DNA of 39,301 nt from Candidatus Saelkia tenebricola (GTDB taxonomy: Bacteria; Omnitrophota; Gorgyraeia; Kaelpiales; Kaelpiaceae), in NCBI GenBank assembly GCA_030765145.1, contig JAVCDA010000045.1, forward strand, positions 1-39,301, written 5' to 3'. Shown piece after piece: positions 1 to 39,301 of this stretch. How positions within the stretch are numbered: the stretch's first letter is position 1; the number at the start of each line of letters is the position of its first letter. The position numbers were made by a program, and so were the translations under genes. Below the pieces are notes generated by a model. It was not told where the DNA came from. It did not search any database and was given only the letters and a program-made list of their open reading frames with translations.

Positions 1-66
1 AGATATAGAAACCACAATTCCCAAAAGAACTATGCTTGATACAGCAAACAATAACTTCCTGCTCAT
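1..66 (-). CDS. N-terminus of an exported or membrane-anchored protein (partial)
   Basis: This is an open frame of 22 codons that runs off the left edge. The ATG lies at 64-66 and is preceded by a strong ribosome binding site (GGAGGTGGAGAA). The visible residues begin MSRK and continue with a hydrophobic stretch (LLFAVSSIVLLGIVVSIS), the form of a signal peptide or N-terminal membrane anchor. Nothing of the mature protein is visible, so no function can be given. A TATAAT box at 175-180 on the same strand could serve it, but no matching -35 was found. Bases 67-234 hold no other gene; they include an A-rich stretch after the cupin gene. Confidence 0.7.
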   Translation of the reverse strand, partial: MSRKLLFAVSSIVLLGIVVSIS

Positions 67-234
67 TTCTCCACCTCCATTTGATTTGAGTTTTTTGACA
101 AATATTCTCCGGTCATTAGTTTAAATATCATTTTGCTACACCTTGAACCAAACACACCTACAAAGTATTGTAACATTATACCATTACATCATTTAAAAAA
201 AATAAAAAAAATACACCCAACTCAAAACTTCATC

Positions 235-543
235 TTAAGACTTTATCATAACCAGCATCATTTTAAATCTTTTAACGGCATTTAGTGCATGCGGTTTATC
301 AGCCGGCATTATTATCATTTCCCCTGATCTTAAACAATGGGAAATGCCTGCGATAATTATTTCCGCTTCTCCGTCTAAGATATACACCAGTGCATCAAAA
401 GGTGCTCTATGTTCACTTAATCCCTGATTTTCATCGAAAGCGAACAACGTAACAGAACCGGTTTCTTTTTTTATAACCTCACTGCTTACAACAGCACCAT
501 CCTGATAATTAACCAGATTAGCTATCATGATTTGCTTATTCAT
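235..543 (-). CDS. Small single-domain cupin protein
   Basis: This 102-residue protein is one cupin beta-barrel. The first cupin motif is seen around residues 41-60 (GLSEHRAPFDALVYILDGE, with His45 and Glu59 as probable metal ligands). The second is around 73-85 (SGEMIIMPADKPH, with His85). Small cupins of this kind bind a divalent metal, and their substrates are rarely predictable; the protein could be an enzyme or a ligand sensor. The start has a good ribosome binding site (AAAGGGGGATAT before ATG). The gene lies 54 bases after the GDT1-like transporter on the same strand and may be co-transcribed with it. The cupin fold is clear; the substrate is unknown. Confidence 0.85.
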   Translation of the reverse strand: MNKQIMIANLVNYQDGAVVSSEVIKKETGSVTLFAFDENQGLSEHRAPFDALVYILDGEAEIIIAGISHCLRSGEMIIMPADKPHALNAVKRFKMMLVMIKS

Positions 544-597
544 ATATCCCCCTTTAAAGTCAATTTACTTAAACACTATTTTCTATTATTTCTTGAA

Positions 598-870
598 TCA
601 AACCTTCCCCATAAACATTAAAACACCTATTACAACAAAAAAAGATGCGCCGACATACCGTATCAGCTCGGGTTTTATATGCTTGCTTAATAACACACCT
701 ATTACTACTGAAATCGCTGTAACTATAATATATGCCGTGACAGACCCCAACCAAACAGTAAAAGGCTTACCTGACTTAGCAGACATAGTGATTCCAACAA
801 GTTGAGTCTTGTCAGCAAGTTCTGCAAGAAATATAGCCGAAAAAGTTGCAACAAAAATCTTTAAACTCAT
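598..870 (-). CDS. Half-size TMEM165/GDT1 (UPF0016) family membrane transporter
   Basis: This 90-residue membrane protein has about three hydrophobic segments and the family signature near its N-terminus (AELADKTQL, residues 16-24, a variant of the E-x-G-D-K-T motif with Ala for Gly). Family members move Mn2+ or Ca2+ across membranes in exchange for protons. Most have two such repeats, whereas this gene encodes only one, so it would have to work as a homodimer or with a second half-gene elsewhere. The start follows a strong AAAGGAGGGATATT site. It sits just upstream of the cupin gene. Cation transport is a family-level inference; the metal cannot be read from sequence. Confidence 0.85.
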   Translation of the reverse strand: MSLKIFVATFSAIFLAELADKTQLVGITMSAKSGKPFTVWLGSVTAYIIVTAISVVIGVLLSKHIKPELIRYVGASFFVVIGVLMFMGKV

Positions 871-967
871 AATATCCCTCCTTTATTCTATTTAAAATAC
901 TGCTTCATCTCTAACAATGACAAGCTTAACAATATTTTTCATATCTTGTCTATATTATCAATACCGG

Positions 968-986
968 AAAAAACTAACAACCGTTA
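968..986 (-). terminator. Possible weak terminator after the response-regulator cluster
   Basis: On the minus strand a 4-base stem (TAAC-GGTT-GTTA) is followed by six T residues. It lies about 30 bases after the stop of the broken response regulator. The stem is short and AT-rich, so this is a weak candidate only. Confidence 0.3.
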
Positions 987-1012
987 TCTAATCAAGGAGG
1001 ATTTTTCAGAAA

Positions 1013-1393
1013 TTAGTTCTTATCTAACAACCGTTTTATTTCATCAAGCACAAACATAACATTAAAAGGCTTGTATACCACAGCATCGGCTAAATTCAAT
1101 ATTTTGTCTTTATCAAATTCTTTACGCAAAATGTTACAGACTATCAGACTACCTGTTAAAACTAAAACTTTGGTTTTTAAACATTTTTCTTTTATGGATT
1201 TCAGCACATCATACCCATTTATTTTCGGAATTTTTAAATCTAAAAGTATAATATCATATTTTCCGCTTTCAGCTAAAGATATACCCTAATTTCCATCATT
1301 TACACTTTCAACAAGATAATTTTCACTCTCAAGTATATCAGTCAATTCTTCACACATTTCTTTATCATCTTCTATTATTAAGATCCTACTCAT
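1013..1393 (-). pseudogene. Response regulator receiver protein interrupted by an in-frame TAG
   Basis: Read from the ATG at 1391-1393, the frame encodes a complete CheY-like receiver domain of 126 codons, broken only by a TAG at 1286-1288 (codon 36). Both sides of the stop fit the family: the acidic pocket (IIEDD, residues 6-10), the phospho-accepting Asp52 (IILLDLKIP), Thr80 (LVLTGS) and Lys108 (VVYKPF) are all intact. The ATG overlaps the end of the preceding response-regulator gene, so translation was probably coupled. TAG is a normal stop elsewhere in the window (for example rpmB and recJ). Explanations are a recent nonsense mutation (perhaps from CAG or GAG), a sequencing error, or readthrough. 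A 64-residue product could restart at 1207 but would lack the Asp. Confidence 0.8.
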
Positions 1394-1769
1394 CTTCGTT
1401 TTTCTTTTCTAAAACAGTTTCAATGACCGCAATCACATCTAAAGGATTAAACGGTTTGATAAGACAATTTTCAATTCCGCAAACTGCCATATAACTGCGA
1501 TGCTCTTTTTCAGTATAAAAACCCGTAATACCAACAACAGGCATGTGTTTAATTTTTGAACTATTTTTTATATCATTAGCAATCTTAAAACCACTCACCC
1601 CATCCATTCTAAGGTCAAGAAGTACAACATCAGGAAGATCTTCAGAGATTTTCTTAACTGCATGCTTGCTTTCAGAAAGAGATATTGTTTCATATCCACT
1701 AAATTCCAATATTTGAGTAATTTCGTCTAAAAACTCTTTGTCATCATCAATAATCATTATCTTTTTCAT
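1386..1769 (-). CDS. Single-domain response regulator (CheY-like)
   Basis: This 127-residue protein is only a receiver domain. It has the acidic pocket (MIIDDD, residues 5-10), the phosphorylatable Asp52 (VVLLDLRMD), Thr82 (VGITGF) and Lys105 (CLIKPF). With no output domain it must act by binding partners or as a phosphorelay intermediate. It starts 11 bases after the HTH-receiver gene, and its stop (GATGAGTAG) overlaps the start codon of the next receiver gene, so the three form one operon. No histidine kinase is in view, so its partner is unknown. Confidence 0.9.
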   Translation of the reverse strand: MKKIMIIDDDKEFLDEITQILEFSGYETISLSESKHAVKKISEDLPDVVLLDLRMDGVSGFKIANDIKNSSKIKHMPVVGITGFYTEKEHRSYMAVCGIENCLIKPFNPLDVIAVIETVLEKKNEDE

Positions 1770-1780
1770 TATCCTAACGC

Positions 1781-2344
1781 CTATATTTTCAATATTTCTT
1801 TGATTAATGTTAACAGTTTATCCATATCAACCGGTTTTACCATATATTTTCTGATCCCAGACGCTTTAATTCTTTTAACATCTTCATCCGAACTAAGCAC
1901 CGTAATCGCAATAACAGGTATCTGCGCTGTTTTTTTATCCCTCTGCAATATTTCACAAATTTGAAATCCATCCATCCCTGGCATTCTAAAATCCAAAAGA
2001 ATCAAATCCGGATTCTCCCGATATATTTTAACACCTGCTTCAAAACCATCAGATACACAATCTAGATCAAAACCATTACCTCCTAAAGCATCTCTATATT
2101 CCTCCAATACTTCTATATCATCATCTACTATAAGAACATTTTTTGAAATTTTACTCATTTGGTCCGGAATCGGCATCTGGTGTTGAATTATAAACTCTAA
2201 AAGGTCTTCCTTTTTTATCCTGCGATGCCCTCCAGGCGTTGTATACGCCTTAAGTATACCTTCATTTACCCATTTTATAACAGTTGTATGATGAACATTG
2301 CACAATTTTGCAACTTGATAAGTTGAAAAAACCTGATCCGACAT
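1781..2344 (-). CDS. HTH (MerR/excisionase-type) plus receiver-domain response regulator
   Basis: This 187-residue protein has an N-terminal winged helix of the MerR/excisionase type (residues about 6-52, with the typical TPGGHRRI wing at 36-43). A receiver domain follows (about 67-187) with DDD at 74-76, Asp118 (LILLDFRMPG), Thr148 and Lys170 (MVKP). The order is the reverse of classical regulators such as OmpR, where the receiver comes first. It probably binds DNA under control of phosphorylation. It heads a three-gene receiver operon, with a strong site (AGGAGGAGATA) before the ATG and a good sigma70-type promoter at 2398-2426. Its targets are unknown. Confidence 0.9.
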   Translation of the reverse strand: MSDQVFSTYQVAKLCNVHHTTVIKWVNEGILKAYTTPGGHRRIKKEDLLEFIIQHQMPIPDQMSKISKNVLIVDDDIEVLEEYRDALGGNGFDLDCVSDGFEAGVKIYRENPDLILLDFRMPGMDGFQICEILQRDKKTAQIPVIAITVLSSDEDVKRIKASGIRKYMVKPVDMDKLLTLIKEILKI

Positions 2345-2397
2345 TATCTCCTCCTAAGTAATGTAATTATGCTACTTATTATAACTACTACACTATT

Positions 2398-2426
2398 ATC
2401 TTACAAACTTACAACAATGAAGTCAA
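2398..2426 (-). promoter_or_regulatory. Sigma70-like promoter for the response-regulator operon
   Basis: On the minus strand there is a -35 box TTGACT (2421-2426), a 17-base spacer and a -10 box TAAGAT (2398-2403). It lies about 54 bases upstream of the HTH-receiver start codon. Both boxes are close to consensus and the spacing is ideal. A second TATAAT at 2378-2383 has no good -35. Confidence 0.6.
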
Positions 2427-2523
2427 CCACTGAAAAGGAGATTACATTTTTATTCTTAATTTACTGATAAGATAAAAACACCCTTTGTAAAAAAAATGAT
2501 CTTTGCAGTATTAGAATCGTAGG

Positions 2524-2913
2524 CTAAATTTCTTTATTGGCAAAATCAGCTATAGCAGTTCTACTCACATCAGAGATACTGGTAAAACAGACACCTAAAC
2601 GATAAGTATCGTCTTTACATGCAACATTGTAACAAACTTCCCCTTCAGCCTCTATCAACTTGTATCTATCAGAATAATCAGCATCTGAATTAACTAAAGT
2701 AAACCTTGATGAAAAAACGCTTTGGGGAGAGATATCATAATCAGTTAAAATAGCCATGCCGCTTTCGCTCAAATCTACTACTTGAGTAATAATCTCATTT
2801 TCTTTAATAGGTGTCCTAACCCCTTGCGGTGTCTGAATCTTAAATAGAGCAGAAAACTGCACTTTTACACGCTTATGTCTTCTTCTTTCAATGTCCGAAC
2901 GCAATTTGTCCAT
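2524..2913 (-). CDS. PilZ domain protein (probable c-di-GMP effector)
   Basis: This 129-residue protein is a stand-alone PilZ domain. The two nucleotide-binding motifs are visible: the arginine-rich RRRHKR (residues 10-15, the RxxxR element) and DLSESG (residues 47-52, the D/NxSxxG element). PilZ proteins bind cyclic di-GMP and usually influence motility, surface attachment or polysaccharide export through partners. The start has an upstream GGAGGGAC site and a promoter-like pair at 2947-2974. It is followed by its own gap and then the response-regulator operon, so signalling genes cluster here. The downstream partner is not identifiable. Confidence 0.9.
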   Translation of the reverse strand: MDKLRSDIERRRHKRVKVQFSALFKIQTPQGVRTPIKENEIITQVVDLSESGMAILTDYDISPQSVFSSRFTLVNSDADYSDRYKLIEAEGEVCYNVACKDDTYRLGVCFTSISDVSRTAIADFANKEI

Positions 2914-2946
2914 ACATTGTCCCTCCTCTATTGCTTACACTACAAT

Positions 2947-2974
2947 TTTATACCTCTATATGATGAGATTGCAA
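2947..2974 (-). promoter_or_regulatory. Sigma70-like promoter for the PilZ gene
   Basis: On the minus strand there is a -35 box TTGCAA (2969-2974), a 16-base spacer and a -10 box TATAAA (2947-2952). It stands about 33 bases before the ATG of the PilZ gene. Confidence 0.45.
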
Positions 2975-2999
2975 TAAAAATTTTAATAATTCAAAGCAG

Positions 3000-3728
3000 C
3001 TATATTTTCAGTTCCTCGGTAACATCATAAATTTTAGCTCTTATATTTTCCAATTTTCCAAAACATATCAAAATATCATTTAAAAGAATTTGCGTATCTG
3101 CAGAAGGATTGGGAATAGTCTCATTGTTTCTCTCAATCGATAAAACTGTAATATCCCACTTTCTTAAATCAGAGTCCCTCAAAGTTTTATTTAATACAGG
3201 GCTATTCTCACATATATTTATACTGGAAACACCATACCCTCCTGTTGCAATCACAAGCTCCTCAAAAGACACACGCTTAATAATATCTTTATTAATAATT
3301 CTTGCTCTTAACATATTAGTAAATTTCCTTGAAAAATTAGTACGGGTAAAAATTTTATAACCAATATACATAAAAATTATGATGATAGTTAGATTCATTA
3401 AAGGAACCAAACGGGAAGGAAGCCCTAAAGGAATGAAGGGGATTTTGGATTCTAAAACATCTGCTCTTAGTGAATTAGCAAATGTTGCAATTAATGAAAC
3501 TAATCCTGCATTACCCAAAACCATGAGCACTGAGGCAACACGTCTCCTCTGAGTATTAGATGTAATCAACTCTGATTCACGAGTTGTAAAACCTGTCCCC
3601 GTAAAGCAAGATAATGCCTGAAACTTAGCAAGAGACCATTCCAACCCGGTTAACTCAAAAGCAATCGCCCCTATTCTCACAACGATAAACGATATCATAA
3701 GGATAACAAAGAATATCAACAGGTTCAT
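3000..3728 (-). CDS. Membrane protein with a Trk-like pore segment and a TrkA-C (RCK_C) domain
   Basis: This 242-residue protein has hydrophobic segments at about 2-24, 65-88 and 108-128. Between the first two lies a stretch (FQALSCFTGTGFTTRE, residues 36-51) that resembles the pore loop of TrkH/KtrB potassium transporters. The C-terminal 90 residues form a TrkA-C/RCK_C regulatory domain (region around EELVIATGGYGVSS, ending with the ILLNDILICFG strand). RCK_C domains bind ligands that gate ion transport. The protein is far smaller than a TrkH subunit and has a single pore-like loop, so it may assemble as an oligomer or act only as a regulator. The start is supported by AAAGGAGGATTTT. Ion handling is an inference. 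Confidence 0.8.
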   Translation of the reverse strand: MNLLIFFVILMISFIVVRIGAIAFELTGLEWSLAKFQALSCFTGTGFTTRESELITSNTQRRRVASVLMVLGNAGLVSLIATFANSLRADVLESKIPFIPLGLPSRLVPLMNLTIIIIFMYIGYKIFTRTNFSRKFTNMLRARIINKDIIKRVSFEELVIATGGYGVSSINICENSPVLNKTLRDSDLRKWDITVLSIERNNETIPNPSADTQILLNDILICFGKLENIRAKIYDVTEELKI

Positions 3729-3920
3729 AAAATCCTCCTTTATTTCTTCTTAAAATTTATGTATCCATCATATAATACACCCCTATAACAATTACAGAAA
3801 TAAAAAAATTAGACATACATATTAACCGCATAAAACGAAATATTTAATATTACATTCCCCCTCTAAACATAGATTATACTTGAGCAATATACATAAAAAC
3901 GTTTCTCATCAATATAAAAA

Positions 3921-3945
3921 GGCAGATTACAAATACTAATCTGCC
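3921..3945 (-). terminator. Rho-independent terminator after the HU gene
   Basis: A perfect 9-base stem (GGCAGATTA and TAATCTGCC) closes a 7-base loop and is flanked by A-runs on one side and T-runs on the other. It therefore works in the minus direction for the HU gene and could also work in the plus direction. It lies 16 bases beyond the HU stop codon. Confidence 0.9.
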
Positions 3946-3961
3946 TTTTTATTTTAAAATT

Positions 3962-4231
3962 TTATTTTACTAATTTTTTCAAAGTAGCACCGGCTTTAAA
4001 CACAGGCACTTTTCTGGCTGAGATCTTAATTTCAGCACCAGTCTTTGGATTTCTTCCCTTCCTTGCTTTTCTCTTGCTGACCTTAAAAGTACCGAAACCT
4101 GTTAAGGCAACAGAATCTCCTTTTTTTAATGCTTTTGTGATACTATCAAGAACCGCATCTACTGCAAGTGCCGCTTCTTTTTTGGTAGATGTTGATTTTG
4201 CTACTGCCTGAATTAAATCGCCTTTATTCAC
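3962..4231 (-). CDS. hup: HU-family DNA-binding protein
   Basis: This 89-residue protein matches the HU/IHF family in length and pattern: the N-terminal helices ([14 protein letters not shown]), the GFGTFKV turn at about 46-52 and the DNA-binding arm ([17 protein letters not shown]) with its Pro at the intercalating tip. HU bends DNA and compacts the nucleoid as a dimer. The start codon is GTG, placed 8 bases after AGGAGG. It is a single-gene transcript with a near-consensus promoter at 4279-4307 and a strong terminator at 3921-3945. Confidence 0.97.
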
Positions 4232-4278
4232 CTACTTCACCTCCTTTTTCTACAGTTGTTTTAAATCACTATTTATTC

Positions 4279-4307
4279 ATTCTAAAAACTTCCATCCCTT
4301 AAGTCAA
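4279..4307 (-). promoter_or_regulatory. Sigma70-like promoter for the HU gene
   Basis: On the minus strand there is a -35 box TTGACT (4302-4307), a 17-base spacer and a -10 box TAGAAT (4279-4284). It is positioned about 48 bases before the GTG start of the HU gene. Confidence 0.65.
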
Positions 4308-4320
4308 TAACTTAAACTTT

Positions 4321-5760
4321 TTAAACAGAACTTCGGCTATTTTCTTTAGCACCCTTACACTGCGACTGAACTCCATTCCAACAAGAGAGACAAAGTCTTT
4401 CGCGAGGCAACCCAATTGCTTTTACAGTATCATCTAATGTCTGATACTCTAATGTTGTAACATCTATATCTTTAGCAATCCAGGAAACCATTTTCCGGTA
4501 TTTTTCTGTATTGGAATCTAAATAATCACCGAGGTCATTAGAATCACAACCTTCTAAAGCACAAATTGCGCGGCGCGCAGCCAACTCAGAAATCGAGCGT
4601 GTTGAGAGGTTAAATTTGCAAGGAAACATTAAGGGCGGGCAAGCAATCCTGACGTGGACTTCACGCGCACGACAATCCCAAAGCTTTTTAACCGTAAAAT
4701 TCTTAAGTTGGGTGCCTCTTACTATTGAATCATCACAAACTACAATACTGTTACCTTCAACAATTTCTCTTATAGGAATAAGCTTCATGGTAGCTATTAA
4801 ATCACGCATCGCCTGAGTTGATGGAGTATAGCTTCTGCCATATCCCGGGGTATATTTAATGAGAGGGCGCCTGAAAGGCTTACCTGACTTCATAGCATAT
4901 CCTAATGCATGAGAAGTACCTGAATCAGGGACACCAGAAACCACATCTATATCTAATCCTTCATCCTTCTCGGCTAAAAAACCTCCGCAACGTTCTCTAA
5001 CTACCTCAACATTTACACCTTCATAACTTGAAGCCGGAAATCCCGTATATATCCAGAGGAATGAACATATCTGCATATCCTTATTACCTGAACGTTTACT
5101 AACCAGACCATCCTCATTAATAAGAACAATTTCTCCGGGAGCAAGGTATTTAACTACTTCAAAACCAAGGTTGATAAAAGCACTGTTTTCCGTAGTAACA
5201 GCATATGCGCCGTCTTTCTTGCCTATAACCAACGGGGAATAGCCTAATCTATCTCTTATTGCATAAACCCCATCTTTATTCAATAAAAGCAATGAACAAG
5301 CGCCATCTATATTATCAAAAACTTTTTCAATCCCGGAAATCAAATCATCTTCTTGGACAAGCTGCTTCGCAATCAACTCGGTCATATTGATTCCACCTTT
5401 ACTTACCTCGCTGAAAGTAATACCTTTTTTAAACATCTTATCCGCTAATAAATCTGCATTTTCAAGATGACCGTTGGTAACAATACAGAAAGGACCAAAC
5501 TTTGAATTCTGATAAATAGGTTGTTCGTCTAAATCGCTGATGACTCCAATACCTTTATTCCCGGAAATCTTTTTTATATCTTCAAAAAACTTGGACTTAA
5601 ATTGACTCTGACTAATATTATGAATCTGGCGCTTAAATCCATCCTCTCCTAAAATAGCAACCCCACCGTATTCTGTTCCTAAATGGGAATGGTAATCAAC
5701 GCCATAATAAAGAAGCTCTGAACAATCTCCTTTAGCTGTTACTCCGAAAATACCACTCAT
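4321..5760 (-). CDS. PurF-like amidophosphoribosyltransferase homologue lacking the glutaminase Cys
   Basis: This 479-residue protein has the PurF layout, with an N-terminal Ntn glutaminase-like half and a C-terminal phosphoribosyltransferase half. The PRPP loop is intact (VVCDDSIVRGTQ, 340-351). Four cysteines match the iron-sulfur ligands of Bacillus-type PurF (Cys232, 381, 457, 460). However, PurF needs Cys as the first residue after Met removal, and here it is Ser (MSGIFGV). The HxRYST glutamine-binding motif is also replaced (GVISDLDEQPI, 71-82). The start at 5760 was chosen over an upstream ATG at 5784 because it aligns with the family N-terminus and follows AGGGGGCAAG. It may use free ammonia, another amidotransferase, or have a different role. 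Confidence 0.85.
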   Translation of the reverse strand: MSGIFGVTAKGDCSELLYYGVDYHSHLGTEYGGVAILGEDGFKRQIHNISQSQFKSKFFEDIKKISGNKGIGVISDLDEQPIYQNSKFGPFCIVTNGHLENADLLADKMFKKGITFSEVSKGGINMTELIAKQLVQEDDLISGIEKVFDNIDGACSLLLLNKDGVYAIRDRLGYSPLVIGKKDGAYAVTTENSAFINLGFEVVKYLAPGEIVLINEDGLVSKRSGNKDMQICSFLWIYTGFPASSYEGVNVEVVRERCGGFLAEKDEGLDIDVVSGVPDSGTSHALGYAMKSGKPFRRPLIKYTPGYGRSYTPSTQAMRDLIATMKLIPIREIVEGNSIVVCDDSIVRGTQLKNFTVKKLWDCRAREVHVRIACPPLMFPCKFNLSTRSISELAARRAICALEGCDSNDLGDYLDSNTEKYRKMVSWIAKDIDVTTLEYQTLDDTVKAIGLPRERLCLSCWNGVQSQCKGAKENSRSSV

Positions 5761-5888
5761 CTTGCCCCCTGAGTTTAACACCAATTAATATTCTCAAAAC
5801 AACATTTTTCACCGATAGATTATACAATCACAATCTTCGAATATCTACAAAAATATCAATAAAAAAACTTATGTTCTACGAGACAGAA

Positions 5889-7934
5889 CTATATTTGAGG
5901 GAAACGGCAATTCAATTCCTTCCTTAATTCTTTATTCACCGGAGTCTTTAAAGAAGGATCTTTCCCTAACAATTGAAATGCCTCTTGCTGTGCCTGTTCC
6001 AATAAATCAATCTGACCAGATATGTTTTGAAACTTAATATCTGTAAACCCATGCTGCTTAAAACCGAAGAATTCCCCAGAACCTCTAATTTTTAAATCCT
6101 CTTCAGACATTGTAAAACCATCATCTATGTTAACCATGGCATCAAGTCTTTTGGTCGCCTCTTCAGTTTTAGGATCTGCGATTAAAACACAATATGCATC
6201 CTGACCACTTCGACCAATACGTCCTCTTAACTGGTGGAGTTGAGAAAGCCCAAATCGGTTTGCATCCTCTATTATCATAATTGATGCATCCGGAATATCA
6301 ATTCCAACCTCAATTACAATGGTGCTTACTAAAACTTTCACATTCCCTTTCTGAAATTTCTCAATTATATCTTTCTTGTTCTCAGAACTCATTCTACCGT
6401 GTAATAGAAGCACCTCTTCAGTTCCTAACAATTCCTTGGCTTCCTTATATATCTTCTCAACAGCCTTATTCTCATTTTTGGGATTATCTTCAATACACGG
6501 ACAAACAATAAACCCTTGGGCTCCTTTTTTAACCATGTCCCTTAAAAACCCATAAACATTGCCTCTTTTTTCATCCGAAACCCAGTAGGTATTAATATTT
6601 CTTTCTCCTCGAGGATGTTCTTTAATAGTTGAAATATCCATATCTCCAAAAAGTGTTAAAGCAAGTGTTCTTGGAATAGGAGTTGCTGTCATTATCAGAT
6701 AATCCGCAATTTTACCTTTCTGCTTCAAAACTTCACGCTGTTTCACCCCAAACTTATGCTGTTCATCAATTACCACGAGCCCTAAATTTCTAAATTCAAC
6801 ATCTTCCTGCAATAACGCATGAGTACCGACTACAACAGATATTTCGCCTTTTGATAGCCCCTCTTTTATCTCCTGCTTATATTGTTTATCCATACCGCTA
6901 ATAAGCAATCCGACTTCAACATTAAACCCCGATAACATTTCACTGATTTTAATATACTGCTGCTGGGCAAGAACTTCTGTGGGAACCATTAAAGCTGCCT
7001 GATAACCTCCACTCGCAGTCAGCAAAGCACCATATGAGGCCACAATAGTCTTCCCTGTTCCAACTTCACCCTGAACCAATCTATTCATAGGCTGAGAAGA
7101 AGACATGTCTTTTTCTATTCTCTCCAAAACTTTATCCTGATCAGAGGTGAGTTCAAACGGTAAAACATCTTTAAAACGTTTTTTCAAATCAAAATCAAAT
7201 TTATGGCTTATTCCTTTGGAAAAATATTTTCTCTTTAATCTTTTTATCCCTATAGCAAGTTGAAGTAAAAATATTTCTTCAAATGCAAACCTCTTTCTTG
7301 CCTGATAAATAATATTTTCATCCTGGGGGAAATGGATATTACGCATCGCCTTAACTCTATTAATAAGACCAAATCTCATCCTGATATCATAGGGGATGAA
7401 TTCTCCTAATCCAGACAGGAATTCATCAAGAATACCCTTAATAAGTTTACGCATGATTTTTTGGTTTAATTTTCCAGACAATGGATAAACCGAAACAATA
7501 CCTAAATCTGGTTCGTCCCCATCTATAATCTCATAATCAGAAGATATTATTCTTAATTTTTTATAATAATCTATTTTCCCATAGACAAGGATATCTACAT
7601 CTTTTTTGATTACATCTTTTAAATAAGACTGATTAAACCATGTAGCCAGCACAATTCCGGTCCCATCATCTACTGCAGCTTCAAATATCCCCATACCCCT
7701 CCGGCTTCTCCGTAAAGATGTAACAACCACCCTTCCTCTAACTGTAGAAACTTGATTGATCTTAAGATTGGAGATATTTTGAATCCATCGCCTATCTTCA
7801 TATCGGTGAGGAAAAAGATAAATTAAATCCCGAATAGTTCTAACACCTATACGAGAAAAATCAATTGCTCTTTTGGGTCCAACCCCTTTAAGAAACCTTA
7901 TATCTTCAGTTAAAATTTTATTTCCTACTTGCAT
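5889..7934 (-). CDS. recG: ATP-dependent DNA helicase RecG
   Basis: This protein of about 681 residues remodels stalled replication forks and branched recombination intermediates. It has an N-terminal wedge/OB region, then a superfamily 2 helicase core with Walker A GEVGTGKT, the RecG-type box DEQHKFGV, TATPIPRTLAL and the arginine-finger motif QLRGRIGRS, and the RecG C-terminal region. Length is close to E. coli RecG (693). I chose the ATG at 7934; an in-frame TTG six bases upstream is also possible, and neither has a clear ribosome binding site. It is divergent from rpmB across an 87-base spacer and separated from the PurF-like gene by 128 bases. Confidence 0.97.
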   Translation of the reverse strand: MQVGNKILTEDIRFLKGVGPKRAIDFSRIGVRTIRDLIYLFPHRYEDRRWIQNISNLKINQVSTVRGRVVVTSLRRSRRGMGIFEAAVDDGTGIVLATWFNQSYLKDVIKKDVDILVYGKIDYYKKLRIISSDYEIIDGDEPDLGIVSVYPLSGKLNQKIMRKLIKGILDEFLSGLGEFIPYDIRMRFGLINRVKAMRNIHFPQDENIIYQARKRFAFEEIFLLQLAIGIKRLKRKYFSKGISHKFDFDLKKRFKDVLPFELTSDQDKVLERIEKDMSSSQPMNRLVQGEVGTGKTIVASYGALLTASGGYQAALMVPTEVLAQQQYIKISEMLSGFNVEVGLLISGMDKQYKQEIKEGLSKGEISVVVGTHALLQEDVEFRNLGLVVIDEQHKFGVKQREVLKQKGKIADYLIMTATPIPRTLALTLFGDMDISTIKEHPRGERNINTYWVSDEKRGNVYGFLRDMVKKGAQGFIVCPCIEDNPKNENKAVEKIYKEAKELLGTEEVLLLHGRMSSENKKDIIEKFQKGNVKVLVSTIVIEVGIDIPDASIMIIEDANRFGLSQLHQLRGRIGRSGQDAYCVLIADPKTEEATKRLDAMVNIDDGFTMSEEDLKIRGSGEFFGFKQHGFTDIKFQNISGQIDLLEQAQQEAFQLLGKDPSLKTPVNKELRKELNCRFPQI

Positions 7935-7988
7935 TATCAATCATAGATATGATAGTATCTATCTCATATTTTTACAAGTACGTGAAAG

Positions 7989-7994
7989 TATAAT
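7989..7994 (+). promoter_or_regulatory. Possible -10 box for rpmB
   Basis: A perfect TATAAT lies 28 bases upstream of the rpmB start in the spacer shared with recG. No good -35 hexamer stands 16-18 bases before it, so the promoter call is tentative. The rpmB ribosome binding site (AAGGAGGAAATATCAA) follows. Confidence 0.35.
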
Positions 7995-8021
7995 CTTTAG
8001 TGGACAAGGAGGAAATATCAA

Positions 8022-8252
8022 ATGAGTAGAGTTTGTGAAATTTGCGGCAAAGGACCTGTTGCCGGACGTACAATAAAAAGACGCGGTATGGCTAAAAAGA
8101 AAGGCGGCGTAGGCAAAAAGACAACCGGAATAACCAAAAGGCGTTTTCTACCCAATCTGCAGAGCGTAAAAATCGAAGTTGACGGAAAGACAAAACGAAT
8201 CAGAGCTTGTACCTCCTGTATTTCTAAAGGAAAAATTAAAAAAGCAGCTTAG
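8022..8252 (+). CDS. rpmB: Large ribosomal subunit protein bL28 (zinc-ribbon form)
   Basis: This 76-residue protein begins MSRVCEICGKGP, typical of L28, and carries two Cys pairs (CEIC at 5-8 and CTSC near residue 63-66) that form the zinc ribbon. It is basic, with a Gly/Lys-rich middle (GMAKKKGGVGKKTTG). L28 belongs to the large subunit and helps tRNA passage and subunit joining. The start follows a strong AAGGAGG site. It is the only clear gene on the plus strand and stands alone, convergent with recJ and divergent from recG. Confidence 0.97.
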   Translation: MSRVCEICGKGPVAGRTIKRRGMAKKKGGVGKKTTGITKRRFLPNLQSVKIEVDGKTKRIRACTSCISKGKIKKAA

Positions 8253-8338
8253 GTGTAACTTTTCAAACCCCTACAAAGAAAATATTCGGAATCCCCTAGA
8301 TCCCAGTGACCATCTTTACAATTCATATACACACACAT
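8249..8338 (-). CDS. Possible short cysteine-containing protein (tentative)
   Basis: A 29-codon minus-strand frame between recJ and rpmB begins MCVYMNCKDGHWDLGDSEYF and has a protein-like make-up, with Cys2, Cys7 and Cys22, two Gly-Asp turns and several aromatic residues. The same frame stays open upstream into the end of recJ, in another phase, for at least 20 more codons (ending LLLNPDFR), but no usual start codon is found there. The ATG at 8338 has no ribosome binding site. Its stop codon overlaps the rpmB stop on the other strand. It could be a small gene, a decayed remnant, or chance. I do not recognise it. Confidence 0.3.
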   Translation of the reverse strand: MCVYMNCKDGHWDLGDSEYFLCRGLKSYT

Positions 8339-8390
8339 ACGAAAATCGGGATTAAGAAGCAGCTTTTTAAAAATAATAGAATAAGAACTG

Positions 8391-10082
8391 CTATACCTTC
8401 TCAGCCTTTCTATAATCTTCCAGAAATAACGTAACGCTTTTTACCCCCTCCCATTCGCCTTCTGAAGGAGTATAGGCTATGTCAATCAGCTCTCCCTCCT
8501 GAGGTATAGAAGCATCTTTACTCTTGAATAGCGCTTGGAAGCTAAGGCTATTTTTCTTCACCCAGAATTTATAAAACTTACGCGCTAAAGCACGCGGCTT
8601 TGTAATTACTTTAACAGATTCTGTCATAAAACGAGGCTCCGGATTTTCCGCTCCATATGGAGAAAGCACCTCAATATCTTCAAACAAACTATCGCTAATA
8701 TCATTAAACCCCAATATTCTATCCAGCTTTAATTTCGGTATAAAAGGAGCTTTCTCATACACACAACTAACATATTTATTCAATTCTTCTTTAAACTCGT
8801 TCAAGTTCTTCTTCTTTAAGGCCACACCACAGGCCGCAGCATGCCCACCAAATTCTTCCAATATTTCACAACAATCTGATACAGCCTGAAATATATTGAA
8901 CTCCGGGATTGACCTGCCAGAACCTTTAAGTAAACCTTTTGACTCTGAAAGCACAATGCAGGGGCGGTAATAAGTATCTGCTAATCTGGAAGCTACAATA
9001 CCTAAAACTCCCATATGCCAGTTTTCACCATAAACTACAATAACCTTGTTCTCAGAAAAATTAAACCCTTCCAATAAAACATTAGCTTGTTTTAAGATGT
9101 CTGATTCTATTAATCTACGTTTTTTATTTGCAGCATCAAGCTTACCTGCCAAATCTTGAGCTTCTTCTTCAGACTCAGTAACCAGTAAACGAAAAGCACC
9201 CTCGGCGGAATCAATTCTTCCTGCTGCATTTAAACGAGGTGCCATTATAAAAGAAATATTTCTGACACTAATATTTTCTTGTTTTAACCCTGCAACTTTA
9301 AATAATTCCTTCAAGCCTTTCCTTTTTGTGTTTTTTAAAATTTTTAGCCCTTCTTTAACAAGCACTCTGTTTTCCCCTCGTAACCCTGAAACATCTGCAA
9401 CCGTTCCTAAGCATACCAAATCTAGAAAATCCATCAATTTCTCATTCTGATGTCCTAATAAAGCCTGTAAAAACTTAAATACAAGTCCAACCGCAGCTAA
9501 ATCTTTATCTGGGTACTCACAACCATTTTGCCAAGGGTCTATTATTGCATCAGCTTTTGGATAAACATCTCCATGCGGTCTGTGGTGATCTATAATCAAT
9601 ACATCTATTCCTGAATCCTTCAATAATTTAACTTCTTCAAAAGCCGTTATACCGCAATCAAGCGTTATAAAAAGTGAAACACCTCCATCAATTGCACTCT
9701 TAACCGCCTCCTTACTTACTCCATACCCCTCTTCGATTCTATGTGGCAGGTAATAACTAGCGGAAACATTATGAGAATTAAAAAACTCATAAAGCAAGGC
9801 AAGTGAAGTTATTCCGTCAACATCATAATCGCTTAAAATCATAACATGCTCTTTGCGTTGAATTGACTGTTTTACTCTTTCAACAGCCTTTGCCATGTCT
9901 TTTAATCTAAATGAATCCGGCAAACCATAAAATGAGCTGAAAAGAAATTTCTCTGCCCCCAAAAGATCTGCTATCCCCCTATTTAACAACAACTGAGATA
10001 ATACAGGAGAAATTCCCAGGTTTTTAGTAAAGAGTTCTATCTTTTGGATATCAGAAGGAAAAACTTCCCAGATTTTACTCAT
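8391..10082 (-). CDS. recJ: Single-stranded-DNA 5'-3' exonuclease RecJ
   Basis: This 563-residue protein has the DHH phosphoesterase core: motif I DYDVDG (85-90), LDCG (141-144), the DHH motif (165-167) and the DHHA1 motif (GGHAAACG) in the second half, followed by an OB-like C-terminal region. RecJ degrades single-stranded DNA in recombination and mismatch or base-excision repair, using Mn2+ or Mg2+. Its length fits the family. The start codon overlaps the stop of the upstream PIG-L gene by four bases (ATGA), which implies coupled translation. It is the last gene of the long minus-strand run that begins in the ribosomal cluster. Confidence 0.97.
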   Translation of the reverse strand: MSKIWEVFPSDIQKIELFTKNLGISPVLSQLLLNRGIADLLGAEKFLFSSFYGLPDSFRLKDMAKAVERVKQSIQRKEHVMILSDYDVDGITSLALLYEFFNSHNVSASYYLPHRIEEGYGVSKEAVKSAIDGGVSLFITLDCGITAFEEVKLLKDSGIDVLIIDHHRPHGDVYPKADAIIDPWQNGCEYPDKDLAAVGLVFKFLQALLGHQNEKLMDFLDLVCLGTVADVSGLRGENRVLVKEGLKILKNTKRKGLKELFKVAGLKQENISVRNISFIMAPRLNAAGRIDSAEGAFRLLVTESEEEAQDLAGKLDAANKKRRLIESDILKQANVLLEGFNFSENKVIVVYGENWHMGVLGIVASRLADTYYRPCIVLSESKGLLKGSGRSIPEFNIFQAVSDCCEILEEFGGHAAACGVALKKKNLNEFKEELNKYVSCVYEKAPFIPKLKLDRILGFNDISDSLFEDIEVLSPYGAENPEPRFMTESVKVITKPRALARKFYKFWVKKNSLSFQALFKSKDASIPQEGELIDIAYTPSEGEWEGVKSVTLFLEDYRKAEKV

Positions 10083-10771
10083 AATGACTCAGTACGCAAA
10101 AAACCTTCGGCATAGAGAGATTTTAATTTCAACCCCTTGGCTAATTTTCTATCTCTCTCGCGAACTCTTTGTAACAACCCCTGGCTTCCGGTATTAAAAT
10201 CCGGATTCTTAAATTGAGATTGATACTCACCTAAAGCAAGGAGCTTTAACTCCATCAAAGGCTCATCGAATTCCACACAGAAGTTTACCTCTGCAGGGTT
10301 ATAATCTTCCCACACACTTTTATAACAATAAATAATGGATTTAATATCATATTGAATTAATGCTTCATCTATTATCTGGGCCGCTTTTTTATGAGTTGAA
10401 TTAGGATCTTTATCTATACATACAAAAACAACATCAGGCATGAATGTAGTAAGTAAGTCATACACCACTTCAACATCTTCTGAATCCGGAACTCTTGTTT
10501 TGTAAAACGGTAAATCTAAAAATTCCAAATCTTTTTCCCGAACCCCTAATATCGAGCAGGCTTTAATAGCTTCTCTTCTCCTGATTTTCTTTTTCTTTAA
10601 ATCAGAGCCGTTCCCACTAACCCCCCGTTCTCCGTCTGTAAGATAAGCAACCTTAAAAATACCGCCCCTCTCAGCAATCTTCCTAATTCCAATTCCCATT
10701 CCGATTACCTCGTCATCAGGATGGGGTGAAAAAATGATAATTTTTTTATGTTCAGGAATAGAATTAATCAC
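10079..10771 (-). CDS. PIG-L/LmbE family zinc-dependent deacetylase
   Basis: This 230-residue protein carries the family signature HPDDE (residues 17-21) in the first strand-loop (IIIFSPHPDDEVIGMG), where His and Asp bind zinc and the next Asp acts as base. RRREAIKACSILGV follows at about 64-77, and a later His in DPNSTHKKA completes the metal site. The family removes acetyl groups from N-acetylglucosamine-type sugars in lipids, glycans or small thiols. The exact substrate is not readable. It overlaps secDF upstream and recJ downstream by four bases each (ATGA junctions), an unusual setting that gives no clear functional hint. Confidence 0.9.
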   Translation of the reverse strand: MINSIPEHKKIIIFSPHPDDEVIGMGIGIRKIAERGGIFKVAYLTDGERGVSGNGSDLKKKKIRRREAIKACSILGVREKDLEFLDLPFYKTRVPDSEDVEVVYDLLTTFMPDVVFVCIDKDPNSTHKKAAQIIDEALIQYDIKSIIYCYKSVWEDYNPAEVNFCVEFDEPLMELKLLALGEYQSQFKNPDFNTGSQGLLQRVRERDRKLAKGLKLKSLYAEGFLRTESL

Positions 10772-12933
10772 ACTCTTTTACCCCGCATCCAATCCACAAT
10801 AACAGGCGAAGCGATAAAAACGGATGAATATGTTCCCACGATAACACCTACAAGAAGAACAAATGCAAAAGGATTTATCACTTCTCCTCCAAAAACAAAC
10901 AGAGAAATTACGGTTAAGAGTGTAGTTAAAGATGTAAGAAGAGTCCTACTTAAAGTCTGGTTAAGAGATACATTGACAAGTTCTGAAAACTCCATTTTAC
11001 GCTGCAACCGCATATTCTCACGTATTCTTACAAAAACAACGATAGTATCATTGATAGAATAGCCTACTATTGTAAGTAAAGCTGCAATCACAGGCAGCGA
11101 AAATTCTCTCGCAGTAAAACTCATAGCACCTGCACTTATTAAAATATCATGAAGAAGAGCTATGATTGCTGCAATGGCAAATTTAAACTTAAATCTAATT
11201 GCAATATATATACACATTGCAATGAGAGAAAAAGCTATAGCATTAATAGCTTTCTTCCTTAAATCTTTCCCTACCATAGCACCAACGCTTTCAGTACGAA
11301 GCATCAATACATTCTCTTGTCCAAAACTCGTTCTGAATTTCTCAACTATTTCATCAGTTGTTCCAGCATAAGCCCGTATTATATACCTATTTGCATCTCT
11401 TACTTTTTGAATCAAAGAATCTTCGAGGTTAATTTCTCTCAACAATTCTCTGATGTCATGAGTAGAAGTATTGATTTTAAACTCATATTCCTGTAAAACC
11501 CCTCCTGTAAAATCTATACCAAAATTCTTATCCCCTCTTTTTACGAATGAAACTGCCCCTAAAGTTATTATTGAAAGCGATAGAATATAGGCAAAATGCC
11601 TTTTAGAAATTAACTTTAATTTTGGAACATTTGGAAACACACTTAACATAGGAAGCTTTTTCAACCCATGAGATGTTAGAAAATCAAACACTACTCTGCT
11701 TACAAAAAGAGCTGTAAACATACTTCCCAATATACCGATGCTTAATGTTGTTGCAAACCCCTTAATCGGACCTGTACCGAACTGAAAAAGTATCAAAGCT
11801 GCAATTAGAGTTGTGAGATTAGCGTCAAAAATGGTTAAAAATGCTTTCTTATATCCAGCCTGAACACTTGCAGCAAGAGTCTTACCTAATCTCAACTCTT
11901 CCCTTATTCTCTCATATATTAAAACGTTGGCATCTACCGCCATACCTATTGTTAAAACAATGCCCGCAATCCCAGGTAAAGTCAAAGTTGCTCCAAAATA
12001 ACCCAATGCACCAAGGATTATTAGAATATTAATTACCAAAGCAAGAAGTGCAACTATTCCAGCCAAAAGATAATACAAAAACATAAAAACTGCTACCACA
12101 ATCCCGCCAATAGCTATCGCTTTAACACCTTTATCTATGGAATCCTTACCTAAAAGTGGTCCTACAGTCCTTTCCTCTTCAATAACCAAAGGAGCAGGCA
12201 AAGCTCCAGCTTTCAACACTATAGCTAAATCCTTTGCTTCCTGAAGTCCAAATCTACCGCTTATTATAGCCTCACCTGAAGGAATTTTCTCCTTTATTAC
12301 AGGAGCAGATTGAACATTCCCATCTAAAATTATTGCAAGTTGCTTACCTACATTTTCAGCAGTAATCTTAGAGAATCTCCTGGCTCCTTTAGAATCGAAT
12401 TTTATTCCCACAATGGGCTGATTAAATCTGGACTGGTCAAAACGAACTTCCGCATTCACCAAGTATTCTCCTGTAAGAGATGCTTCCTGCTTTATCAACA
12501 AAGGATCCTTATCCAGATATTTAAGCTCATAACCTACTGGAACATTACCCTCTAAAGCCCTCCTGAGAAGTCCTGGCTCCTTAGAAACCAGTTTAAATTC
12601 CAGAAGAGCAGTTTGACCAATTAATTTAACAGCCCGATCCCTTTCTGTAATACCAGGCAATTGTATTAAGATTTTATCTTTCCCTTGCTTCTGAAGCACC
12701 GGTTCTTTAACACCGAATTCATCAATTCTATTTCGCAATATTTCAAGAGCCCTTTCAAGCGCATCTTTTCTTGCATCCTCTGGTATTTTGGAAGTCTCGA
12801 CCCTTAAAACAAGATGCATCCCACCTTTTAAATCCAAACCTAAATTTATCTTCTCATTCAATGGATATAAACTCACAACAGATACCCCTACAACAGCTAA
12901 AATAATGACTATTTTCCAAAAAAATCCTCTCAT
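10768..12933 (-). CDS. secDF: Fused protein-export membrane protein SecDF
   Basis: This 721-residue protein joins SecD and SecF in one chain. The SecD half has the N-terminal membrane helix, the LGLDLKGGMH motif (31-40), a large periplasmic domain and TM helices 2-6 (GIAGIVLTIGMAVDANVLIYE). The SecF half begins near the NFGIDFTGGV motif and ends with TM helices containing GYSINDTIVVFVRIRE. SecDF uses the proton motive force to pull secreted proteins out of the SecYEG channel. I chose the ATG at 12933, nine bases after AAAGGAGG, rather than a TTG 30 bases upstream. It lies downstream of tgt and yajC, the classical order. Confidence 0.97.
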   Translation of the reverse strand: MRGFFWKIVIILAVVGVSVVSLYPLNEKINLGLDLKGGMHLVLRVETSKIPEDARKDALERALEILRNRIDEFGVKEPVLQKQGKDKILIQLPGITERDRAVKLIGQTALLEFKLVSKEPGLLRRALEGNVPVGYELKYLDKDPLLIKQEASLTGEYLVNAEVRFDQSRFNQPIVGIKFDSKGARRFSKITAENVGKQLAIILDGNVQSAPVIKEKIPSGEAIISGRFGLQEAKDLAIVLKAGALPAPLVIEEERTVGPLLGKDSIDKGVKAIAIGGIVVAVFMFLYYLLAGIVALLALVINILIILGALGYFGATLTLPGIAGIVLTIGMAVDANVLIYERIREELRLGKTLAASVQAGYKKAFLTIFDANLTTLIAALILFQFGTGPIKGFATTLSIGILGSMFTALFVSRVVFDFLTSHGLKKLPMLSVFPNVPKLKLISKRHFAYILSLSIITLGAVSFVKRGDKNFGIDFTGGVLQEYEFKINTSTHDIRELLREINLEDSLIQKVRDANRYIIRAYAGTTDEIVEKFRTSFGQENVLMLRTESVGAMVGKDLRKKAINAIAFSLIAMCIYIAIRFKFKFAIAAIIALLHDILISAGAMSFTAREFSLPVIAALLTIVGYSINDTIVVFVRIRENMRLQRKMEFSELVNVSLNQTLSRTLLTSLTTLLTVISLFVFGGEVINPFAFVLLVGVIVGTYSSVFIASPVIVDWMRGKRV

Positions 12934-13007
12934 TATCTGCTTCCTCCTTTTCCCATATAACAAATCTTGCTTGAAAATATATTTTAAAAACAGAATGATT
13001 CGTGCAA

Positions 13008-17824
<4,817 letters not shown>

Positions 17825-17833
17825 AAATAGAAA

Positions 17834-19369
17834 TTACTCCCACTCGATTGTAGCAGGTGGCTTAGAACTAATATCATATACAACACGATTTACCCCCCTC
17901 ACTTCATTGATTATTCGATTTGAGATTAGCTCTATAATATGATGTGGCATTTTTACCCAATCAGCAGTCATCCCGTCAACACTCTTTACAATCCTTACAG
18001 CCAACACATTCTCATATGTCCTTTCATCTCCCATCACACCAACACTTTTAACAGGTAAAAGAACTGCAAATGCCTGCCAAACTTTTCTATAAAAACCATG
18101 TTTTTTAATTTCCTCTATTATAATTGCATCAGCTTCTTTCAATATATTAAGCCTTGTTTTAGTAACTTCACCGATAATCCTTACAGCAAGTCCAGGCCCC
18201 GGAAAAGGATGCCTATATACCATCTCCTCTGTAAGACCTAAATATTTGCCAATTTTTCTAACTTCATCCTTAAACAAAAATCTCAATGGTTCTACAAGTT
18301 TTAGTTTCATCTTCTTAGGTAACCCGCCCACATTATGATGAGTTTTGATTATAGCAGAAGGTCCTCCGAATGCAGATAGTGATTCTACAACGTCTGGATA
18401 TAATGTCCCCTGGGCTAAATATTTAATATCCCCTATTTTTTTTGCTGTTTCCTGAAAAACATTTACAAATTCTTCTCCAATAATTTTTCTTTTCTTCTCC
18501 GGATCAATAACATTTTTTAATTTGCTAATAAACCTATGCTCTGCATTGATATAATGAATATTCATACGCAAGCGCTTATCGAAAATGGCTTTTATTTTTT
18601 CAGGCTCTCCCTTTCTTAATAAACCATTATCAACAAAAACGCAATGTAGTTTTTCAGATATTGCCCTATGCAGCAAAACTGCAACAACAGAAGAGTCAAC
18701 TCCTCCTGAAAGCCCCAAAACAACCTTGTTTTCACCTACTTCTTGACGAATATTAACCAAAGAATCATTAACAAATGAAGATATCCTCCACTCACCTCGA
18801 GAAAGGCATATCTTTTTAAGAAAATTGTTTAAAATTTTCTTGCCGAACTGTGTATGAATAACTTCAGGATGGAACTGAACCCCGTAGATACGGTGTTTAA
18901 AATCTGCCATAGCAGCAATTTTGCTGTTTTTTGTATGGGCTATTTTTTTGAATCCCAGAGGTAGTTTACTAACTTGATCACTATGACTCATCCAACAGAT
19001 AAATTCTAATGGTATATCCTTAAAAAGATGGTCTTCTTTATCCACAAAAACTTTAACCCGACCATACTCCCTCTTTAAAGAATTATCTACCACTCCCCCT
19101 AACAATTTTGCCATGGCTTGCATACCATAACAAATACCTAGGATTGGAATCCCGAGTTTAAATATTTCAGTATCCGGTAAAGGAACCTTCTTGCCTATTA
19201 CGCTAGCAGGACCACCTGAAAGAATGATACCCAAAGGAGCATGCTTCTTAATTTCCTCTACAGAAATATTAAAAGGAACTATCTCAGAAAGAACCTTTGC
19301 TTCTCTAACCTTTCGAGCTATTAATTGGGTGTATTGAGAACCAAAATCAAGTATAAAAACCTTTTCCAT
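17834..19369 (-). CDS. guaA: GMP synthase (glutamine-hydrolysing)
   Basis: This 511-residue enzyme converts XMP to GMP. The N-terminal glutaminase domain has the nucleophile Cys80 (GICYGMQ) and the His167/Glu169 pair (GVQFHPEV). The ATP-pyrophosphatase domain has the P-loop SGGVDSS (221-227). The C-terminal dimerisation domain ends with the family's TIEWE. All catalytic residues are present and length is normal. It lies 59 bases after the IMP dehydrogenase-like gene, so the two steps of the guanine branch are adjacent. The ribosome binding site (AGAAGAG) is weak. Confidence 0.98.
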   Translation of the reverse strand: MEKVFILDFGSQYTQLIARKVREAKVLSEIVPFNISVEEIKKHAPLGIILSGGPASVIGKKVPLPDTEIFKLGIPILGICYGMQAMAKLLGGVVDNSLKREYGRVKVFVDKEDHLFKDIPLEFICWMSHSDQVSKLPLGFKKIAHTKNSKIAAMADFKHRIYGVQFHPEVIHTQFGKKILNNFLKKICLSRGEWRISSFVNDSLVNIRQEVGENKVVLGLSGGVDSSVVAVLLHRAISEKLHCVFVDNGLLRKGEPEKIKAIFDKRLRMNIHYINAEHRFISKLKNVIDPEKKRKIIGEEFVNVFQETAKKIGDIKYLAQGTLYPDVVESLSAFGGPSAIIKTHHNVGGLPKKMKLKLVEPLRFLFKDEVRKIGKYLGLTEEMVYRHPFPGPGLAVRIIGEVTKTRLNILKEADAIIIEEIKKHGFYRKVWQAFAVLLPVKSVGVMGDERTYENVLAVRIVKSVDGMTADWVKMPHHIIELISNRIINEVRGVNRVVYDISSKPPATIEWE

Positions 19370-19428
19370 CTCTTCTGACTATTGCAATTGCCGTGACTAA
19401 AAAACTTATAATTAAAGTAAATTTTTAT

Positions 19429-20589
19429 TTACTTGCCCATTCCCACGCCTTGAACCCTTTGAAAAAGCTTACCTTCGGTTTGAATAGAAGGAGCAATAAT
19501 AATCTCTACTTCATGCATCTGTTTGATATTTTCTACACCTAAGCTCCCCATTGCAGTCTGCAAAGCTCCTATTAAATTCTGCGAACCATCATCAACTCTT
19601 GCAGGTCCTAATAGTATTTCTTCTAAGGAACCCGTTTCACCGACATAAATCCTGGTTCCACGAGGCAAATTATAATGAGGAGTTGCCATACCCCAATGAT
19701 AACCTCTTCCAGGAGCCTCCTTTGCACGGGCTAAAGAAGATCCTATCATAACCGCATCAGCACCGGAGGCAAACGCTTTACAGATATCACCCCCCGTACG
19801 CATACCGCCATCAGTAATAACAGAAATATATTTTTTTGTCTCTTTGAAATAATCATCACGAGCTGCTGCAACATCAGCAGTTGCAGTAACTTGAGGAACT
19901 CCTATACCTAAAACTCCTCTAGTTGTGCAAGCTGCCCCCGGACCAATACCAACTAAAATTGCAGCTGCACCAGATTTCATTAAATCCATTGCCACCTGAT
20001 ATGTAACACAGTTGCCGACTATTACAGGAATTTTCATCCCACTACAAAATTTTTTATAATCAAAAATTGCATATTCACTAGATTTATGTTCTACAGAGGC
20101 AACTGTTGACTGAACAACAAATATATCGCATCCTGAGCTTTGAGCAATCTTACCAAATTTTTCAGCTCTTTGAGGTATAGCTGAAACCACACAATTACAT
20201 CCCGATTCCTTAATTTGAGTAATTCTTTTTACAATCAAATCTTCTTTAATAGATTCCTGATAAATTTTCTGCACAAGCTTGGTTGCTTCCTCAGGTTCAG
20301 CCTTGGCAATTTTTTCTAAAACCTGATCAGGATTCTCATATCGAGTCTGAACACCTTCTAAATTTAAAACAGCACATCCTCCTAATTTACCCATTGCAAT
20401 AGCAAATTCCACATCTACTACTCCATCCATTGCAGCAGCCAAAATAGGCATTTTATAATTTTTGTCTCCAAGTCTCCAGCTAACATCAACCTCATTAGGA
20501 TTCACCGTACATCTACCAGGCACTAAAGCTACTTCATCAAAACCATAAGCACGCCTCAGGCGCCTGTTACCTCCGATTACAATATCCAT
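19429..20589 (-). CDS. guaB3: GuaB3-type IMP dehydrogenase without CBS domains
   Basis: This 386-residue TIM-barrel protein resembles IMP dehydrogenase but is about 100 residues shorter, because the CBS (Bateman) pair is absent. The catalytic loop is [12 protein letters not shown] (214-225) with the active-site Cys221 present; the Ser-Ile of the usual GxxCxT loop is Ala-Ala, as in the GuaB3 subfamily. The flap region and the phosphate-binding [13 protein letters not shown] motif are also present. It should oxidise IMP to XMP for the neighbouring guaA. Without CBS domains it would lack the usual purine-nucleotide control. Some GuaB3 proteins have long been labelled only as related to IMP dehydrogenase, so activity is a strong inference. 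Confidence 0.88.
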
Positions 20590-20663
20590 CCTTCTTACCC
20601 CCTTAATTATAATTACAGATTACCATTACAATTAGCTGCTTTCGTTTTAAAAATCAGAATTTT

Positions 20664-21107
20664 TTACCAAGAAGAAGTGTCTCCAGATTTATCTGAAAAA
20701 GTTGTACTCATTGGTAATGCCTTATAAGAAAACTTTTCATCTATATCTGCTTCAACTTCATAAGAACCATAAATCCAACCTTTTAATTGAGGACCTCTTA
20801 AAGAACTATAATCACTTTCCTTTTTAGTATTAACAACAATATTTGACCCCTTAGCCGAAGACAAAAATTCTTTAGGTATTTCATTTAAATATTTTGGAAT
20901 AAGCTTCTTTAAAGAATTCGGTTGAGATTCGTTATCCTTACAATATTCAAGGATAGCAACCCTTATATATTCAAGATTAGTCTGAGTTGTTAAGTCCCTA
21001 ACCTTGTAAACATTCTTTTGTAACTTAGGCGTGATAAGATACACGAAGATTAAAACACCAGTTATAACAACCAGCAACTTGACTAAAATCCAACCTTTTC
21101 TTTCCAT
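20664..21107 (-). CDS. Type II secretion/type IV pilin-like protein with atypical N-terminus
   Basis: This protein of about 147 residues has an N-terminal helix (MERKGWILVKLLVVITGVL) shaped like a prepilin: a short basic leader, Gly, then a long hydrophobic helix. The tail (GWIYGSYEVEADIDEKFSY, ending in Ser-Ser-Trp) resembles small pseudopilins of the GspG type. Canonical pilins have Glu at position 5 of the mature form (GFTLVEL); here it is Lys (GWILVKL), and Phe1 is Trp. I use the ATG at 21107 because it places the leader correctly, although no ribosome binding site is evident; a TTG at 21146 extends the frame. No other pilus gene is nearby. Function is uncertain. Confidence 0.6.
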   Translation of the reverse strand: MERKGWILVKLLVVITGVLIFVYLITPKLQKNVYKVRDLTTQTNLEYIRVAILEYCKDNESQPNSLKKLIPKYLNEIPKEFLSSAKGSNIVVNTKKESDYSSLRGPQLKGWIYGSYEVEADIDEKFSYKALPMSTTFSDKSGDTSSW

Positions 21108-21165
21108 AGTTTTTAAAATAATACAGTTAAAAAACCTAAACTGCAAGCAATTTTTATTATCTTAA

Positions 21166-21495
21166 TTAAGAGGATAGAGTGAGGAAACCCCATGCTTTAT
21201 TATAAACACACATCTCACCTTCGGCAGTTGGTTGAAACCATACAGTAACTACTAATAAAGAATGCTTTATGTTGTAGCGCCATACTTCCGAAGCCCCATG
21301 ATGCTGACAAAAATATTTTGAAATCTTTACAGGTTCACCTAAAACATATTTTATCTCATCAATATTCATACCAGAAGTAATTTTCTGATATTGATGTTTA
21401 TCTATACTACGATATAAAAATCTATATGAAAAAACAATAACCATAATAATTACTAAACTAATTAAAATCAATATTTTCTGTCTCTTCTCAGACAT
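21166..21495 (-). CDS. Membrane-anchored BamE/SmpA-like small protein
   Basis: This 109-residue protein has one N-terminal membrane helix (ILILISLVIIMVIVFSYRFLY) and a soluble domain with the pattern ITSGMNIDEIKYVLGEP followed by VWRYNI. That pattern is typical of the SmpA/OmlA (BamE) fold: a helix pair starting with a GM..DEV-like turn, then strands. There is no lipobox Cys, so it is inner-membrane anchored rather than a lipoprotein. BamE-type folds take part in envelope assembly or bind other envelope proteins. It starts three bases after the LeuC-type gene. The family match is by pattern only. Confidence 0.6.
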   Translation of the reverse strand: MSEKRQKILILISLVIIMVIVFSYRFLYRSIDKHQYQKITSGMNIDEIKYVLGEPVKISKYFCQHHGASEVWRYNIKHSLLVVTVWFQPTAEGEMCVYNKAWGFLTLSS

Positions 21496-21498
21496 ACT

Positions 21499-22752
21499 CT
21501 ACTCCTTAAAATATTTCCTGGGATCTGTAATTTCACCTTCCAATGCAGAAGCAGCAACTGTCGCAGGAGAAGCAAGATATATAAAAGAACTGGGATTACC
21601 CATTCTACCCTTAAAATTCCTATTTGCTGTAGATATCACTTTTTCTCCATCTGCTGGTACTCCTCCATGAGTTCCTACGCAAGGTCCACATCCGGGAGGT
21701 AAAATCATCGCTCCAGACGATATAAACACTTCAATCAAACCTTTTTTAAATGCATCCTTTAGTACATCTAAAGATGCAGGTGCTATTACAAGAGGTGTTT
21801 TAATCCTTTTGCCTTTTAACACTCCAGCTGCAATCTCTAAATCTTCTAACCTACCGTTAGTACATGTCCCGATATATGCTTTATCTATTTTAATTCCTTG
21901 TAATTCTTTAACCGTAGAAACATTATCAACCTGATGAGGTTTCGCAACACAAGGATCAAGAGAAGACACATCAAACTCTTTTACTAATTCATATTGCGCC
22001 CCTGCATCAGGAGAAACTAGATCAAACTTATCTTTAACTTTACCAGATAACCACTTAATAGTTACATCATCTGCCTGCATTAAACCAGCCTTCGCCCCTA
22101 ATTCAACAGCCATATTGGTAATAGTAAATCTTCCGTCCATACTAAGATTGGCAATTGCATTTCCTTCAAATTCAATAGCTTTATATGTACAGGAACTGGA
22201 CCCCAAAACACCTATAACATGAAGTATAATGTCCTTTGAAAAAACTCCTCTAGGGAGTTTCCCCGTTATAACTATTTTAATAGTTTCAGGAACCTTAAAC
22301 CAATTCCTGCCTGTTGAAAGAATAATTGCAATATCAGTAGAACCCATCCCCGTAGAAAAACAGTTTAAAGCACCATATGTACAAGTATGAGAATCTGCTC
22401 CTGCTATTAGCCTGGAAGGGTATGCAAACCCCTTTTCCATAACTACCTGATGACACACACCTTGACCTTCTTCAAAAATAGTTGCTCCTGTATGAGAAGC
22501 AAATTCCTTCATTTTTTTATGAATATTAGAAATTTTAAAATTAGGACTAGGAACACTATGATCTATGATTAAAGCATATTTCCCAGGGTTTTTTAAACGT
22601 GCACATCCAAGAGCAGATAAAGAATCTATAACTAAAGAACTGGTTCCATCCTGAGAAAGTATAAAATCAACATCGGCTTTAACAATATCACCTGCTTTGG
22701 CATCCGTTTTAGATTTTGTGCTTAAGATTTTTTCAGCAATTGTCTTAGACAC
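21499..22752 (-). CDS. leuC: 3-isopropylmalate dehydratase / homoaconitase-type large subunit
   Basis: This 417-residue member of the aconitase superfamily has the LeuC/HacA form of large subunit: IDHSVPSP, GADSHTCTYGAL, and iron-sulfur cysteines in GTCTNGR and GCGPCVG. Such enzymes isomerise 2-isopropylmalate to 3-isopropylmalate, or related homocitrate-type acids, and need a small subunit (LeuD). No small-subunit gene is adjacent; the next gene is BamE-like. Start is GTG, with GGAG upstream, overlapping the aminotransferase stop by eight bases. The short length (about 420 rather than 466) fits the archaeal-type LeuC/homoaconitase group, so the substrate is not certain. Confidence 0.85.
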   Translation of the reverse strand: MSKTIAEKILSTKSKTDAKAGDIVKADVDFILSQDGTSSLVIDSLSALGCARLKNPGKYALIIDHSVPSPNFKISNIHKKMKEFASHTGATIFEEGQGVCHQVVMEKGFAYPSRLIAGADSHTCTYGALNCFSTGMGSTDIAIILSTGRNWFKVPETIKIVITGKLPRGVFSKDIILHVIGVLGSSSCTYKAIEFEGNAIANLSMDGRFTITNMAVELGAKAGLMQADDVTIKWLSGKVKDKFDLVSPDAGAQYELVKEFDVSSLDPCVAKPHQVDNVSTVKELQGIKIDKAYIGTCTNGRLEDLEIAAGVLKGKRIKTPLVIAPASLDVLKDAFKKGLIEVFISSGAMILPPGCGPCVGTHGGVPADGEKVISTANRNFKGRMGNPSSFIYLASPATVAASALEGEITDPRKYFKE

Positions 22753-23899
22753 TTAAAAATGCTCCTATTCGCATAATGCCTTCTTCTATCTCATTTATCG
22801 AGGTTGCATAACTTAAACGTACAAAATCATCTCTTCCAAAAGGCACTCCTGGTATCACTCCAATAAGTTTTTCACTTAATAATTTTTCTGCAAATGCAAA
22901 TGAATCTAAACCAGTACAATCTATATCCATAAAAAGATAAAAAGCTCCTTCGGGTTTCACAAAAGAAATATTTAGCTTTTTAAGCTTTGAAATCATAAAA
23001 TCTCTTCTTTTTTTAAACTCATTTCTTAGATAATCAAACCATTCTCCATCCATTCCCAAAGCCGCAACAGCCGCCATCTGAGAAATACTGCAAGGATTGG
23101 AAGTCATCTGGCCTTGAATCTTAGAAACTTCTTGGGCTATATCATATGGAGCACCCATCCAACCGATACGCCAACCGGTCATAGAGAAAGATTTGGAAAC
23201 ACCATTAACTGTAATAGTACGTGATAAAATATCTTTTGATAATGCACCAATAGAAATATGGCTATCTTCGTAGATTAAATGTTCATATATCTCATCACTT
23301 ATGACTAATATTTTATGCTTGAGGACAATTTCACTGAGCTGCTCTAATTCGCTTTTGCTCCAAACCATTCCCGTAGGATTAGTAGGGGTATTAAGAATAA
23401 TACACTTGGTTTGAGAGGTTATTTTTTTCTCAATATCATCAAATTTCGGACGAAAACCATTTTCTTTATCAGCATCAATAATCACAGGTACTCCATCTGC
23501 AAGTTTAACCATTTCAGTATAACTGAGCCAGTAGGGAGCCATAATGATAACTTCATCCCCCGGATTTAAAATCACCAATAACGCATTAAACAATGCCTGT
23601 TTTGCACCATTGGAAACAATTATTTGATTAGATGAGTAATCTAAATTATTAGATTTTTTGAACTTAGCTGATATGGATTCTCTAAGCTCATGCGTTCCTG
23701 AAACAGGTGTGTATTTTGTAAAACCACCCTTTATCGCTTCATATGCCGCTTCTTTTATCTTTTCGGGAGTATCAAAATCAGGCTCTCCGGCAGCAAAGTT
23801 AATGACCGGCTTATTATCTTTTTTCATCTTTTTAATCTCGGACGTGATCTTTAATGTTTGAGAAGGAGATACTTTCTGAGCCCGCTTTGAAATTAGCAC
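22745..23899 (-). CDS. aspC: Class I pyridoxal-phosphate aminotransferase (aspartate type, I-gamma)
   Basis: This 384-residue enzyme has the fold-type I pattern: GGFTKYTPVSGTHELR near the N-terminus, APYWLSY, NTPTNPTG (cofactor and substrate contact), SDEIYEHLIYE, the PLP-binding Lys in NGVSKSFSMTGWRIGW, and GVPFGRDDFVRLSYA near the end, with the substrate-carboxylate Arg. The pattern is like thermophilic or Bacillus aspartate aminotransferases, some of which also use prephenate. Start is GTG six bases after AAGGAG. It is only 21 bases after rplQ and overlaps the next gene, so it appears to lie in the ribosomal transcript. The exact amino acid is inferred. Confidence 0.9.
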   Translation of the reverse strand: MLISKRAQKVSPSQTLKITSEIKKMKKDNKPVINFAAGEPDFDTPEKIKEAAYEAIKGGFTKYTPVSGTHELRESISAKFKKSNNLDYSSNQIIVSNGAKQALFNALLVILNPGDEVIIMAPYWLSYTEMVKLADGVPVIIDADKENGFRPKFDDIEKKITSQTKCIILNTPTNPTGMVWSKSELEQLSEIVLKHKILVISDEIYEHLIYEDSHISIGALSKDILSRTITVNGVSKSFSMTGWRIGWMGAPYDIAQEVSKIQGQMTSNPCSISQMAAVAALGMDGEWFDYLRNEFKKRRDFMISKLKKLNISFVKPEGAFYLFMDIDCTGLDSFAFAEKLLSEKLIGVIPGVPFGRDDFVRLSYATSINEIEEGIMRIGAFLSV

Positions 23900-23920
23900 T
23901 GATTACTCCTTAAAATTTAT

Positions 23921-24598
23921 TTATTTTTCTTTTTTGCTTTTCAAAAACCCTTTCAACCCCTGCAAAAATCCTTTATCCTCTTTCTCAGTCTTTTCTTTAA
24001 CTTCTTGAGGTTTTACTTTGGGTTTTTCCTCTGATTGCTCTTCGTCTTGCTTTTTTTTATCAGATTCAACTGTCTGTTCTTTCTTTAATTTATCTGATTT
24101 TTTCTTAACCTCTTTTTTATTCTTCTCTTCCACCACTTGAACTTCTTCAACAACAGGCGCCACATCATCTTCATGCATGCTTTTTTCTTTTCTTTCACGC
24201 CTCATACGCTTTAAGTTTATCTTCCCTTCTATGATCTCCTCTTTAATTTTCGTAAATTCTAAAACTGAAATAAGCGCATTATCCCCACGCCTATTATCAA
24301 CCTTAAGAACCCTGGTATAACCTCCGTTAATATCTTTAAACCTTGGAGCAATGTCGTCAAACAGCTTTTTAACTGAACTTCTGTCTTGAAGAAGCTTATA
24401 AGCCTGCCGTCTAGAATTAATATCTCCTTTTTTACCAAAGGTAACCAGTTTATCTGCCCAAACAGAACCAACCTTGGCACGCCTGTGAGTTGTTTTTATT
24501 TTCTCATTGCTTATTAAAGCGAGCATCAAACTTTTTATTAAAGCTTTTCGCTGATCAGCGGGTTTGCTGAGTGTATTTCTTTTCTTACGATGCCTCAT
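23921..24598 (-). CDS. rplQ: Large ribosomal subunit protein bL17 with a long charged C-terminal tail
   Basis: Residues 1 to about 117 form the standard L17 fold (MRHRKKRNTLSKPADQRKAL at the start, GGYTRVLKVDNRRGDNA near 92-108), which lies near the exit tunnel of the large subunit. Residues from about 118 to 225 are an added tail, rich in Lys, Glu and Gln and mostly without order. It ends with a short amphipathic motif (GFLQGLKGFLKSKKEK). Usual bacterial L17 is 115-130 residues, so the protein is nearly doubled. The start overlaps the rpoA stop by four bases (ATGA). Confidence 0.96.
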   Translation of the reverse strand: MRHRKKRNTLSKPADQRKALIKSLMLALISNEKIKTTHRRAKVGSVWADKLVTFGKKGDINSRRQAYKLLQDRSSVKKLFDDIAPRFKDINGGYTRVLKVDNRRGDNALISVLEFTKIKEEIIEGKINLKRMRRERKEKSMHEDDVAPVVEEVQVVEEKNKKEVKKKSDKLKKEQTVESDKKKQDEEQSEEKPKVKPQEVKEKTEKEDKGFLQGLKGFLKSKKEK

Positions 24599-25602
24599 TT
24601 TTTAATTGCCTCCTCCTGCAACTTTTTTTTAACATCTTCGGAGAATTCCATTCCAAACGAAAGCCCCATATCTTTTAAAATTGCTACCAACTCATTTAAA
24701 GACTTTTTCCCAAAATTGCGATGTTGAAGAAGCTCCTGCTCAGTCAACTGCACCAATTCTCCTATACTATTTATACCTGCATCTTTAATACAATTGGCAC
24801 TTCTCACCGAAAGCTCAAGCTCAGAAATAGACATTTTTACTTTTTCTACCAAAGAATCATCCATTTCCTCACTTATTACCTCTTCTTCTTCCTCCACAAC
24901 TTCTCCAAGCTGAGTAAAAACATCAAAATGTTTTTGCAAAATATAGGAAGCGTAAACTAATGCCTCTTTGGGTTCAACACTACCGTTAGTCCAAACTTCC
25001 ATTATGATTTTTTCATAATCTGTTATAGCGCCGACTCTTGTATTTTCAACTTTAAAATTCATTTTCACAATTGGTGAAAAAAGTGAATCTATAGGTATTA
25101 CCCCTATAGCCATATCTTCTCTTTTGTTCTTCTCTGCCGAAACCCATCCCCTGCCCCTACCTACCTCCATTTCAATGTTAACCTTAATATTATCTGTAAG
25201 AGTCAACATGTGATGATCGGAATTAATAATTTCAACGTTTTCATTTGAAATAATATCCTTAGCTTTATATTCTCCCTTTTTATCACATTGCAAAGAAATT
25301 GTTTTGGGGCTGCGCGAATGAGACCTTAAAACAAGACCTTTAATATTCAATACCACTTGAGCTACGTCTTCAAATACCCCTGAAATTGTAGAAAATTCGT
25401 GATCGACACCTTTTATTTTTACCGCAGTTACTGCACTACCCTCAATCGAAGAAAGCAGAATACGTCTTAAAGAGTTGCCCACGGTAACACCAAATCCTCT
25501 TTCAAACGGTTCAGCGACAAACTTACCATAATTTAGATCATATGTTTTATCATCCCATACTATCGTACTTGGCATTGCAAAATCTCTCATCCTTACTCCC
25601 AT
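24595..25602 (-). CDS. rpoA: RNA polymerase alpha subunit
   Basis: This subunit of about 335 residues has the assembly domain (FVAEPFERGFGVTVGNSLRR, the conserved alpha NTD loop) and a C-terminal domain that binds UP elements and activators (LELSVRSANCIKDAGI and LLQHRNFGKKSLNEL, the helix-hairpin-helix core). The linker is unusually acidic (VVEEEEEVISEEMDD). I chose the ATG at 25602, seven bases after AAGGAGG; a TTG six bases upstream is in frame. It sits between rpsD and rplQ in the usual alpha operon order. Confidence 0.98.
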   Translation of the reverse strand: MGVRMRDFAMPSTIVWDDKTYDLNYGKFVAEPFERGFGVTVGNSLRRILLSSIEGSAVTAVKIKGVDHEFSTISGVFEDVAQVVLNIKGLVLRSHSRSPKTISLQCDKKGEYKAKDIISNENVEIINSDHHMLTLTDNIKVNIEMEVGRGRGWVSAEKNKREDMAIGVIPIDSLFSPIVKMNFKVENTRVGAITDYEKIIMEVWTNGSVEPKEALVYASYILQKHFDVFTQLGEVVEEEEEVISEEMDDSLVEKVKMSISELELSVRSANCIKDAGINSIGELVQLTEQELLQHRNFGKKSLNELVAILKDMGLSFGMEFSEDVKKKLQEEAIKK

Positions 25603-25617
25603 ACCCAAGCCTCCTTT

Positions 25618-26244
25618 TTATCTGGAATAGAATTCAACTATAAATTGTTCCTGAATAGGTATTGCGATATTTTCCCTTTGAGGCACATCCAAAACCTTAG
25701 CCTCTAATTTTCCTTTACTTAGCTCCAGCCAACCTGGAACAGTAATATCTTCAGATAGTTTCTGATTATCCTTCACTAAACTTTTAGATGCTTCTCTTTC
25801 TTTAATAGAAATTTCATCACCTGGTTTTACAAGAAAAGACGGAATGTTTACTCTTCTCTTATTCACATAAACATGACCATGGTTAACAATTTCCCTTGCC
25901 TGAGCTCTGCTTAACGCAAAATTCAACCTAAAAGTAACATTATCAAGACGCCTCTCCAGAAACTGCAGTAAAAGCTCACCAGTTACTCCTTTAGTCTTCG
26001 CTGCATAATGATAATATTTCTTCATCTGCCTTTCACTAACACCATAAATCCTTCTGACTTTCTGTTTTTCTTTTAACCGAACTCCATAATCAGAATGACG
26101 CAATCTTCTCTTACCATGCTGACCAGGAGGATAAGGTCTTTTTTCAACAGCACACTTATCAGTTGAACAACGCCGACCTTTTAAAAACAGCTTTATGCCT
26201 GCTCTTCTACACAATTTACATATTCCACTTCTATTTTGAGCCAT
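25618..26244 (-). CDS. rpsD: Small ribosomal subunit protein uS4 (zinc form)
   Basis: This 208-residue protein is a standard S4 with the N-terminal region containing CKLCRRAG and CSTDKC (four Cys for a zinc site), then the S4 RNA-binding domain (RLDNVTFRLNFALSRAQAR). S4 nucleates 30S assembly by binding the 5' domain of 16S rRNA and in many bacteria also represses its own operon. It lies 15 bases before the rpoA start. Length fits the family. Confidence 0.98.
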   Translation of the reverse strand: MAQNRSGICKLCRRAGIKLFLKGRRCSTDKCAVEKRPYPPGQHGKRRLRHSDYGVRLKEKQKVRRIYGVSERQMKKYYHYAAKTKGVTGELLLQFLERRLDNVTFRLNFALSRAQAREIVNHGHVYVNKRRVNIPSFLVKPGDEISIKEREASKSLVKDNQKLSEDITVPGWLELSKGKLEAKVLDVPQRENIAIPIQEQFIVEFYSR

Positions 26245-26256
26245 TCTATATCCTCC

Positions 26257-26652
26257 TTAAACTCTTCTCTTTTTAGGTGGCCTACAACCATTATGCGGTA
26301 TTGGTGTCACGTCCTTAATAGCCCTGACACTCAATCCAGCTGCCTGAAGAGCTCTAATTGCAGTCTCTCTTCCTGCTCCAGGACCTTTAACATAAACAAT
26401 AATTTCTTTCATACCATACTCCATAGCACGCTTAGCAGCATGTTTAGAAGCAAGTTGAGCAGCAAAAGGAGTCGATTTTCTAGTACCTTTAAAACCTACA
26501 ACTCCCCCTGTAGCCCAGGATAAAACCTTACCTTCTTTATCTGTAATTGTTATGATTGTATTATTAAAAGTTGCATAAATATGTGCAACTCCTGCATCTA
26601 CGTGCCTTGTAATCTTTTTCTTTTTGGTTCTTTTCTTCTGCTGTTGAGCCAT
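26257..26652 (-). CDS. rpsK: Small ribosomal subunit protein uS11
   Basis: This 131-residue protein has the conserved S11 core ([18 protein letters not shown], and [13 protein letters not shown]) and a basic, Pro-rich end ([18 protein letters not shown]). S11 lines the mRNA exit region of the 30S platform. It follows rpsM by two bases and precedes rpsD, as in the alpha operon of most bacteria. Start follows a GGGGG-type site inside the end of rpsM. Confidence 0.98.
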
Positions 26653-26654
26653 AA

Positions 26655-27035
26655 TTAATCCCCCTTCTTTCTTCTTTGTCCGCCAACTCCTGATTTAGGA
26701 CCTTTACGAGTTCTAGCATTTGTCTTCGTACGCTGGCCTCTTACAGGCAACCCTAATTTATGTCTTATACCTCTGTAAGAACCTATCTCTATAAGATGTC
26801 TCAAATGCTGCTGCAAATCCCGACGCAATTCTCCCTCAACTTTATAACTCTTTTGAATAAAATCAGTTATTTTAGAAACTTCCTCGTCAGTTAAATCATC
26901 TGTTTTCTTATTCAAATCAATACTTGTATTTTCTAAAATTTCACATGAACGATAACGGCCTATACCATAAATATAAGTCAATGCGATTTCAACCCTCTTT
27001 TGCTTCGGAAGTTCAACTCCTATGATTCTTGCCAT
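26655..27035 (-). CDS. rpsM: Small ribosomal subunit protein uS13
   Basis: This 126-residue protein begins [19 protein letters not shown] and carries the [33 protein letters not shown] region in two parts that contact tRNA and 16S rRNA. S13 sits in the head of the 30S subunit and forms bridges to the 50S. Length is normal. It is 24 bases after rpmJ, with AGGAGG before the ATG. Confidence 0.97.
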
Positions 27036-27059
27036 ACATTTTCCTCCTGATTACAGTAC

Positions 27060-27173
27060 TTATCCTTGTCTCTGTTTATGCTTCGGATTTACACAAATTA
27101 CCCTCACAACACCTTTTCTTTTAATAATTTTACATTTATCACACATTTTACCAACTGATGACCTAACTTTCAT
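27060..27173 (-). CDS. rpmJ: Large ribosomal subunit protein bL36
   Basis: This 37-residue gene begins [20 protein letters not shown] and ends with the HKQRQG of L36. The zinc ligands are Cys11, Cys14, Cys27 and His32 (C-C-C-H form). L36 is a small late-assembling 50S protein. The frame lies between infA and rpsM, exactly where rpmJ is expected. The start is the ATG at 27173, and it is the only ATG that gives the family N-terminus. Confidence 0.97.
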
Positions 27174-27184
27174 TTTACTTTACC

Positions 27185-27400
27185 TCATTTTCTATAGGTT
27201 ATTCGTCCACGGGATAAATCATATGGAGACAACTCCAATGAAACCGTATCCCCAGGCAATATTTTTATATAATGCATACGCATTTTGCCTGAAACATGAG
27301 CTAACACAACATGTCCACCTTCAATTTCCACTTTGAATGTTGCATTAGGCAACGTTTCTAAAACTTTACCTTCAGCTTGAATCGGTTCTTCTTTTGCCAT
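27185..27400 (-). CDS. infA: Translation initiation factor IF-1
   Basis: This 71-residue OB-fold protein begins [20 protein letters not shown] and has the family core ([17 protein letters not shown], then [14 protein letters not shown]). IF-1 blocks the ribosomal A site during initiation. It is one base after the map stop and precedes rpmJ, the common map-infA-rpmJ order. Length is exact for the family. Confidence 0.98.
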
Positions 27401-27401
27401 T

Positions 27402-28166
27402 TTATTGCTCCGTTAAAATCTGAGGCTTCATTCCCCATATTAAAACATTATGTTCAAAATGACTCGACATCTTTCCATCTCTAGTAACCGTAGTCCACCC
27501 ATCGTTAAGAATTTCGACTTCATAACTTCCTTCGTTAACCATTGGTTCTATTGCGAAAATCATACCATTTTTTAACTCTGGACCTGTATTAGGTATGCCA
27601 AAATTAGGAATTTCAGGTTCTTCATGTAACTTACTACCTATACCGTGACCCACAAATTTTCTAACCACAGAATAATTATTTTTTTCTACATAATTTTGAA
27701 CAGCAGAAGAAACATCTCCCAGCCTATTTCCGGATATTGCTTTCTTTATCCCTTCATAAAGAGCCTGCTTTGTCACATCTATGAGATGTTGCGCAGATTT
27801 AGAAATTTTACCCACACCGACAGTAACTGCCATATCACCATAAAACCCTTTATATTCCACTCCAAGATCTATGCTTACTATATCGCCAACTTTTAAAATC
27901 TTATTTTCAGAAGGCACTCCATGAACAACTTCATTATTTATAGAAACACATAAGCTTTTAGTATATCCCATATACCCTTTAAACGCCGGGGTACACTTTA
28001 ATCTGGCAATTTCTTTTTCTGCAAACTCATTTAAATATTCTGCATTAACACCGGGTTTAATCTCTGCTTTCAACTTTTGCATTATACCCGAAGTTATTCG
28101 ACCAGCCTCTCTCATCAGCTTTATCTCGTACTCCGATTTTATTGGAATAGACCTTGTCGTCAACAT
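27402..28166 (-). CDS. map: Methionine aminopeptidase type I
   Basis: This 254-residue enzyme removes the initiator Met from new proteins. Metal ligands are visible: the two Asp in [17 protein letters not shown], the His in [14 protein letters not shown], and the two Glu in AIEPMVN and FEHNVLIW. There is no N-terminal extension, so it is the short class Ia form. It starts one base after adk and is followed by infA. All catalytic residues are present. Confidence 0.97.
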
Positions 28167-28167
28167 A

Positions 28168-28842
28168 CTAGTTCCCTATAATATTGGATTTTACTAATTG
28201 AGACTCTACCAGTTTAAAAACATCCCCTGCATCTAAATCACCGGAAATTTTTAGGAGACACTCTTTTTGATTATAAAAACCTATTATTCCCTCTATCTGT
28301 TCCAAATAAATCTCCACACGCCTTCTAATGGTAGCCTCTTTATCATCTTCCCTCTGATACAACTCCCCCCCGCATCTATCACAAACACCCTCTTCTTTAG
28401 GAGAAGAATATTTGATGTGATAATTAGCGCTGCAATGCAGGCAAACTCTTCTTCCAGCAAGACGTTCCAGGATTATATTAAAACTGGCTTCTAGATAAAT
28501 AACTAGATTAATATTTTTACCTATTTGAATTAAACTATCATCTAAATGTTTAGCTTGCTCTAATGTTCTTGGAAATCCATCTAAAATAAAGCCACTTTGA
28601 GCATCATCATGTTCCAGCCTCATTTTCACCATCTTGAGCACTATCTCATCAGGTACCAATTCACCTTTTTCAACATATTCTCTCAAATCTCGAGCCAATT
28701 CGCTTCCTTCGTCCTTTAAAACCTCTCTAAACATATCTCCTGTTGAGATATGAGGAATTTTATACTTTCGAGCAATCAAATCTGCCTGAGTTCCTTTACC
28801 TGCACCCGGAGGACCTAATATTATTAAGTTCAGATGATTCAT
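28168..28842 (-). CDS. adk: Adenylate kinase with zinc-binding LID
   Basis: This 224-residue enzyme balances ATP, ADP and AMP. It has the P-loop GPPGAGKGT (10-18), the AMP-binding region (HISTGDMFRE), and a long LID with four Cys (134, 137, 154, 157) that bind structural zinc, as in Gram-positive and many other adenylate kinases. The start overlaps the secY stop by four bases (ATGA). Its place after secY is the usual one. Confidence 0.98.
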   Translation of the reverse strand: MNHLNLIILGPPGAGKGTQADLIARKYKIPHISTGDMFREVLKDEGSELARDLREYVEKGELVPDEIVLKMVKMRLEHDDAQSGFILDGFPRTLEQAKHLDDSLIQIGKNINLVIYLEASFNIILERLAGRRVCLHCSANYHIKYSSPKEEGVCDRCGGELYQREDDKEATIRRRVEIYLEQIEGIIGFYNQKECLLKISGDLDAGDVFKLVESQLVKSNIIGN

Positions 28843-30182
28843 TTTCTACCTCTTATCCTTCCTTTTTTCATAAAACCTTCATATTGTCTCATCATAAGCT
28901 GAGATTCAAGTTGCCTTTCAGTATCCAAGAGCACACCAACAATAATTAATAAACCCGTACCGCCAAAAAAACTTGCTACTAAAAACGGGATATGCAATGT
29001 TGCAGAAACAAGAGATGGTAAAACCGCAATAATAGCCAAAAACACTGCCCCAGGGAGAATAATCCTCGTCATAATATGGTCTAAGTGTTCTGATGTATTC
29101 TTACCTGGCCTGACACCGGGAATAAAACCTCCGTGCTTTTTCATGTTTTCTGCAACATCCTTAGGATTAAACACAAGAGCAGTATAAAAATAACTGAAGA
29201 AAATTATTAAACCACTATATAAAACATAGTAGAGAATACTTCCGCTGCTAAAAAGAGCTACTATTTTGTTCACACCCTCATTCTTAAAGAACCCGGCAAT
29301 TGTAGCCGGAAACATTAAAACAGATTGGGCGAATATAATAGGTATAACACCTGCCTGATTTATTCGTAAAGGAATAAAAGTACTCTGCCCGCCATAAACA
29401 CGTCTTCCGATTACACGCCTGGCATATTGAACCGGAATCTTTCTTTGACCCTGCGTAATTAAAACAATCGCTACAACGACTAATACCAACATCATCGCCA
29501 TAATAACTAATGTAAATGGCTGAATTTGACCACCAGCAGGAGAAAAAGGATCAACCAAAGAATACAGCTGAATCAAAGCTGCAGGCATTCTGGAAATAAT
29601 ACCTGCGGTTATAATAAGAGAAATACCGTTACCAATACCGAATTCTGTTATCTGTTCTCCTAACCATACAATAAACATCGTTCCTGTAACCAAAGTTAGA
29701 ACTGTAGTAAATCTAAATGCCCAGCCCGGATTAAAAACTATCTGATATCCTTGGAATGATTGAGGATTTTCCAGCCAAAGACTTATAAAAAATGCCTGGA
29801 ATAAAGTAATTATAACCGTTAAATACCTTGTGTATTGATTAATCTTTTGCCTTCCGTTATCCTGATGAGCAATTCTCTCTAACGCCGGAATAACAGGAGT
29901 TAAAACCTGTAAGATGATTGAAGCAGAAATGTAAGGCATAATACCTAAAGCAAAGATAGTTAATCTCTGTATAGCACCGCCACTAAACATATTTATCATG
30001 CCAAGCAATGATCCGCCTGGAGTATCAGCCAAACTCTCAAAGAATGCAGATAAAGCTTGACCATTTATGCCAGGAGTCGGGACAAAAGCACCGATTCTAT
30101 AAACCGCAATTAACCCTATAGTAAATAAAATCTTTTTTCTTAAATCCTTTATTCTAAATGTGTTAATAAATCCTGCAATCAT
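28839..30182 (-). CDS. secY: Preprotein translocase subunit SecY
   Basis: This 447-residue membrane protein has ten predicted helices. Family motifs are present: FVPTPGINGQAL near residue 30, LGIMPYISASIILQVL in helix 2, GIGNGISLIITAGI, and the cytoplasmic loop PVQYARRVIGRRVYGG that contacts the ribosome and SecA. It forms the channel through which secreted and membrane proteins pass. The start overlaps the rplO stop (ATGA). SecDF and YajC are encoded farther along the same strand. Confidence 0.98.
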   Translation of the reverse strand: MIAGFINTFRIKDLRKKILFTIGLIAVYRIGAFVPTPGINGQALSAFFESLADTPGGSLLGMINMFSGGAIQRLTIFALGIMPYISASIILQVLTPVIPALERIAHQDNGRQKINQYTRYLTVIITLFQAFFISLWLENPQSFQGYQIVFNPGWAFRFTTVLTLVTGTMFIVWLGEQITEFGIGNGISLIITAGIISRMPAALIQLYSLVDPFSPAGGQIQPFTLVIMAMMLVLVVVAIVLITQGQRKIPVQYARRVIGRRVYGGQSTFIPLRINQAGVIPIIFAQSVLMFPATIAGFFKNEGVNKIVALFSSGSILYYVLYSGLIIFFSYFYTALVFNPKDVAENMKKHGGFIPGVRPGKNTSEHLDHIMTRIILPGAVFLAIIAVLPSLVSATLHIPFLVASFFGGTGLLIIVGVLLDTERQLESQLMMRQYEGFMKKGRIRGRK

Positions 30183-30634
30183 TTTGATCCCTCTAAAATC
30201 ACAACTTTCACACCATATGATTCCAATTTAGATTTAGCAGCTCCACTAACTGCATGAACAGATATCTCCAGCTTCTTATCTAACTCTCCATTCCCTAATA
30301 TTTTAACCGGTTTCCTAAGATAACGAATTAACCCTCTTTTTTTTAAAATCTCAGGGGTAATCTTATCGCCTTCTTCAAACTTATTTAAATCAGATATATT
30401 TATAATTTGGAAATCTCTCGCAAACAATTTATTATTAAAACCTCTTTTTGGAATTCTTCTAATAAGAGGCATCTGCCCGCCTTCAAAATATGCTTTGATT
30501 TTGGGGCTTTTTCTCTTCCTCTGACCATCCATACCTCTAGTAGCAGTTTTTCCATGCCCTGAGCTATTACCTCTGCCTACTCTTTTTTTACTCTTCTTTG
30601 CCCCAGGGGGTACTTTTAAATCATGTAGCTGCAT
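30179..30634 (-). CDS. rplO: Large ribosomal subunit protein uL15
   Basis: This 151-residue protein begins [20 protein letters not shown] and carries the Gly-rich basic region ([19 protein letters not shown]) followed by [11 protein letters not shown]15 is an early-assembly protein of the 50S core. Its start overlaps the end of rpsE by 14 bases, leaving no room for rpmD, which commonly sits between them. Ribosome binding is helped by GAAGAGGTG inside the rpsE end. Confidence 0.97.
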
Positions 30635-31118
30635 CTTTCACCTCTTCAACTTTCGGTTTTTCATCCTCTTTTCTTTTAAGACGTAATTCAGAAAAAGCTA
30701 CAATAGTTGCCCGAGCTAAATTAATCGGAGTCGGAGACCCTAAAGATTTGGTTAAAATATCTTTTATTCCTGCCATTTCGCATATCGCTCTAACCACTCC
30801 ACCTGCAATAACCCCCGTACCTTCAGATGCAGGTTTAAGCATTATACGCGATGCCCCAAAATGACCTACAATACCATGAGGTATAGTAGCACCACGAAGA
30901 GGAACTTTAATCATATTTCTTCTGGCATGCTTAATGGATTTTTTAATTGCATCGGCAACTTCATGAGCCTTTCCAAGCCCTACCCCAACTTCGCCATTTC
31001 CATCGCCGATAGTAACCAAAGCATTAAAAGAAATAGTTTTGCCTCCTTTATTGGTTTTAGTTACCCGCTTAATCGCTATTACTTTTTCTAAAAAACCTAT
31101 TTCCTGCCTCTCAACCAC
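30621..31118 (-). CDS. rpsE: Small ribosomal subunit protein uS5
   Basis: This 165-residue protein has the S5 double-stranded RNA-binding region ([20 protein letters not shown]) and the C-terminal fold ([21 protein letters not shown]). S5 contributes to decoding accuracy and to mRNA unwinding at the entry site. A short acidic tail ends it ([12 protein letters not shown]). It is preceded by the 175-base spacer with the tandem structured elements, and by an AAGGAGGTTATAAAAG site at its start. Confidence 0.97.
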
Positions 31119-31133
31119 TTTTATAACCTCCTT

Positions 31134-31278
31134 AATGAGCAGTAAATTTTTAGCCTCTCTTGAGGCTGAAAATTTTAGGCATCAGCCGTCTGCAAATTAT
31201 ACCTTTTGGAAAATGAGTAGTAAATTTGTAGCCTTTCTTCAAGCTACCAATTTTAGCCATTAGGCATCTACAAATTAT
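31134..31278 (-). repeat. Two tandem structured elements between rplR and rpsE
   Basis: Two 67-base units (31134-31200 and 31212-31278, period 78) match at 54 of 67 positions, without gaps. Each can fold the same way in the minus-strand transcript: an outer 4-base stem (31139-31142 with 31190-31193) encloses a 3-base hairpin (31178-31180 with 31185-31187) and a long hairpin (31144-31157 with 31162-31175). The linkers are one or two bases, giving a compact three-way junction. Six of the 13 differences form three compensatory pairs: 31140/31192 C-G to T-A, 31150/31169 T-A to G-C, 31179/31186 G-C to C-G. Two other changes repair or keep pairing; a few disrupt it. It may be a structured RNA element, or a palindromic repeat family unit. 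Confidence 0.85.
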
Positions 31279-31293
31279 CCAATTCATCTTAAT

Positions 31294-31671
31294 TTAAAAT
31301 TCAAGCCCAGATTCTCTTGCAGCCTCTGCAACAGCCTTTATTCTGCCATGATACTTATAACCACCACGGTCAAATACAATCTTTTTTATACCCAATGCCT
31401 GAGCTTTTTGAGCTATTAAACTTCCTATCAACTTAGCTGCTTCTATATTTTTTCCCGATTTAACCTTATCTTTAATCTCAGGCGAAGCTGACGAAGTTGA
31501 AATTATTGTCACTCCTGTATCATCATTAACCAATTGTACATAAATATACTTCAAACTCCTGTGAACACACAATCTAGGCCTCTCTTGAGTACCCGAAACT
31601 TTTTTTCTTACTCTTCTATGTCTCTTTAAGAAACCTTTCCTCTTCTTTTTTATCATTACTGTAAGATCCAT
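31294..31671 (-). CDS. rplR: Large ribosomal subunit protein uL18
   Basis: This 125-residue protein has the basic N-terminus and the L18 core ([20 protein letters not shown], then [29 protein letters not shown] in parts). L18 binds 5S rRNA in the central protuberance. I keep the ATG at 31671, preceded at 10 bases by GGAG in the end of rplF; an internal ATG at 31656 would also fit the family. After its stop comes the structured spacer. Confidence 0.97.
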
Positions 31672-31673
31672 GT

Positions 31674-32213
31674 TTATTTAACTCCTGCTTTTCCTGCTTT
31701 CTTTCTTACATATTCACCTTTATATCTTATCCCCTTACCCTTATATGGTTCAGGAGGATAATAAGCCCTTATTTCTGCCGCAACTTCACCAACAAACTGT
31801 TTATCAATACCTTTAACAACTATATTAATAGGCTTTGGAACTTCAATTGTTATACCTTCCGGAATTGTATATTCTATCGCATGAGAAAAACCTATCTGTA
31901 AAACCAGATTCTTCCCCTGCACCTGAGCCTTATATCCTACACCAACTATCTCTAAATCTTTCTGAAAACCAACGCTTACTCCTACAACCATATTATTAAG
32001 AATAGCTCTTGTTAAACCATGAAAAGCATATGTTTGTTTCTCTTCATTCAATCTTTTAACTAAAACCTGACTATCTTGAATCTCTATTTTTATACCTTTA
32101 GGGATTGGAAAATTCAATTTCCCCTTCGGGCCTTCTACATAGATAATATTATCATCTATCTTTATCTTTATTTTAGAATCAATACTTATCGGCTGTTTAC
32201 CTATTCTTGACAT
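31674..32213 (-). CDS. rplF: Large ribosomal subunit protein uL6
   Basis: This 179-residue protein begins [11 protein letters not shown] and has two L6 repeats. The C-terminal signature [19 protein letters not shown] is split at the usual place ([15 protein letters not shown]). L6 binds 23S rRNA near the factor-binding site. Length is normal. It is eight bases after rpsH and two before rplR. Confidence 0.98.
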
Positions 32214-32221
32214 TTTTCACC

Positions 32222-32620
32222 TCAATAAATATGACAAATTACTTCGCCTCCGATATTCCGCTCTCTCGCTTCAACATCGCTAAGAACACCTTTTGAAGTA
32301 GTTAATATGGCCATTCCAATACCTTGCATAACATTAGGAATATTATCTTTATCGACATAAACCCTGCATCCAGACTTCGATATTCTCTTTATCTTTTCTA
32401 AAGCAGGCTTTCTTCTATCTGAGTATTTCAAATACACTCTAATAAGCCCCTGTTTGTTATCTTCGATAGATTTATAATCCTGAATAAACTTTTCTCTTTT
32501 TAAAATATTGACAATATTAAGCAATATTTTAGATGATTTAATATCAACATTATCTTTTTTTACGGCATAAGCATTCTTTATCTTTACAAATGCATCTGCT
32601 AAAGGATCTGTAACACTCAT
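32222..32620 (-). CDS. rpsH: Small ribosomal subunit protein uS8
   Basis: This 132-residue protein begins MSVTDPLADAFVKIKNAY and ends with the family motif (GIGMAILTTSKGVLSDVEAR, then GGEVICHIY). S8 is a primary 16S rRNA binder of the 30S platform, and in E. coli it represses the spc operon through an rRNA-like site at the L5 start. No such site was identified here. Strong AGGAGG precedes its start. Confidence 0.98.
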   Translation of the reverse strand: MSVTDPLADAFVKIKNAYAVKKDNVDIKSSKILLNIVNILKREKFIQDYKSIEDNKQGLIRVYLKYSDRRKPALEKIKRISKSGCRVYVDKDNIPNVMQGIGMAILTTSKGVLSDVEARERNIGGEVICHIY

Positions 32621-32629
32621 TTCTTCCTC

Positions 32630-32815
32630 CTACCAGCTAGCTTTAGTAACACCAGGTATTTCACCACGTAAGGCCATTTCTCTAAAACAGATTCGGCATA
32701 AACCAAACCTTCTCATATAACCATGACGCCGTCCACAAATCTGACATCTATTATACCCTCTAACCTCAAACTTAGGCTTCCTATTCGCTCTTATAACCTG
32801 CGACTTTTTTGCCAT
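32630..32815 (-). CDS. rpsN: Small ribosomal subunit protein uS14 (short zinc form)
   Basis: This 61-residue protein begins [20 protein letters not shown] and has the zinc ligands CQIC and CRIC (type Z). S14 sits in the 30S head. The open frame extends 45 bases farther upstream, but the family N-terminus and the AGGAGG site, which lies inside the last codons of rplE, fix the ATG at 32815, two bases inside the normal spacing after the rplE stop (TAAAATG). Confidence 0.97.
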
Positions 32816-32816
32816 T

Positions 32817-33365
32817 TTATTTCCTCCTGAAAGGCACACCAAAGGCTTGAAAAAGTTCAAAAGCCTCTTCTTTATTTTTAGCAGTAGTTACAAATGTAAT
32901 ATCCATACCTTGAATCTTTTTAACTTTATCAAGATTTATTTCCGGGAATATCGTCTGTTCTTTTAACCCTACGGTATAATTGCCTCTAGCATCAAATCCG
33001 CGATTAGCTGGAATACCCTGAAAATCCCTAACACGAGGAAGAGCCACATTTATTAAACGATCAAAGAATTCGTACATCTTTTCTCTACGTAATGTTACCT
33101 TACAACCTACCGGCACACCCTGCCTAATCTTAAAATTCGCAATTGATTTCTTGGCACACCTTACAGTAGGCTTTTGCCCTGCAATCAAAGCCAGTTCTTC
33201 CATCGCTTTTTCTAAAACTTCCTTATTCGAAGAAGTATCACCCAACCCCATATTGATCACTATTTTTTTCATCTGGGGAATTTGATGCATATTTTTATAT
33301 CCAAACTTTTCAATCAGCTGAGGAACTATCTTTTCTTTGTATATACCATATAATCTTGATTTCAT
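32817..33365 (-). CDS. rplE: Large ribosomal subunit protein uL5
   Basis: This 182-residue protein has the L5 motifs [19 protein letters not shown] and [19 protein letters not shown] and ends with FGVPFRRK. L5 binds 5S rRNA and contacts the P-site tRNA. Length is normal. It directly follows rplX, separated by one base. Its last codons contain the ribosome binding site of rpsN. Confidence 0.98.
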
Positions 33366-33366
33366 T

Positions 33367-33678
33367 TTAAATATTCTCTCCGCATTTTCTACATATTCTC
33401 ATTTTTGTTCCATCTTCTAACATCTTATAACCTGCCTTCACACCTCTTCCGCATTTATTGCAAATTAACATCACATTAGAAACATGTAACGCCGCTTCTA
33501 ATTCAATAATTCCACCTGGGGTATCTTGAGAACGCTGCTTCATATGCCTCTTGGTGATATTAACACCCTGAACTAAAACTCTATTATTTTTAGGATAAAA
33601 TTTTAAAACCTTACCTTTTTTACCTTTGTCTTTACCTCTTACTATCTCTACTGTATCTGACTTTTTTACTTTAGTCAT
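33367..33678 (-). CDS. rplX: Large ribosomal subunit protein uL24 with zinc ribbon
   Basis: This 103-residue protein has the KOW-type core (DTVEIVRGKDKGKKGKVLKF) and, at the end, two Cys pairs (CNKC and CRKC) around a hairpin, giving a zinc ribbon that some bacterial L24 proteins have and E. coli lacks. L24 starts 50S assembly near the tunnel exit. It is 15 bases after rplN. Confidence 0.97.
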   Translation of the reverse strand: MTKVKKSDTVEIVRGKDKGKKGKVLKFYPKNNRVLVQGVNITKRHMKQRSQDTPGGIIELEAALHVSNVMLICNKCGRGVKAGYKMLEDGTKMRICRKCGENI

Positions 33679-33693
33679 TTTTATCTCCGTTTT

Positions 33694-34062
33694 TTACAAA
33701 ACTTCAGGCGCTAACGAAACTATCTTCATGAAATTATTATCTCTCAATTCTCTTGCCACCGGTCCAAACACGCGCGTCCCGCGCGGAGTACCCTGCTTAT
33801 CTATAATTACTACTGCATTAGAGTCAAACCTCACTGTTGAACCATCCATCCTTTTTATCGGAAAACTGGTCCTCACCAATACAGCCCTTATAACTTCGCC
33901 TTTCTTAACTATACCATCCGGAGTTGCCTCTTTAACACTGCCGGTAATAACATCTCCGATTTCAGCAAATTTTTTATTAGATCGCCCAATAACCTTAATA
34001 CATCCTACTCTTTTTGCACCGCTATTATCTGCTACGTCTAATATAGAACGCATCTGTATCAT
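33694..34062 (-). CDS. rplN: Large ribosomal subunit protein uL14
   Basis: This 122-residue protein begins [20 protein letters not shown] and contains [20 protein letters not shown] near the end. L14 forms an intersubunit bridge and binds the silencing factor RsfS in many bacteria. Length is exact for the family. Its start overlaps the rpsQ stop by four bases (ATGA). Confidence 0.98.
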
Positions 34063-34307
34063 GACAACACCTCAACTAAACGCCATCTTTTTTCTTTGGA
34101 GACAGGTCTGGTTTCCATGATTTTCACCCTTTGGCCAACTTTAGCCTGGTTTTCCTCATCATGGACCTTATGTTTACTATATCTTTTAACCATTTTTTTA
34201 TATAAAACATGCTTAGCTAACCTTTCAACCCTGATAATAATGGTTTTTTCCATCTTATCCGATACAACAATTCCTATAAGCTCTTTTCTTTTACCACGGG
34301 ATTTCAT
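34059..34307 (-). CDS. rpsQ: Small ribosomal subunit protein uS17
   Basis: This 82-residue OB-fold protein has [20 protein letters not shown] and [20 protein letters not shown], both typical of S17. It is a primary binder of the 16S 5' domain. Both ends overlap neighbours by four bases (ATGA): rpmC before and rplN after. Confidence 0.97.
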
Positions 34308-34510
34308 GATTTCGCCTCTTTTTCTTTTGTTCTTTCGTTAAGAATTGTTTTTATCCTTGCGATACTGCTACGATTTACAGCTATCTCATGCGGTTTCTGG
34401 AGTTTCCCTATTTTAATTTCAGAACGCAGCTGCAGTAACTTTCTATAAATCTCCTGCATTTTCTGGTTCAATTCTGTATCTGTTAAGTTCCTTAAATCCT
34501 TAATTTTCAT
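34304..34510 (-). CDS. rpmC: Large ribosomal subunit protein uL29
   Basis: This 68-residue protein is two helices with the L29 pattern ([20 protein letters not shown], and the [13 protein letters not shown] end). L29 sits at the tunnel exit and helps dock chaperones and the signal recognition particle. Start overlaps the rplP stop by four bases. Confidence 0.96.
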
Positions 34511-34923
34511 AACGTTTCTCTCTTAATAAATTTACACGGCACAGATAATTTATCACTTGCCAATTTGAACGCCTGACGCGCCATTTCCTCAGACACTCCT
34601 TCTAATTCAAATAAAACCCTACCTCTTTTCACAACCGCTGCCCAACGTTCAACAGAACCCTTTCCTTTACCCATTCTTGTTTCAAGCGGCTTCTTAGTCA
34701 CAGGTTTATCGGGAAAAATTCTAATCCAGAGTTTACCACCACGTCTTAATCTCCTCATAATAGCAACCCGTGATGCCTCTATTTGATTATTTGTTACCCA
34801 AACATTACCAAGTGCCTGCAGTCCGAATTCACCAAAAGCAATTTCAGTAGCACCTTTTGAAACACCACGGCGTTTGCCGCGTTGCGTTTTTCTATATTTT
34901 ACTCTTTTGGGCATTAAAACCAT
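34507..34923 (-). CDS. rplP: Large ribosomal subunit protein uL16
   Basis: This 138-residue protein has [17 protein letters not shown] near the start, then [20 protein letters not shown] and [19 protein letters not shown] in the loop reaching the peptidyl-transferase centre. L16 helps position tRNA. The ATG at 34923 is chosen, eight bases after GAGGAGG; an ATG three codons later would also fit. Confidence 0.97.
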
Positions 34924-34926
34924 AAT

Positions 34927-35580
34927 TTATGCCTCCTCGGCCTCTACTTTTTCTAAAATAGCATCTCCTTTATAAATCCAAACTTTAACTCCAATAAGCC
35001 CTGCTTTAGTTTTAGCTTCTGCAAAACCATATTCTATGTCAGCTCTCAAAGTTTGCAGCGGAATTTTACCTGATTTATAAGTTTCACGCCTTGCAATTTC
35101 ATGCCCACCTAATCTCCCTGCGCAATTAATCTTTATTCCTTTAACACTACTCTCAGCAAGCTGAATAGCTCTCTTCATTGCCCTTCTATGGGAAATCCTC
35201 TTTGTCATCTGAAGAGCAACATTTTCAGCCACTAATTGGGCATTTGCAGTAGGAATTTTCACTTCCTTTATATCTATACCTAACTCCTTCTCTTGAACTA
35301 TCTTCTGTAAATCCTCCTGAATCCTGTCAATCTCGGCACCGCGTCTGCCTATAATAACACCGGGTCTAGCTGTATGAATAATAACTTTTACTTTTTCAGG
35401 ATATCTCTCTATTTCAATCTTAGCTATACCTGCAAATTTTAGATTATCTTTAATATACTTCCTGATCTGAAAATCCTCTTTAATAAACTTCCTCATTGAT
35501 TCCGGCTTTGCAAACCACCTGGAATTCCAACTTTTAATATATCCTAATCTATATCCCAAAGGATGAACTTTATGCCCCAT
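34927..35580 (-). CDS. rpsC: Small ribosomal subunit protein uS3
   Basis: This 217-residue protein begins MGHKVHPLGYRLGYIKSW, has the KH domain with the GxxG-type loop (HTARPGVIIGRRGAEIDRI) and the C-terminal S3 domain (AGRLGGHEIARRETYKSGK). S3 lines the mRNA entry tunnel together with S4 and S5. It is immediately after rplV, and an AAAGGAGG-type site in the rplV tail precedes its start. Confidence 0.98.
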   Translation of the reverse strand: MGHKVHPLGYRLGYIKSWNSRWFAKPESMRKFIKEDFQIRKYIKDNLKFAGIAKIEIERYPEKVKVIIHTARPGVIIGRRGAEIDRIQEDLQKIVQEKELGIDIKEVKIPTANAQLVAENVALQMTKRISHRRAMKRAIQLAESSVKGIKINCAGRLGGHEIARRETYKSGKIPLQTLRADIEYGFAEAKTKAGLIGVKVWIYKGDAILEKVEAEEA

Positions 35581-36000
35581 CTATTTTTTTCCTCCTTTAG
35601 CTTTTGTTTTTGCCTTTGTCTTCGACTCTACTTTCGCTTTAGCTTGAACTTTTGTTTTCGGAGCCGCCTTAATGTCTAACTCCAAAGATACATGTGCAGT
35701 CCTTTTCTTTATCATAGAAGCCCTACCCATACTCCCCGCGCGAAACCTTTTAAGCGCCGGCCCTTGGTCTGTGTATATCTTAGAGATATAAAGATCTTTT
35801 CTGTCCAAAGAATTGTTATGCTCAGCATTCGCAACAGCAGACTGTAAAACTTTGTTTACAATCTGAGCTGGCTTCTTATTTAAACCGGCTAAAACATCCT
35901 CAGCCGCAGCTACACCCTTACCTCTAATAAGATCTACTACCTGCCTCATCTTTCTAGGTGAAACTTTTATAAATTTTGCACTTGCTTTTGTAACAGCCAT
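35581..36000 (-). CDS. rplV: Large ribosomal subunit protein uL22 with basic tail
   Basis: Residues 1-110 are the standard L22 (AKFIKVSPRKMRQVVDLIRG, and the hairpin loop RFRAGSMGRASMIKKRTAHV that reaches into the exit tunnel). Residues 111-139 are an added Lys/Ala/Thr repeat tail (KTKAKTKAKGGKK at the end). The loop is the region where macrolide-resistance changes occur in other bacteria. It is 11 bases after rpsS. Confidence 0.97.
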   Translation of the reverse strand: MAVTKASAKFIKVSPRKMRQVVDLIRGKGVAAAEDVLAGLNKKPAQIVNKVLQSAVANAEHNNSLDRKDLYISKIYTDQGPALKRFRAGSMGRASMIKKRTAHVSLELDIKAAPKTKVQAKAKVESKTKAKTKAKGGKK

Positions 36001-36011
36001 AATTATTTTTC

Positions 36012-36299
36012 CTATTTCTTTGTAATTTTTGCTTTCGCTTTAATACCACTATGCCCTCTAAAAGTACGTGTTAAAGCAAATTCTCCCAATTTATGTCCAA
36101 CCATTTTTTCTGTCACATGGATAGAAATAAACTTTTTACCATTATGTACTTCAAACGTAACTCCTATAAACTCAGGAATTACCGTAGAACGCCGAGACCA
36201 GGTTTTTATCGGCTTCTTCTCTCCAGATTTTAACACCCTGTTGACTTTCTTAAGAAGACTTTCGTCAACAAACGGTCCTTTTTTTAATGACCTTGGCAT
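36012..36299 (-). CDS. rpsS: Small ribosomal subunit protein uS19
   Basis: This 95-residue protein begins [19 protein letters not shown] and has the family motif [20 protein letters not shown] and [14 protein letters not shown]19 lies in the 30S head beside S13. Length is normal. It is one base after rplB. Confidence 0.98.
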
Positions 36300-36300
36300 A

Positions 36301-37113
36301 CTACTTCCTCCTCTTTATAATAAACTTATTGGATGCCTTTTTCTTATTCCTTGTTCTAAGCCCTTTAGAAGGCCAACCCCAAGGTGAAACTGAAGGCCTA
36401 CCACCCGAAGTATCTCCTCCCATAGGATGATCCACAGGGTTCATAGCAACACCTCTAACATGAGGCCTTATACCTAACCATCTAGAGCGACCTGCTTTAC
36501 CTTTTACAATATTCATATGCTCGGAATTACCAACCTGACCTATAGTCGCACGGCAATCTAAATGCAAAAGCCTGACTTCTCCAGAAGGTAGTTTTATATG
36601 AGCAACCTTACCTTCTTTAGCCAAAATTTGTGCCCAACTTCCTGCAGAACGAACTAATTGAGCACCTCGTCCTTTATTTAATTCTAAATTATGAATAGAA
36701 ACTCCTGTAGGTATTTTTTCAAGAGGCATAGAATTTCCAACCTTAATTTCAACATCATCCCCTGAGGCAACAATATCACCTACTTTCAATCCTAAAGGAA
36801 CCAATATATATCTCTTTTCCCCATCTTCATATTCCAACAATGCAATCCTGGCATTTCTGTTAGGATCATATTCAATCGCTAAAACAGAAGCATTACCTTC
36901 TTTATCTCGCAAAAAGTCTATAACCCTATAACGCCTTTTATGTCCACCACCACGCCTTCTTACCGTAATATGCCCCTTATTATTTCTGCCCGAGTTCTTT
37001 TTCAAAGTCTGGATTAAAGACTTCTCAGGAGTTTTTTTCGTAATTTCATCAAATGTAGAATAACTCTGAAATCTCATTGATGATGTTATAGGTTTTCTCT
37101 TTTTTATCGCCAT
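36301..37113 (-). CDS. rplB: Large ribosomal subunit protein uL2
   Basis: This 270-residue protein has the RNA-binding core ([40 protein letters not shown]). The functionally vital C-terminal loop reads [20 protein letters not shown], whereas E. coli and most bacteria have HPHGGGEGR at this place. The first His, implicated in peptidyl transfer and subunit joining, is kept. It lies ten bases after rplW. Confidence 0.97.
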
Positions 37114-37123
37114 TATACTTGCC

Positions 37124-37396
37124 TCACTCTATTCTATATCCTTCTTTTAAAGTCACTATTGCCTTTTTACCTGCTGATGTATTACCAGGAGCAGTCCATT
37201 TCAATCTTCTAGGTTTAGATACTATTTTAACTGTAGAAACAGATTTAACTTTAACATTATACATTCTCTCTACAGCTTCTCGTATCTCTATCTTATTGGA
37301 ACCTTTATCAACCTCTAAAATATATTTGTTATCAGATATAAGCATTGTACCTTTTTCTGTAGTCAATAATCTTTTTACAACATTATTAATATTCAT
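37124..37396 (-). CDS. rplW: Large ribosomal subunit protein uL23
   Basis: This 90-residue protein has [20 protein letters not shown] and the [17 protein letters not shown] strand-loop typical of L23. L23 is the docking point for trigger factor and the signal recognition particle at the tunnel exit. Start overlaps the rplD stop by four bases (ATGA). Confidence 0.96.
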
Positions 37397-38037
37397 ATTT
37401 TTTTAATCCTGTCGATTATTTCATTTAAACCATTTTTTACTATCACAACCTTTTTACAATTTAAAACATCATAAGCCGTTACATCTTTAGCATCAGCTAT
37501 AAAAACATTGGATATATTCCTTGAAGACAATATTGTATTATCATTCACACCGCTCAACACAAACAAAGATTTCATTTTCTCAAGACCTAAATTATTAACA
37601 ACATCCATAAAATGTTTTGTTTTAGGTTCTGACAATTCCATTCCCTCTATCAACATTAACTCTTGATCCTGCAACTTGGCATTAAGGCTTGATTTTAAAG
37701 CCAACCTCTTCATTTTCTTAGGTATATTAACAGAATAATCACGTGGTTTTGGCCCGAATACTGTCCCTCCACCTCTCCAAATAGGAGAACGATTGCTACC
37801 TACACGCGCACGCCCGGTTCCTTTTTGTCTCCAAGGCTTAGCCCCTCCGCCACTTACTTCGCCGCGAGTCTTCGTAGAATGAGTACCTTGCCTTCTATTG
37901 GCTAAATAAGCATTTATTACCTGATAAAGAAGTTCTTTATTAACTTTTCCATCAAAAACATTTTTATCAAGCTCAACAGAATCTACTTTTTTACCTTTCA
38001 TATTTAAAACATCTATTTTTAAGGCATTCTCATTCAT
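37393..38037 (-). CDS. rplD: Large ribosomal subunit protein uL4
   Basis: This 214-residue protein has the extended loop that reaches into the exit tunnel (GTHSTKTRGEVSGGGAKPWR, then QKGTGRARVGSNRSPIWRGG) and the globular part with FGPKPRDYSVNIPKKMKRLA. In some bacteria L4 represses its own operon; no leader is visible here because rpsJ is directly behind tuf. Start overlaps the rplC stop by eight bases. Confidence 0.98.
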   Translation of the reverse strand: MNENALKIDVLNMKGKKVDSVELDKNVFDGKVNKELLYQVINAYLANRRQGTHSTKTRGEVSGGGAKPWRQKGTGRARVGSNRSPIWRGGGTVFGPKPRDYSVNIPKKMKRLALKSSLNAKLQDQELMLIEGMELSEPKTKHFMDVVNNLGLEKMKSLFVLSGVNDNTILSSRNISNVFIADAKDVTAYDVLNCKKVVIVKNGLNEIIDRIKKI

Positions 38038-38839
38038 TTTTTTTACCTTCTTCCTTATCTTTCTTCACAGATTCTTCTTGGACTGATTCTTTATGGGATA
38101 CTTCATGAGATGCTACCTCTTGAACTTTTTCATGCTCAACTACTTCTTGAGTTTCCTCTTGAATGCTTTCTTCTAAAGAAACAAGTTCAGACACTTTCTT
38201 TTTAGCACTTTTTATAACAAGCAATGAATTAATAGCTCCAGGAACACCTCCCTTTACTAAAATTAAATTTTTCTCTATATCTGTATCAACTATCTCTAAA
38301 TTCTGAACAGTAACTTGTTGATTACCCATCTGCCCCGGCATATGAAGCCCCTTTAAAACACGCGACGGAGACGAACTTGCTCCTATAGAACCTATAGCCC
38401 TATGGGATCTACTGCCATGAGATTTCGGCCCTATGCTCCAACCCCAGCGCTTAACTCCACCTTGAAATCCTTTTCCTTTAGAATCAGCAGTTACATCAAC
38501 AAATTCTCCCACTTTAAAGATATCTACCTTTAATTCCTGCCCTACGCTATACTTCTCCAAAACAGTCTGATCTTCTATTCTAATCTCCTGTAAATATCTT
38601 AGAGGTTTTATGTTCACTTTTTTAAACTGTCCTAAAACAGGTTTTGTGGCATGCTTTGAATTCGCTTTCATCTCTTCGTACCCAATTTTTAAAGCATCAT
38701 AACCATGAGTATTCTTACTTTTTATCTCCATCACATAACACGGACCTGCAGATACAACAGTAACCGGCAAAACCACTCCGCTTTTAAATATCTGTGTCAT
38801 ACCAACCTTCCTGCCCAATATTCCTTTAATAGTAGCCAT
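38030..38839 (-). CDS. rplC: Large ribosomal subunit protein uL3 with acidic/basic tail
   Basis: Residues 1 to about 215 are L3 (GRKVGMTQIFKSGVVLPVTV, GKGFQGGVKRWGW, SHRAIGSIGASSSPSRVLKG, GNQQVTVQNLEIV). L3 initiates 50S assembly. Residues 216-269 are an added tail rich in Glu, Lys, Val and Ser, with a loose repeat of HE/HKES-type words. Ordinary L3 proteins have about 205-215 residues. It starts two bases after rpsJ. Confidence 0.97.
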   Translation of the reverse strand: MATIKGILGRKVGMTQIFKSGVVLPVTVVSAGPCYVMEIKSKNTHGYDALKIGYEEMKANSKHATKPVLGQFKKVNIKPLRYLQEIRIEDQTVLEKYSVGQELKVDIFKVGEFVDVTADSKGKGFQGGVKRWGWSIGPKSHGSRSHRAIGSIGASSSPSRVLKGLHMPGQMGNQQVTVQNLEIVDTDIEKNLILVKGGVPGAINSLLVIKSAKKKVSELVSLEESIQEETQEVVEHEKVQEVASHEVSHKESVQEESVKKDKEEGKKNE

Positions 38840-38841
38840 TT

Positions 38842-39156
38842 TTATTTTATCTCGACATATACACCCGCTGGTAAACTTAACTTCCTTAAGGCATCTATCG
38901 TTTTAGCTGTAGGCTCTAACATTTCAATCAACCTTTTATGAGTACAAAGCTGAAACTGCTCTCTGGACCTTTTATCTATATGCGGCGACCTAATCACTGT
39001 AAAAAGCTCTCGCCTGGTCGGTAAAGGTATTGGCCCTGAAACACGGGCACCTGTTCTCTTTGCAGTATCAACTATCTCCCGAGCCGATTGATCCAACAAC
39101 CTATGGTCATACGCCTTCAACTTGATCCGGATTTTCATTACGCTTTCTTCAGCCAT
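38842..39156 (-). CDS. rpsJ: Small ribosomal subunit protein uS10 (NusE)
   Basis: This 104-residue protein has the S10 core ([39 protein letters not shown]). S10 is in the 30S head and also acts as NusE in transcription antitermination, linking ribosomes to RNA polymerase. It follows tuf by 17 bases with no terminator, joining the str-type operon to the S10 operon. Confidence 0.98.
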
Positions 39157-39173
39157 TTTTTATTCCTTATATG

Positions 39174-39301
39174 TTATTCCCTCACCTCAGAAACTACTCC
39201 TGCACCGACTGTTCTACCGCCTTCACGGATTGCAAAACGTAGTTCTTTTTCCAAAGCAACAGGTTTTATTAATTCTACTTCAAACTCCACATTATCTCCG
39301 G
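39174..39301 (-). CDS. tuf: Elongation factor Tu, C-terminal end (partial)
   Basis: The last 41 or so codons of EF-Tu are visible at the right edge. They include [20 protein letters not shown] and [19 protein letters not shown], the hallmark of domain 3. EF-Tu brings aminoacyl-tRNA to the ribosome. The position just before rpsJ is the classical str-S10 arrangement. The rest lies outside the window. Confidence 0.97.

Follow-up and report, generated by a model that had tools for sequence, protein, structure and literature searches.

The only large spacer of a compact ribosomal protein cluster in Candidatus Saelkia tenebricola, between rplR and rpsE, holds an insertion and not a ribosome-specific regulatory RNA. 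The inserted DNA is probably a member of a dispersed, hairpin-ended mobile repeat, represented here by degenerate tandem copies of its 3' terminal hairpin. The family to which it belongs is apparently undescribed and phylum-wide, and its long forms encode a GIY-YIG protein. The stretch of DNA analysed, called the window below, comprises 39,301 nt, and the features concerned are as follows.

30621..31118, minus strand: rpsE, GTG start, the downstream gene.
31127..31132, minus strand: Shine-Dalgarno sequence (SD) of rpsE, AGGAGG, host sequence, found at the empty site as well; the GCTCATTA end lies directly against it.
31133..31200, minus strand: unit A, beside rpsE, the 3' terminal hairpin module (type A), identified by folding, copies in the same genome and model R1; its layout is ATAATTTGC, AG, the small hairpin ACGGCTGATGCC, the long hairpin, CT and GCTCATTA.
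31201..31210, minus strand: inter-unit mini-stem CCAAAAGG, corresponding to the central stem (CCC..GGGAT) found ahead of other copies.
31211..31278, minus strand: unit B, beside rplR, a more decayed second copy of the module, ATAATTTGTAG...CTACTCATT.
31133..31293, minus strand: the entire 161-nt insertion, from the rplR stop codon (31294-31296) to the rpsE SD, missing in three genomes of the same family (G001, G003 and G004).
31294..31671, minus strand: rplR, the upstream gene.

The spacer (31119-31293) measures 175 nt and is the sole large gap of the cluster, as the sequence-only reading had pointed out, whereas most other genes overlap or lie a few nucleotides apart. Both rpsE and rplR are on the minus strand, which is the transcribed sense of both units, a point absent from the sequence-only reading. 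Pairwise comparison of the spacer copies returned the two 67-nt units of period 78 that had been described, and the recomputed identity of 54/67 agrees with the figure of about 81% given earlier. In the minus-strand reading each unit runs from ATAATTTGC to CTCATT, and the rpsE-proximal one stops exactly at the SD, GCTCATTA being followed directly by AGGAGG. Folding predicts the same three-way junction for both units on either strand, again as first proposed (plus-strand z-scores of -5.1 and -3.1). The pair-preserving double changes on which the earlier argument relied are all three present, one per helix (C-G/T-A in the outer stem, T-A/G-C in the long hairpin and G-C/C-G in the small hairpin), but they are not the whole picture: at least three other differences unpair the long hairpin of the second copy, nearer rplR (T-A to T/C, C-G to C/A and C-G to T/C), and this hairpin is therefore partly decayed. 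No Rfam family was found at or above the gathering threshold, and a relaxed threshold of E<=1 gave nothing credible.

In three genomes of the same family and another genus (RpsE 68-71% identical), the rplR-rpsE spacer reads TAA-AGGAGGTATATA-GTG or close to it. Since these sister-genus spacers are empty, the window genome has gained 161 nt between the stop codon of rplR and the SD; the SD is present at the empty site, and thus belongs to the host and lies outside the element, which rules it out as an element part. The vacant orthologous position is not what would be expected of a cis-regulatory RNA of a ribosomal protein operon, and it bears directly on the reading of the units as a leader RNA, either a protein-binding, attenuation or processing 5' UTR for rpsE and the genes downstream, or a regulon-wide translation element that includes the SD. 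In the sister genera the element is absent and the SD intact, and the spacer is not conserved, the pattern that the sequence-only reading had itself named as speaking against a regulatory role. In other families the spacer has various lengths. The same junction carries a different palindrome in one genome (G022, L254) and a degenerate, related-looking palindrome in another (G020, L258), from two other families, and may be a hot spot for insertions.

A DNA search of the window genome (1.63 Mb, 88 contigs) with the units returned many scattered intergenic copies on other contigs, the outcome that had been proposed as the mark of a repeat family. The end motif GCTCATTAGGAGG occurs exactly eight times in this genome and never in a reversed control. 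The copies precede unrelated genes, named from their translated starts, among them aroC, aspS, ribH, gcvH, an EF-G-like gene, rpsL, atpE and tatA. The earlier suggestion of a hairpin-forming repeat family is thus borne out, and that of an autoregulatory RNA or a processing or attenuation site falls on the scattered copies before unrelated genes and the empty site in relatives; the same two observations lead us to reject a regulatory RNA of the spc operon. Across the loci of the genome, differing hairpins are enclosed by the common ends GGGATAATTCGC and GCTCATTA, and tandem units like those of the window are also found on three other contigs (C20, C44 and C55). The window-genome loci examined yielded no GIY-YIG gene. 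Two aspS loci with near-identical flanks (C37:47600 and C48:4284; L031 and L034) differ in their hairpin content, and from this pair the bin probably contains two strain variants.

The copies were modelled (R1) from 14 aligned sequences, some from the window genome and others from GenBank MAGs that one pattern scan recovered, with the SD left out. In that scan 11 of the 16 matched contigs were titled Omnitrophota or Omnitrophica, and some of the others were chance matches. The core module consists of TAAT/ATTA, an invariant TC/TC internal loop, GCNC/GNGC, a short 5' bulge and a helix of 8-10 bp. Pairing in the alignment reaches 93%, with 32 double-change cells, and the covariation score is 0.306, against 0.113 for shuffles and at most 0.07 for slid controls. 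Although the model stops short of the SD, an SD and a start codon come after most R1 matches in the window genome. Type A units match it weakly (19-25 bits; 19.3 bits for unit A, at 31133-31203 on the minus strand), and their link to the R1 family comes from shared features: identical terminal boxes, a TC/TC loop and SD context in common, and arrays of mixed type (aroC on C44, and C55). A further weak match at 15164-15213 of the window lies inside a coding region and was taken as chance.

Matches to R1 are present in 235 of 384 Omnitrophota genomes at E<=1e-4, many genomes having at least 14; the E-values come from a short calibration, and counts near the threshold are approximate. Fuller scoring gave 94 matches in G124, 67 in G055, 31 in G393, 21 in G273 and 16 in G027. 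G393 is a MAG titled Nitrospirota (L041), many of whose 31 copies are a short 49-bp variant, reflecting either a mislabelled bin or spread across phyla. In addition, six IMG/VR viral contigs (L411, L369, L347, L395, L366 and L360), whose phage-like genes were assigned by eye, carry the element between genes, several per contig; a phage-borne copy used as query had no match in annotated phage and plasmid collections.

The full element comprises a 5' hairpin (H1, TAARTGARGCC...GGCCGAAYTTA), a central stem (CCC...GGG) and a 3' hairpin (H3, TAATTCGC...GCTCATTA). The two terminal hairpins are inverted relatives, and R1 matches one in each orientation; each has a 2x2 internal loop that is nearly invariantly TC/TC in the H3 sense. 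Neighbouring R1 matches form 59 outward inverted pairs against 10 other arrangements over all loci examined, a pattern first noted in G027 and others. Elements measure 139-276 bp (n=54) or 380-421 bp (n=5). Their two ends are not equivalent: an ORF start is found within 30 nt of the H3 end in 99 of 126 cases and of the H1 end in 11 of 73 (Fisher p=8e-19; ORFs of at least 60 aa, or shorter where the contig piece ends), the H3 distances clustering at 0-3 and 9-16 nt. Seven of the 126 H3 ends abut instead the A-run of a convergent terminator, with no start; in the window genome, the H3 end of one copy (L078, C44:20133-20192) lies against the T-tract of a convergent terminator and has no SD. We infer a purine- or A-rich target on the H3 side, which would explain both the start and the terminator contexts. 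Direct repeats of 8-17 nt, a possible trace of target duplication, flank a few copies and are not evident at most full elements; at SD-type sites the clear ones measure 17 nt in L285 (AAGGAAGTCAAAATGAA), 11 nt in L235 and 10 nt in L280.

A leader RNA would agree with the sense orientation of most copies upstream of an SD, with a fold conserved through compensatory change, and with three orthologous sites occupied in another genome; it is at odds with the unrelated downstream genes, the H3 ends at convergent terminators, the inverted repeats formed by the element ends and the near absence of G-U pairs, and together with the empty sites these make it quite unlikely. A CsrA-type site was likewise discarded, the GGA motifs not being conserved as judged from sequence only. 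The occupied sites are shared by the window genome and another Omnitrophota MAG (G391), between gcvT and gcvH, between ribBA and ribH, and before aroC, with flanks 62-76% identical and very different hairpins. This suggests either hot spots of recurrent targeting or long retention for use, and a secondary benefit of the elements to the host is possible.

The pairing of the stems is informative on the level at which it is maintained. Over 106 aligned hairpins, the stem cells comprise 1843 Watson-Crick pairs (98%), 14 G-U, 7 A-C and 17 others, and stem differences within a single genome (G055) affect both sides in 3797 cases and one side in 256. Selection on an RNA fold would be expected to allow G-U far more readily than A-C. 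Because both are rare, the pairing looks to be maintained at the DNA level, an indication that is supportive only, as the model matches favor good pairing and the copies are related. The selection on structure advanced earlier does not look to act at the RNA level: changes preserve pairs family-wide but are strictly Watson-Crick, with G-U making up 0.7% of pairs. The pattern is compatible with one arm being corrected from the other, or with a perfect DNA hairpin being what is recognized.

In six of the longer elements, from three families, the central stem between the two terminal hairpins houses a GIY-YIG-type ORF of about 80 codons (L186; L238; L241 and, by reading, L242 in G273; L295 in G055; L304 in G367), and the five elements measured span 380-421 bp. 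The three ORFs tested match PF01541 with 45.9, 37.5 and 57.2 bits against a cut-off of 22.6 (E 2.1e-15 to 2.9e-9), and the proteins have solved relatives in PDB entries 1zg2 and 1ywl (UPF0213-like). In the case of L295 a coding form was predicted from the element length, and the ORF was then found; G037, a sister species, has an element without the gene at the position of L238. Another two GIY-YIG genes each follow a tRNA-Leu gene directly and are bounded by repeats of the tRNA 3' end that are 21 nt and exact in G037 (L279:3960-4391), and about 28 nt with one mismatch in G367 (L307:1276-1800), where a related hairpin adjoins the gene; these likely represent a tRNA-targeting sister type. The literature covered contained no link between GIY-YIG proteins and such repeats, nor any report on structured RNA in Omnitrophota; both are weak negatives, with subscription papers and preprints outside coverage.

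An ordinary MITE of a DDE insertion sequence with TA ends, its transposase elsewhere and the GIY-YIG genes mere passengers, would also leave short non-coding elements, inverted TAA...TTA ends and an empty site. It accounts poorly for the strong polarity of the ends and for terminal repeats that are near-perfect hairpins with freely changing stems. Moreover, GIY-YIG is the only gene seen inside the elements, at the same position in three families, and we hold this explanation to be unlikely. The earlier proposal of a REP/MITE-like element that landed in the operon was right in kind, but membership in the REP/RAYT systems does not hold. A REP/REPIN family mobilized by a Y1 (RAYT) transposase would match the high copy number (up to 94), the intergenic location, the inverted hairpin doublets and the conserved stem mismatch, and Y1_Tnp is present in 31 of 40 genomes of the phylum. 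However, five element carriers (G055, G333, G273, G170 and G000, the last being the window genome) have no Y1_Tnp match, and none of 30 Y1 loci has the element nearby, whereas REPs adjoin RAYTs (PMC3116915). On inspection the hairpin foot bears no GTAG or CGTC tag, the feet being TAAT...ATTA with the TC/TC loop, whereas the GTAG tag matters for TnpA-REP activity in REP systems (PMC8266576). This origin, disfavored already, is very unlikely.

With somewhat less than even confidence, we propose instead a new class of bacterial mobile element with three hairpins and its own single-domain GIY-YIG nuclease of about 80 aa. The minority of elements that bear the gene, all elsewhere than in the window, would be the autonomous versions, and short gene-less copies would move in trans. 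The main step beyond the observations is that the GIY-YIG protein would be the mobilizing enzyme, cutting or nicking the target at start regions, or at tRNA 3' ends in the sister type, both of them features that every host has, with a strand-transfer or repair route presumably behind the insertion. The H3 end joins A- or purine-rich sequence, mostly the SD or the start codon of the downstream ORF, so that translation start signals stay usable after insertion, and the replication cycle would keep the terminal palindromes perfect at the DNA level. Against this explanation stand the weak R1 scores of the type A units, the lack of a GIY-YIG gene in the window-genome loci examined, the rarity of clear target duplications and the three sites shared with G391. 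The type A units of the window would descend from the GIY-YIG-carrying family, and the window copy is probably a non-autonomous, locally tandem member of a family propagated by single-domain GIY-YIG nucleases.

GIY-YIG domains have mainly been described in intron homing, repair and restriction. If the link with the repeats is true, such a domain would also drive a very small, high-copy mobile element throughout a phylum, choosing its targets in a way that leaves expression unharmed. This would account for many intergenic repeats in Omnitrophota MAGs and caution against calling such hairpins riboswitches; it would also provide a natural system that places short DNA exactly before ribosome binding sites.

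Known GIY-YIG homing cases are located in self-splicing introns or are free-standing. Like homing endonucleases and UPF0213 proteins (1zg2, 1ywl), the element would combine a small nuclease domain with target-specific insertion that spares use of the target, but here the ORF belongs to an intergenic element with three hairpins, of which many copies lack the gene. The attC sites of integrons vary in stem sequence and keep their fold, unpaired spacer and bulge. The element does likewise, and recognition of a single-stranded hairpin would fit; unlike attC it has no R/L box match (RYYYAAC/GTTRRRY), no cassettes were seen, and its copies stand before housekeeping genes. With prokaryotic MITEs (reviewed in PMC10969869) it shares short length, lack of coding capacity, terminal inverted repeats and probable mobilization in trans, but its terminal repeats are hairpins, its ends are non-equivalent and a DDE partner was not seen. 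Finally, REPINs and REPs with TnpA-REP (PMC3116915, PMC8266576) are also small, intergenic and high-copy, with inverted doublets, a stem mismatch and non-autonomous copies, whereas the element has hairpins of about 60 nt with freely varying stems, a central stem, polarity toward start codons and a GIY-YIG ORF in its long copies.
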